This document shows positions 1 to 64,000 of a DNA stretch of 64,000 nt, piece after piece. Each line of letters starts with the position of its first letter. The stretch's first letter is position 1. The stretch comes from Favolaschia claudopus. Its lineage: Eukaryota > Basidiomycota > Agaricomycetes > Agaricales > Mycenaceae. The notes beneath the pieces are model-generated. The model was not told the DNA's origin. It made no database searches and saw nothing but the letters and a program-made list of their open reading frames with translations. Location of the stretch: the NCBI GenBank assembly GCA_037176885.1, contig JAWWNJ010000019.1:992001-1056000 (forward strand). The letters are read 5' to 3'. The position numbers and the translations under genes are program-made.

Positions 1-2612
1 CCGCCGTACCAGTGCGTGACCGTCCAAAAAATCGCCCCCGCGCCGCCTGTTACTGGGTTCGACACTTGCTTGCGCGTTTCGTATTCCTTTGGTCCTGCAT
101 TCGATCAATTTCGAGCCATCAATGAATATTGATGGTGTTTTACTGTGTAGGTCCAAGCTTGGCAGATCAAGAATTTTGGCGTCTATTAGTACTTGCGCGG
201 CGAAACCGCTGAGTTTCAGGCACTGGAAGGCAGGCGAGTTAATATTATATCATCATCAATAAAATGTAGCTGCTCACGTATTCCGTTGACCACCAGGCCG
301 CGAGTCGCGAAGGATCTAAGTCACATCTCATATTCAACAACGGCAAATGCCGATAAAAGCTTTCGACGCCTCTCCTCGCACCGTCCTGGTTGGCATCATA
401 ATCAGCCCTATGTTTTTGAAAAATCGCCTCTTCGACGCTCACCTCTCGATTGATCTGTTCCGCTAATCTTTTAGCAGCCGCTTTTGCCGTTGGGCTAACG
501 GCAAACTTCAAAGCATCGCAAAGATTCTCGACGGTGAGTTTTTTGTGAGGGATGGGCTCGGGGCCAGCACCCGCTTTGTGAATCATACTTCCCCAGAACA
601 GCTGATCTCCGAAGAATGGAACGACAAGCGTTGGACGACCCTTTGCAAGGCCTATGGCAGTTGTACCTGCTCCACCATGATGGACCACAGCAGACACTCG
701 ATCTTTATCGAACAGCCAGTCATGGGGGACATTGCCGAGTATGAAGATATGCGATGGGATGGTCTTGCCACCAAGGCCGCCCTACTCTACCTGTTAGTAC
801 GTTGCTATTTGCGAGAAAATGTTGATTGACCCAGCCGGCTGAAACAAGAGCGCGAACGCCGGCGTTAGCTGTCGCTTCAAAAATCATATCTGAAAAAAAG
901 GTTAAATCCTGGACATCCGAGTCTGCCCAACTTGTTTAACTCACTCGTCATGGCCTCAGGATCGTCAATGACCACGGATCCAAAACTAAGGACAGAGATT
1001 TGGGAATGATCCAAATTATGATTGAATTGACCGACCCAATATACACAGGAGGTTCCCCAGCCGCCAAAAATGCTGCAAGATCATCTGGCGGCGTAAAGCT
1101 TGTCGCCAAATCTAGGAAATAAAAGCCAACGACATCTGTATACAAGTTATATAAAGATTATCCCAAAGGCACGATCTGTACCGATGTGATTTTTCCAATC
1201 TTCTGGTTTCGGCACTAGAGCTGGACTCATACAGTATGTCCAAGGAATCTTGACCCGATCGACGAGACCAGGGCCTGATCGCAAAGCAAGAGGCTCTAGT
1301 CCTAGTGTGTGTGTGCGGAATTTATTCACTAGATCGCCGACCCTGGACGCAATATGAAGAACTCGAAATTGGCGCAAGGATAAGAGCTGTACCCTTGCCA
1401 AGTCAAAATCTCTGCCAGTGCAAACGTCAGAGTGTTCGTTAAGCCTTTCTCGGCATTCGTTGATTGGATGTTAACCAAGGGATGCGGAAAGGCTGAGGTT
1501 GGACTCCTGTTCAAAATGTCAAAAACATAGTTGGTCGATGGCAGCAAATAAACGGAACCATGGCATGGCTAACAACACAAAATGAGGGACGATAAACGAC
1601 AACGAGACGGATGCGCACTGAAACTCAATAGAAGCGGAATTCCGAGCGCCTCAGCACAATGTACATGAGCAAAAGCCGGTGGGTTCGAAATTATCGCGTC
1701 TGCAGCAAACGTGCGGCCCGTTTCTTGACACGGGGAATGGCAGGATAGCCAACACCCATTAATCATCTGAAATAATGGTCAATCAGATGTGTTTTCGTGG
1801 CAAACTATGAGCCCCTTGCTTCAGTGAGCATCTTGCGTTTCCTCCCAATGTCCCCATTAGTTAGCGAGGTGAAGCCAGGCATGAGCCCAGGATCTATGTA
1901 GGCCAATTCAACAAGGTCGAGGCGTACAGCAACAAACTAACGGACTTTTGACCATATAGCTCATGAGATCTTGCGGATTACCGCCGATGCTGAAGAATTC
2001 AAGACCGGCCTCGTTGACGAAGGTCCGGAAAGTTTCATGTGTTGCAATCCTCACTCGATGGCCGTCAGCAAGCAGTAATTTACCCAAAGCAACATAGGGC
2101 TGCACATCGCCTGCGAGGAAACAGCTCTTCGAATTAGAACGCCTCCCGTAATTTGTAGGGCGAAACGAATGCGAACCGCGCGAGCCAACGATCATAATAA
2201 CGATGTTCAGGTTAGGACATTTCTTCCACTCTGTTTTATCGACAGCAAACTCTTGCACGTTTTGAACATTTCCCGCCACAGGAAGATCGGGTAATTTATG
2301 TTTGAGATCGAGAGAGACGACGATACGTCCGTCAGGCAAGACTCTAGCCATGGAATCGAGACCTTTGCCGAAGGATGTGTATTGAGCGAAGCCTGTGCAG
2401 TCCAATTTAACATTGAGGGCTGGGGACATCTTCCGCAATTATAGTATAGACACACTCGCCCCGGGATTCGTCTTGATACTGCCAATGTCGACGAATGCTG
2501 TCGTATGTTCCTGAGGCTCATATCCCGGTGGAAGTTCCGCATCCTTAGGAAGAACTTCAACATTGTCGTCCAGATCCTGCATGTGGAATGGTGGCGGCGG
2601 GTCGTTTGGCAT
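1..2612 (-). CDS. Sterol-type UDP-glycosyltransferase (GT1/GT28 fold), 3' end beyond the window
   Basis: Transfers a sugar from a UDP-sugar to a lipid, probably a sterol, as in the Atg26/UGT80 group; the substrate is inferred from family. The ATG at 2612 opens an acidic, proline-rich N-terminus. A donor-type N-terminal Rossmann segment follows ([10 protein letters not shown], then [14 protein letters not shown] after an intron). The [17 protein letters not shown] block comes next, and the UDP-binding C-terminal half carries [13 protein letters not shown] and [17 protein letters not shown]. At least eight short introns split the frame, for example inside [13 protein letters not shown] near 985-1047 and inside [14 protein letters not shown] near 790-830. 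The last visible exons (about 1-212) still code for family sequence ([15 protein letters not shown]), so the gene continues past base 1. The reading-frame change near 2440, between exon 1 and the [18 protein letters not shown] block, is the least certain junction. No frame-breaking lesion is evident. Confidence 0.92.
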
Positions 2613-2684
2613 GCTGGATGTCGTCTGTGGGCTCCTGCTAACTGCTAGCTAACAACACTGCGGATTCTATAGTTGCGAAAACGC

Positions 2685-2696
2685 GATGACGTCATC
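2685..2696. promoter_or_regulatory. Palindromic CRE-like site GATGACGTCATC
   Basis: This is a perfect 12-bp palindrome containing TGACGTCA, the consensus for ATF/CREB-type bZIP factors. It lies 73 bp upstream of the glycosyltransferase start codon at 2612 (minus strand) and about 55 bp before the decayed HsbA-like gene on the plus strand. A regulatory role is inferred from motif and position only. Confidence 0.4.
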
Positions 2697-2749
2697 AAAT
2701 ACGCGGGAAGACCCCGCCCCGAATCCCCCGAAACCGTAACGCGATCACA

Positions 2750-3478
2750 TGTCAGACAAACTTCTTCTTCCCTCGCGTCATTCCGTTCGCTCTTCTCACT
2801 CTGGCTCGTCGCGGCTGCATTTTCAAGAGAACCGTCGCTCAAGTCGAGTCTGACATTGCTAGCATCACATCGCAAGTCACCACCTTGGACAACAACATCA
2901 AGGAGTTCCCTGATTCAGGTCTCGTTGGCGCATCGGTAGCTTCTCATACTGCTTACTATCTTTTTTGGTTCTTACTTTCATATTTGCCTACAGGTGTTCA
3001 TACCGCCGCCTTCAACTTGGAGACCACCTTGAACATGGGTACAAACGACGTCAAGGTACACCTCTCGCCAGCTCATCTCAATTCCTAAATGACGTGCTGT
3101 TCTGTCCATGAGGCAGCCCCGCCTTCAGCGAGTCCGATGGGCACACTATACTCAAATCCTTACAAGCCATCGAGCTCGTTGTTTTGGACGCATTCGCCGA
3201 AATCACCGCCAAGAGAGCTGATTTTGTAGAATATCCTGTCTTGTTTCCCTAAAATAATCTGTCTGATATGAGGTTTCCACAGGACGCTTTAAGTACCAAT
3301 TAGTAGACTCCCGGCGTTGATTCTCCAAGATCTGCAAACTCCCAAGGGCGACACAGATGCTTTCTCGCGTGCTCTGATCATGAATACCCCGGTAAGTGCC
3401 TCGGTTTGGCCTAGAACGCTCTGTTGACTGTGCTGGTACCGTATCAGTTGGTTCATCGTCGTTACTCTTTGCATACAT
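2750..3478 (+). pseudogene. Decayed hydrophobic surface-binding protein A (HsbA)-like gene
   Basis: HsbA-domain proteins are small secreted helical proteins that coat hydrophobic surfaces. The domain is read in order from pieces: TVAQVESDIASITSQVTTLD, then NNIKEFPDSG; after an intron, HTAAFNLETTLNMGTNDVK; after another intron, PAFSESDGHTILKSLQAIEL, ending AEITAKRADF; and finally LILQDLQTPKGDTDAFSRAL. Two defects suggest decay. The signal-peptide frame (FFFPRVIPFALLTLARR) has no in-frame ATG; the ATG at 2750 is one base out of frame. Between ADF and LILQDLQ the frame slips by one base with stops (ALSTN then TAG) around 3290-3315. The last exon is poorly conserved. It could still be a living gene with unusual splicing, but two independent lesions make that less likely. 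It ends about 60 bp from the convergent cyclin-like gene. Confidence 0.65.
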
Positions 3479-3538
3479 AAACGCTTGCATGGTTAAGACT
3501 TCAAAAATTAGTTACAACAGAGCCCTTCGTATCTCTAA

Positions 3539-6345
3539 TCACTCATTCAAGCAGGCCCCCAACCAGCTCCTACACGCCTCCAGCCTCCGCTAACAAACAA
3601 AAAAAAATCAGCGTCAGCACATACAACAGAATAAATAAAAAAAGGTGGAAAGGTCAACACGTACATCAGAAACCCCAACAAGCGCCTGAACATCCTGCAT
3701 CACACGCTCCATCTCACTCTCCGCCCTATCCTCCAGCTTCTCAAAGTACTCCTCGTCAGCGGCGATAGCATTGGCATTGGCCTTGTAGTGCGAGACCAAA
3801 GCGGCGGTGAGGGCTTCCGCAAGGGCAGCGACGGTGAGGAGCGAGATGGGGAATTTCAGGACGTCGGGTTCTGTCCAAGTACGATTAGATTGAAGACTCG
3901 AGAGCAAGCCTGGATGGAGGGAAACGGCTTGAACGCACCCGCAACAGCATCGAACAACCGCCACCACGCCTCCTTCTGCACGAACCTCCACCCATTGCGA
4001 AAGTCCAGCAGCTGTTGCAAAGAAGGAAGCGCAAGCCACAGTTCGTCGAGAAGCTGCTGGGGTGTGCCGCCGACGCGGTATTGGAGGACTTCGAGGACGT
4101 CGCGGTGGGCTAGCTACATGCCAAAGAAAGTCAGAATGTTATCACGGCATGAACGAGGAGGGTTGAGGCTCACCTCTAGATCGTCATATGCAACCACATG
4201 CGGTGCCAGAGCCTCAAACTCCCAAGCCAACACCGGTTCGAGGGGTTGCAGAAAGTCGCGATGCATCTATCGCCAGCCAGCCTTCGTCAATACTCTCTCT
4301 GGCCACGAGTGAATTAGAAGATGGACTAGTACACACCTTCACGCTAATCGCCAAACACGCAAGACAGCAATCCCACACAACAAGCTTCCACCCCGTCGAC
4401 GGCACCTCGTCCTCATCACACAGCTCGTCGTCGTCGTCGTTCCCAGACGCAGCTGCAGCCGCCTGCATCAGCTGAATCCTTTCCTTCTCTTTGGCATCCC
4501 CCATGAGCAGATACCAGTACCGCATGAACAAGTACGCCGCGTGGAAGCGCGTTTCGGGCGAGGAGATGAGCTGGTCGTAGAGGTCGGGGAGGCGTTCGCC
4601 CACGCCGAAGTCGTGTATCGACGCGATGGGAGAGGAGGAGGGTGATCGTTGCGAATGAGAGGGCTGAGGGAGACGATGCGAGGCGTATTTGACGGGCGGG
4701 AAGTACATGGAGCGTTTGGGGAGCACCTGTAATTGGTTAGGAATAGGGAGAAGAAGGCAATAGAGGAAACAAACATACCTCGAGAATCCACTGCACGACT
4801 TCCACCCTCAACTCCCTCCCCACACCAAGAATCCCTTCCCACCTAAACCTTTCCAACACCTTCATCACCTCAAATTCATCCATCGGCCCGTCCTGCGCAC
4901 GCAAAGCATCCTCAACACTCACCCCATCCAACCCATCCTCCTTCCTCCCCGCCTCCTCTCTCGCCAAAAAATTCCCAACCCGAATCTTCGCGGCCGTCTC
5001 TATGCTTACGGGGAGACGCGCAACGTGTCCGGGGGGCGGGGCGATGATGGGGACTTCGAATGGTATGGCGCGGATCGTGACGGTAGGCTGGATGACGCGG
5101 CCGGTAGGTGCTGTTTTTGTGGTTGGCAGAGGCGTATTTGGTTCGGTTGGGAATAGATTTTCGTCGTTATCGTAGGGGCTCTGGGAAGGGCGTCAAAAAG
5201 CTGGGGGAAGAGAAAGTTGGAGGAGAGAACCTACTTGAGAAAGATTCGATCGTAAGGAGTACGATTTTCGTAGGCTTGCTGGTGCGATTGATACGCGGCT
5301 GTTTGCAGGAGTCTTGGATAGAGAGGACGAACGGGAAAGAGTAGTCAGCTTGCGTGTTTTCTTGGGGTTGCGGTCAGGAGTGTTGTCAGAGGGATAGGAC
5401 CGTTTCTTCGATTCGCTATCGAGTACTGCTATCAATGGAGAGTTTCCTGTGATGCGTGAAAACGACTCACCGAACTGGATGCGTAAAAGCAGGGGTATCA
5501 TCGAGATCAGCAGCGTAGCCCGCATACGTTGAGGTGGAAGCAATAGACTCAGTTCGGGAAGACTTGGTGGCACATTCGCTGCAATTGCAGGATTCAATGA
5601 AGCGAGAGCTAGTAGAAGACGACGACGAAGAGGTTCCACGTCTGGGAATTGGCGACGAACGATAGTTGGGTGTGATAGACAGACTGCGATCCTCCAATGT
5701 GCTGACACCGTTATCGATTTCTGCGTGAAGTTCTTGCTGTCTAACGGCAATTGCGAGAAGGGTCTGCAGTCTCGAAGCGAAGTCGGTATCGGGAGCTTGG
5801 GGTGTAGATTGAGATGGCTTTGGAGATTGCCAATCATGGATAGAGGTAGCGGGAGAAGAGAGAAACTCGTTGGTGGGGAAGAAAGGATCAGAGGAGCGTG
5901 TCGGGGAGCTGCTGATCGGGGGATAGGCGCTGTCTTCTTCCTCATCGTCCTCTTGGATGGATGGCAGTGGTTGATTTAGAAAGAGACGCGAGATAGTCTT
6001 CGTTTCAGTCTGAATTGAAGTCGAAGCATAGTACCACGGAGAGGAGGAGGGCTGGAGATTCTCCTTGTCTGGAGAGCGTGATTCTGAACGATTTGGGATA
6101 GACTGCACTTGCTCTCGAGGCTTGGGAGAGGAGAATGAGAGCTTTGGAAGGGAAACTAGAGCATTATCTTCGGTAATAGCAGACGCAATTGACGTTGAGA
6201 ATTGAGACTGGGGTGTAGAAACAGTAGAATGATCCTGAATTAGAGATTTTTGCGTGTTTGCAGCAGAAGGAGAGCGGGTGTATGGACGCGAAGCACGACG
6301 TTGGACACGTCGGTGGACGATGGGGGTAGGCGGGCATTCTTTCAT
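3539..6345 (-). CDS. Cyclin-fold domain protein with long disordered N-terminus
   Basis: The first ~290 residues (ATG at 6345) are Ser/Pro-rich and low in complexity (MKECPPTPIVHRR onward). A basic Ser-rich stretch follows (KKRSYPSDNTPDRNPKKTRK). The C-terminal half looks like a divergent cyclin box. ELRVEVVQWILEVLP resembles cyclin helix 1. RFHAAYLFMRYWYLL and WDCCLACLAISVKMHRDF resemble helices 2 and 3, and AYDDLE plus LAHRDVLEVLQYRV resemble helices 4 and 5. A second helical repeat follows (FPISLLTVAALAEALTAALV). An intrusion of acidic residues (GNDDDDELCDEDE) sits between helices. The frame crosses about seven short introns. The final exon, after the donor at about 3664, reads RRLEACRSWLGACLNE and stops at 3539. 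A cyclin-dependent kinase partner is inferred from the fold; no degron or kinase-specific signature is recognised. Confidence 0.72.
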
Positions 6346-8684
6346 TGCGTATAGGACCAGTGTTCACCAGAAGAGCATCAAGATCAGAGTAGAAAGCAAG
6401 ACGCAAACGGTGAGTTTGGCCTTGTTGTGACTCCTCGCTTTCCTTTCCTCAATGTTTTCTGGCTTCAATTAATTCAATTATCCAAGCGACATGAAACTCT
6501 TGAAATAATCACTATTTTCTTGTCTGCTGCTCGCAATTTCTGCTGTCTTAACCGAGAAGACACTTTTCCGCGTCCCTTCCGTCGTTTTTTTGGGCTAAAT
6601 TGGCTTACAAACCCTCGATGGCATTCAAGAAGCTATCCAATTCGACAACTGAGCCGTCTGGCCAACATTCAAGTCGTCAGAATGCGACGCTGAGCTGACT
6701 ACTAGCAGATACCCGTGCTACGCACGGAATGCCGGTCATCGAGAATTACGAATTTCGAAAGATGATTGAGATGTGTGGCTTGGCGCTACTCGTAGACCGA
6801 CATCTGCAATAGCTTAAGTACAGTACTCGATTGACTTGCTGAGAAACGGGAAGATAACAATATGCAGTCTACATCTGGTAAGGTAGCCGCCAGGGTGGAT
6901 AGCGGCTACCTTGGCTATTTCTACTCCATTGCAAAGGCACAATATTCTATGCGACTGGTCTTACTGCAAGTTGACCATGCTGTCAGACATGCAAAAGGTT
7001 CTTTCACTCTTTCATTGCATCCTGAGGCAGCTTGAACTCAAGCTGAACTTTGTATGAGATTATTCTGCAGCATTATGGAGCAGTACGCAATATAACAACG
7101 CACACGACAGAGGTCATAGAAAGAAGTATTGCGGCCCGACATATGAACTGGTGAGAGGATCCAAATGTCTTGCGGTTGCCCACTCGTCGCCATCGCCCGA
7201 GTCTCTTGTCAGTTGCCCAAATATCCGCCCGCCGACCCGACCGCTGACGCCTTCAGATCCAGAGCACTACGTAGTGCTTGATGCCAGCCTTTCTTGTCCG
7301 TTCGTATCCATCCCGTCTGGTCCCGTCCATTGACAGCAGCCCGCTCAGCTAAACCCGACCCATCCTTTCCCGTGCTCGTCCAAGTAGCGGAGCCAAGAGC
7401 GGACACGTTTGACGGTCGGTTGATCCCGTCTGACAGTGACAATCCGTCTGAAAGGCAATCCTCGTTCCCGTTCCCGTTCCCGTGAAGCACCTTGTAAGTG
7501 GGTACACGCTAGACTCAGAGATACAGAAAAAAGCCGGCGCGGTGCATGATTTGTTCTCCGAGTCCACGGCGCACCCGTGCAGGGAAGAGCCTCAAAGATA
7601 TAGATCATTGGAAGAGAATACAATGACAGTTCATTGCAGTTTGATTGTAGTCCAGCTACATAAACGTCGAGGCCAGAGTTCACGTTGCGCAATATTGAGA
7701 CTCCGAGTGTGGGGCCTGAAGGCATGAGCCAGAATTTCGATGTTGCCGTAGGAGGATTGAAGCAATGCAGAGGTCATGAGGGCCTTCTACAGCAGGGCGG
7801 GCCGCGTTGAATGCGCCAGAGTGCGAGAAGAAAGTGAGAGACGCTTTGTTTGCGCAAGCGTGCCCAAATGTCAAAAGCGATAGTGATGCATGGCTTGAAA
7901 GTCATATTTCATGGCCGTCGTAGGGTTTTCGTGCATACAATTGATGGAGGATGCATTCCGATGCATGAAATCACAGTCTAGACGCATATTTGCTTGCCAG
8001 ATGGCGACCCTGTGAGCGGAATGGCCTCTGCCCTTTGTTTGCGCAAGCGTGCCCAAACGTCAAAACGACACCTTCGTGCTGGATTGAAAGCGACACTTTT
8101 CTGCCTTCCGCTATGATTTCCCGCTCAAAATTGCGTACGAAGCATTCCATTGTGCTAGACTACATTCTGGCAAGCCGCTATCCTATCGAGAGCAAGACTG
8201 AAAGCGCAAGAGGCCTTCCTTTCTTTGTTTGCGCAAGCGTGGCCATACGACTTACGTACCCCGTCTTCCCTTGTATAAGTAGATTCCTGCAATCTTGCCA
8301 AGACTCAAAATCAAGCTCTTCCAGCCGGCAACTGCCGCTCAGGGATCTTTTTTTCTAAGATTTTTCACAACCAGGGCTCTCAAATTGCATACGGTAAATG
8401 CAAGGCTGTTGGTCGCTCTTTCTTACAAACTCAAGCTGTGCCTGACCTGGAAGAGAATGCACTAAGTTTCTACGCCGCCGAATTTTCTAAGTAAAGGTGA
8501 CAGTGAATGGTGTTAGAAAGCCTCTTAGTAAGTCTTTCCTCAACGGCTTGGTGAGCAGCCCTTCTCGTTTCAACCAGGCACCCTCAAACTGCATCTAGCT
8601 CTCACTCAGCATGCCTATAAAGATGAGGCACATCCTAGGCAGAGAAGCACTCAAACCGATTTGACACCAGCAAGTTCACAGATC
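6346..8684. other. Intergenic region, no convincing gene
   Basis: This is 2.3 kb between the divergent cyclin-like and NmrA-like genes. Short open frames exist on both strands, but none has recognisable protein sequence or a consistent exon chain. The right-hand part holds the diverged tandem repeat annotated at 7845-8239. The last 120 bp are presumably the promoter of the gene at 8685. Confidence 0.6.
7845..8239. repeat. Diverged ~190-bp tandem repeat (three copies of a 16-bp anchor)
   Basis: The 16-mer tttgtttgcgcaagcg occurs exactly at 7845-7860, 8034-8049 and 8224-8239, spaced 189 and 190 bp. Similarity extends beyond the anchor. Copies 1 and 2 continue tgcccaaa-tgtcaaaa / tgcccaaacgtcaaaa and then ggcttgaaag / ggattgaaag. 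A GCATTCC block about 110 bp into each unit and a GGCC(T)C/T-rich block just before each next anchor also match. The remainder is strongly diverged. The origin is unknown; it may be a relic of a mobile element or a duplicated non-coding segment. Confidence 0.6.
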
Positions 8685-10101
8685 ATGAAAAACATTCTCT
8701 TCATCGGCGGAACAGGTTTGCTCATCGAATTTCTGTCCACATTATTCATCCTTACCACTCTCTTCGACTCGTAGGCTACATCGGCGGCCCCATCCTCTCC
8801 CGCTTCCTCCAGCGCCACGACCCATCGCTAACTATCTCCGCTCTCGTCCGCTCTCCCGACAAAGCAGCCAAATTGCGTGCCCTTCATACTCAGGGTGTGC
8901 AGATCAACGTGGTTGTCGGGTCCCACAACGACGCCGCACTCGTTGAAGCTTTGGTTGCTGAGGCCGACGTCGTGTTCTCCCTTGTGCGTATCGCTGTCTT
9001 CGTCAACACTCCATTTTTGATTCTCAACTCATATTATTGGTGGGTTTTCAGGCCGACTGCGACGACCTGCAAGCCGCCCAATCCATCCTCCGGGGGCTCA
9101 AGAAGCGTTTTGACGCTACGGGGGTCAAGCCGACTCTCATTCACATGGTCAGTCTCTCCCATTCACAAATAAATTCATCTTCGGGTTCTCCAATAATGCT
9201 AATTCAAACAAAGTCGGGAACAGGCTGCCTAGGCGACCGCGCGAAGGGCGAATTCTCCTCCTCGACGGTATACAACGACATGGACATCGCGCAGATCGAG
9301 ACGTTACCTGCGACGCAGCCGCATAGGAACGTCGATCTGGCGATTGTCGAGGCGGACTCCACGCAAGGTTCGTTCCATGAAATCCATGATCTTTTTGTTC
9401 ATTCATGAATTGAATCGAAGGCTACACCAACGCATACATCGTCCTCCCCGGAATCGTCTACGGTAAACCGCACGGTATACTCGTCGATGCGGGAATCCAG
9501 AACCCCACGAATCTGGCTTTGTCGGCGTATATCAAAGCATGCTTCGAGCGTAAAGCAGCGGGGATTGTTGGGCTGGGGAAGAATGTGATCAGTCATGTTG
9601 ATGTTACTGAAGGTTTGTTGTCTGCCTCACATATTCCTATCTGGGTTGGTGATCTGACTCGTTCATCTATTCACAGTTGCAGATCAAGTAGAACTACTCT
9701 ACAACGCAATACACTCCCCCACCAGCACTCGTAGCACTGGCAGCGAAATCGACCACGGCAAAAACGGCTACTACTTCGTCGCCAACGGCGAAGTCGAGTT
9801 CGAGAAAGTCGCGGAAATCGTAGAAAAGCACGCTGGCCTGCCCAGACGAGCGTTCTCGGATGCTGAAATGCCTGCTTATTTCCCTAGCGTGCGTTCGCTC
9901 GTATCTGGTGTATCACTTCTAATTAAACCCATACCGAACTTTGATCTTATGTAGCCCTCCCTCCAAGGCTTCTTCGGCGACAACGGACGATGCGACTCGC
10001 AGAGATCGTACCAAGGGTTGGGCTGGAAACCGGTGAAGACTACTGTGGATTTTTTGGATGCTGTGAGGGAGGAGGTCAAGGAGAATTGGAACTTAGTGTG
10101 A
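8685..10101 (+). CDS. NmrA-like / atypical SDR NAD(P)-binding protein
   Basis: This is a Rossmann-fold protein of the NmrA/atypical short-chain dehydrogenase group, which senses or uses NAD(P). The start MKNILFIGGTGYIGGPILS contains the GxxGxxG nucleotide-binding motif, split by the first intron (8716-8774). The seven exons are 8685-8715, 8775-8983, 9052-9147, 9214-9367, 9421-9612, 9677-9888 and 9955-10101. They sum to 1041 nt, giving 346 residues with all phases closing. ISALVRSPDKAAKLRAL is the beta2/basic loop typical of NADP preference. SGTGCLGD and YIVLPGIVYGKPHG match the central strand and substrate loop. No Tyr-x3-Lys pair in canonical SDR spacing is obvious, which suits a regulatory or isomerase-like role. 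The substrate is unknown. It faces the oxidoreductase at 10591-11637 tail to tail. Confidence 0.92.
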
Positions 10102-10590
10102 TAAGATAAGACTCGCAGATAGATTTTGGGTTTTGAAAATGCTTTTTTGGGATCGAAATCTTGGCATGTAGCACATACGTCTGAATATGTTTTTGCTGTC
10201 CAGCGTCCTGGGCAGCGTGACGGAGACTGACTCTGACTGAGTATGTTGATGAAAGTTGAATTCTTTTCTGAGGATGCCGTTTGATGCCGCCGCCCCTCCT
10301 CGGCGGTTGCCGAGCAGTGCACAGACTATGGCAAACTGCTTTCAAACTGCTGGCCAACTCTATCCTACTCACCGTCACCAATGCTCTGGATCCTCAGCGA
10401 AGTGTTCTCATTTAGGGTCCTCCCGGGTCTCCAACTCGACGTTTTCCCTCGAATCTGCTCGCTCGGCAGGATGCTCTCTGCTCAAGTGTGTAGTCGACAC
10501 AAAATCTAACTGGCAATTTTTACTGCGCGATATGTTGCGTCCCGGAGAGCTCAAGAACATGTTGAATATATCGAACAAGCAAGTTACATC
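10102..10590. other. Convergent intergenic spacer
   Basis: This is about 490 bp between the 3' ends of two genes. A 165-codon plus-strand frame runs across it into the antisense of the next gene, but it has no recognisable sequence or codon pattern. Nothing else was seen. Confidence 0.5.
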
Positions 10591-11637
10591 TCAAGGAAGC
10601 TCAACAACCAACTTCTTCGCGCTCACGCCCTTCGACAACACCCCAAACGCCCCCTGTATCTCCTCCAACCCTTTCCCAACAACCTCGAAATTCGGCCTAC
10701 ACTTCATACTCCCGTCTGCCAACGCACCCTCAAGCCAAGCCCCCACCGCCTGACCCACCTCGTTCGTGGCAATAAGAGCCGGAAGACTGATGCTATACTC
10801 GATATCCTTAGGCCAGTCTCCCGGCATAGGCATCCCCGGCGCCAACACAGTCCCCACATGCTTCCTGCCCCCAAGCTTTCCACTAATCGCCGCACACTGC
10901 AACAGCACACTCGGCGCTACAATCGCGCTGAAGACCCCCGCCATCTCGCCCTTGCCTTTGAGCGCGGCGACGATGTCCTCCACGACGCTCTCGCTGGAAT
11001 AGTCGAAGACGTACTCCGCGCCGATCTCGCGCAGGAGCGCAAAGTTCCGCGCGCTTGCTGTGGCGGCGATGGTGTATCCCGCGGCCTTGGCGATCTGGAT
11101 GCCGCACACGCCGACGCTGGACGCGCCGCCCCACACGAGGAGGAGCTTGCCGTTCGGTTTGTTCCCGCCCGGCTTGGGCAGGTCGAGCGCCAGCGCGTCT
11201 TTGCTGAAGAGACTGTACGATGCGGTGGCGAGTCCCAGACCAAGGACGGACGCTTCGTTGAAGCTGATGGAGTCGGGGATCTTCGCCATGAGCGGGCCGT
11301 CGGCGACGGCGTAGTGCTGGAACGCGCCGAATCGGGCTTTCTTGTGTAGGAGTGCGAGGGCGATGGAGGTGACGCGGTCGCCGGGTTTGTAGTGCGTGTG
11401 GTTGGGGCCGACGGATAGGACGATGCCGGCCATGTCGAAGCCCAGGATGAATGGGTAGTCTGAGGGATCTAGGAGGATGCCTATGAATTGGATGGCGGGG
11501 TCGACGGGGTTGATGGCTACTGCGCGCACTTCGATGACGATTTCGGTGCCTTCGGCGGTGGGCATGGGGGCGGGACCGACTTCGAGAGGGACGGCTTTGG
11601 GTGCGCGGAGCCAAGCTGCTTTGTTGGTGAGGGACAT
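10591..11637 (-). CDS. Medium-chain dehydrogenase/reductase (zinc-independent, ToxD/enoyl-reductase-like)
   Basis: This is an NADPH-dependent quinone- or enoyl-reductase-type MDR of 348 residues. The ATG at 11637 (MSLTNKAAWL) is chosen over the in-frame ATG at 11682 because family members start here. The GroES-like half has VAINPVDPAIQF, YPFILGFDMAGIV and YKPGDRVTS. The nucleotide-binding half has LLLVWGGASSVGVCGIQIAK, the AxxGxxG-type coenzyme loop, and IGAEYVFDYSSESVVEDI. It lacks the Cys cluster of the structural zinc and the zinc ligands of alcohol dehydrogenases. It ends in the usual SAKKLVVELP. The gene has no introns, unlike nearly all its neighbours. Relatives occur both in secondary-metabolite clusters and as housekeeping reductases; no such cluster is visible here. 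Confidence 0.94.
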   Translation of the reverse strand: MSLTNKAAWLRAPKAVPLEVGPAPMPTAEGTEIVIEVRAVAINPVDPAIQFIGILLDPSDYPFILGFDMAGIVLSVGPNHTHYKPGDRVTSIALALLHKKARFGAFQHYAVADGPLMAKIPDSISFNEASVLGLGLATASYSLFSKDALALDLPKPGGNKPNGKLLLVWGGASSVGVCGIQIAKAAGYTIAATASARNFALLREIGAEYVFDYSSESVVEDIVAALKGKGEMAGVFSAIVAPSVLLQCAAISGKLGGRKHVGTVLAPGMPMPGDWPKDIEYSISLPALIATNEVGQAVGAWLEGALADGSMKCRPNFEVVGKGLEEIQGAFGVLSKGVSAKKLVVELP

Positions 11638-13760
11638 CGCGAGAACTGGAATATCTGTTATTTTTTCTGTCGTCGAACGCACTTGAATTTATACGACTGT
11701 TCTGCGCCTTGGATTTCGCGAGCTGACGTACACGCCGATCCGCGCGTTGAGCAAGTCTAAAATCTCCGTCGGGCGCTGGTCATTCCTGCACACGCAGAGT
11801 CCGTAGTTCATTGAGCGGAAACAAACTTCAGAGCAACACTGAGATGACCATGAACGGCCCGCATCCAAATATGGAAGGTGCTTTTTTAGCAATCCCGACT
11901 TGTCACTTTGAGGGGTGTATCAACGGCCCGCAGCCCAAAACAGAAGGTCAGTTTCTTTCGCGATTCATGTAACTATCCATACAGCTGTGCTTGTAACGAG
12001 CAGTCCGTGCTGGGTTTATCCGAGTCGTTGGTGACTGAGGCGATCGAGTCTGGGTACATCAAACAGTTTGCGAGGCAGAATACACTGTGCTATACGCAGC
12101 GGCGACGCAGGCGGGAACAAAGTGCGTACTCTACACTAGAAAGGAGTGAAAGATCAAGTCACTCGAAGCGCGGTAACATGTACTGGTTGATCTCCCAAAC
12201 ATCGCAGAAAAGGTCGGCGTTTTAGCGAAGTTCAGGCAGACCACGACCGAGCGAAGATTTTTCCCACATTCCGCGCCAACCCTGAAGTGTCGTCTTATTG
12301 ATATACGCTTGCAGGTGGAATGGGAAGAGAGCAGTGCCGGAGGGAGAGTCGCAGCATTGGCCGCATCGTCCGCGAGTTCATTCCCGACGGCGCCAATGTG
12401 TGGGGGTGTCCAGAGAGTTGTGATACGAAGGGCAGCGCGAAGATTGACGACGGCTCGGACAATGCTGTCGTGCTGGATTGCCTGATGCGGGGCGTATGTG
12501 GAGAGGATACCGCGTAGGTCGACTTACTCGGTACAGGTCACCTGCCTGTGAACCAGTTGAAGAATGTAATCCACCCGAGAGCAGCGCCCAATTGGCATGA
12601 TTAATTGGCCTTGATTAATCGATGCCGAACTTCAGGCGCGATGCGAACGCGAGTACCGGAGTTTTCAGAGGAGCTTGGAGAGCGAAGATGCCCGGACGGC
12701 TGTCCTTAGAAGAGGTCAAATGTGAAGAATTACATTTGGAGGCTGCAGGTGCCAGGGACGAGGTGGGGAAACTGGATACGCGTGCTGGGTTTGTCGGCAA
12801 GGGTGGAGGCAGCCTTTCCATGAGTCGGAGTTGTGACAGCACTTGGCAGTGAGTAATCTTCGACTGGGACGTGTTGAGGAATTCATTCCTTGCCTGAGAA
12901 GGTTGGTAATTTCGACATAGAGGGAACGAGGCAACGAGTTACGTAGGCAGAGATACTGCGAGGATCAAAGATAGCACTGGGTTCGGTGTCGTTGAGCGAC
13001 TGGGGGTGAAGATGAAACCGAAAGCGACAGAACTGCGACAGACAAGCCAGATATCAAAGATTGACGCTAGCTCAGAGAATTATAGCGGATTTTTTCCGAG
13101 CGTCGATTTTGCCCAAAATCGAGTCATTATTACAACACTTAGCAGGGACGATGCTTTGCATGGTTCGACTTGGAGGGACCGAGTCGCAGCAGGCCACCCA
13201 GCCAGAAGTGCTGCGTTGATCGAAAATGACGCCTTGAATTCGCTCTCGCTGACCGACTGCGGGTGAAGGACAATCAAACCGAATTTGAAGGCGACAGGTC
13301 GGTTAAGCAGTAAACCAGTCGACAGGTCAGGGATCCAAAAATTCGAGCTAGCCCCGGAACTTGTAGCGGATTCGTTTTGAGCATCGATTTTGAGTTTGTA
13401 GCATCAGTTGTACTCGAATCGTTGAGGCAGTTGACTGAAGATTTGTACGGCCGCGTCTGACGAAAACGTGCGGGTTTGGTTTGCATTTCAAAATAAGAAT
13501 TCCGCGTATCCGTGAGCGCATGGCCAACAGGAGGCAGACGCCACAGAAAGCAGAAGAGACGGGCCCAGAAGCGATAAATATCGATAAATCATTGAAATTC
13601 GAATGCTATTTGGTGTTGTTGATTTGTTGTCCCACGATCGCCGCCTACTTTGCCTTCTCCGTTCCGACGCCCACCTTCCACCCACAACCGCCCACTCTTC
13701 CTTCTTACCTCCACCTTCACCTCGCCGTCGCCCTCGTCGCCGTCGAGCACGAACCACATC
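11638..13760. other. Intergenic region, no convincing gene
   Basis: This is 2.1 kb between the divergent MDR gene and the F-box gene. Several short frames exist (for example 12320-12517 and 12622-12852, plus strand), without recognisable protein sequence. The right end contains the diverged direct repeat annotated at 12990-13440. A second small echo is ACGGCCCGCA near 11854 and 11926. Confidence 0.5.
12990..13440. repeat. Diverged tandem repeat, unit about 255-280 bp
   Basis: GGGTGAAG preceded by a cGACTGngg context occurs at 13004 and again at 13261. TAGCGGATT followed by a conserved GAGC(G/A)TCGATTTTG block occurs at about 13083 and 13364. CGTTGAGnnnnTGnntGAAG recurs a third time near 13419. 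The order of blocks is the same in each unit, with indels, so this is an old tandem duplication. No coding potential is conserved between units. Confidence 0.45.
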
Positions 13761-16506
13761 ATGCCAGACTCCGTATGCACAACACCGGCGACATCCGAAT
13801 CCCCGTCGGAGCCAGCGCGCTCCCCACCAGCGTTACCACGCCTGCAGACCACGGCGAGCACAACACCAACAGCAACAACGACGACGACATTCAGCTGGAC
13901 TTCAACCTCGCCCATCTCACCTCGCGTTGCGCAATCCCCTCCTCTTCCTCAACAAAGCACAGGCAACACACATGTGAAGTCGAAAACTCTCCGACACCGC
14001 CTTTCTCGCGTATTCTCAAAGGTTGTAACTCCAACTACGAATTCACAGAGTAATGGCTTGCGAAGGTGAGTTGCAACCGTTTTTTTTCTCGTGGTCACCC
14101 GCCATTTTTTTCGCTTTCATGTTCCTTCTCTGTTCTTTCTTTGCCTTGGCTTTTGGAGTCACGAATGGTCACCCTTCTTCACAACCCTTTCGACGCCGCC
14201 GTCGTCCCTGCTCACTTCCAGCTCCCGTCTCGTCCCTGCGTCTGTGGTGCCTGACACGACACTACGCTGACCTGACATTGATGCGGACGACGGCAAGCGG
14301 CCCTTGATCATCTATCTATCACACAACTCGTATCTACCGCGATACATACCCCTAGAACCCTGATCGCCGTCGCTTCAGCCTGTTCTTTGGCGTTTTCTTT
14401 CAATCTTTTTCTGTTTGATTCCATCTTTTCTTTTCTTCTACACGTTTTCATGTCGAGCGTTTGACTAAGCAAATTCATACGCAGGATACCTTATTCTCTG
14501 GACTCCCTTCGAAACAACAATGTTCTTGTCGGCAATGGCGGAAAGTGAGCTACATCCCACTCACCATTCAACCTGAGTAGTAACCTCTTTTCCGCAGATC
14601 TGCCCCGACAGTCGTACACAACAACACACACACGCTCCCCACCCTCCCCCCCGAGCTCTGGATCCTCATCCTCGAATACTCCTGCGACCCATTCTCGAGC
14701 GATCCCTTCTCATACGACGCCCTCCCCCCCACCTCGCCCTTCCCCTCCACCTCCACCTCCTCCTCCGCCCCCCTCTCCCTCGACCTTCCCACCTCCTTCC
14801 TCACCCCCACCCCCTTCCCCACCAACTCCTCCCCCACGACCTTCGGCCCGCGCCTCGCCTCGTACCTCCGCACCATGCGCCACAAACGCACCCTCTCGCT
14901 CGTGTCGCGCGCGTTCCACGCGTACGCGCAGCCGGTGTTGTATGCGGACATCTGGATCCACCGCGCGGCGCAGGCGAAGGCGCTGGCGTTGACGTTGTTG
15001 TGTCAGGCGTGGTGTCTCCCTCCGTCCTCCTCGTCCGGAACGAGTCATGATAAGCAGGGAAATAGAAACGCCGTCAATGTTGGTGAGGGCCTAGGCCGCT
15101 TCATCCGCCGGCTGCACATTGAGACCCCCGCGCTCGAGCGCTGCGACATGAACGACCTGCGCGCTGTCCTCGCGTACGCGCCCGGGCTGGAGGTGTTCTC
15201 GGACTATCGCTCCGTGCGCCGGAATCTCGCTCATCCTGGACCGGGTTTTACGTTTACGCGCGACACCACGGGGGAGTTGTTGAGTGCGTTGGCGAGGGGG
15301 GGTAATTTGAGGCGGGTGAGCTGGACGAGTTATGATGATCCGATGTTGGTGGGGTTGAGTCGGGGGTTGGTGGGGAGTATTGGGGAGAGGTTGGAGTATT
15401 TGGAGTTGAATTTCGTGTCGACGGCGTCTGTGGCGTCGTCGTCGGTGTCGGCTTTACCGCACTTCAAAGCAGCTCCTACATCCTCTTCCTCGTCATCCTT
15501 GTCTTTGAACCAACGAGTATGCTCCGGCTCCGCCTCAGCCTCTGCGCCAGCCCTCTCGCTCTCCCTCCCCTCGCTCCGCACCCTCAAAGTCGCCCTCGAC
15601 AATGCCACATTCGCGGTCCTCTCCACGTGGGACCTCCCCGCGCTGCGCAACCTCAGCGTCCTCTCCGCGGATTTCAGCTACGCCGGGGAGGGCTTTACGA
15701 CGTTCTTCTCCGTGCATGGGAAGGGCCTCCGGCAGCTCGAGCTCGGGCATTCGAGTGCGCATATCGAAGAATTCTGGCTTACCGCTCCACCCACGCCTGT
15801 CGCTCAACATGGGGTAAATGGGGTAAATGGGAGCGGGAGGTTGAATCTGAATCTCGCAGAATGGTGCCCGCATCTAGAGGAATTCGTGTGCAGCGCGGAC
15901 GCGGCGTGGGATTGGCAGCACCCGGACTGGATCGCGCCGCATCTTTTGTTGCCGGCGCATCCGAGTGTGGTGTTGATTGGGATTCGGGGGGTGGATGCGA
16001 GGATGTATGATGATTATGCGAGGGGGAGTGCGGGTGTAGACGTAAATTCAAACGCGGAGGAGGACGTGTTCTTTGGGTTGAGGGCGCAGGTGGAGAGTTT
16101 GTTGAGGAGGGAGGCGTTCCCGCGGTTGAAGTATGTGAGGGATTTGAGCGAGGGGAGCGATGAGTTGCGGAGGGGGAGGGTTGGGTTGAGGGGTGGGCGT
16201 TCGTCTGCTTCTTTTGCTCCTTCTCCTCCTCCTTCTGCTGCTGCTTTTGCGGCCATGGGTGGCATGGGGATATCACAGCTGCAGAAGAAGAAGCTAGGAA
16301 AGAAAGCCAAGCGGGAGTGGGAGAGGGAGCGGAGGGAGCGGGGGCGGGTTGTTGGGTTTTGGGAGGGGGTGTTGGGGCGGTGTCGGGAGGAGGGGGTGTG
16401 GTTGGAGGATTGGAGGGGGTGGAATGTGACGAGTGGGAGTTTGAGGAGGGTGAGGATGGGGTTGGGGGTGGGGGTGGCGGGGGAGGGGGAGGGGGAGGGG
16501 GTTTGA
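13761..16506 (+). CDS. F-box domain protein with LRR-like C-terminal part
   Basis: This is probably a substrate adaptor of an SCF ubiquitin ligase. Three exons join in phase: 13761-14065, 14485-14544 and 14598-16506. Exon 1 encodes a Ser/Thr/Pro-rich leader (MPDSVCTTPATSESP; an in-frame ATG at 13650 is an alternative start). Exon 3 opens with HTLPTLPPELWILILEYS, the first helix of an F-box. A long acidic-Ser insertion, LVSRAFHAYAQPVLYADIW and leucine-rich stretches follow (LRRVSWTSYDDP, LEYLELNFVST, LRQLELGHSS). The C-terminus is basic (LQKKKLGKKAKREWERERR) and ends in a Gly/Glu run encoded by the G-rich tract at 16463-16501. About 757 residues. The target is unknown. Confidence 0.75.
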
Positions 16507-16657
16507 TTGTGAGGCGTGCGTTCATGAAAGTCGCAAGTCGCCAAGGACGCGCCTTCGTCTCCCTGGGTCGCTATCCATTCCTCGTTCTTGGTTATCTCGC
16601 TCGGCTCGCTCGGTCTTCTCCTTCTCCCCTTGGTTCACTCGGTCGTCCTCGCGCCCT

Positions 16658-16904
16658 CACACCGGAAAAGAACAAAAGTCTATGATCACGTGATCAGCTG
16701 AATGACTTGCTGAAATGCCTGTTTTCCGCGCAGCTTTCTGCAGGCCTGTAGACTTCTTAAAAGTCTACGTGGTGGAAAGCGTGTCAAACGCGCTCCCAAC
16801 ACAATAGAAAGTATTGATTTCCGCAGATCAGTGGAAAGTTCCATGGAAATCGAAGAAGTCAGCAAGGCATTCCTGAGCGTAGACTTTTGTTCTTTTCCGG
16901 TGTG
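16658..16904. mobile_element. MITE-like element, 247 bp, with 25-bp perfect terminal inverted repeats
   Basis: Bases 16658-16682 begin CACACCGGAAAAGAAC and end AAAGTCTA. Their exact reverse complement is 16880-16904. Inside the TIRs the similarity continues imperfectly (TCAGCTGAATGACTTGCTGA against TCAGGAATGCCTTGCTGA), extending the TIRs to about 50 bp. The core has an extra inverted pair GTAGACTT/AAGTCTAC at 16748-16768, so the octamer AAAGTCTA or a close variant appears four times. There is no open frame. A target-site duplication is not convincing (flanks GCGCCCT and CCTCGTA). A non-autonomous DNA transposon is the best reading; a structured regulatory region is the alternative. Confidence 0.55.
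16683..16696. promoter_or_regulatory. Palindrome TGATCACGTGATCA (E-box core)
   Basis: This perfect 14-bp palindrome with a central CACGTG sits immediately inside the left terminal repeat of the MITE-like element. CACGTG is bound by bHLH factors in fungi. Whether it is used is unknown. Confidence 0.35.
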
Positions 16905-18025
16905 CCTCGTACTCGTTCTTGGCTTCTCTTCCTTCACTCAACTCAAAACCTGCGCGTGATCCTTCCTCGCCCACGCGCATACCACGCGCACTTTCTTGTA
17001 CATACCCATTCCATTCCTATCTTATCTTGGCTCTTCTCCTCCTCATCCCCCACTCGCCCACCCCTTCTTTGCATCATGGCATCCTTATCATTCACGCGTT
17101 ACAAGCGCACCTCGTATATACATTTACATTTCTTTTTGGCTCTCGCTTTCTCTTTCTTGGCACGTACATACCCGACATACATTCATACACAGATCCGCAC
17201 ACGCACTCGCATTTCCCCACATACAGAACTCTATCTACACTGGCATCACATTGGCATCGAACAACACAACAACAACAACACTAACACTAACACTCGTTTA
17301 TTTTTTCTGGTTTCTTGTCTCCATTCTTTCATACTGGTTCATTCCTTCTCTGGCTCGTTCCCTCCTCGGACAATGCGCTATGTATCACTCACTACATGCA
17401 TGCTCTCCTTTTTTGTTCCGTTCGTTTACTCTATGTGTATCGTTTACATACGTTCTCGCATTCACTCACACACACACACACATCTACATGCAGCGATACT
17501 TTCCTTTCCTTTCTTTCGGTTGGTGGTATTGAATGAAATATTATTCAACTCATCCTCGCGCCACTTGGTCTTCACGACCCGCACCACTTCGACTCTGCTA
17601 CTTCAACTAACTGGGAAGGAAGGTTCCTGTCTTGGTAACGGGATTGGCGCGACTCTACTTCTTTGAGAAGGAATCACAACTCTACTTCACCCAGGAAGGA
17701 GAGTTCCTACCTCTGTGACGGGATTAAAGCGTAATGCTCAATGGTCCAAGCGGGAAATATCGCACGCGTCTACGGCTTCCAGAGAACGCAGGCTAACCGA
17801 GGCTAACCGGCACCATCCTATCTCCCACCGCACTCAAATTCGCATCCAGGTAGATCTACTTCCGTTGTGGGTTCCAACCAATCAGCGAACCACGAGCCAT
17901 CGATTACTGGTTCCGTTCCGCATATAAGGATAGGCAGGCTCGATTCCAAGCTATAGCTTATAAGCTAATCTCGTCTCCCTCGTATTCTTGTCCACACTTC
18001 GTTTGTTTGCAACCTTAAACCTGAA
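16905..18025. other. Pyrimidine-rich intergenic DNA upstream of the small HTH gene
   Basis: From about 16905 to 17530 the plus strand is strongly C/T-rich with scattered CA runs (ACACACACAC near 17468). Long open frames here result from low complexity and are not believable genes. At 17611-17735 an imperfect direct repeat of about 80 bp is visible (GGAAGG..GTTCCT then ACGGGATT, twice, with ACTCTACTTC twice). The stretch 17860-18025 precedes the gene at 18026 and includes a CATATAAGGATAGG TATA-like box near 17920. Confidence 0.45.
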
Positions 18026-18437
18026 ATGGCTCCCAACCCTCAATGTGCTGCGCTCGCTGCTGCTAAGGACAGGACTGGTGCGTTGACCGGCGTTCTCTGC
18101 GGCGGCGCATCCCACTGTTCGAATTCTTATCCTGATACTTTCAATTTGAATTGCAGGAATGTCCTACGCGCAAATTGCAGGCAAGCTCGGCAAGACTGAG
18201 CAGCATGTCATTGACAGTATGTTTTCGTTTTTGAGTCGGGTCCGTTCGTGCCGCTTATAGCACCACGTCCTTGTCAAGTCTGCACCGGCTCCTCGAGACC
18301 CACCACCGACGAGTTCAACGCTCTTGCGAAAGTGTTGGGCATTCAGGATTCGGTGCGTCTTCCGAGTTCTTTCCTTGTCCCTATTGATAATGATGTGTCT
18401 TCAGCCTCCTCACGATTCTGCTCACGCCACCAAGTAA
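18026..18437 (+). CDS. Tiny protein resembling only the N-terminal HTH domain of cyanase
   Basis: Four exons (18026-18077, 18157-18216, 18279-18352, 18405-18437) join in phase to give 72 residues. The pattern AALAAAKDRTGMSYAQIAGK, then LGKTEQHVIDICTGSSRPTT and EFNALAKVLGI, matches the helix-turn-helix half of cyanate hydratase (L..AKK..G.S...IG..I....VWVAA...GQ..P....A..LA..LG). The protein then ends with PPHDSAHATK. The catalytic C-terminal domain of cyanase (Arg, Glu, Ser active site) is absent, so cyanate hydrolysis is not expected. It could be a small DNA-binding protein, or a subunit that only oligomerises. Exon phases all close, so it is unlikely to be a decayed gene. Confidence 0.72.
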
Positions 18438-18695
18438 ACCCAGTTTGCGATGGGATGTACAAGATACAATTTTGAATGCATGTTGTATGAGTATTAGTAG
18501 GCTGAAGAGACGCAATGCAATGTAGTTATATTCGTGAATGTTGTGCATCGAGAACACCTGATATTCGTACACCCTGCTTGTGGTATATCATGTCCGTAAT
18601 TGGTCGTCAATGCGTGCCTTTCGACCGCATACTCATCGTTCTCATCGTTGGGACTGTGAATATACATGAGCAAAGCCATAGCAGACACAAGAATA

Positions 18696-21600
18696 TCAAT
18701 ACGCACACATCATCAAGCCTTGAATGTCCTTCACCCTCGCGCTCTCCACGGACTTGCGCAAGATAAGGACGCGAATGGAGGCCCATACAAGCAGCAGGAC
18801 ACCAAACGCAACCGGAATAAGCCAATATAATGGAGAGAGGTGGAAAGAGCCGCCAAATACGACATGCAGCGGCGGCGTGTAGATGATGAACATGCCCAGG
18901 ACCGCGCCGGCCAGGATACCAGCGAAATTCAATTTGTTGCCGACAGCTGCTTTGCCAAAGGGGAAGGTGAATTTGGCTTTGACCGCAAATACCTGAAAGG
19001 CGGCTCGAGTCAGTATGCGCGCAGAATTGGTAGGAGAGACAGCGCACGTTGAAACATTGGATAATGAAAACGGATAGGTAGACTGCGAACAAGGAGGGGC
19101 TGTGAGCAAGAAGTTGACAACATTGTTTGGGAGACCATACCGATTGACTGAGCTTGAGCGAGGGCGTCGACTTGCTGGGAAGCTGTCAAAGTCTGACCGC
19201 GGTCATTGATAAAGTCGGGGCTCGATTTGGTGAAGTACGCTTGACCGGAAGACGCTGAGTCCGATATCAGCTCTGTCGCGTGTAGCTATTTCAAATTGGT
19301 GCTTACCGCCAAACTTTTGGGCACGGAACAAGTCGTGAGGCGAGAACCCCGCTTTGAAAAACACCACGAAATACGCGACGAGGGCACCCAACATCTCAAT
19401 GACACCCGCTTCCAAATAAGAGTATGAAAGCAGTTTGGAGTCAACGAGCGTCTCGCCGTCGGTCGGCTCCATCGCGTCCTCCCAGTACTCGCGTGTGAAG
19501 GGCTTCTTGAATTTGCTCATAAGAACAGAGAATTTGCTGGGCGGGAGGACCTCCTGAGTTTCAGGATCGCGGCGTAAGGTTTTGGTGCGTCGGAGAGCCT
19601 TTCTCTTCAAAGAGAGAATGGAACGCTCGTTCACTGTAAAGCGGTGAGTTGACAGTGGCAGATGGACCGAGGAAACTCACCAGGTTTCCGAGGCGTCATG
19701 CGCATGAGACCGTCGATGGTTTCCGGCTTATCCCAAGCGAATGATAACTTCAAAGAATTGAGCTTGATGATCGTAGGTCGCAACACTGGAGCTTACCGCC
19801 ACAAAGAGTTCGAAACCAAGATCTACGAGAAATGATCAACATGAGCTTGTTAGTGGGTAAGGATAACTCACCGATGACCAAGATGAGAATGGCCGACAAG
19901 GGTAGAGGAATGGGTACCACAACATCTTGGAGAACGGTTAGTTAGCTGGGCTGCGGCTCCGACGAAGAGCGTACAGAGAAGCTGGGGTATAACTTCGGGG
20001 GTACTATGCGTGAGCGTATACCTGCAAAGATGTTAGCATTCAAAGTCACTCGGGAGAGTCAGACCTACTGGATGGAACGCTTGAGGTTGACGAAGATCTG
20101 CCGACCCTCAGCGACACCCTCTAGAGACCGTTGAGAAGAGTTCTGCAGTCATAGCGCCACTACTTACTAACGGTGGAAGCAAAGTTGTCGTCTGTCAAGG
20201 TTGAAGTTGGCAAGCAAGGACAACTGTTTAAGCGGACCCCATACCAAGGAGAATCATGTTAGCAGCTTCCTTCGAGACATCGGAACCTATGATGGAATAT
20301 TCATATGTATTGTAACATGACGAGAAAGCAATGAGCTGACCGGAAATGTTCATCGCGATACCCAAATCCGCCTTCTTCAGCGCCGGAGAGTCGTTGACAC
20401 CGTCGCCGGTTCTACATGTCTGTTAAACGGCTATAGGGTAAAGAAGAAAGGTCGTACACTCCAACAATATGCCCCAATGCTTGTGCGCGCTTTACTGCAA
20501 TGATACCAATTTGAGTCTCAGCGACGGCAAGCAATGAGGTACTCACCAATCTCAAGCTTATGCTTCGGCGAAGTACGCGCGAACACAATCTCTTCCTTGG
20601 CAAAGACTGTAGTTACATTCAGCCACATACACACAAAGGGAAGATAACAAAAAACGCACTCTGATCCCACTGCCACCCCTGCAGGTCATCGATACCGTCC
20701 CCGTGAATCACCACCGCGTTGACCTCGTCTTCGTAGATCTCATCCACCGAACGCCCCGTACGCGCCGCAAGCGTCTCGCGAGTATCCCCGATGATCAAGT
20801 TGATCTTCCTGGCAATGGCTTCGGCCGTCTTGGGATGGTCGCCGGTGACCTATACGCCAGTTAGGCAACGGTAAAGCCCGGGAAGCTGAGTGATTATCAT
20901 ACCATCATGACCTTGATCCCCGCAAGACGAAGCGTCCCGATGGCTTCACGGACGCCGTGTTTCGGTGGGTCCTCGAGCGATACGAGCCCGACGAAGCAGT
21001 AGTTTGAGATTGGATAGTTGTCGTCGGTGCGTGAAAATTCATGATTTGCAGCATATTGCTCGCTTGGGAGAAGTGATTGTGCGCAGGCGATTACGCGGTG
21101 GCCACGAGAGGCCATGTACTACATGTCACACATTGAGTCAGTTCAGTCTTATGTCGTCCATCAAGTGAAGCGCTCACATTGTAGGCATCATCATAAGCCC
21201 TGCGGAACTCGTCTGTCATGGGCACCAAGACGCCATCCTTCAAATACGTCGAACACTTCGCCAGCACACGCTCAGGCGCACCCTTCAGATACGCCGACAA
21301 CACGCCCTCATCATGCGGTTTATTCACAATGACCAACGCCCACTTGTTCGTCGAATTGAACGGCACCTCGAAAACCTTGGGGAAATCCTCCTGATGCCGA
21401 TCGTATCCCGTGCTAAGATAACGTCCAGCAAAGCGCGTGAGGCCAGTTTCCGTCGCGTCTCCAAGGATCTGCCGTTGGTCGAAAGGTACATCGGTCTTGT
21501 CGAACTTGACTCGGCTATTGAGCGCTGCGATATCGACCATCTGACGCATGCCGGACGCTTCAAGAGAAAATGCCGCCGTGGTATCATCGTCGTTATTGGA

Positions 21601-23386
21601 CTGAAAGGCGGAATACATCCGCCCGCCGCTCCAAAGATTGGTCACCGTCATCTGATTCCGCGTTAACGTCCCCGTTTTGTCGGTGGCTAGCAATGTCAAC
21701 TATAGAGGAATCTATTCAGTGCTCCGTCCATAATGCATGATCGCAAGGCAGAGCTCACCGATCCAAGCGTCTCCACCCCTTGAAGATCTTTCACCAACAC
21801 ATTCTGCTTCGCCATTCGTTTCGCAGCGATGGACAAGAGGAGCGTCACCACTGAAGGCAACCCCTCTGGAACAAACGCCACTAGAATCGACACCGCGAAC
21901 GTCACAGTCTGCGACGCCTTCCCCTTGTACGCCGTCGTGATTCCAACAACGAAAAATACGACTGCGAAAAGAAGAGCAATTAAGGAGACTTTGATGACGA
22001 ATTGACCGCTGAATAAACACCCAGGTGAGAAAGAGGTTTGAATGCTTCTATCGAGAAGAACGAACATTTCGTGCGCAAGGGGGCTTTCGTTTCCGGATTC
22101 GCCTCCGGTGAGAGATGCGATTTGTCCGATGAAGGTGTGGTCGCCTGTTCGTACCACGACTTGACAAGGAAGGAAATTAACGGGGCAGATCTTTGTCACA
22201 AAGATGAGATGAACATACTGCCCCAAGCTTCACCGTTTACCACGAGTGTTGAATTGAAAGCCTTTATCGCAAATTAGACTTCCCCACCATCGAAAAGGCC
22301 AGATCCCTTACCAGATTCTGAGCCTCCACCGGACGAGACTCACTGCCTTTCTTGAGAGCAAGCCGTTCTTGCGGCTCCGACTCGCCCGTAAGACTGCTAT
22401 TATCGACCTTGAAATCCGTGGCGGCGAACAGAACGAGGTCTGCGGGCGTCTTGTCTCCAGAACGGACCAAAACGACATCACCGACGACGAGGTCTTTCGC
22501 AGGGATGGATTCGATAGTACCGTCACGTACGACGCGGCACGAGGGTGGGATCATGGCCAAAAACGACGCAAGAATGGCTTCGGATTTCTGGACTTGGTAC
22601 CCTGTGATACCATAACGAAACTCGATTCAGTATTTGTGGAATCAGACACAGCGACAGAATGAATGTACTGACAGTCAATGAAGGCATTGAGAAACGCGAC
22701 CGCTATCAGGATACCACCAAGGTATGTGTTTGCAAAGTTGTTGTGAAAGTCGATCCCGAGAAGCACGTATTCGAGAATGCCGGCGATGATAAGGAGGACG
22801 TTGAACTGCAGTTGTGGGTCAGACGCATGCAGACATACGACCAGAGTGTCAACGGACCATGGTTAGCAGCCGGTCGATATACTGCGCAACAAAATCATGA
22901 GAAAAACATTGAGAAGGGCGAAGGGGGCTTGCTTACCTGGCGTAGCGGGGATCGCTTTTTGGGGGGCGTAAGAATGTTGGGCCCGTCACGAGTGAGACGA
23001 GAAGCGGCCTCCGTGGCGGAAAGACCATGGGATTTCCCGGGGTCGTTGATGTCGAGGGAAGTTTCGAGGGTATCGGCGAGGTCGACGAGCGCAACGCGGT
23101 GCTCTGTGATGTCGGCGTCGGTCTCAGTAGTAGTATCCTTCTTCTTTGCTTCGAGGTGGTCATATCCAGCCGCGGCAAGTTCCTTGTCTTCCTGGGTTAA
23201 GGTGTGCTTCAATTCGACTCCTGCTCGAAGAGTAAGATAGCGTCGGGTGATGATGATAACTCCACAGCTACCTTTGTGACGAGGCTTCTCCTCGATTTCC
23301 TGGCCTTGGTGGAACGCGACGGCGCGTGTGCCGACATTGTCCTCTTCGTCTGCTGTGGAAAGCGCCGGGTCCGGGTTTTTGTCCAT
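18696..23386 (-). CDS. P-type ATPase, type IIC (Na+/K+-ATPase alpha-like)
   Basis: This is a plasma-membrane cation pump coupling ATP hydrolysis to Na+/K+ or H+ transport. The ATG at 23386 ([11 protein letters not shown]) starts a cytosolic N-terminus. The cation-pump N domain follows ([20 protein letters not shown]). The A-domain loop is SSLTGESEP, which contains TGE. M4 is [15 protein letters not shown] with PEGLP. The phosphorylation site is [17 protein letters not shown]. The N domain has the [11 protein letters not shown] site, and the P domain has [18 protein letters not shown] and TGDGVNDSP. The C-terminal membrane helices end near residue ~1050 (LMMCAY). About 18 short introns split the frame, and all key motifs are intact. 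Fungal IIC pumps are patchily distributed and distinct from ENA (IID). Ion specificity is not settled by sequence. Confidence 0.96.
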
Positions 23387-24358
23387 GAGCTCCAGAGAGG
23401 CTTGAGGAGTGAAAGATAAGTCCCAAGAACCCCCCGGTCAATTATAGAGTTTTAGACGATTGGACGGCGAAAAACGCGCAGCCAGTCAGTCAGAGTTAAC
23501 CCTAACCCCAGATAGGACAGGAGAAGCAGGATCGCAGTTGACATGGCCGCCTGTGACGATTTACCATTCCTGTGTGTCCTCCGAGGCAAGTGTTTTTGCT
23601 ATTGGTTCGTCAAGAAATAGGGTAATTCCGATTCACCAGGATGACGGGAGGAGAAAAAAAATCTTCGAAGATTCTTGGAGGGGCGGTCGCTAATTCCAGC
23701 CGATGCGGTAGCATTGCGTGAGGAACGTGCGATGGATACTAGATAGACGGAATGCGCGAGAGGCGTTGGGTAGCTTCCTTTGACGTCGGGACCCACAAAA
23801 GCACGAGATTGAGTCGGGAGAACTTGCTGGACCGTGTCCGGCGGAGTATTTAGAAAAAGAGCGGGCTTTTTGGGGACGAGAAGAGCGGTTACTGCCGGTA
23901 CGAGACCACGGGCAACAGAAAGGTTGAAGAGGAACGGACGCCTCGAACGCAGATAAGAGGGTAAAAAAAACAAAACATCTATTATGTAGAGGGCTCTATA
24001 ATGATACCTACCAGTCCAGCTGGTTGCGATGTTTCAACACGGATAGCCTGAGCGAGGACGAGACTGCATCGTCAGGACATGACTGGAGAAGACAAAGTGA
24101 AGCAGTGCCAAGAGGAAATATTTGCGGCCCGAATGGGTCCGGATGCCAAAGCAGAACACGATAACGTGATCATGATCTGTGAGCGCTTCTCAAGTTCTCC
24201 GTCACCCGCATCGCATACTTACTTTTCAATTGCTGTCGTACATACTACAGCAATCGTTCCGTCGCCATCACTGCCCTATAGGTTCAACAGCTTACGCATC
24301 TCAACAGCTTCAAGATTTTCAAAGATATTTAACCGTGACTTTCTGTCTCTCAAACCTC
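23387..24358. other. Divergent promoter region between P-type ATPase and sirtuin
   Basis: This is about 970 bp separating two divergent start codons. A 124-codon minus-strand frame (23599-23973) has a mitochondrial-presequence-like composition (Arg/Ser-rich, RRPFLFNLSVARGLVP) and could be a small unrecognised gene. It has no identified family and no clear upstream start exon. A short leader with TATTTAACC at about 24327 precedes the sirtuin. Confidence 0.4.
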
Positions 24359-25472
24359 ATGATGGACGACCTTGCATCCTTTCGAGACGCCTTGGCTTCT
24401 GCCAAGAATGTAATCATCCTTGCTGGCGCTGGGCTTTCGGCTGCATCCGGTGCGCGGCGACGGCCTTGGGCAAGTGTAGCCTCGACCATTCTAACGGCTA
24501 ATGGGCAGGAATCCCGACATACCGCGGTCAGGGCGGTCTTTGGCTGAATTTTGTAAGTAACTTATCCTGGCGCACAACATCGTGAGACCGTCAAGTCCTC
24601 ATTCACGACTCAGGACGAAACAAAGCTCGCCAAACCCGAAGCTTTCACCGACGACCCTAGCGCGGTGTGGCAATTTTACCACACCCGCCGTCAAATGTAG
24701 GCAATATAAGTTATACGTATGCTGCGCTCGCGATTTTAGGCTTGAATATTGCTTTGCAGGTGTCTCGACGCGGAACCAAACGCCGCGCACCGCGCCATCG
24801 CCAATTTCTGCCTCCCACTAACGCTTGCTCGGATCGCGCCTGCGCTCGACCCTCGGTGGCCTGCCCCACTTGTAATCACGCAAAACATGGACGCCCTCTC
24901 ATCGCGCGTGCTTTCCTCATCCTCCGACCGTGATAAAGACGCGGCGGAGAAATGCATCATAGAGATGCACGGGTGTATTTTCGAGACGCGCTGCACGTCT
25001 TGCGGGCACATCCAGAGAGCGTATACGCCGACGCCTTTCTCGGAGGCTCTCTCTTCGGCGCAGGCTCAAAGCTCTTCGGTGAGAATCCCTGTCGAGGACC
25101 TCCCGCGATGCGGCGGGCCAGGGAGCGCAAGTAATCGGTACGGGCGATGCGGGGGGTTGCTGCGACCTAATGTCGTGTGGTTCGGTGAAGTCCCGAATTG
25201 TATGGGAGATATTGCGATGCGTATGAATTGGTGTGATTTGCTTCTTCTCGTCGGCACCTCTACCACAGTAAGTCTCTACCGGTGTGGGTCGTTTCGACAG
25301 AATGTTTGAAAACGAGCTGAAGGTATATCCTGCGGCTGGATTTGCCAAGACGGTTAAAGAACGAGGGGGAAAAGTTGCAGTGTTCAATCTTGAACCTAAT
25401 GAGGGCGTTGACGCGGATTTCACTTTCGTGGGCAAATGCGAGGAGACGCTACCGCTCGTTCTTGGACTGTAG
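24359..25472 (+). CDS. Sirtuin, class III (SIRT5-like NAD+-dependent deacylase)
   Basis: Removes acyl groups from lysine using NAD+. NAD site: [12 protein letters not shown], then after an intron [21 protein letters not shown] and the catalytic His in IEMHG are present. Zinc ligands are CTSC, then CGG and CGG flanking a loop, followed by [11 protein letters not shown] and [25 protein letters not shown] carries the Tyr-x2-Arg pair equivalent to human SIRT5 Y102/R105, which favours negatively charged acyl groups (succinyl, malonyl, glutaryl). IPVEDLPRC before the zinc loop also matches SIRT5. Five or so introns split the gene; the frame from the 24359 ATG closes through all of them. Localisation is uncertain. 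An upstream in-frame extension to 24179 exists, but that start codon is weak. Confidence 0.94.
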
Positions 25473-25889
25473 TGGTGGACTATTTAGGGCAGCTTTGGGG
25501 ATAGGGATAAATATGATCGATCATACCATAGTCTCTTCCTTCAGCTCCTCCGCTGTGTTCTACCACTCTTGCCTACTGTATGGCTCCCTCCCCTACATCG
25601 ACGTAATCCCCATCGTTCACGACTCTTAACTTTGGCCGATGAGTTGGAAAGTTGATATATCGTCCGTCCTTCCTTGCTTGATGGCCGCCCAAAGCCTGAG
25701 TAACTGAACCCGTCAGCAGCAAAGTACCCGCTCGTTCACCAGATAGTTCTCCCCGACCACCCATAGCCACACATACGAGCTAATAATAATGGTGGTGGGA
25801 AGAGAAGAAAGTAAGCGTGGGATTCGGAGAATACGAACACGAGGCAAACTTTGCCGCTTCGGGCGTCCTACAGCCTTCCTCCACAGACC
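25473..25889. other. Intergenic spacer (promoter of the KRE6-like gene)
   Basis: This is 417 bp between the sirtuin stop and the KRE6-like start. The stretch includes CTCCTCC pyrimidine tracts. No gene was recognised. Confidence 0.4.
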
Positions 25890-28491
25890 ATGTCCTACAC
25901 CACATACCGCACCCCACGGCAGGGGGCGACCCCGGAGCCCCATCCCCAACAACAATACGCGTCGGTACTCCCACAAAGCCCCCCACAAAGCCCGAGAAGT
26001 GGGCGGTCACGAAGCACGCGCAGTCCGCGAGTCGCAGCAACAAACACACCGACGATGCAACAACTGCAATACGCGTCGGTCCCTATGTCGAGTCCCCCGC
26101 AAAGTCCCCAGAGCAGCAGAAGTAGGGGGGGCTCGGTGCGCGTTCAGACGGAGGAGCAGCAATACGCGTCGGCGGCGCGTTCTCCAACAAGTGGGCGGAG
26201 TCGGAGGAGTCGCAGTTCACGCGGAGCTCAATCCCCGGCAATAACAGAAGAACCAGTGTATGCTACTGGGAGTGGCAGGGCTGGGATAATCAAGGGTGTA
26301 GCCACTGGGAATATCGGAGCGGAGTATGGACCATATTCAGTGCGGCGCTTCTTAAACTTTTCTTACCCCTCCTCATATGGGTCCGTTAGTATGATCCTCA
26401 ACTCAATCGCGCGAACCCCGGCGAGGGTACACGTCTTCGAAAAGCGCCGTCAGCTGCGCGTCCTCAGCTAGCGCGCACGGCCACCGTAAACACCAGATTC
26501 GAAAAGAATTTGGATCTGGACGACGCGTTACACAACCCCGACCCTGTCAATGACGCGCGCTTGGACCGGACGTGCGATATTTTCTCCCTACGAGGGTGGG
26601 TGAACGCGACAGCGCTATTCGTCCTGCTTGGGGGCCTCATCATGCTCTTTGCCGGCTTGCCCATCATCCTTCGTTTCAAACATCCCAGCCCACGAATAGT
26701 GGGCTTTAATCTGGGTGGAATCAATGGGACGGGCCAGGTCCCTGAGCTCACCAGTTTCCCGCGATTGATCGACGATGATACGCCTTCCGAGGCGTATTCT
26801 TATAAGGGAACGGATGGCAAAAAATACGAGCTTGTCTTTTCTGACGAATTTAATGTCGCTGGACGATCGTTCTACCCTGGCGATGATCCGTATTTCGAGG
26901 GTGAGCATCCATCTATACCGTTTGCTGCTTCGGCTTACTTGGATGCAAGCTGTCGATTTACATTATTGGCCAACGGGTACGCACTTTCATCTCATTACGA
27001 TTGCTGGGAGCTTTATACCTTCCCGTTTGACCAGGGGATTTGGAGTGGTATGATCCCGGAGTGAGTCATCCTGGAGAGGCAACGCACCATTCATAAACTA
27101 GTTTAGGCTATCACCACGCAAGGCGGACACCTTGTCATCACCATGTCGGAAAAGAACAATCATGGCTTGAACTTCCAAAGCGGTGGGTGGCCCGGTCATC
27201 TTTCGACTCCTCTGCTGATTTCCGTAGGCATGCTCCAGTCGTGGAACAAACTATGTTTCTCCTCTTCGGCATATATCGAAGTCTCCATTAGCTTGCCTGG
27301 ATTTCCGAGTACGCCAGGTTTTTGGCCAGGTGCATGGACGATGGGCAACCTCGGACGTGCTGGCTACGGCGCGACGACAGAGGGAATGTGGCCTTACAGG
27401 TGGGTGTCTCGCTACGTCGGAACATGCAAGTCTATACCTAGCTTGTTTTCAGCTACGATTCCTGCGACGTTGGGACCTTCCCCAATCAGACAGACCACAA
27501 TAATCAGCCGAGCGCCGTCTACGACAAGAAACTAAGTTTTCTACCGGGACAGCGTCTCTCATCGTGTACATGCCCAGGATCCGACCATCCTGGCCCCTCC
27601 ACATCCAACGGTCGCGGCGTACCGGAGATAGATATCGTCAGTTCTTTTCGTGCTTCAGCATCCTTCCCAAGTCTTCTGACAATATGCGCGGTACAGCTTG
27701 AAGCTCAAGTAGAGATCGGTGGAAATCCCCTCTTCCGCGGCCAAGCATCCCAGAGCTACCAAGTCGCTCCGTTCAACGCGGACCACCAATGGGACAACTC
27801 CTCCTCTGCGACGCCGATCGTCGACCCGGTCAATACGAAGTTCAATTCGTACATGGGGAACGAATATCAGCAGACGGTGTCGGGGATGACGTTTATCGAC
27901 GACAAGTATTACAGCGGGAACGCGTTTTTGTCGTATGGGCTTGAGTGGTTCTCCAACCCGTCGAAGCGCTCGAGTGGGTATATTAACTGGTTGACGGGAG
28001 GGCAGAAACGCTGGACGTTGACGCCGGATACGATTGGCGCCGACCCTGTGTCCGGTGTTTCGCAGCGACTGATAACGGAGGAGCCTATGGTGAACCTCCT
28101 TGTTCTACCCTGTGGTGTTAGTCGAACTGACTTAGTTTGATATAATAGTATCTGGTCTTCAACCTCGGCATGTCCCCTAGCTTCCAACACCAAGACTTCC
28201 AGCACATGCAGTTCCCCGCGCAGATGCTGATTGACTACGTGCGGGTGTACCAGCAGCCCGGGACGAAGAATGGCCTGACTTGCGATCCGCCGAATCGGCC
28301 TACGGCGAATTATATTGCTCAGTGAGTCTTGCTTGCCTCCTCAACCCTCAAACGACCTACAGTCGGTGGCATATGTTCTAATCTAATGTTTCTTGCACAG
28401 GCACCTTGCTGCGTATAACAATCCCAATCTTACTACGTGGGCGCAGGCGGGGTATACGTTCCCGCGCAATAGCAAGTACGATGGATGTTAG
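25890..28491 (+). CDS. KRE6/SKN1-family beta-1,6-glucan synthesis protein (GH16-like)
   Basis: This is a type II membrane glycosidase-like protein needed for cell-wall beta-1,6-glucan. The cytosolic N-terminus (MSYTTYRTPRQG) contains three QYAS-start repeats rich in SPPQSP and RSR. The single TM segment is TALFVLLGGLIMLFAGLPII. The lumenal domain reads ELVFSDEFNVAGRSFYPGDD, HYWPTGDLEWYDPG, GFWPGAWTMGNLGRAGYGAT, then GVPEIDILEAQ (the GH16 E-x-D-x2-E catalytic core). It ends AQMLIDYVRVYQQPGTKNG, CDPPNRPTANYI and a short tail ending KYDGC. At least nine introns. Splicing between YGPYS (about 26340) and TRFEKNLDLDD (about 26490) is uncertain. A 13-residue longer start at 25851 is possible. The family is normal in length and all catalytic residues are present. 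Confidence 0.94.
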
Positions 28492-30379
28492 TTTACGGGG
28501 AGTCACTCCGATTTGGATTGGAATGACGCGCGAGGTCGAGATTTGCTTGCTTGATTTGAGTAAGTATTCTTGAGCTCAATGTACTTCACTGATACTTTAC
28601 GACGGACCATGCATTTGTACGAATATCTAGTAGCATTAGACATACTCTAACGGCCGTAATGAAATATTTTGTGTAGCGTTGTCTAGCGTTGTTGACTTTG
28701 TTTGGGCGCCTATCATGCTTTTTGACTCGTGCCACTATGACGATTTATTTTACCGGACGACTTACGCCTCGAAGCTCGCTGCCTCTGACGATCTACTCTG
28801 TGCAAATGTGCAACCAGCCGCAGGCGCGACCTTTCTGACGGCTCTGACGTGACTTGGAGATGAAAATTTTTAAGCTGCAGTTCCAAGCCATTTTCAGCAT
28901 CAGGACGGTCCTCATAGGCTCTCAGAATGAACTACTCTATCCAGCCCTCACGCCTTCATCGACATTTGCTTAATGAAGTTCTGGCCAATGACCCATGTCG
29001 TCGAAGGTCTTCCAAGACGGACCCAACGATCGTGTCGATCGTTCCCTGACCGGAGCACTCGCTACTGTCGGCCCGCATGTCTCCCTGACCAGTGACCCCA
29101 GATGAATCTGTCTGCACTAGACGTGAATCATTCCTTCCACATTTTCACCAAGAAATGGCAAATAACAGAGTTGAGCTGATTTACGCGGCTGGCAGCTGCC
29201 CTCTTCTGATCAGTCCCAGTGCTACATACTCCATATCGATGATCGTTTCTGCACTCTCCGACAGCGGAGGGTGTGGATTTCTCCCGCTGGCTCCCATCAG
29301 AGACTCATCTCTCGCTCGATCTGGGCGGCGTATGTACCGATCGGGGTACTCACTGACGGCCTTGGACGGGCTTCGTCCAGACTCCAAAGCTCACGAACAG
29401 ATTTCCAATACAATGTCCATGATTCACCGTACTTCTGGTACTGTCCCAGTGGCCACAGGTGACTAGGAGTTCTTCTGAGCATTCACGACTCAGATTCAGG
29501 AACCGTGGATCATGTACATCGGGTTCGAAGAAAATCCTCCACAAACGACGGAAGGGGATCCAACCTGATCCAACATACTTGGCGCCATAAAACAACATTA
29601 TTGCGCGCTGTTTTCGAGGATATCTTCGTCGCTTAATTGAATTGTCATCAAGAGCCGTGTACAATAGTGTACAATGTTGGATCTAGGGCGGTTTGACATG
29701 CACACGAGTCTACTTGGCGGCTCCGCTCCCGAATCTTTGGGAAGCGGGAGCAGATGCTGAACAGATTGGCGGCTTGGACATCCCGTCGACCGTCGCAACG
29801 AACAATTTCTTGTCCCGCTCACAGCCACCGACCTCGATATTCGGTTCGGCTGGGCAAACGACTTTTGTTCAACAAGTTGTTGTATGGCGTATGCCGTCGC
29901 GCCCGAGCTCCATACCCCGCACCCTTTTGTTCACACAGACGCAGCATGTCTCCATTTCGGCTCGTGTCTGGGCAGTCTGGGATCTTCCCTTGTTTTGCGA
30001 CTATCTCGACGACACAAGTGCAAGAGACTCTCTGGACTTGGGGCACAATGAGCTCTGTGCGTTCTGTGCGCGTTGATCCTCGCCAAGCTGTGGCGTATGA
30101 AATTCACGCTACGTACCTATCATCCCTACAAGTCTCTACATTCACTTCAAACCGTTACTTATCGGAGGCTCCGTAGCCTTAAGTGCTTTATATGTGGTAT
30201 CTCACATCACGATTCTCGCTTGATCTAGCGAACCACGAGGTCTCCCCACGAGATAGCTGATGTTGTGCTAAACGAGGGTACATATAGTCTTGGAAGTGTC
30301 AGATAGACCTCGGAGGCTTCTGAGGCACTTCTTGGCGAAACTCCCTCTTCACCCAGTGGACGGCACATTTGCTAGGGCT
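28492..30379. other. Intergenic region, no convincing gene
   Basis: This is 1.9 kb upstream of the peptide transporter. Frames of 100-140 codons occur on both strands (for example 29092-29466 plus, 29350-29664 minus, 29754-30176 plus). They overlap each other, lack recognisable motifs and give no exon chain. It may contain a heavily decayed gene. Confidence 0.5.
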
Positions 30380-32972
30380 ATGGGTATGTGCCCATCATCT
30401 ACGAAAATCTCGATATTGACTTTTCCAAAGCAACACAAGGCGTGATCGTCGACTATGAGACGGGTGGGGTAGACGTGAAGGGCGTCGTCGGCCCCGATTT
30501 CAAAACACCCGCCGAAGAGAAGCCCCGGATAAGTGGCTCGCTGGACGCGGGGGTCACCGACCAGAATCAGACTCTGGAAGACGGAGACGGACGACTTCCA
30601 ACAGATGAGGAGAAAGGTGATGACTTGTGCTGAATGCATTTTTGCATTGAAATTCATTCGGGAAATTGTAGAGACTCTCAGACTGGTGGCAGGAAAAATA
30701 CCATGGGGAGCATACCTCATTTGCTTGGTCGAATTCGCGGAGAGAGCTTCGTACTACGGTTGTAACAACGTTTTCGCCAACTACATTCAAAGACCTCTGC
30801 CCGCAGGAGGGAACGGGGCTGGTGCACCCCCGCGCGGTACACAGCAAACAGCAGGTAAGAGATATAACATGCTTCCATCTGGATCCTGGCTGAGATGAAC
30901 CTGTGTTCTAGGGGCGTTGGGCATGGGTCTTGTCGGAGCGACCGGTATCACCAAAACTTTCAGTTTTCTGGCGTACACTCTGCCCATTCTTGGTGGTATT
31001 ATGGCGGATACTAAATGGGGCCGTTTCAAAACCATATGCATTGGTAAGTCGAGGGTCCTCCTGTTTCCCTATGGGCGAGATGACAATTCTCGTCCTAGGC
31101 ACTGTGATTGGCGTGGTTGCGCACATCATCCTGGTAGTCTCTGCGATTCCGTCTGTAATTCAGGCAGGACACGCCATCGCCCCGTTCATCATTGGCATGT
31201 TAACGTTGGCGTTGAGTACCGGTTTTGTCAAAGTGAGAGCCTTTCCTCGTTGTTCTGATATTTGTCTCACGCATTCTTTGCAGTCCTGCATCGCGCCTAT
31301 CATTGCCGACCAATCGACCGTAAAGGTCCAATCAGTTACAACTTTGCCTTCGGGTGAGAAAGTTATCGTTGACCCTGGCTCAGTACGTGTTTCGATGAGC
31401 AATATCCCGAACGAATGACAAACCAGTTCTCCAGACCATCCAAAGCATGCTGCTGGTGCATCCATTTCCTCGAGTGTACCTTGTCTGTGTTTTGAATACC
31501 GTTTCTTCATATTCTTCAGGTCTATTACTGGGCAGTCAATGTCGGGGCTTTCTTCGCCATCGCGACGACTTACTCTGAAAAGAGGATCGGATTCTGGCTC
31601 GCCTACCTTGTGAGCAACCTGCCTGATTTCTTGAGTAACTTCCCTCATTTCCTTCGATGTTACAGACACCCGGAATTCTATACATGTTTATGCCTGTGGT
31701 CTTGCTTTACTCGTACAAGAGACTTATTCGCTTACCGCCTCAAGGCTCTGTGGTCGTGGACACTCTCAAAGTATTCAGGTACGAATCTCCAGCCCTGTTT
31801 CGTTTCGGGTTTTCATCATCTCACAACAGGGTGATATCCTCTCGTGCTGGCTTCTTAGGTATGTTGAAGGGAGGAGACAATTGGAACCTTGCGAAACCCG
31901 TATGTTTTTATTGGAAACTGGGTTTTTCTGCACTACAGCGTCTGATAGTCGAATATCGAAGCCAACGGTGGTTTCAAGACTAATAAACCAGGCTGGGTCA
32001 ACTGGGATGATGGTAAGTTTGCGTTGCCTACACATCGTCTTCTCTAAGCATATATGTATTCCAGACTTTGTTGAGGAAGTCAAGCGCACCATCGGTGCCT
32101 GTAAGCTTTTCTTGTTCTTGCCCATCTTCAGCATGTAGGTCGTACGACGCCTATGTTGTTCCCACGTACCTATCGATCATCTTCTAGTGCTGACGATGGT
32201 CTTTCCACGATCATGAACAATCAGGGTGCCTCACTGACCACAAACGGCGCACCAAACGATCTGTTGACAAATTTCAACTCCCTCACTATCATCTTCGCAG
32301 TGCCCTTGATGAATTTTGTGGTCTATCCCTGGTTACGAAAAATGGGAATTAACTTTTCGCCTGTTCGCCGCATCGTCTTTGGTTTCCTCGTCGCCGCTGT
32401 GGCTATGGTACTGGGTGCTATCGTCCAGTGGAGAATTTACAAAACTTCCCCCTGCGGATATCACGCCTCTGAGTGCGACATTGGCACCGGCGTCTCTCCG
32501 ATCTCGATCTGGGTTCAAATTCCGCTGTACTCGCTTCCGGCTCTGGCTGAAGTATGCACTTGCTTTATGAAACGTTCCAGTTGGGTCTTAATCATCCTGT
32601 CTGCAGATCTTCGTCAATGTAACCAGCTACGAAATTGCATACACTCGCGCACCGCAGAGGATGAAGGGAGTCATTTTTGCGATCGTCTTGTTCATGAGCG
32701 CAATCTCATATGCCATTACCTTGGCAATCTCACCATCGTTTGTCGACCCGAATCTCATTTGGCCCTTTGTCGGGCTGGCGGGGGGCCTCGTCATTTGCGC
32801 CATTTTGATTTGGATATGTGCGTCGTCCTCTCTCACCAGGATTCAATCACACTCACTCCGTATGCCAGTTTTCCGCAAGATGGATGAGGAGGAAGCTGCA
32901 GTTTTGGCTATTGGGAGCACGCGGAAGATTGAAGGTATTCGTGGTCTCAAGAGCGACTCGGAGAAGAGCTAA
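30380..32972 (+). CDS. POT/PTR2-family proton-coupled oligopeptide transporter
   Basis: Imports di- and tripeptides with H+ across the plasma membrane. The POT signature is IPWGAYLICLVEFAERASYY, equivalent to ExxERFxYYG. SVYYWAVNVGAFFAIATTYS is the second PTR2 signature. About 12 hydrophobic segments follow, ending at VICAILIWICVFRKMDEEEA. The start is unusual. The N-terminal frame has no ATG until a 4-nt first coding exon (ATGG, 30380-30383) is joined across a 47-nt intron (30384-30430, GTATGT..AAAG) to give MATQGVIVDYETGG. Roughly ten more short introns follow. The EERFA motif is modified to EFAERAS, which keeps the two glutamates. The stop is at 32970-32972. It is intact as far as can be read. 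Confidence 0.93.
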
Positions 32973-33258
32973 GTACGCTATGCTACGATCTCTTGACGAA
33001 TGAACTTTTGTACCATTTAATTTTGCATACGAATGTCTGCATGGAGTGTTCCTCTATTGTGGGGTTGTCAATTGGTTGTGAACTGATGATTTGACAACCC
33101 TAACCCTAATCTTAAGTCCCGTCGGTTCCGTTGACTCTTACTCTAAACGCTCATGTCCGTCTCAAGTTCATCTCAGAAAATCTTGGAATCGGATGGTTCA
33201 AGCCAAACCCTGCGGACTCAGCTAGCACTCCCCGTGTATATCAGGTGGCAACTCTGCC

Positions 33259-34025
33259 ATGGCCATCTATTCGTCACTCACTTTTCTCAGGGATGATCGC
33301 AACGAATTGAAGGCGGGCAGCAGCTTTCCGTACGAGCTGAATGACCTGATTCTCAGCCTTTCCATTGCCCAAGTCATACACGAAAACGTCGAAGCGCTGG
33401 TCCACGCCTCAACAATTCCCGTCTCGTTACATTCGACTCGGTCCACCTTCGTGTCTCTCGCAGGTGTGTCGTCAACCTTCCGCGGAATTTTCCTGAAACG
33501 GGTCGCCCTTGCCTTTGGAATAACATTGCCATGCGAGAGGTAAGCAGGATTCCTACGAATCCAGGTGAAACTCAGCTTGCTGATCATGAAGGGTCTAGTG
33601 CCCTCTACGAGGCAAACGACCAATTTCGGTCGCTTCTGCTGTTCAAGGTAGCCACAGTGGCGCGCGCCGTGATAACTCCGCCTCTCCAAACGTGGTCCCC
33701 TTTCATGCGAGCATATGGTTATTATTTCAGAGCTCGATATTTGGAACGTGGACGGCAGTCCCACCTGTGCGAGTCCGATATTAACTCAGCACTGACGCTC
33801 TGCAAAGCCACTTTTGAGGGCTTGACGCCTTTGCTCCTCAACGCGCTGAATTCCCAACTCAAAGATGGTGTGTCATATATCTCTTTCAACCAGGTCCGTC
33901 CACTCACTGCTTTTCAATAGCCGCGTGAAGTGGTGGATATGTGAGTATGTATGATGGCAGGGTATGGTATGTAGTCCTGTTTATCGCCATCTACATCGAC
34001 TCCTGCAGCCAATAATGAATCTTGA
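33259..34025 (+). CDS. Hypothetical protein, helical, possibly F-box-like
   Basis: Exon 1 (33259-33539) starts MAIYSSLTFLRDDRNE and includes FPYELNDLILSLSIAQVIHE, reminiscent of the 'P.EL.D.IL' opening of basidiomycete F-box-like proteins, then FVSLAGVSSTFRGIFLKRVA. A 59-nt GTAAGC..CTAG intron (33540-33598) restores frame to ALYEANDQFRSLLLFKVATV, ending in DGVSYISFNQ at about 33891. A last small exon (33975-34025) is proposed because it closes in phase. There is no recognised family and no catalytic motif. The splice that rescues a 100-codon second frame is the main support. Confidence 0.45.
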
Positions 34026-34727
34026 ATTTGTCTTGCGTGCACATTTGCTTTGCTTTGCCTCAGGCACCCAGGCACGAAACGAACAAAGTCGACATATGAA
34101 TTGACATGGCGTTTTTGGGCGCTGACCATAACTCAGGTCCGAATGATAACAAACTCGACATCGGACTACACGATCTTCTTTGTGAAATTTGGCCAAATTC
34201 TACGAGACTCATCGACCCGGGGCAAGGAAAGAAACTTTGCCAACACGATCTCCATGGTACACAGCTTGAACAATCTTGAGGACAGCGAATCACTTCTGGG
34301 CTAAATGCTATAATGTTTTCTCGTTGCACTTTCCTCGGAACCGGCATGTATCTTCTTGTCAAAATCGACGTCTGTGTACCCCATAGAATGAACAACGTGG
34401 ACCAACAATTATAACTGGCAGTTCGCGTCATCGCTCATCAACTTAACTGTCTCGGACGCGCGGCAGGGCAGGCACAAATAGAAAAAAATTGAGTTGCGTG
34501 TACACATTCACGTCCAGCATACGAACTTTAGAAGTTCTACGTTCCACTTTGACTTGAACTTACAATGTCTACGTCTGCAGCGTTGAAAATTGACGTTGAC
34601 GTCCAGTCGCGCTGATGATGCATTTCTCAGCCTACTCATGGGATGCGTGCCTTGGACGGAAGAGTGTTTTCGGATCCGTTAAGTAGAGGGATTCGCTGCG
34701 CGGTGCATGCCACAGATCCTCGATAAG
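34026..34727. other. Intergenic region upstream of the small secreted protein cluster
   Basis: About 700 bp. A short plus-strand frame (34050-34304) continues across the left part but is unrecognised. The last 130 bp before 34728 would be the promoter of the first small secreted gene. No other feature was seen. Confidence 0.4.
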
Positions 34728-35229
34728 ATGTGGTCCCAGTCCTTTCTCCTTGTTTCCCTCGTGTTTGCTCTTTTGGGCCGCGCCGCGCCTGTCGCGGAAC
34801 CAGACACAATAGAGGTATTCGTTTCGTCGAGCCTATTTCTTTGGCTTTTCCTCAACAGTGGCGCATAGATTGTGATAGTTGGGCGAGAACTCACCGCCGA
34901 CATGGTTGTACGTGCAGAAAAACACATTTATCTCTAATTCTCATCCGCTGCTTTTTCAAGGCTGCTGCTTTGAATCCAGTGCGTTCCATTCCAGTGCTCG
35001 TATTTTCGCTAACGCCTTTCAGGGCCCTGTTGACTTGGCGAATGTTGGGTGGACGATAGAGGGCAACAATTATGGTGCGGTCTGTTCAGTTTCGTTTTTT
35101 TTGTCCAATTCAACAGGGGTAACGATAGGATGGACTGTCGACGGGAATAACTACTACTGGGTTGGAAACGGTGGGCACACTGCTCGCGCGTTGCCGGACG
35201 GTGCTGCCGCTCCAACTGCTGCTGTTTAA
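34728..35229 (+). CDS. Small secreted protein with doubled GWTVDGNN motif, copy A
   Basis: Five exons give about 99 residues. Exon 1 is a signal peptide (MWSQSFLLVSLVFALLGRAA then PVAEPDTIE). Exon 2 ends RELTADMV and exon 3 is AAALNP. Exon 4 (35023-35074) encodes GPVDLANVGWTIEGNNY. Exon 5 (35129-35229) encodes WTVDGNNYYWVGNGGHTARA and an Ala-rich tail ending PTAAV. The Gly codon between the two repeats is split by a phase-1 intron. The acceptor GATAG at 35128 is chosen because it gives the same join as copy C; CAACAG at 35116 would add three residues. No cysteines and no known domain. Being close to the window's peptide transporter is probably incidental. Function unknown. Confidence 0.75.
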
Positions 35230-35430
35230 ATTTGCGATGATTGTTGAAGAATTTGATTGAACTGTTGTTGAGATTAGTCTGACCGCGTAAAGATTCAGAG
35301 AGATCGACGTGGTTCTCCATTCAAACTACATGAAGTGAAGAATCACTAACTCAACAGGCTGTACTGTGAGGTTCGCATAGCTGCAATGAATTTGAATATT
35401 CTCTGGGGACTAAGGCCGTCGAATGCAACT

Positions 35431-35629
35431 TCCTGGTAGATTCTGAGAATATTGGATCGATGGTGGATGGGGAGAATAACAGTTCGTCTTGGCCGAATCG
35501 CCTTTTTTTTTCATTGTTGAACGTTGAAACTGACGAGAAATCGCTGTAGGATGGATGGTGGACGGTAACAACCATTGCTGGGCTATACATGGAAGGGTTG
35601 TAAAGCCTGCTTTGCCAGAGGTGTGCTGA
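35431..35629 (+). pseudogene. Decayed copy B of the GWTVDGNN secreted protein family
   Basis: Two exons are recognisable. LVDSENIGSMVDGENN at about 35431-35483 corresponds to LVDSQNVGWTVDGNNN of copy C; the conserved Trp has become Ser (TGG to TCG). WMVDGNNHCWAIHGRVVKPA then EVC-stop ends at 35629, preceded by a proper TGTAG acceptor. The splice donor after the first of these exons is damaged (AACAGTTCGT where copy C has AACGGTTCGT). No signal-peptide exon could be found upstream in 35230-35430. Lost Trp, lost donor and missing 5' exons together indicate a pseudogene between two intact paralogues. Confidence 0.65.
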
Positions 35630-35893
35630 TTTATTCGAAATTACATTCAAGTTTGGACAAACCAACGGCCCGGGTTCGTGTCGCGCTGCAACTCGCGAAT
35701 CAGAACTACTGCGGCCTTTCAGTCAGATACATACCCATACTCACAGTGCGTAAGTGTATTGTACGCCGAGCCAGGAACCTGAGCGCTCTGACATTGACAT
35801 GTAGTCGCATCTGTCAAGATAGAGACCACAAACCTTCAGCCGTATTTAAATAAATGAGAACGAACTTGACGAAACCTTCATCTGCATAGAACG

Positions 35894-36444
35894 ATGCATC
35901 AATATAGTTCTGCCCTGCTTTGCGTTATTGCTGCGTTTGCTCTGTCGGGGATGGCCGCTCCTGCGCCTGCCGTCGAACAGAACATGGCACGAGAGGTAAG
36001 AAATTCTCTTCGTCGTTGATTTGCCGCTCTGTTTTGATTTCCCCCCTCCAACAGCTGAGTAAAAAGGAAGGTCTTACCGCCGATATGGTTGTGAGTGATT
36101 TACCCTTGCAGAATTCTATATCTTGAAGTTTAAAGCTGACCAACCCTCCAGACTACTGAGTTCAGCGAGGTTTGTCTTTGTACTTACACATCATGATATG
36201 TTCGCTGTGAATTGATTTCAACGATTCAAAGCGCCTTGTCGACTCCCAGAACGTCGGATGGACGGTCGATGGGAATAATAACGGTTCGTTTTCGTGGTTG
36301 CAGCTGGTTGCAGTTCATTCAAGAAATTCATTCAAAAATTCAGGCTGGACGGTAGACGGAAATAATTATAACTGGGTCATACACGGGAAGGGTGTAATGC
36401 TTGCCTCTGATGTTACGCTCGCCGCCGAAGCTGCAGAAATCTGA
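35894..36444 (+). CDS. Small secreted protein with doubled GWTVDGNN motif, copy C
   Basis: Five exons encode 102 residues. The signal peptide is MHQYSSALLCVIAAFALSGM, then AAPAPAVEQNMARE. Exon 2 is LSKKEGLTADMV, with a KK dipeptide, and exon 3 is TTEFSE. Exon 4 (36232-36283) is RLVDSQNVGWTVDGNNN. Exon 5 (36344-36444) is WTVDGNNYNWVIHGKGVMLA, with a short acidic tail ending AAEI. The exon layout, intron phases and LTADMV block match copy A, so this is a tandem duplicate. The repeat core GWTVDGNN(N/Y) occurs twice, back to back, with one copy per exon. No cysteines. It may be a processed peptide precursor or a small effector; neither is demonstrated. Confidence 0.8.
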
Positions 36445-36726
36445 GGATGTGGTTGAAATTGAAAATTGAACATTGATTTGATGATTGCATCCGTGTTTCA
36501 CCGGACCGTCACAGTTTCGGCCAACAATCCTCCTGCCATCTGCCTCTATGGACCCCTTAGTCTGTTCTATGCCTTCTTGCTTCAGTCCCCCACTATCGTT
36601 TCCGAAGAGATGAACCCTCTAATTTTATGCTGTTGCGTGGGCAAAAATCAGCGGTATTTCGAAGCCGTCACGTCGTCATAACCAAGACGACGCGCCCTCA
36701 CACGGTCATACAACTCTTTTCTTACT

Positions 36727-38025
36727 ATGCCTCCACGACCTTCCGTGGACCGCGATTCTACTGTTCCATACGAGCCTTTACGCGCCTCAGTTCTCGATGT
36801 ATTTGAGCAGCTTGGCGCTTTCGACGACGATAGCGGCATCGTCGACTTGATATTTCCCGAATTACAGGAACAGAAGGAGAATCGGAGAACTCGCGTCAAG
36901 CTTACAGAGGTCTTTGACCCCGAACCAGAACCCGAGACACCGCGAAAACAACCCAGAACGTCGCGGTTCTTTCGTTTAGGAACTAGGTCCCGATCCAAAT
37001 CTCGGACGAAGAAGGAGTCCAAGGAAACACCGGTGCCGCCCCCCGTTCCCGCGCCCGCGAAAGAGTCGAAGAAACTGAAGAAATCCACATCCTCACCAAA
37101 TTTGAGGAAGGAAGCGGTAGAGGGGAAAGAGCAGAAGGAAGACATTCCCCCCACACCCATCTCCTCTCCCGTCAAGCACAGTGCAACGACCCCCGAGCAC
37201 AAGTCGCGGAGGCGGTCACTGTTCCCGCGTAAAGCTCCTGCGACATCATTGGACCAGCCTCGGCCGTCCATTTCTGACGAGGACTGGCAGCAGATTACTA
37301 TAACTGGGTCCATTGCGGATTACGATGTGAATAATCCGTTCTTGGGCAAAGATCCCAACGGTAATCCTATTCAAGATGTCGGTGTTCAGAGACTTTTCCG
37401 TCCAGCTTCCATAACTCACTCGTCTCGTAACCTCGTTCAGGCAAGTCCCGCCAAGCGCGATGGTCCACAGAAATATTTCTCAAGATTTACCCACGGCTTC
37501 GCGCGGTCTACGAGTACGCCGACGTCGCCCACTCGCGAGCATGGACCATCTCCTTTGTCCGCTCAGAGTGCGCCGACCTCGCCTTCTCCGGAGAAGACTG
37601 CTACCCCTACAGGTTCTACCGCAGGGCACACTCCCGAGCAGTCTTCGTCTGCAACGGTGTCTCCACCCGCTAGTGACCCTACCACCCCAACGGGCCCCTA
37701 TCCCTCTCAGCCTTCGCCATTCGTGCCGGCTCCTGCTAGTCCCGTAGGATCGTCGCATTCGAATGCTTCCACCAGCACGCTTCCCGCCGTTCCCCGCTCC
37801 GCCGATTCCGACAAACAACAACTTCCCCCAGATTCGTCAGATGTCGCTCAGGAGACTGAAGGTGCTCAAACTGACGATCGCCTGGAAACCACCAGCCAGA
37901 TCGATCACGTTCGGAAGAGTTTGTCGGACATATCCGAAGGCGAGCATTCGGAAAGTTCGACGCTCTCAATGAGCGACCGACGGGATTCTCAAGTGTCGGC
38001 GTCTACACCAGAAGCCACGGAATAG
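36727..38025 (+). CDS. Hypothetical Ser/Pro-rich disordered protein
   Basis: This is a single exon of 432 codons starting MPPRPSVDRDSTVPYEPLRA. A short ordered N-terminal stretch (SVLDVFEQLGAFDDDSGIVD) is followed by a basic Ser/Arg region (RFFRLGTRSRSKSRTKKES), Lys/Pro-rich linkers and many TSP/SP motifs that could be phosphorylated. A conserved-looking patch is ISDEDWQQITITGSIADYDV, then NNPFLGKDPNGNPIQDVGVQ. It ends STPEATE. No catalytic motif and no membrane segment. The length of the frame, the strong ATG and the lack of stops in 1.3 kb support a real gene. Its role is unknown; a scaffold or regulator is conceivable. Confidence 0.78.
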   Translation: MPPRPSVDRDSTVPYEPLRASVLDVFEQLGAFDDDSGIVDLIFPELQEQKENRRTRVKLTEVFDPEPEPETPRKQPRTSRFFRLGTRSRSKSRTKKESKETPVPPPVPAPAKESKKLKKSTSSPNLRKEAVEGKEQKEDIPPTPISSPVKHSATTPEHKSRRRSLFPRKAPATSLDQPRPSISDEDWQQITITGSIADYDVNNPFLGKDPNGNPIQDVGVQRLFRPASITHSSRNLVQASPAKRDGPQKYFSRFTHGFARSTSTPTSPTREHGPSPLSAQSAPTSPSPEKTATPTGSTAGHTPEQSSSATVSPPASDPTTPTGPYPSQPSPFVPAPASPVGSSHSNASTSTLPAVPRSADSDKQQLPPDSSDVAQETEGAQTDDRLETTSQIDHVRKSLSDISEGEHSESSTLSMSDRRDSQVSASTPEATE

Positions 38026-38187
38026 TTTTTATTGATTTATTTACTTACCTCCCCTTCACCCTAATTTACGACACTTTGCCATTATGCCGATCATGCAATT
38101 CTTCTCAGCCACTTAGACATTCCTCTTTCTTTCACGCCCTTCTCGCTTCACGCTTCTATCCCCCATCCTCACTGTCTCTTCTTGTAC

Positions 38188-40044
38188 ATGATTGGGCTTG
38201 GTGTGCTCGCCTTGAGCACGCTCTGCGGCCTGGTGTTCTCCGTTCCAGTGCCCGACGAGGACACCACCGTCTCCCCGCCTCTCGCCGACTCCGCTTCGCA
38301 CACCATCGAGACTCTCGACGCAGTCGACACACTCCTTTTAGACCCTGACCACATAGTCGTGCTACCGCCCATCTCGCTCCCTGCCTTGATCCCTCCACCA
38401 ATCATTATGCCAGCAGATCCCGGTTCAGTGCTCTATCCTCTACTTTCCATCGGTCCCGCGGTCAGTTTCTTTCCCGCGATCCCCCTCGAGCAGCCTCCTA
38501 CCACAACTACGACTATCACCGTTCCGGTACCGGCCTCCGCCCCGTCAATTATAACCGACACCGTCACGGTCTATCTCCCCGCCGCCTCAGCGCCTACGCC
38601 TTCGTCTACAACAACACCTGCACCTAAACCGAGCGGCGCCAAGGCAGCATGGGCGGCGCCTTCGCAGATCGGCGACCTCTCCGATTTCAACATAACCGCC
38701 TTCCCAGCGGGACAGCAAAACCTCCACCTCGCCACAGGAATCCCCGCCTCTGCGACCACCCCCGCGAAACCTCTAATCAACCTGCCGTTACTCCCCGACC
38801 TCCTCCCCACTTTAACACCTAAATCCGACTACAAAGCGTGGAACAACGCCTCTGACGCGGTGCTTCGGCTCCTCTACCCCGCGCACTCGGCCAACCCCGC
38901 TGCGAAGCCCGTCGGCGGGGCAGAGTTTTACGCCACTCCGTTGGATTTGGCCGACGCGCAGGTGGTGGAGATGACGTATAGCGTCTTCTTTCCTGCGGGA
39001 TTCACTTGGGTCAAGGGCGGAAAGTTGCCCGGGTTGTTTGGTGGGAGAGCGGGGTGTTCGGGTGGGGATGCTGCGACGGATTGTTTTAGTACGAGGTTGA
39101 TGTGGAGGCACAAGGGGGCGGGGGAGTTGTATCTGGTGCGTCTGCTGTTTTCTTCGTTTGCGATTTCGATCTGATGGTGTTTTATATGATAACTCACAGT
39201 ACGCGCCTAAAGACAAACAAACTCTCGCCCTCTGCGCGGATCCGCAGTCTGTTTGCGACGCCGACTACGGTCTCTCTGTTGGCCGAGGTTCTTTCAATTG
39301 GCGTATTGGCGGATGGACGACGGTGACGCAGCTCGTGCGGCTCAATACGCCGGGGAAGCAGGACGGCGGGTTTGCGTTGTATGTGGATGGGGAAAGGAAG
39401 ATTCATCGTGAAGATATCTATTATCGGGGAGCCGTGTCGGGCGCCACGAAGACGACAACAACAGTTTCTTCAAGTTCAATGTCGAGCGGCGATGATGATG
39501 ATGACGACCCGTTGGGGTTTGGTACGCTGCTTCCGGGACTGTTGGGCGGCCTTGGTCAACGTCGACGGACGCCTGTGGATGGGGATATGCAAGGGCTTTC
39601 GATTTTCCCAATGCCGACATTCACTACTCCTCCCACTTCCGACGCACCCGTTCCCGAACTGCCACAATCCACCGTCGGCGTTCAAAGTGATGTCGCACCG
39701 TTGCAACAATGGGCTGTCCAGCTTGCACCCGTGGCGGCGCAAACCGACTTTACCGTTCCGCCGCCCACATCTGATGCTATGAATACGAGCACGACGACAA
39801 CAACGACGACAGTCATCTTGTACCCCACCCTTCTTCCTGTATACAACTTCGCCGCGGCGCCGAAAACCGCTGTCGGGTTTGTTGGTATTTTCTTCAGGTC
39901 AGCAGCCGCCGCATATCTCGTATGATCTAGAACTGAATATGCATCTTTGACAGTACTTTCTTTGGTGGACACGGAACGGATTGGGAGACCCCACGAGACC
40001 AATATGTATGGTTCAAGGACTTTGCGTTGGTGTTGTATCAATAA
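38188..40044 (+). CDS. Secreted polysaccharide lyase family 14-like protein
   Basis: Starts at the ATG at 38188 with a signal peptide (MIGLGVLALSTLCGLVFSVP). A Pro/Thr-rich stalk of about 130 residues follows. The catalytic-type jelly-roll region reads FFPAGFTWVKGGKLPGLFGG, STRLMWRHKGAGELYL, then after an intron YAPKDKQTLALCADP, VCDADYGLSVGRGSFNWRIG, QLVRLNTPGKQDGGFALYVD and IYYR. A low-complexity insert of about 140 residues (Asp run, Thr/Pro-rich) then interrupts the fold. The final strand resumes (VGFVGIFFSTFFGGHGTDWE; TPRDQYVWFKDFALVLYQ) across an intron ending at 39951. PL14 enzymes cleave uronate polymers; the substrate here is unknown. The insert lies exactly where family members have a short loop. 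Confidence 0.82.
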
Positions 40045-40195
40045 TAAACGGTTATTGCTTATTGTTATTCCATTACATTGTTGTACTGTTTGTACAAAGT
40101 CCGGACATTCTTTAGATACATTCGGAGAGGATGCAATATAGTACCATACACATTTGAGAGGGGAGAGATCCTCCCTCCTTAGTGGACAGTGACAA

Positions 40196-41803
40196 CTATG
40201 AGATGAGAGAGACGGTTTCAATGCCCTGCTGCAACGTAATTCGCAGTCCAGCTTCTACCATTTCCTTCAACGTCTCGATGGTGGAGGCTTGCAGCTTGGA
40301 CACCCGGCCGCAGAACGCGAGATCAACGTCCGTCAAACGTGCTACACGCACACCATACAACTCTGTCACCCATGGAACCCACCGCGACTCGACCACATCC
40401 AAGAGGTGTTGGTCATCGAAATTGACGCTCGTCTTCAAGGACAAGTACGTCAAGCACGGCAATACGCAATCCGACTCGGGGTAAAAGACGAGCCGGCGGA
40501 GGAGCTCATCTTTCAGGACACGATTCGAAATCTGCTGGGTGGTGCCGATGTCCGCGTCGAGTACGAACGAGGTGAGAGAGGGAACGATTTGCAGGAGGTC
40601 GAGGAGATTGTCCTGTTTCATGTATCCCGGCCCGAGACTGAGGTGCCTTAGTTTGCATTGATTTCGGCCGAGGAAGTCGATGAAATCGGCGGAGTCCCAT
40701 TGACCGATGACCGCGAGCGAGGTGAGGGATGGGGTGTTGAGTGTCGTGAAGAAGGCGCGCATGATCTCCTGGGCAGATTGGGTGGGGTTGACGGTGTCTA
40801 TGGCGAGACGGAGTGAGCGTAACTTGCGCAGAGGATGCTGCAGGGCGCGTCTGGTTTCATTGCGAATTCTAGTAGCAGATTTTAGCTTGTCGAACGCGCA
40901 GTCCTCGAGATTCGGACATAGGCGTAGGATCTCAACAGCGTCAGCTGTAGATGAGGTGTCGTATTGGAGCCGTGTTAGCTGTGGCCAAGGGAGATCCCAA
41001 TCTTTTGGCTCTTTTATGAGAACGACCTGCCTGAGGTTCGGGGAATTGTGGAACATGCGAATGCGATCTACCGATCGAGGATCCTCGCCTGGCTGTTCGA
41101 ACAGCTCGAACTTTACGAGTTTTGGCAACACGCGCGCGTCGAGAGCCAGGTTATCGTAAAAAGCTTTTTCTGCATAAGGAATACGAAGGATAGACCAGCG
41201 CTCGCTATGGCGGGATACAGCCTCAAGCAGTCGTGAATCAACAGGATTGCGAATTGTGAGGTGTATAGGTTGATTGGCAGATCGCTCGAGAAAAAGCGAA
41301 GCCAAATTGAGATATTTTCGGTGGAAGGTGAACCGCGTTCGTCCGACAGAAATGTTTGACCACAGTGTGGGGGAAGCCTCGACTACATCCCTCCAATACC
41401 GACACACCATGCCAGCTACAGGGATGACATCAGGCTCGGAACCCGCACATTCAAGGAATATTTGGCGAAGAATTTCGGGGGGGAGTTTGCGAACCGGGGA
41501 AACAACACTGTGGCAGTAGCGTTGGAAGCGCTGTAAATCCTCTTTCGCCGCACGAAGGGTGTCGAGAATACGCTGGAATCGCGTGATCTGGGGGTCATAG
41601 CGGTCCAAATGGGAGTCGACGGCCACTACAGCGAGGATGATCTCGTCCACGATCGCACCTTCAGGGGAGTAGTTGCAGCGTAGTGCATTCAGAATGGAAT
41701 GCATATTGTAGGATACGTGTTCGAACCCGAATTCGCAATGGTCACATAAAATCGTCGGCACATCTATGCGTAGTTGGAGGTCCACTGTCATTTTCGTCAA
41801 CAT
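40196..41803 (-). CDS. F-box domain protein (Agaricomycete expanded family)
   Basis: This is a single exon of about 535 residues. The start is taken at the ATG at 41803 (MLTKMTVDLQLRID); the frame extends a little upstream without a better ATG. A predicted coiled coil (VDSHLDRYDPQITRFQRILD; LRAAKEDLQRFQ) precedes the F-box (VRKLPPEILRQIFLECAG, VCRYWRDVVEASPTLWSNIS). Leucine-rich, LRR-like sequence follows (LTRLQYDTSSTADAVEILRL; LTSLAVIGQWDSADFIDFLG; LRHLSLGPGYM). This layout is the typical mushroom F-box expansion. Presumed SCF substrate adaptor with unknown target. Confidence 0.88.
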   Translation of the reverse strand: MLTKMTVDLQLRIDVPTILCDHCEFGFEHVSYNMHSILNALRCNYSPEGAIVDEIILAVVAVDSHLDRYDPQITRFQRILDTLRAAKEDLQRFQRYCHSVVSPVRKLPPEILRQIFLECAGSEPDVIPVAGMVCRYWRDVVEASPTLWSNISVGRTRFTFHRKYLNLASLFLERSANQPIHLTIRNPVDSRLLEAVSRHSERWSILRIPYAEKAFYDNLALDARVLPKLVKFELFEQPGEDPRSVDRIRMFHNSPNLRQVVLIKEPKDWDLPWPQLTRLQYDTSSTADAVEILRLCPNLEDCAFDKLKSATRIRNETRRALQHPLRKLRSLRLAIDTVNPTQSAQEIMRAFFTTLNTPSLTSLAVIGQWDSADFIDFLGRNQCKLRHLSLGPGYMKQDNLLDLLQIVPSLTSFVLDADIGTTQQISNRVLKDELLRRLVFYPESDCVLPCLTYLSLKTSVNFDDQHLLDVVESRWVPWVTELYGVRVARLTDVDLAFCGRVSKLQASTIETLKEMVEAGLRITLQQGIETVSLIS

Positions 41804-44500
41804 CCAAGATGGGTTGGGGAACGATGCTTCACTCACTGACTATCTGGTCTCTTCGACAAAGTCAACGTGTTGGCGGATGCACTGAAGTTTATTTAAGTAA
41901 CACGGCCGTTGCGGCAAAATCAGAGCGAAGGCTGTGAGTCCACAACTTCTCGAGACTACTAAATTGTGCAGATACCGCAAGAAGTTGGGGACTTTGTGGA
42001 TGGTTGAGACGGTTGAGGGCCAGTGTAGGGACTCTGAGCGTCCCGAACAGCTGACAACTTAACCCTGGTCCGTTACTAATACACCGGCGCTCAGCTGCAT
42101 TGGTACTTCGAGTCGACAAACTATCACCCCCATCGAACTTGTTTGAGTCGGAACGCTCAGATTCAGAAGGACTCAGAACGACATGGAGATTAAGAACAAA
42201 GCTTTGGCAACGGTGCCATCAATTGTTTCTGATCGTGTTCTTGACTGGTTCTTGACCTGAGACCTCCATGAACATTCCGCCTTGAACAGAATCCATCGTC
42301 TCCTGGACTTTCAACTACAGTGACTGCGCTAGTACGCCCGCGTTACAGGGTTGGCTCTTTCAAGATACAAAACCAGCTCAAAACCAGTCAAGATTCATGT
42401 TGTGTGGCCCATTCGTTTTTAAAAAGCAAACTATCTTCCCCGAGTTTGAGAATGGCGAGGAACATTGCCCATCGAAAAGCGTCAAGTGAAGCGAGAAGAA
42501 GAAAAAAACCACAGAGATCCTTGACTCGCGCTGGTGCAGGTACTGCCAGTGGGCGAAGTCACTCAAAGCAGGCCACTTGGTTTCGGTAACAACAAATTTC
42601 TACCAACTATGCGAGTCTCTCGTCGAGGTTTCTGTGCGCTGGCTTTGTTTCCAGCATCAGCTTCCGCACCGCTCATCGCGCCTTTTGCACTGGATCGCTT
42701 TTCGCTTTTCAGTCTCGTCTTTTCTCCCGTACGCTCCTCGTCAGGAAGACGCGGAATTTGTCCTGTTCTGCGTATTATTGGAAGTGGGGCTAATTGCGGC
42801 TCATGCTGAACTTATTAATTGAGCTGATACCGACAATCTTTTTGTGGTTGAACGTCGAGCATGGAAACTGCCTCAATTTGACCTCAATTCCAACATGTCA
42901 TAGCGGTCGTCGCTGCACGGCATTCACTGAATTTGCCTCCTGGATTGGCGCTCGTGCTCATATGGCCCTGGATGTACCCGAGCGCTTCTGCCGCTCGCAC
43001 CACAATGGACCACATACAGAAAGAAAGTTTCACACCACCCAGGGCAGCGACCTGAATGGGCATACCCAATAACTGCAGTTTACGGCGGTCGCAATAAACT
43101 AGGTCCCATGTTCGTTTCATTACACCTATCCTGGTCTTGTATCAACTTCGCTCACTTTACCATAGGAGTACTTGTGTTCGATGTTCTCCCGCGTGGGAAC
43201 ACCTGTTTTATCGGAAGCTATCGAATTTTGGCGAGGGAAACGAGTGTGCGTGCACTCCGATGGCGGGTTCAATTCAACCAATGGTACACATACGTGTGCT
43301 TGCTGCCGTTTTTCCGTAGTGTTCCAACCATGGTGGGTCCATTCGCCGCCACCGTCATCCTCAATTTCTCCGAGCGTCAAGCCACTGGAATTCATGATCA
43401 TTGACGGTGCTGAGTGCAAAAAACAAAAAACCTACGATTAGCCATATCACGATATCATTGAGTGCGTTAGACTCTGATGCACGTCGTGAGCGGGAGGGCT
43501 TTCATGGTGAGTTCCGATCAAATACAGCAGCGTACTTGATTTTTCTCCGCGCCCTGAATCTTCCCCACAGTCGTGATGCATGCAGACAATCTGATTCCGT
43601 CCCAAACTTAACGAAATTTCTCGGCCATTCATCACTCAGTGCCCGCTGACATTTTCCTCCGCGGAAGCTGTTTTTGCGAGCACATTTAAGCCTCAAGACC
43701 ACATTTAAGCCTCAAGACCCGTCGATAACGGTGAGTTTCATTGTATAAAAATCTCAAGTCTTGGAGATCTTGTCATATCTATGGCGCTTGTTGCTGTTCG
43801 AGTAGGCGCACGGATGAATTGCATTACGGCGGGATCTGCAGTATTCTTGCGGATTTGACCGAGTTGTTTGGAAACGCCACGAGGGTTTCCACAAACCCTT
43901 TCGTCGCTCTGCCGCAAACAAGAAAAGTCGATCCATTCCCGTCGTCCCGAACTTCCCTTGCCGTCAGATGCTGCTCCGCACACGATTCGGAAGTCTCGAC
44001 TCTCGACGGTCGTGGTCTTACGGTAAATTCAGCAACCGGCGCAGCATGGGCTGTGTCATGGTGGACTCCTTGCCCCGCAAAAACTGCCTTTAATGCTCAT
44101 CTAAAGGCTCCTTCCAATTACCGCTCCGCATACATACTACAAATCAGACGGCCACGGAGCCCTTATGTTTTGTGGCACATCGATCGATGCCAGTTCTTGT
44201 TCTTCGAGAGTCTCATCCGCATCTGTTGGGGGCGATACGAAGGCTCTATCTATAACTGCACCCAAGCAATTCTCACAGGCCTGCCAATTTCAGACAAGAA
44301 GTATGGCCATGCACAGGTCCGATTCGCTCATCACTTGCATCAGCTTCATGGGACCCCGTCTACGGTTCCTATGGGTGTATTTTTTACCCTTGCTCTGAAT
44401 GTGTTATAACTGGGAGGTCATAATCCGTGCTCCTTGGTCCTCTCCCCGCACCACAACCATAACTTTGTATTGAGCCAATTGTGCTTCAACGTACCTCGAC
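41804..44500. other. Intergenic region, no convincing gene
   Basis: This is 2.7 kb between divergent genes. Many 60-100 codon frames overlap on both strands. The longest, 43741-44409 plus (222 codons, no ATG at its 5' end), has no recognisable motif and no clear exon partners. A perfect 19-bp tandem duplication lies at 43681-43718. It could hide a rapidly evolving or decayed gene. Confidence 0.45.
43681..43718. repeat. Perfect 19-bp direct tandem duplication
   Basis: cacatttaagcctcaagac occurs twice with no spacer (43681-43699 and 43700-43718). It contains TTTAAG/CTTAAA-like AT boxes. It is probably a recent slippage or microduplication in non-coding DNA. Confidence 0.8.
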
Positions 44501-45867
44501 ATGTCCGTCGTTCAATTGTGAGCTTGGGATGTTTCGAATTTATCCTCAACATCTGAAATGAACTTGCAGGACACTTCCTATGGTTCGGACTTACACTACT
44601 GCAATGAAAACGACTGACGATTCCCTCTGAAGTTCATAGGCACAATTTTGAACTGGTTATTATTCGGAACGCTCCTTGTGCAAATCTGTGCGTTACCCGT
44701 TGACCCGCCGGTGTTAATGTTTCTCACCTGTTGCGGCGCGTCCAGACCTGTATTTCATGGCCTTCCCCAAAGATGCAATCTGGTGGAAGCGCATCGTTAT
44801 CCTCATTCTTGTTCTGGAACTCGTGGAGACATTCTCAAATATCCGAGACATGGCTCACGCATTCGGAGATGGATGGGGAGACCCCGACGCTCTTGACAAC
44901 GTTGGCTGGGCATGGTTCAGCGTGCCAGTCATGGGAGCAGTCAGTAAGGCTTCGTTTTTCCCCATTTATTGTTCCGCGCTTAGCCCGGGCAATAGTCTCT
45001 TTTGTGTGTCAAGCATTTTACAGCTGGCGAATTCATGTCATCAGCAAGAGTTGGTGGTTCGCCGCGTTAGTTATGCTTGTACGTCTGCAAGATCTAAAAC
45101 TTTACATGTTCGATAATTCTCTTCAGGTGACTACAGTACAACTAGCCGCCGGCATTTGGACGGGAGCTCAGATCTGCAAGGCAGGAAAATTCTCGCTTCT
45201 TCAGACTCACAATTTGACCCCAACAGCGGTGGGTGCAAGTCTTGAAATCGTGTCTATGAATCTTAATCTTGGTTTCGTTTCTAGCTTTGGCTCTCGACCA
45301 CTACATTCGCAGATTTGCTCATTGTCGGCGGCACAATATACTATTTACGCAGATCAACGGATCCGGATTTCACTAGCGCGAAAACAAACTCTCTTGTTTC
45401 ACGACTGATCATGGTTCGTGCCTCTGAGGATCTCTCATTCTCTTTTTTGTTCAATTTCCTCTCTAGTTGGTTGCGCAAACCGGCGTTTTATGCATGATGT
45501 TTGCCCTTGTGGATCTGTTCTTGTTTGTCAAATACAAAGGAACCAACTACCACCTTTCCCTGTGCATTGAATTGTCGAAGATATACTCAAACTGCATATT
45601 AGTGGTGAGCAGCTGTTCGGCCGCAAGTAAATTCTACTCGAAGAACTAATTGAACCATACTAGATATTCAACTCCAGGGCGCACATAGGCCATCAATGCA
45701 ATCCAACGGACAGTTACACTAGCGTCGACATTTCCAACTCCCTTTTCAGGACTCGCGCTCCTTCAACAGGTCCCATTGAGATTGGAGTTTCTGTCTCGTC
45801 CGATGCAAGAAGTGACATTACGGATGACAAAAGGCGGCGGCGAGACACAAACCCGAGCATGGTCTGA
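44501..45867 (+). CDS. DUF6534 seven-transmembrane protein
   Basis: This is a basidiomycete-specific multi-pass membrane protein of unknown function. The tiny first exon (44501-44517, MSVVQL) joins TLPM, then across an intron FIGTILNWLLFGTLLVQI. The next exon, YLYFMAFPKDAIWWKRIVIL, is the family hallmark (short loop with FPKD.WW.K between TM1 and TM2). Further TM segments are FSVPVMGAV, FYSWRIHVISKSWWFAALVM, VQLAAGIWTGAQICK and TTTFADLLIVGGTIYYLRRS (the DUF6534 signature area). Later segments are TNSLVSRLIM, LVAQTGVLCMMFALVDLFLF and LSKIYSNCIL, ending FNSR. A hydrophilic tail ends RRRDTNPSMV. About eight introns. All junctions can be closed in frame. Confidence 0.84.
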
Positions 45868-46222
45868 GTCTGCCAGAAGATTGTATTATCTATTTCCTGC
45901 CCGTCAAAAGCTGTCTGTACCGTTAAAGAATCTCTTGATATACATACATGTACATAGCGTATAGCAAATTATTGCGCGAAGCAAAGCTTCCGTTGTCAGT
46001 CGTTCTGCGCCTGAATGGCTTTAGCATTCGAACATCGAACATAACCTCTTTCAGAAACTCAAGCGTCAAAATCGAAGATGGGCACAAATGCATTGCATTA
46101 AAACCGAGATGACGACGCGACGCGACGTGTCGCATGTGACCGCGTGGAATGACTGATCATTCCCCGGCAACGACCGAACCTAGAGCTCTCTTTGCTTTGA
46201 ACTTTGACCTCAACAACCTCAG
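45868..46222. other. Promoter region of the CCDC124/Lso2-like gene
   Basis: This is 355 bp. It contains an alternating CGACGCGACG..CGTGTCGC region at 46112-46130 and ATCATTCC. No coding sequence was seen. Confidence 0.35.
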
Positions 46223-47291
46223 ATGCCCCCGAAAGGCGGTAACGCAAAGAAGGAGAGTGGGCGCGCAAAGAAGGCTGACAACGAGGCGAAGAAGCAGGAG
46301 GCTGCAGCAGCGGAGAAGGTGAGTCGTGTGCTGTTCACCATGAGTTCAATAAATAGCGCCTCACACTAAAGTGGTATCATACAGGAACGCAAGGAGGCGG
46401 ACAAATGGGTAGACAAAGATGTGAAAGGTGGTAAGGCTGCGAAAGAGGACAAGGAGGAAAAGCGGCGCGCGGACCTTGCCAGAAAGGCGGAGACGGCGAG
46501 GCTCCTGGCGGAGGAGGAAGCATCTGCCCCATCCAAGGTCAAAGCCGCCCCCAAGGCTGTCAAGAAGACACAGAAGCCTGCAGGTCCAGGGGCGATTGCT
46601 GCTGGCGGTGGTCTTGCTGCTGTTAGTGCCTCCGAGTCTGGCAAAGGTAAAGAGAAGGAAGAGCCGGAGAGCTTTAGCGCTACTGGTATCGATAATGCGT
46701 TGGATCTGCTCGATGTTGTCACCGCGAAGATGGATAAAGCCAGCGTCGGTCAGCAGGCGGCTGGTATCGAGCGTCATCCCGAGGTACGTGCTGTTACCTC
46801 GTGGATCTCGTTCATTTCTTTCATTGACATCTGTGTACACAGCGGCGATTCAAGGCATGTCCACGACACTTTTTGCTGTGCTTTTGCTCACATGTAAAAT
46901 TCTAGGCGGCTTTCGAAGCCTACCAGGAACGAGAGCTACCGAATGCGCGCGCAGAGGTTCGAGAATGATCACTGCCCGCCATCCACATCGACTAACCACG
47001 AGCCCGCAGCATCCCGGTCTGCGTCTACAGCAATACAAGGTTCACCCGCATCTCGATCGGTCGCATCTAGGCGCTGAATGATTTTATAGGACATGATTTT
47101 CAAGCAATTCCAGAAGTCCCCGGAAAATCCGTACATCGCCTTTCTCTCGAGCATTCCATCGATACTGATGATTGGAAAGTTTTAATCAAAATCATGTCGA
47201 CTACGACGCGACCAAGGAGGATAAGGTCGAGGCTTTGAAGCAGAAGAAGGCACAGGTCGAAGAACGACTGCGCGAGAAACGCAGCAGTTGA
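46223..47291 (+). CDS. CCDC124/Lso2-family ribosome-associated protein
   Basis: Members bind idle 80S ribosomes and help translation restart. Seven exons close in phase: 46223-46318, 46385-46783, 46843-46854, 46906-46956, 47010-47039, 47090-47130 and 47180-47291. The Lys/Glu/Ala-rich coiled coil MPPKGGNAKKESGRAKKADN continues through ERKEADKWVDKDVKGGKAAK. The middle is Ala/Gly-rich, with ATGIDNALDLLDVVT. The C-terminal family block is ERHPE-RRFK-AAFEAYQERELPNARAE-HPGLRLQQYK, then MIFKQFQKSPENPFNQ. It ends KVEALKQKKAQVEERLREKR. RRFK is encoded by a 12-nt micro-exon followed by a GC-AG intron (46855-46905). The gene appears intact. Confidence 0.92.
46843..46854 (+). other. 12-nt micro-exon followed by a GC-AG intron
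   Basis: CGGCGATTCAAG encodes RRFK of the conserved CCDC124 block. It is bounded by an AG acceptor (46841-46842) and by GCATGT rather than GT. The intron 46855-46905 ends in CTAG. Only this reading keeps the conserved sequence RRFKAAFEAYQERELP in frame. Confidence 0.75.
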
Positions 47292-47795
47292 GGCTGTATA
47301 TGCTATGGGCGCATGCCCGCTACCAGGATGGTCAAGTTTAACACGATCCGTGACGGATAGACAGGTAAGTTCGTGTCTGGCGGCGTGCTTGACCCCAGAA
47401 TGATCGTTTTTTCCGAATAGGTCCCTACTGCTAATCGTCCGAGTCAAAGGCTCAATCTAGTTCTCATCTGTACTTTGTGTGTGATATGTGTGGAATTGAA
47501 TGAAATCCACGTTGTTTTCCGATACTTTTGACTTTCCTTGACTCGAGACGCGTCCTCCGAGACTTGTCGCCCGATTATCTTATCGGTTAGATTTTATCTT
47601 GAAATATTCGCCAATCATCCCCGATCACCACTGCCTCATGGCAAGACTACAAGAACCGCCGCTTGCCTTGTTGCTTCTTTAAGTTGTCTCTATCCTACTG
47701 AGCTTGCTTTTCACGATCTTTGCTGTCTGCGGCTGAAGGCCTCTGTTTTGAGGGACTCTCTCTCGCTTTTCTGTACATAGCCCGGATATCCACCT
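47292..47795. other. Intergenic spacer
   Basis: About 500 bp holding the 3' flank of the CCDC124-like gene and the promoter of the DUF6699 gene. No further gene is recognised. Confidence 0.4.
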
Positions 47796-48655
47796 ATGGC
47801 TGCCGACAATATTGGGAAATGGACAGCTGGGGCTTTCTGTTCGTCTCGTCTTTGCTTCGCCAATAATCCAGCAGCTGAATTGTCCTCAAGATGGCCCTGT
47901 ACTCTCTCAGACAGATCTATACCTCCTCAACACCGAGCTAGAACTCAACCCAATTCTTGCTAACCAGAACGCCAATTTCCATCTTGTATTCAACGTGATA
48001 ACTGGTACCCACAAGATCCAGACAAATCGCGGTCCATGCTGACCAGCGATCTTGTCCTTGCAGGTCAAACGGGGGGCTTCAACCCCGACGCGCGGGACCG
48101 AGATCTACAGTTCACGGAGAAGGATCAGCCTGCGACGCTGCCGCGCGTGCAGCAGCTCATCATCATCACCAATGTCAGCCCATGGTGCACGATCGTGAAG
48201 AACGAGCGCGGGGTGACTATGAACGATGTGTGTACCACCGTGTGGAAGGAGTGCGTGCTCTTTCTCTCTCTCCCTTTCTCTCGAGCCGCGATTGACGGTC
48301 GTCGGAATTAGCTATACAGAGAATTTCGTCACGGATCCGGAGTTTGCTGCTCTTGCGCCGCGGTTGCAGGAGCAGGTGAAGCGCATGGCTGCGCACAATC
48401 AGGCGGGCGCCGGTGGGTGGCCTGGCGGCTATTACGCTACTCCACCCACGGCGCCGGCTCGGTACAAACGTGTCGGTGCGTTTGCTTGACATGCTTCCCC
48501 CGCTTGAGCTTTCATTGACTAAACTAACTCATTACTACGCAGACTGGTTGAGGGAGCGTACGTTCTTTGAGGGTCTGCGGAAGGACAACAATTACGCACA
48601 GTCGCGGCTTGGATTCAAGGCCCCGAATATTTTTGTAATGGATCTGGTGGCTTAA
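47796..48655 (+). CDS. DUF6699 domain protein (short paralogue)
   Basis: DUF6699 proteins are basidiomycete proteins of unknown function. Exon 1 (47796-47838) encodes MAADNIGKWTAGAF. An intron splits a Tyr codon, giving Y/GPVLSQTDLYLLNTELELNP. Later exons give DARDRDLQFTEKDQPATLPR, VQQLIIITNVSPWCTIVKNE and RGVTMNDVCTTVWKD, the family core. YTENFVTDPEFAALAPRLQE and a Gly/Tyr-rich stretch lead to RYKRVDWLRERTFFEGLRKD and FKAPNIFVMDLVA at the C-terminus. Five exons; alternative donors near 48476 give the same product type. Its larger paralogue lies 1.4 kb downstream on the same strand. Confidence 0.85.
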
Positions 48656-50049
48656 TGGCTTAACCCTCCAGTTCTATTCGTCTACACACGCACAGTGAGG
48701 CGGGCTGGGACAGCTCTTCCACATAACACACTCTATCTCCCCTGCACATATCCCTATCCCTATCATCCAATACCTCTTGTATTTCAAGCCCTTGTATCCT
48801 CGCTAAATTTAGTACATCGACGCCTGTAAAACTTGTACTCTGAGCTACGCGTAGAGGCGGTGCCTCAAGAATGCTGTGGAGATCTTGAAGAGAGAGTGAT
48901 TGTGCGAGGAGAGTTGGCAGATTTGAGTTCCGCCTTCCTTCAAGGCTGGTATTGGGACAAGAAAGGAAGAGGGTCCAAGGAAGCAAGAGATATCCGCCCA
49001 GCGACAAAGCTCACTAGAGGTATATTCCTTGTGCATAGAATTGTTGGCTGAGGTCATCACTGAAGCACTTTCACAGCAGGAGTCATCCAGACGCAGAGAA
49101 CATACTGCAGTGATTCCAAAAAGATGCGGAAAAATGAAACGAAAAGTTTCATCGCATTGTGGATATCGATTGAAACACAGGATGACACAGGCTGGCGGAA
49201 ATGAGCGGCCGCAGTGTAGTAATTTAGCATGCGGACGGCGCATGGGATATGAGAGATGCAAAGACGTCAAAAAAGGGCAGTTTCGGAAGGCCGGAGCACC
49301 AATTGATAGGAGTACGTTCAGAATCGAGCCTAGTACAGGTCTAACAGATCTTCGCGGGTGTTCGCCCACTGCCAGGGTTTGGATTCGAGAAAGGCGATTG
49401 GCCGCAGCCTCGTGCGTTTAGACGCCCGGGACGGGCTATACAAGCACTTCAGATGCAGCGGTATACAGGCTGGTGAACGAGAAGCCCGGAGAATAAGGCA
49501 GGTAAAAGCCAGATAACCAAGGCTGCAAGGTAACTGCGTGGAAGTAAAAGCAGAGAAAGCGGGAGTACAAAGCTGCTGGACGCCGGACCAAACAACCCGT
49601 TCTTGTTCTCCCCCTCCCCATCTTTACGCGTTTTTGGCCCATTTTCACGACTAGGACTCATATACCAGGGAATTAAAACTCTATTACACGTATACCACCT
49701 CGATCTAGATTCAACAGCTTTGCTTGACCTGAGGATTTCGGGGTCTTGATCATTGAAACTTTTGGTCTTGTTGGCTTTCTTTCTAAGGATTTGCATCAAA
49801 CTGGGAGCTATTTCATCTCTGCTAAAGTCGACCTTACTTGGAATATCTGCCTCGGCCTTGGTATACCCTTGACTTCATTTTCCACGCCATTTTGTGAGTC
49901 AAATCCCATTCTAGGCATCCATCTAAATTGTTGATGTATTCTGCCCAGATCGCCCTCGGAATTCGAGTCAACGCGTCGCATTGCGCGACCGACACGCGTC
50001 GCGAACATAGCACTTGCTCACAGGTCGCCCGAATAGTCACAAAAACACG
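48656..50049. other. Intergenic region between the two DUF6699 genes
   Basis: This is 1.4 kb. Frames of 115-174 codons on the minus strand (for example 48845-49369, 49449-49799) overlap plus-strand frames of similar length and show no recognisable motifs. No gene is called. Confidence 0.45.
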
Positions 50050-51796
50050 ATGACGGAACCTGCCACCACTCCGTTTATTCCCCCACTCAATACTCCGGTT
50101 CCGTCTCCGGGGGCCGCCCCGCAACCTCCCCTTGTCCCCCACGCCCCCACCGGCGCGAATCCGCAATACCCATCCTGGGCGGCCCAGCCGCAAACTGCAG
50201 GGGGTTATCCTGTTTATCCAAATACTCCATATACGGCTGGCGCATCCACACCATTTCTCCCGTACACAACTCCTCAAGCTGGCATGCCTCAATATTTTCC
50301 GGGGACCGGCCCACCTCCAGCAGCAATGCAGCTGCCCCCCGACATGGGCCATGGACACGGCCATGGATATCCTCCGTTTGGTGGAGCGACTCCAGGATGG
50401 CCGCCAGCTGGAGCGTTTCCCGGCACACCATGGCATCAAGCTGCTGTACCCCCTGGAACGCCATACTCCGCTCATGGCGCACCCTCTCCGTACGTTCCCG
50501 CTGGCCATCCAATGGCGTTCGCCCAGCAGTCAGTTGTTCCACCACAAATACGAGCCGCAGCGTGGGGCGGGGCCGGTGCTGGCGGGCCTTTCACTCCCGC
50601 AGCTGCCGTCGATCCATGGGGAGCTGGGGCAAGTGCCGCGCCTCCGCCGTGGGCACAGGCTCAGATGGGAATGACTGGTCACGGCGGCGGCCCAATGATG
50701 CACGGGATGGGAATGGGGATGGGGATGGGGATGGGGATGGGAGGAATGGGAATGGGAGGGATGCCCGGCGGGATGCCAGGAATGATGCCGGGTATGGGCA
50801 TGAATCCTGGACTGGGCTTTGGCGGCTTCGGTGGTTTTACTGGCTCTGCCGGAGGCGCCGCTGGGTACGGGATGGCCGAGCAGTCTCGTCCCCAAGAAGC
50901 AAGTAGCGACAAAATCAACCATTTCGAGGCTGGTCCTCACTGTAAGTATCTCCGCATTATCATAAGCGTTGATTCCTCTCAACATGCACTTAGATGGACC
51001 GGTCCTCGAACCATTCCTTATACGCGCCGTTCACGCCAAGGTGTTACTCAACCCCCTCATACAACCAACAGACGCCGAGACGGAGGCGCCATTCCTCAAG
51101 TGGAGCATGCTCTTCCCCTCGAATCAATGCCAACGCTCGGACGAGCCCTCGCATATGTCGTGGAGCAACGGGCGGCAGCAGCCCGCCACTTTCCCGCGTG
51201 TAACCGTCCTCCAACTCGTATCAGAAACCTTTCCTTGGGTGATCAAAGTTGTTGCGCGCCATCGCGATATCGGGGTGACGTGCGGCGAGGTCATCGAATC
51301 TATCAGCCGCGACATGTGCATGCTCTCCGGCAGGCAGGAGTACGAGATCCTCTCACCCGCTAAACAACATGCCGTCCGTCAGGCATACCAATATAACCGT
51401 TCGCGCGCGCACGGGGTCCCCGGGGGGCAGCTACAGCCGGGGATGATGAGGATGGATTGGCTGGGCCAGGCGACGTCGTTTGGCGGCGTGCGCGACAACG
51501 AGCGGGTGGTACGAGCCGTATGCGGGGATGTGCTACCGTGTACGTTCGAATTGGTTTGCCAAAGGAGATATTCGACACCGGAAGATGCGAGGAATCAGGA
51601 GATGTTACAAAGGACTTTGAGTGAGAGGGACGCAAGAAGGGAGGCCAGGCGGCAGTCGTCTCATAGGCGGGCGGTGCGGACTGTCCCCGAGGAGGAGGAG
51701 ACGACGAGCACTAGTGGAAACGAACCCGAGGAAGACTCATCGGACGAAGAACAAAGCAGTCGAGGACGACGCGGACGTGGACGGCCTTCTGATTAA
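50050..51796 (+). CDS. DUF6699 domain protein with Pro/Gly/Met-rich N-terminus
   Basis: Two exons (50050-50941 and 50994-51796). The first ~270 residues are low-complexity: Pro/Gly/Tyr-rich (TTPFIPPLNTPVPSPGAAPQ), then a GMGMGMG run encoded by a GGGGAT hexanucleotide array, then Phe/Gly (GFGGFGGF). The DUF6699 core begins at the exon junction, HY/GPVLEPFLIRAVHAKVLLNP. It continues LKWSMLFPSNQCQ, PATFPRVTVLQLVSETFPWV and GVTCGEVIESISRDM. The acidic/basic tail ends RGRRGRGRPSD, resembling an AT-hook (RGRP), so nuclear or DNA contact is possible. The intron position and phase (inside the Tyr of YGPVL) are identical to the paralogue at 47796, which supports common descent. Function unknown. Confidence 0.88.
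50703..50745 (+). repeat. GGGGAT hexanucleotide array (G-quadruplex-forming pattern)
   Basis: A run of GGGAT/GGGGAT units inside the DUF6699 gene encodes Gly-Met repeats. Six G-runs of three or more are separated by two-base AT loops, which fits the G-quadruplex consensus on the coding strand. Copy number may vary between strains. Confidence 0.7.
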
Positions 51797-51987
51797 CGAT
51801 ATACTTGGATTCGTTGTATTTCCACCTTTATTTCGTCATCTATCATCACGTTTTGTATCCATTGCATGCACGCTTTCTTTGTTAATGTATCACAGTAGGC
51901 TTGGCTCGAAGTTTCAATTTTTTGAGCAGCAAATAGATGTACACTAGTTTACAAAGGAATGAATTCTCTCAGCTTGTGTGAAAGCCG

Positions 51988-53134
51988 CTACTCAAAGCGA
52001 GGCTGGTAAACAGAAGGCGGGACATCAAAAGGATTCGACAAGATACCCGACGAAGGGCTCTGCGGTGATCTCTCGCTAGTCCCGGTGCGTTCCATAGTTA
52101 TAGCAGTGGTTAATAGCTGCTGGAGTTGGTGCACCAACTCGGAGGGAGAGCTGGTAAGAGTAGTCGGACTATTGAACTTTGTTGGCTCGATTACCAAGGT
52201 AGGTGTAACGGGGCTCTGAGCCATAGAGAAAGGTTCCACGACCGGGAGGATTCTTTTTGTGTTCAGCCGTTGTCTTCTACGTTTCCAAAACACTATGGAT
52301 AGCACGGCCAGGAGGAGGACAAGGACCAAGCCGCCGAGAACGGATCCGGCGATTGTCCCAGCGCTAATCGAGTGGTCTGCTGTGTCTTCTTCCGTACTAA
52401 TTTCCGTACTAGGGATAGCCAAGCGTCAGTTTGGTTGGGTATCCAAAGACGGAGATAGCACTCACGTATAAACCGCATAGTCAAACAAGAAAATAGAACC
52501 ATTCGCCGTGTCGTCCGTCGCGACTGAAAGAGTGTGCGCCGTGTTGGGCAGAGAGGAGAGAGCTACGGCGGTGACGTTGTAAAGAAAATCGGTCCTGCTA
52601 GTTGGCGTGAACACAAATCTGCCTTGGTGAGCTCCGCTATCCAGACTGTAGCTCAAGTTGTAGTTCGTTATAGCATTCGCTGTGATCGGCGGAACGATGC
52701 AGAAGACCCATACGGCGGTGCCTTGGGAACGAACAAACATAATAGAGTAAATACAACAAAGAAATCAAAGACGAGTACCCTGGACGTACCAGTAAAATCG
52801 AGCGTCAGGGAAACAGGCGCCCCACCGGGAAACTGAGAGTTGTCGCGCCAGGTGTGATTGAATGCCAGAGCGGGATCAGGGCGGATGGCACAATTGTTGC
52901 AAGAGGCGCCCTAAGAGTTTCTAGATGAGCTTGTGCAGAGAATGAGAAGGAGACTTTTCGTTACCTCATTCCAGTTTGGAGCAGGGTTATATACTGGTAG
53001 AGCCCCAGACACCGAGTCTCCGAATTGGTCGTCAATGGTACGATTCAGTACGGCTAGGACGGCCGAAGATGAGCATTCTCAATTGCAATCGGGTGAGATA
53101 CAGAGAGAGTAACTGCATACATACTTCGAGGCAT
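51988..53134 (-). CDS. Single-pass membrane protein with lumenal beta-domain (mushroom-specific type)
   Basis: The extracellular part reads TIDDQFGDSVSGALPVYNPA, then NWNEGASCNNCAIRPDPALA, FNHTWRDNSQFPGGAPVSLT and LDFTGTAVWVFCIVPP. FVFTPTSRTDFLYNVTAVAL and HTLSVATDDTANGSIFLFDY follow. This domain, with paired CNNC cysteines and ending FDYAVYT, is common in Agaricomycete surface proteins and resembles a galactose-binding-like sandwich. The stalk is short, then a TM helix (AGSVLGGLVLVLLLAVLSIV) and stop-transfer (FWKRRRQR). The cytosolic tail is about 90 residues, Ser/Pro-rich. About five introns. The 5' end (ATG at 53134, MPRK then SSSAVLAVLNR) is weak; a longer signal peptide exon may be missing. 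Confidence 0.74.
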
Positions 53135-53968
53135 CCTGCAAGCACCAGCGAAACCTGCAGAACGAAGCTTCAATTGAAAGCCACAGAGTCGCAAGTGGAG
53201 ATGAGGGAGTCGAAAAGTTCAAGGGACCAGTGATAGACTGCTTTTGAATGTATTCCATTTGACGCCACATCATTCAGTCAAGGGCCACCGCTGAAAGTGG
53301 TTCCACATGTGGGCACTATAGATTAACGAACGCGATGTGTGTAAGATGCGCGCTTGAGACAACTTGAAAATAACTTCTCACCTCAAGCTTGAGCCTCGTA
53401 TGGTCGCCGATCCAGATTGAATGGCAATCACGTCGTCGCCATCTAACAAAAGATGATTGCGGGAGCGCGTCGAAGCAAAAGCAGACCAATCAAACCATTC
53501 AAATGGTTCGCAGTTACTGCTTCAGAGTTGCATAGTTCTAGGTGGTGGTTAAAGTTAGACTGGTAAGATCTCTCGTATGTTGAAGACAATCGGCGTTCAT
53601 AGAGAGGGGATTTTCCGGATCCGGTATCAGCTGCCAGCGATGGGCCGGGATGCAGAGCTGGAGGAACGGTGTGAACAGGGAGCAGAAGACACATGCGCTG
53701 CCATTGCAGAACACAAGCACAAGAAGGTGAAATCAAAAGAAACGGTTGACCGAGGATCACAGCCTGAGAACCTGAGTGTCCAAAGAAGCGCTTTGCCGAG
53801 TTATCTTCGCAGGCCCTTTGCTGGCCGTCGACTTCAACCGAAACCAGCATGGCGAGCAACACGGATTTCAATGAACCAAAATACAGCTAGGAATATAACA
53901 TTCTCGTTATCAAACCAACTCGAAACCAACTTGAAGATTACCAAGATGACTTGCTTAAGCCATTGAAT
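53135..53968. other. Spacer with overlapping opposite-strand frames
   Basis: A 142-codon minus frame (53443-53871) and a 129-codon plus frame (53577-53966) overlap. Neither has a recognisable motif, a credible start context or an exon chain. Part may be the true 5' exon or UTR of the membrane protein gene at 51988-53134. Confidence 0.4.
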
Positions 53969-55450
53969 TCACCAACGACTTCCCCAGCGGGCCCTATTGG
54001 CGCGTTCGTACGCGTCCTCATCGTAGTCGTCCCACGTCGCCCTGATCTGCATGGCGCCCCCTTCCCATCGACCCTCAAACTCCACGCCGTCCTCCCCACA
54101 GCATGGCACATCGCTCAACTTGCCCTTCAGCCGGTCGCCTGTGAACTTGATATATCCCGAACGGCTTGCGCTGGGGGTACACACCGGCCCTTCGTTCTCC
54201 TGTCCCGCCCAGCGAACAATGGCGTAGACACCATTGGCTCCGCGTTGCTCGATGCGGTCGCAACGCAGCAGCCCTCTGATGAGCCCCAGCTCAAACTCGG
54301 CCTCGAAGGTGCTGCCGCGGGCGACGATGTTCATGTGAAAGCTGTCTGGGTCATACTCGTCCCATTCGTCTGCAATGAAGGGGCAGTCGATGGACCAACG
54401 ACCCGACACGATGTCCGTGCGCGCGGCGGCGGATCGCGCAGGAGGCTCGGCAAAGGGCTTTCCGCGCCTGGCAGTTTGCTTCGGACGCCCTGATGCAGCA
54501 GGCATCGCGGAAGAGGAAGCGGCAGGCATATCAAAGTCTTCGACCTTGACGGTCTTGCGCGCGGTTTGCTTGGTGCGTGGCTTGACATCGACGTCCATCC
54601 CAGGATTTGTCGTCTTGACCGCCGTCTGCTTCGGGCGCGATTTGGGCGGGTCTTTCACTAGAGGTTTGACATCAATGTCGATGCCGCCCATCGGCATCGG
54701 CGGCGGCTTGGATCCTGTAGTCTTCCGCGCTGTCTGCTTGACGCGTGGCTTAGGTGCATCTGCTAGCGGGGGCGGAAAATTGGGAGGTTGGATGGGTGGC
54801 GGCGCCGCGGGTGCCGTCTTTTTGGCGGGTGGTTTTGCGCGGGGCTTCGCAGTGGTCCCTACCTGCACGTTAACAACTACGACATTTACCTCTTCCGTCT
54901 GCTTGACACGCGGCTTCTTCTTGGGACCGTCCCCAGAGGGCTCAGCTGCGGCGGCGGATTTGGATTTGCTCGCTTTGGGCGCGGCCGGCGCGTCTGCTTC
55001 CCTCTTCCTCTTTGTGCCATTCATTCCGGTCTTTTCGCGAACCTGCGCGTTCAGCTCGCGAAATTCCTTGTTGTGCTTGTACTCCAAGTCAAGCAAGTTT
55101 TGAGGAACACGCAACCCTTTGTTCTTGTCGCGCAAGGCGTCTTCAAGCTGCGCCCGAACTTGCGTTATTGTCATAGACTGGGTGTATTTCAGCCCGTAGA
55201 ACAAGGCTTGCGCTCCCCACCACGCCTTGGACCTAGGATACATACTAAATTGAGGTTCAACGCGAGCGATCTTCGTTTACCTTTCTCTATCCGAGATACC
55301 ATTTCGACCGCCACTTGGGAGAAGCAAGGACCGCAGGCTGTCTGCAGAGACGCGTTCTTGGCCTTCGTATAGCAAGCCGGAGCCCAGGGTAGTGAAATGC
55401 TTATCCACCTTGATAGGCGGGATGACAATTGGCTCCAGTGTGTCTGCCAT
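53969..55450 (-). CDS. Protein with five histone H3 N-tail-like repeats and a C-terminal conserved domain
   Basis: Two exons encode 477 residues. ATG at 55450 (MADTLEPIVIPPIKV); one intron near 55199-55244 joins DRE/RSKAWWGAQALFYGLKYT. Residues ~57-125 form a helical region (ITQVRAQLEDALRDKNKGLR). Residues ~130-320 are Lys/Pro/Ala-rich and disordered, with five copies of R-x-K-Q-T: PRVKQTEE (~164), PRVKQTARKTTGSKPP (~219), SRPKQTAVKTT (~255), PRTKQTARKT (~275) and GRPKQTARRG (~305). Histone H3 begins ARTKQTARKSTGGKAP. The C-terminal ~140 residues (SGRWSIDCPFIADEWDEYDP; IEQRGANGVYAIVRWAG; GRWEGGAMQIRATWDD) look like a compact beta-domain found in other mushroom proteins. Nuclear location is likely from its basic clusters (KKKPRVK, TKRKRE). 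Function is not known; mimicry of the H3 tail is inferred. Confidence 0.88.
54461..54913 (-). repeat. Coding repeat: five R-x-K-Q-T motifs resembling the H3 tail
   Basis: The motif positions are 54890-54913, 54704-54748, 54608-54640, 54551-54580 and 54461-54490. Spacing is irregular (about 20-55 residues) and codons differ between copies, so this is not a recent nucleotide-level tandem expansion. The second copy matches H3 residues 2-16 at 11 of 15 positions. The fourth copy matches residues 2-10 at all but the Ser10 position, which is Thr. Confidence 0.85.
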
Positions 55451-55653
55451 GAGGATGAAGGTCAAGGTCAACTTGGGTTAGGGGTAATTTGTTTATGATT
55501 GTCGAAAGCCTCGAGCGTCAACAAAGAATTTTACACGAAAAAAAAAAATTAGAGACGCATAATAAGTACATCGAATATACAGGAGTGTTCGCTAATAGAT
55601 ACACAGAATTTTAGTTGTTCCAGTAAGGTAATCGTGAGCCGTGGCTCGTAGGC

Positions 55654-57588
55654 TCAAGTCAATTTTCGGAGAGACGGCAGTCCAAACATTGCCAACACGA
55701 CATCGACGGCGAGAGCATCCGCACCAGGGTCGCTCATGAAGCACAAACGCCCCTCGCCGAACTGGGAAACGACCACCGGTGTCTCCACCAGGTCGGCAGG
55801 GCGGGGGGCTGCGGTATTCGAACCCGGTGGCGAATGTTCCACAGGAAGGTACAGCGCAGCGTCCGCCCGAACGCCAGCCAGATGGATGGCGTTCAAGCTG
55901 AGCGAATCCGGCAGATGGGCAGGCGGCACTGGCTTCAATTTTGTTTCGCGATTCCGAGCGAACATCTTGCGCGGGCGTTTGGCGCCAAGCTTCCAAGAAA
56001 GACCCCAGCCTTGTTGGAAGAAGTTTTCGAATTGTGCGGGCGTGAGATCGACCTGCTTGCTTCCGTCCAGCAACTTGAACATCCCACCTAAAACGACAGT
56101 CCCTCCGTTGCGCGCGTATGAAACGATCTCGGAGAGCAGGTCTTTGTGCTTAGGCAGAGTTATGCCCGCATCAGTGATGAAAATCCCGACGCAGGCATCG
56201 CCTACGACTGCCAGCAGGTCGAGCGCTTTGCCCTGTTTCTTGACTCGAGCGACATCCACGAGTTCCCGCAGGCTAGCCAAGATGTCCTTGGGGACCTCAG
56301 TGGACTTGTTCAGCGTGAGGTGAAGGATGAATGGCTCAGGTAGAGGTAGCTCAGGTGCAAACATCGCATCCATGATCTCTTCGTACGCTTTTTCGGCTTT
56401 GATTTCATCGATGGCGCGCTTGATAGAGATGACAGGCTCTGGCGCAAAAGGGCCCTTGCCCATATACCTCTCCAGGTAGCGACGATCGCGTATTTCGGCC
56501 TCATTGTCACGAATGAAGGTTTTGATGCCGGGGATGCGTTTCGCGCTGGTCCAGTCTTCCGAAAGATTTTCTTTGGAATGGGAGTAAAAGCAACGTTCCC
56601 CAAATCTACAAGATCCCATGAGAAAGTAGAGGCAGACATTCCGCCCTCTAGAATGTTCGTTAGCTGCAAGTGAAAAAACTAACAAGAAAAAAAACTGACT
56701 CGTTGTCTGGAACACTTCTGGCGTCTGGCTCATGAGAGTAAGAGCACGCAGACCCTTTTGCGCAGCCGAGTGGCTTGCGATTATGGTGCTTGCAGGGAAT
56801 ACCAGCCTTGCTCAGGTCCTGGCCACTAGCGTCCTCGCTATCCACAGGCAAACCGGCGGCTCGACGGCAGTCATCTACGATCTCTTTTAGCTCGTAAAGC
56901 GGGAGAGGATCTTTAGGTGCAGCGTCCAGAGGAGGATGGTCCCAATGGTCACTTTCCCAGATATTCGATTCGTCGTCCTCGTCATTTCTAATTCGTTGGC
57001 ACACTGCGTCGTATTCGGTCTTTGCCTCCGCGCAGTCTGGGTCGAGCTTCAAAACTGTTACAAAGTCTGTCGTGGCCTCAGCACGTTGTTGTAGCACGAG
57101 ATGGAAAAATAGGTCACCTGTCGCAGCCGCTCGTAGTTGTCGAGTGGCTTTACGAGCCAGACCGCGCCGAAAACGAGCCTTGATCATACGAGGGTCGGAA
57201 AGCAACGCCATACCCGCAGCGCTCTCAGCCAGTTCATAGCTATAAATCCCTAGTGTCAATGCCTACCGAATTCCCTTTCGAGAATTTTCAGACGCACTCT
57301 TCCAATTTCAAGTACGTTGCAGCAAGGTTAGACATATATGTTGGCTGGGTGCCGTTGATCGCAGCTGCAGCATTGTAGCGTTCTGCAGCCTCTTTGTACA
57401 TTCCCTTCCTAAAGTAGTCGTTGCCCTAAAAGTACTCCAGTCAACCACAACTTCCCTACTAGTAGAAATCTGAAAAAGAATTCCAAGCCACTGACCATGT
57501 TTTTGGCATTTTCGGCCTTGGCGGCACGTTCTTCTGCTTCGGTAATTTTAACAGCGGAGGTGGAAGGAGAGTTGGAGGTTTGGGACAT
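55654..57588 (-). CDS. TPR and tandem CCCH zinc-finger protein
   Basis: ATG at 57588 (MSQTSNSPSTSAVKITEAEE). Residues ~25-140 form TPR helices (GNDYFRKGMYKEAAERYNAA; LAESAAGMALLSDPRMIKAR; LDPDCAEAKTEYDAVCQRIR). Two CCCH zinc fingers follow: C-x9-C-x5-C-x3-H in CKHHNRKPLGCAKGSACSYS(H), and C-x7-C-x5-C-x3-H in CLYFLMGSCRFGERCFYSH. The C-terminal ~250 residues include IGIFITDAG-like and ARNGGTVVLGGMFKLLDG strands, probably a Rossmann-like fold of unknown role. CCCH fingers usually bind RNA; TPRs recruit partners, often chaperones. About five introns. It shares a 227-bp divergent promoter with the RING gene at 57816. Confidence 0.88.
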
Positions 57589-57815
57589 GTCGGAAAGCCA
57601 GCGAATTTCCTCTTTTAAAAGCGTAAGTTATATGGTCGGTTGGAAAAGGAGAATGAGCCTCGTGACTTCGTCACGTCATGTTACGCGACGCGTCGGTCAC
57701 AGTCACAACGCCTCTTGCTCTTTGACCACCAAACCGCTTTGCATATTACAGGTGAATGACTTCCGCCAACCCAAAATCCTTGTACCTTACATGGATCTAG
57801 GCTTACATTTGCAAA
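57589..57815. promoter_or_regulatory. Short divergent (bidirectional) promoter
   Basis: Only 227 bp separate the start codons of the TPR/CCCH gene (minus) and the RING gene (plus). It contains CTTCGTCACGTCATG and the palindrome CGACGCGTCG (Mlu-type ACGCGT core, the fungal MBF/SBF-like box) near 57684-57694. Co-regulation is inferred. Confidence 0.45.
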
Positions 57816-58973
57816 ATGAGCACCCAAATACGCTGCGACGTTTGTCTGGAGGCATACTCATTAGACCTCTTCAGATTCCTTCCATCCTGCGGTAATCTAG
57901 CTATCGTCCGTGTCTTACAGCGATTCTCAATAATCAACGCGTCATAAAATTTCTAGGTCACGGACTCTGCCTCGTCTGCACCGAAAAGACTAGTTCAAAG
58001 CGCACCTGCGTTATATGTCGACATCCGAAAGGCTCGCAAGAACCCGTGCAGATATATCTTACCTTTGCTGAGGCTACGGACAAATCCCAGGCGTTAATTG
58101 AAGATCTTGACAGTATCAGACTGAATTCTGTTCCTTTAAGCGTACAGAAAGCTGGACAAAAACTTCGGGATGCGCTGCAGGACTCTAGTAGTGGGGATGA
58201 GGACGACGTGACGGTGCGTCCGTTACTTATTAAATCTACGGCTTCACTGACGAAGATACTACAACAGCGACACCTTCTTCTTGATGCCGCAAACAATCTG
58301 GAAGAACGCATATACCCTCTCTTCATCGAGCTGGACCTCGCCAACGAACAAATCGCCGCCATGACCGCCCAGATAGAGGAACTGCGACGCCAACTCAAAG
58401 AAGCCGAATCAAAGGAAGGCGAGATCAAACACCTCCGCAGAATGCTCACCAACACGCAAACCGCGTATACGAAGGCGTCCGCGTTGGAGAGGGAGACACA
58501 CGAAGCGTTAGCTGTGGAGAAGGAGCGAACGGCGAGATTGAATCGGACGGTACAGCGGCAGATCTCCGAGCTGAGCGCGAGGGAAGACGAAAGCGATGCG
58601 TTGCGGGCGAAGGTTACGAGACGTGATAAACGGGTACGCTTGCATTTCTGTTCTGTTCGCAAACTTCAGCCTCATTGGTTGAACAGCTATCCCTGCTCGA
58701 GAAAAAGCTCAAACTCCTGACCCGAACGCCCAACCACTCCAAGCCCAACGATCCCGATGACTCTTTGCAGATCGACAACTCATCAGAGGTGGGCGCTTTG
58801 CTTCAAATGACACTATGCCGTGTTCATTTTATGCTCTACAGAATATCCGCGTTGCGCGTAAATCTAACGACTGGCTCTCGAAATCCGAGAGGGCTGGAGT
58901 ACGGAAGCCTCCAAGGCCGCACAAAGTCTTGAAGCCTCTGCAGCAAGAAATGTTGTCAGATATCGAGCTATAG
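57816..58973 (+). CDS. RING-finger (C3HC4) coiled-coil protein
   Basis: This is a probable E3 ubiquitin ligase. Exon 1 starts MSTQIRCDVCLEAYSLDLFR; the RING is split by an intron inside the Gly of C/GH. Ligands in order: CDVC, C-G-H, HGLC, CLVC and CVIC, a full C3HC4. A long coiled coil follows (LTKILQQRHLLLDAANNLEE; LANEQIAAMTAQIEELRRQL; ALERETHEALAVEKERTARL). The frame then crosses a 47-nt intron, with donor GTGATAAACG inside the R-R-D-K frame, to PSLVEQLSLLEKKLKLL. A last intron joins SSE to NIRVARKSNDWLSKSE and the C-terminus QQEMLSDIEL (stop 58971-58973). About 315 residues. Substrates are unknown; the architecture resembles TRAIP/RNF-type ligases. Confidence 0.84.
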
Positions 58974-59402
58974 ACGCGATGGAAATTTTCTGCATTCTGG
59001 GGAGCTCAGGCTGCCTGGCACTGCAGAAAACAAGGCACTACTCTTCCGACTCAGCGTCGCGTCTTTTGAGGTCCCTCAGCGCCGTACGTGACTGCTGATG
59101 GGTATACCACGCACGTTCTCTAGCCATCGCCGAACGACAAGGGGAAGCGGTAGAAATTCTCGAGTTCTGGCTTGAGTTGAGGGTCTTTCGCGGTCGTCAT
59201 GCGAGCCAAAAAGCTCAGCTACCCAATAGTAGATGTAGCAGAACGATGAGAAGGAGCTTCAGAATGAATTTGTGGGGATGGGGTGCAGATTGGCCGCAAA
59301 CCAAAAATTTGCTCGGCAATCAAAACATCTCAATGCCAACGTTAACGCTGGGGCTGCGATGTGGCGGGTTCTTTGAAGCCTTTCCTTCCAACCACCACCC
59401 TC
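58974..59402. other. Intergenic spacer
   Basis: About 430 bp between the RING gene and the TLC-like gene. No coding signal is recognised. It includes the promoter of the downstream gene. Confidence 0.4.
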
Positions 59403-60197
59403 ATGCTCTATGACTCGGCCCTCACCGGTATCGCCGCAGCGAGTGCTAGTATTTTGCTATACCACGCGCTCCAGAAATCCTACACGACTCAACGACAGCG
59501 AGCATGGATCATCACAGGCTTTGCCAGCGCGTTCACCACCCTTTGCAGCGCTCCCTTTGTTCTTGACGTCGTCTGGTCCCGCGGCGACCTCAGAGCTCTC
59601 CATCCGCGCTTTCACCTCGCCGCGCTGACATGTCGAGCCTTCCAAGGCTCCCTCCTCGCCGATTTGATTGTGGGATGCAAATACTATCGCAGCAGTGTAA
59701 CGATCTGTTGGGGATGGATACACCATTGCACGTACATCCTCCTCATACAGTTTCTCATTCACCGCCGGTGGGCGCACTTCTTCTGCCTTGCTCTGGTCAT
59801 GGAGCTCCCCACCGCGTACTTGGCGCTGTCGTTCCTCCACCCTCGCGTCCGCCATGACGGCTTGTTCTGCGCTACATTCCTCGTCACCCGCATCCTCTTC
59901 CACCTCTTCCTTCTTCATGCGCTCTGTACTTCCCGCGGGCTTGCTGTGGTACAAGGCAGCTACCTTCCGGCATTGTTTATGGCACTGGCGTTTCCCGGTC
60001 ATGCAGTGTGGTTCGTACAGAGTGTACGCGGTGCCATTCGCAGACGCTGTGTACGGAGAGCGTCTATGTCCCAGATCGAGAAGCAGCAGCCGCCAGAGCG
60101 GACAGTATTTCCCGATCAAGCACTGGTTTCCGCGTCCTTGGCGTCGCTCGAGGAGCCACAGTGGAGACGTGTTGAGATCATGCTTAGTGCGATGTAG
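59403..60197 (+). CDS. Multi-pass membrane protein, TLC-domain-like
   Basis: A single exon encodes 264 residues from the ATG at 59403 (MLYDSALTGIAAASASILLY). At least six hydrophobic segments are present: ITGFASAFTTLCSAPFVLDV, SLLADLIVGCKYYRS, WIHHCTYILLIQFLI, FFCLALVMELPTAYLALSFL, FCATFLVTRILFHLFLLHAL and ALFMALAFPGHAVWF. The spacing of a conserved His pair (IHHC), the ME(L)PT motif and the downstream R-x-(L/F)-H resembles TLC (TRAM-LAG1-CLN8) proteins such as TMEM56/TLCD, which act in lipid metabolism. The ceramide-synthase catalytic HH motif is present only approximately. A short cytosolic tail ends MLSAM. Function inferred from fold resemblance. Confidence 0.68.
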   Translation: MLYDSALTGIAAASASILLYHALQKSYTTQRQRAWIITGFASAFTTLCSAPFVLDVVWSRGDLRALHPRFHLAALTCRAFQGSLLADLIVGCKYYRSSVTICWGWIHHCTYILLIQFLIHRRWAHFFCLALVMELPTAYLALSFLHPRVRHDGLFCATFLVTRILFHLFLLHALCTSRGLAVVQGSYLPALFMALAFPGHAVWFVQSVRGAIRRRCVRRASMSQIEKQQPPERTVFPDQALVSASLASLEEPQWRRVEIMLSAM

Positions 60198-60613
60198 GCG
60201 TCTTTCATAGGTGAGAATGCCCTTCTTCGAAACGAAATTCGCGCTAACTTGAATCTAGAATTTTCTTGGACATCTTGGGAGGAATCGAGGGTTTCTTGAC
60301 TTTGACAGTCATTCACGCTCCATAACGCTTGGACTGCATTCATGCATAGATAGATAGATCACGAGTATATAATAAATAATAATACGAGCATCGACCATTT
60401 GAACGCTGCCTTAATGAATCTTGGATTTTTTCGGTACATATCTCTGCTGGCACAGTCCATGCCTTCAAGTCGATGGACATTGGTTATTCGGATATCCAAG
60501 CGCTTTGTCTGCCAAATCATGGTGGCTCTGAAACCGTTCACCCCGAGTGAAACCAAAAGTACCAGTACAATATAAATACACCTTATTTCGTCGCCTGGTA
60601 CGAGGACGCGTAT
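60198..60613. other. Convergent spacer with small AT-rich microsatellites
   Basis: About 415 bp between the 3' ends of the TLC-like gene and the betaine-lipid synthase. It contains TAGATAGATAGAT (60346-60358) and AATAAATAATAAT near 60368. No gene was seen. Confidence 0.5.
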
Positions 60614-63553
60614 CTACGGTTGACTCAGCTCACATATCTGCCAAGGAGAAAGTAAAACGTACAAGTTCACTCTGTCCATCGGCTTCCGCGAGGTGTCCCT
60701 CACAAACAACGCATTTACTTCGAAACCTGCGAGTTTGAAAGCCTTGTTATAGCTCGGATCCCGCATGAAGGACTGCCAATAGACTGATCCGCCTCGGAGC
60801 AAGACTCTATCCAACTCAGAAACCAGATCCTCAACTTCACTTTCTGAATCGACATGATCCATCAGGAAGATATACTTGAGAGACGAGGTTGGCAGCTTTC
60901 TCAAGGTCCTGCATCGAAACAATCAGCATCGTTCTTCGAAGCAACAGTGAGAATTCAACTCACTCTAGCACAGACTTGGTATGAAGCTGAAACGCATCTG
61001 TGATCTTGCCGTTGTCCGCTTTGAAGTGTTCAAAGTCTGAGCGCGTGAGATACTCCGGACAACACTCAGCGGAATACCGTCCAGTCAAAATCTTGCAACA
61101 AATTAGGAGAACCGCCGACAATTCAGAAGAGCGCGGCGCGAACCAAGTGCCAGAAGTGCATATCAGTCTTGAGAAGATAGGTTGAAAAGACCGCATCCAG
61201 GGTATCCCGTGCGTGTTGAAAAACGCCGCCTGTGAATGAATGAACATTGATGCAATCACAGTTGAAAACACAGAATTGAACCAACAAACCATCCTGAAGC
61301 AGAGATTTCCACCGTTCATGCGATAGCCCCAGAACCTTGCGACAGAAAAATGGACTCTCGAGCAGTAACGCCACGATACGGTTGAAAACGATCGACCTCA
61401 ACTTTGTCCGCCAAATCAACGCCTGCTCAGTCACCGATTCCGAATCACACAGGGCAGCAACATGTCTCGAAACGCCGGGGATCGCCAACATAAGCTGAAT
61501 TAGAGAGAGCGCCCATTTGCTGCATCCACTGGAGTAGTAGTAGAACGACGAAGAAAAGGCGGTCTCGTGGCGTCTCCAGAATTGATAGGCAGCAGATGAT
61601 AGGTAAGGCGCGAGCTTCGAGTCCAGTAGCGATCGAAAGGCGGGGTGCTTTCCTTCTCCGAATAAGACGAAGAAGTCTTCATATTCTAGGGTTTGTGCTG
61701 CAGCTAGTTTGAGTTCTAGGAGATGATTCCGGCTGAGAATTGAGTTTGAACATAGATTCAAAGCTGGAAACAGAGGAGAACATACCAAGGATTGGGATCG
61801 ACGCAATGGATCTGATTATGCACACTTCAACTTTGATTGAAAAAAAGACAAGAAACAAAAACATACTTGCTTTGGTCGGAAATTGATGGCAAGGTGCAGA
61901 GCAGTATCGCTCGCATTAGAAAACAACAAGACAGAATCATTGGATCTCAATGATATTTCTAGATTTCGCATGAGTTCTCGGTAATCATCCTTGTGTTTCA
62001 AGTCAGCTTCTGCTTGCGAATCTCAAAGGACAACACACAAAACCGACGACCCAGTTTGATTTGTCGGATAAAGTGACGTGCTCTGGTTCATCGAAATACG
62101 GAAGGCGCCAACGCTGCGTGAATAGTAAGCATATACGGATACGCTCCCTTCGTCAGGGAATAAGCCGACCGTTGTGATAGAATAGTGAAACGGCGTCAGC
62201 GGTACACCTTGGGGTTGAAGACCCGGAGTTTTGAATGTCCTAGAAGCGTACTCTATTTCAAGGCTGCGGTCCAGGGGATAGTCTTCTGGGAAGCGTGCTC
62301 GACCAAGCCAGGTGAAATACGGACTGGAGTGTGTCAGTTGATTCAAAATCGGTACTATCGTTGTTTGGCTTACATTTGAATGAGATACGGAATGATGAAG
62401 TGGTTGCGCCCGTTGTACGACTTGATCTAAATGAGCTTTAGCAATGGCCAGAATTATGTTTAAGACATGGAGTGAGCTCACAGTACCAAACCGATGCTCC
62501 AGGTATGTGCGCTGGGTGGAACCCAGATATAACTGGCAATATCACCATGAGACTGTGTGGTCATCAAGCCAAATAGATTGACTTACATGGTCAAATTCGA
62601 AGAATATATGCCAAGCCCATTTGAACATCCATCCGCATTCTTTCCCTATCCCACCGATGGTTTTATCGATGAGTGAATCTTGCGGTCCTGCTGTATAAAA
62701 GTCCGCTATTCCGATCAAACCAGTCGTTGGGTTGAGGATATAATCGACGCGATCCAGGACTGTATAGAATCGGTTTATCTTGAACAAAAGTTGAACGTCA
62801 GAACGTGTTGCCGAAAGCAGACCGGGTATACCATGGTGATCGAGTAGCTCATCGTGACAAAATCGACGCTTCCTCGAGGATCTGTCCCCGCTGGCCATTC
62901 CGGTAGCCAAAACGTGCAGGCGTCTTGACACAGAACCGTGACATTTTTCCATCCCCTCTGCGCAATTCGACGGCGTGCCACCTCAAGCAAAGGCTCGCAA
63001 AGATCAACGAGATAAATTGCGTCGAAATTCTCTATAGGAAAGTGCTTGTCCATCATCTCAATATTCCGCCCTGTGTTTGTTTTCAGAAAATAGACACGGA
63101 GGCCATCAAAACAAGAGTTGACCTGTTCCGCCTCCAATGTCCACCCACACAAACCGTTTATTTGGCGCCCTTTGCCGGAGAACTTTCAGGTGTGAAGCCG
63201 AAAGCGCGACCATCGTGTTGCGTCCCCGAAGCAATCTGCCGCGTGTAGCATCGTAGATGTCTGCTTGACCCTCGTAGAACTAGAGTCCAGGATTGATGAG
63301 TAGAAGCAAAATGCCACGGACTGAAGGCTCGCCTGGTCTAACCGTGTTTTCGGGTCCCCTCCTTCAGCTTCGGTGGGCCGTAGAAAGCAGTGATATACGA
63401 ATTTCAGCTGGGGCCACAATCTATATGACGCTACGCAGACTATGAGAGCTGTCGTTGTCCAAACTGAGACTGAGAGAGAGTCATTGGGTCTGAGCAAGCG
63501 TTCAGTCAAGAACCGTTTCGAGCCAGAGCAGCTAACCCCTCAACAGAATTCAT
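60614..63553 (-). CDS. BTA1: Betaine-lipid (DGTS) synthase, BTA1 type
   Basis: Makes diacylglyceryl-trimethylhomoserine from SAM and diacylglycerol: a 3-amino-3-carboxypropyl transferase (BtaA-like) plus an N-methyltransferase (BtaB-like) fused in one protein. ATG at 63553 (MNSVEGLAALAR); a 44-nt intron leads to a TM segment (VWTTTALIVCVASYRLW). The N-terminal methyltransferase reads FYEGQADIYDATRGRLLRGR, VWVDIGGGTGRNIEMM (SAM loop), AIYLVDLCEPLLEVARRRI, DYILNPTTGLIGIADFY and FEFDHVW. The C-terminal BtaA part has NDSVLLFSNASDTALHLAIN, LELKLAAAQTLEYEDFFVLF, CPEYLTRSDFEHFK, KYIFLMDHVDSESEVEDLVS and GSVYWQSFMRDP, then MDRVNLYV at the end. All blocks are present in about a dozen exons. The last few residues are uncertain: stop at 60614-60616, or a slightly earlier stop after a very short intron. 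It lets cells replace phosphatidylcholine when phosphate is scarce. Confidence 0.94.
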
Positions 63554-64000
63554 ATTGAGGTGCGGAGGTCACGGTGGTTGGGCCTGGGGACGCCAATCGT
63601 ACACCCCGGCGGTGCTCGATCTACACAGGCCTGGCGTGAGGACCGCAGAGAAAACTATATCAGGGTATCAAGATGCGTTCTTCGTGTCAGATGTGCCGCG
63701 CCCGCAGATGAAGAAGCCCGCTTTTTCTGGAAACGTGGCCCTTAGACGGCCTACATATTCTTGGGTTCCGGATTGCCTTCAGTGAGGGAAACTTTGCTCT
63801 CGGGCAAGCCTTCCGATTGGCGGATCAAGGTGGTGCAGTGGTCCAAGCGCGACGTGTCACGCTGGACATTAAACCCGCGCCGGGAAGTTTTGTCACATGT
63901 GACATCACGTTCCCACGCGCTCGCGCTCTTTTTGCCTCTTTCTTCAGCTGATGCGACCTTTTTCTGCACTTTCTGGGTACAGGAACCTTGCCTCAAAGTA
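63554..64000. other. 5' flank of the betaine-lipid synthase, right edge of the window
   Basis: No complete gene. An 81-codon minus-strand frame (63751-63996) is Lys/Glu/Ser-rich, has no recognised family, and is antisense to shorter frames. It contains the palindrome at 63891-63904. Confidence 0.35.
63891..63904. promoter_or_regulatory. Palindrome TGTCACATGTGACA
   Basis: This perfect 14-bp palindrome has a CACATGTG core (E-box variant) 338 bp upstream of the betaine-lipid synthase ATG. In fungi, CACGTG/CACATG boxes are bound by bHLH factors, including the phosphate regulator Pho4/NUC-1 type. Betaine lipid is phosphate-regulated in other fungi, so the position is suggestive only. Confidence 0.35.

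Follow-up and report, generated by a model that had tools for sequence, protein, structure and literature searches.

Imitation of the histone tail is a property of viral histone mimics, e.g., influenza NS1, and of cellular proteins as well. Among the latter, the automethylation sites of G9a/GLP and K126 of LIG1 are short H3-like linear motifs in non-histone proteins; both mimics are nuclear, methylated by H3 enzymes and bound by readers, according to the accessible parts of the two reports (PMC9768651; PMC7585203). A fungal protein with an internal H3 mimic is likewise on record in Swi6/HP1 (Canzio et al., 2013, as cited in the available text of PMC7192584), where the mimic autoinhibits a chromodomain protein (PMC7192584). 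In the EHMT/CBX interactome, H3-like short linear motifs have been proposed as non-histone targets; these H3K9-mimicry candidates follow the K9 pattern and are human proteins, and the accessible text describes no arrays (PMC10611923). Here we describe a gene of Favolaschia claudopus that encodes an array of H3-like motifs, found in a window of 64,000 nucleotides, by which we mean the whole stretch of DNA analysed.

The array differs from these systems in several respects. In contrast to viral mimics, with which it shares the imitation of the tail, it belongs to a conserved fungal protein family. The G9a/GLP and LIG1 mimics are of K9 type with one or two sites per protein, as far as the reports could be consulted, whereas the fungal family has several copies centred on K4, with an H3 likeness that spans R2 to R8 and, in some relatives, reaches G13. 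Unlike Swi6, the window protein carries no chromodomain in our Pfam scan. The cellular mimics described in the accessible literature are K9-type sites in single proteins. No paper on this protein family or on such an array was found among the literature matches listed (e.g., best 40 of the 193 for KQTARK, with subscription journals thinly covered). We propose that the array represents a new variant, a conserved multivalent histone mimicry unlike the described mimics, with a putative action as mimic.

The gene lies on the minus strand (53969-55450) and consists of two exons (55450-55281 and 55232-53969) separated by a GT..AG intron of 48 bp (55280-55233). It runs from an ATG at 55450 to a stop codon ending at 53969 and encodes a protein of 477 amino acids, which in a protein search was 99% identical to the annotated F. 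claudopus protein P0001. Four residues, PPLA (window residues 211-214, about 54761-54772), are encoded in frame in the window DNA and absent from the public P0001 model, likely a gene-model difference. On the same strand, the neighbouring frame (window 55654-56811, 385 aa) contains CCCH zinc-finger sequence.

The models predict three parts, beginning with a helical N-terminal domain of weak SAP/LEM likeness (helix-extended-helix; residues about 20-127, 55022-55393, cut through by the intron). The middle is predicted to be disordered, and towards the C terminus an up-and-down beta-barrel domain (residues about 328-449, 54056-54421) precedes C-terminal helices. Between the N-domain and the array lies a basic cluster, KRKR (residues 131-134, 55001-55012), which resembles a nuclear localisation signal and which we take to be one; its K131, R132 and K133 are almost invariant in alignment A2. 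Pfam scans of the window protein, five relatives and 11 N-domain sequences gave no credible match, the weak rows being Roughex (E 4.4), DUF6330 (E 0.08, one member) and MGT5A_N (E 0.27, one member). A histone domain or histone fold was absent from the scan of the window protein, which is thus neither H3 nor an H3 variant. Neither a SAP nor a LEM profile matched any of the 11 N-domain sequences under a cutoff of E 10; beyond E 0.1 most matches are removed by the filters of HMMER. A sequence search of the PDB with P0001 gave no match. ADP-ribosyltransferase C3, which took 8 of the 15 rows for the N-domain profile, was rejected for its weak score (best E 0.006) and because the alignment covers the N-terminal helices only. 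With Foldseek, the N-domain model had no significant match (best E 3.5), its three best rows, all of non-significant E, coming from two helix-extended-helix domains, of which one fills two rows. The P0001 model reached no match at E 0.001. Its best rows (E 0.0057) were fatty-acid and retinoid binding proteins, and a likeness of the barrel to up-and-down barrels of the calycin, avidin or Gid4 kind is possible. The initial annotation had assigned a second function to the C-terminal domain, and the confidently modelled barrel fits this, with the function itself remaining putative.

The middle region had been described as disordered and as carrying five R-x-K-Q-T motifs, and this description is borne out. 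The motifs start at residues 165, 220, 256, 276 and 306. Composition-preserving shuffles yielded a mean of 0.006 R-x-KQT per protein and reached five sites in none of 20,000 trials. Residues 131-320 of the P0001 model show a pLDDT of about 34-50 per ten-residue block without secondary structure, i.e., predicted disorder. The window protein does contain the two strings quoted beforehand (RVKQTARKTTGSKPP and RTKQTARKT). The count of five H3 mimics, on the other hand, has to be amended. Four copies are H3-like beyond KQT, each agreeing with H3 2-13 at 6-9 of 12 positions: RVKQTARKTTGS (residues 220-231, 54710-54745; 9 of 12 identical), RPKQTAVKT (256-264, 54611-54637), RTKQTARKT (276-284, 54551-54577) and the final RPKQTARRG (306-314, 54461-54487), which has Arg at the K9 position. 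The first eight residues of the third, RTKQTARK, are exactly H3 2-9, the near-identity expected of a cellular histone mimic. The copy at 165 (RVKQTEEV), listed as the first, shows no H3 likeness after KQT; it sits in an NLS-like basic stretch, KKKPRVKQT (161-169, 54896-54922), that is divergent in orthologues. A sixth copy had been missed, the decayed RAKPPAKKT (188-196, 54815-54841), at a place where most aligned Mycenaceae orthologues read R[PTA]KQTAKK.

Relatives were collected in protein searches that depend on shared exact five-residue words, so that remoter ones may escape. The first search yielded a set of 28, made up of P0001 itself, proteins of Mycena and Roridomyces, two of Tuber and others, a second with the N-domain as query no additional ones, and a third with a Tuber N-domain nine more, all Pezizales-type and including Choiromyces and Maublancomyces. 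We distinguish 24 Mycenaceae-type proteins (P0001-P0023 and P0028) and 11 Pezizales-type ones (P0026, P0027, P0029-P0037), with P0024 and P0025 outside both. Alignments A1, A2 and A3 took in 25 of 28, 22 of 28 and 33 of 37 proteins, respectively, and A4 comprised 11 N-domain fragments. At least one KQTA[RK] occurs in 34 of the 37 proteins returned, P0001, the window's own gene model, being counted, and QTARK in 23 of 37. In this family the likeness to H3 goes beyond chance and is under constraint, the proteins without KQTA[RK] being P0024, P0035 and P0037. The closest match is found in a metagenomic relative, P0025, whose RTKQTARKSTGG agrees with H3 2-13 in 12 of 12 residues; P0013, P0015 and P0020 share 11 of 12, the motif of P0013 from Roridomyces being RTKQTARKTTGGGAPK. 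The Tuber proteins have the N-domain in common with the window protein and carry RTKQTARCSTRGG (10 of 12 with H3 2-13).

Copy number varies within the family. A multivalent array, as initially proposed, is seen in the several copies of Mycenaceae, but Pezizales-type proteins have 0-2 copies, mostly one or two, with at least five of seven core residues, and P0037 has KQVAKK and KQTVRR in place of KQTA[RK]. The initial annotation had also named an orthologue with both flanking domains and no KQTAR motif as a refuting case, and one such protein was met among the relatives found, P0024, in which the motif is reduced to a degenerate RTKFTQGKATGASAPRK; its barrel is evident from the alignment and is missed by our C-domain flag, a crude pattern. 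P0014 of M. vulgaris, with one KQTARR copy left in its present gene model, was considered as a further orthologue without an array and set aside, since its middle, read from the protein model, is consistent with a shifted reading frame. The shifted frame runs over copies of the PRTKQTAKRTVQ and KPRTKQTAKKTT types, three of the six target strings being feasible, and in a control for KPRTKQTAKKTT only this was reached in 0 of 500 shuffles; the loss of the array in P0014 is hence a probable gene-model error. By eye, P0015 of Mycena chlorophos (679 residues) apparently has two barrel-type domains with H3-like copies ahead of each, which appears to be a tandem duplication of mimic and barrel. The N-domains of Pezizales members share 41-48% identity with the P0001 domain, and few relatives were found between Mycenaceae and Pezizales. 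In this patchy distribution the intervening members may be unsampled, missed by the word filter or lost, or the gene may have been transferred.

Conservation within the motif was scored leaving one position out, a copy being accepted if five or more of the seven remaining H3 2-9 residues match; as copies are not independent of one another, the figures are descriptive. In the Mycenaceae-type proteins K4 is kept in 89 of 91 copies (98%; the remaining two have Val), T6 in 89 of 92, A7 in 87 of 92 and Q5 in 88 of 98. R2 is retained in 86 of 97, Lys not being among the six commonest residues at this position. Position 3 is Thr in 69 of 93, with Pro and Ala also occurring. Positions 8 and 9 swap Arg and Lys (65 R and 30 K of 99; 68 K and 31 R of 102), and the likeness to H3 fades by position 12. 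The pattern of conservation is centred on K4 and reads R2-x-K4-Q5-T6-A7 followed by two mostly basic residues. Copies in Mycenaceae commonly follow the order AKK, ARK, ARR, which suggests that they might not all be used alike. Column conservation of motifs against linkers on A2 was dropped because gaps confound it.

The three genomic copies of the gene allow a comparison by exon 2. There pN/pS is 0.14-0.26 in the motifs and 0.40-0.49 in the linkers, while the N-domain has values of 0.07-0.11 and the C-domain of 0.05-0.28; the motif set consists of the five sites and the decayed one, and counts are small, with 2-3 nonsynonymous motif changes per pair. The copies on contigs C35 and C105 each have K4 changed to Arg in one weaker motif copy. 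A neutral expansion of low-complexity repeats without function would account for the variable copy number and for the Pro/Ala/Lys-rich linkers across relatives. It predicts neither the differing codons and irregular spacing of the motif copies in the window gene nor their maintenance from Mycenaceae to Pezizales with motif pN/pS below that of linkers; already disfavoured, it is hardly credible. That the H3 mimicry has probably been kept by selection rather than generated by slippage is, at the level of sequence, well supported, since it is conserved in Mycenaceae, present in Pezizales-type proteins and lower in pN/pS than the linkers, and on this point the initial annotation holds. Its proposed check, that copy number and core residues be conserved while linkers are not, came out in part: the core residues are kept and the linkers change faster, but the number of copies varies.

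The copies could instead be basic patches with a charge-based affinity for DNA, RNA or nucleosomes, and with an H3 likeness that is incidental or reflects the DNA affinity of the tail. The Lys/Arg-rich linker of the window protein and the interchange of Arg and Lys at positions 8-9 agree with this, but charge would predict neither the conserved uncharged Q5-T6-A7 together with lysine identity at K4 nor the complete match of P0025 to H3, and we regard this reading as improbable.

The initial annotation had named enzymes and readers of both K4 and K9 as targets. The K4-centred conservation speaks for the first; for K9 the picture is less favourable. In K9 docking, QTARK[TS] would be methylated by an enzyme of the Clr4/DIM-5 kind and bound by chromodomains of HP1 type. 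This would have a precedent in the G9a mimic, as far as described in the accessible part of PMC9768651. It is consistent with the occurrence of QTARK across the family noted above, with QTA[RK]K[ST], which 49 of the 102 Mycenaceae-type copies contain, and with the three loci in the host genome that match Pre-SET. A methylatable K9, present in 68 of 102 Mycenaceae-type copies, is however found in 1 of 15 Pezizales-type copies and lost in the other 14, in which group K4 is kept in 11 of 11. The last KQTAR copy is KQTARR, with Arg at K9, in 18 of the 24 Mycenaceae-type proteins. The best-kept lysine is K4, for which HP1 would have no need. K9 docking as the main role of the array is therefore unlikely, if less so than binding by charge.

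We favour, tentatively and at somewhat below an even chance, a multivalent docking scaffold that would draw H3-tail enzymes, most likely Set1/COMPASS, to sites picked by a putative nucleic-acid-binding N-domain. The KRKR cluster would direct the protein to the nucleus, and the N-domain might bind DNA or RNA and thereby choose the sites. The array may be recognised inside the chain through R2-x-K4-QTA, as substrate or pseudo-substrate, and several copies per molecule could provide avidity. The H3K4 methyltransferase complex Set1/COMPASS would be the first candidate client, the host genome having matches to N-SET of the Set1 type; in Mycenaceae, where many copies have QTA[RK]K[ST], a K9 writer or reader might be a second. 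A more specific form of the proposal, that of a dedicated, nucleosome-free and DNA-tethered H3-tail array which concentrates or allosterically primes the H3K4 methylation machinery from truffle-type ascomycetes to Mycena-type mushrooms, is possible and more doubtful; it would amount to a histone-tail code carried by a non-histone protein.

What is known of H3 readers and writers narrows the putative partners. Canonical PHD fingers form hydrogen bonds with the A1 amino group (accessible text of PMC10124903). Since internal copies have no free A1 amino group, such readers, which the initial annotation had counted among the partners, are unlikely clients, and SET-type K4 enzymes would be better candidates. 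The measured substrate motif of human MLL4 tolerates Pro at A1 and any of Thr, Val and Ala at T3, and calls for [GRKP] at position 8 and [RK] at position 9 (PMC12551112, in its available part). Across the 37 proteins, 69 of 102 Mycenaceae-type copies conform to this pattern, as do 5 of 15 Pezizales-type copies, compared with 7 of the 1240 remaining lysines. The test is partly circular and based on a human enzyme with a motif whose limits its authors stress (PMC12551112). In the window protein the pattern fits residues 219-227 (PRVKQTARK), 275-283 (PRTKQTARK) and the decayed copy (187-195), whereas those at 256 and 306 do not conform.

Two further uses of the array can be weighed against local docking. 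As a decoy, the protein would titrate H3K4/K9 enzymes or readers off chromatin, and several copies per molecule make avidity possible. For the LIG1 mimic, however, the molar excess of H3 is put at about 1000-fold relative to both LIG1 and its reader UHRF1, and the LIG1 authors conclude that H3K9 methylation restricts the reader's time on the mimic (PMC7585203, accessible part). Of the two modes of action initially offered, decoy or scaffold, we prefer a local multivalent scaffold, titration being doubtful given the excess of H3 in the LIG1 model; we consider a decoy slightly less probable still than charge binding. Alternatively, the array could serve as a histone-type nuclear import signal, since residues 1-28 of the yeast H3 tail are an import signal for Kap123. 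The Kap123 complex orders H3 12-17 and 21-26, with K14 and K23 in pockets (available text of PMC5677370), but the likeness of the Mycenaceae copies fades by position 12 and the window protein already has its KRKR cluster, so that import is very improbable.

A conserved fungal family with several copies of H3 2-9 would provide a natural, genetically separable test of how an H3 tail acts without a nucleosome, and an evolutionary record of how non-histone tails recruit chromatin enzymes. Moreover, the peptide TKQTAR would, judging from the sequences, not be unique to H3 in mushrooms, which calls for caution with H3 antibodies and proteomics.

The host genome comprises 264.6 Mb in 460 contigs, the window lying on C19, and the published genome description of the species gives 86.8% of BUSCO genes as duplicated (PMC10905254, accessible part). 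In keeping with this, the mimic-array gene is present in three copies (C19, C35 and C105) with coding DNA 93.5-95% identical and both exons open, splice sites being established for the C19 copy; N-SET (Set1 type) and Pre-SET matches likewise occupy three loci each. A chromo-shadow search gave no match and, being without a positive control, weighs neither way. The R-x-KQTA pattern matched the genome 80 times as compared with 110 for the reversed control; the first 30 loci and eleven chosen regions were inspected. The codons of RTKQTARK (residues 276-283) are identical to an H3 gene of the same genome at 23 of 24 positions (P 0.018 by codon resampling). An origin of the array by capture of an H3 exon was nevertheless rejected as unconvincing, the other three of the four motifs being at chance.

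Other H3-like frames were observed in this genome. Four loci (L018, L041, L042 and L043, on C5, C26, C29 and C340) have an open frame with MARTKQTARHSGYS, H3 residues 1-8 right behind Met, and in L042 a VIT and a VWA domain follow in frame. At the start of these frames the DNA (CACAAATGGCCCGCAC) is common to an H3 gene of F. claudopus. Given a putative start codon, the frames possibly represent another H3-tail mimic, unrelated to the array, whose N terminus would be free. Divergent H3-like genes with MARTKQTARKSTGG are found at L047 (C66) and at L002/L003 (C112), and L047 has an odd tail with KTARS, KTAKS and KTARP ahead of its histone domain.
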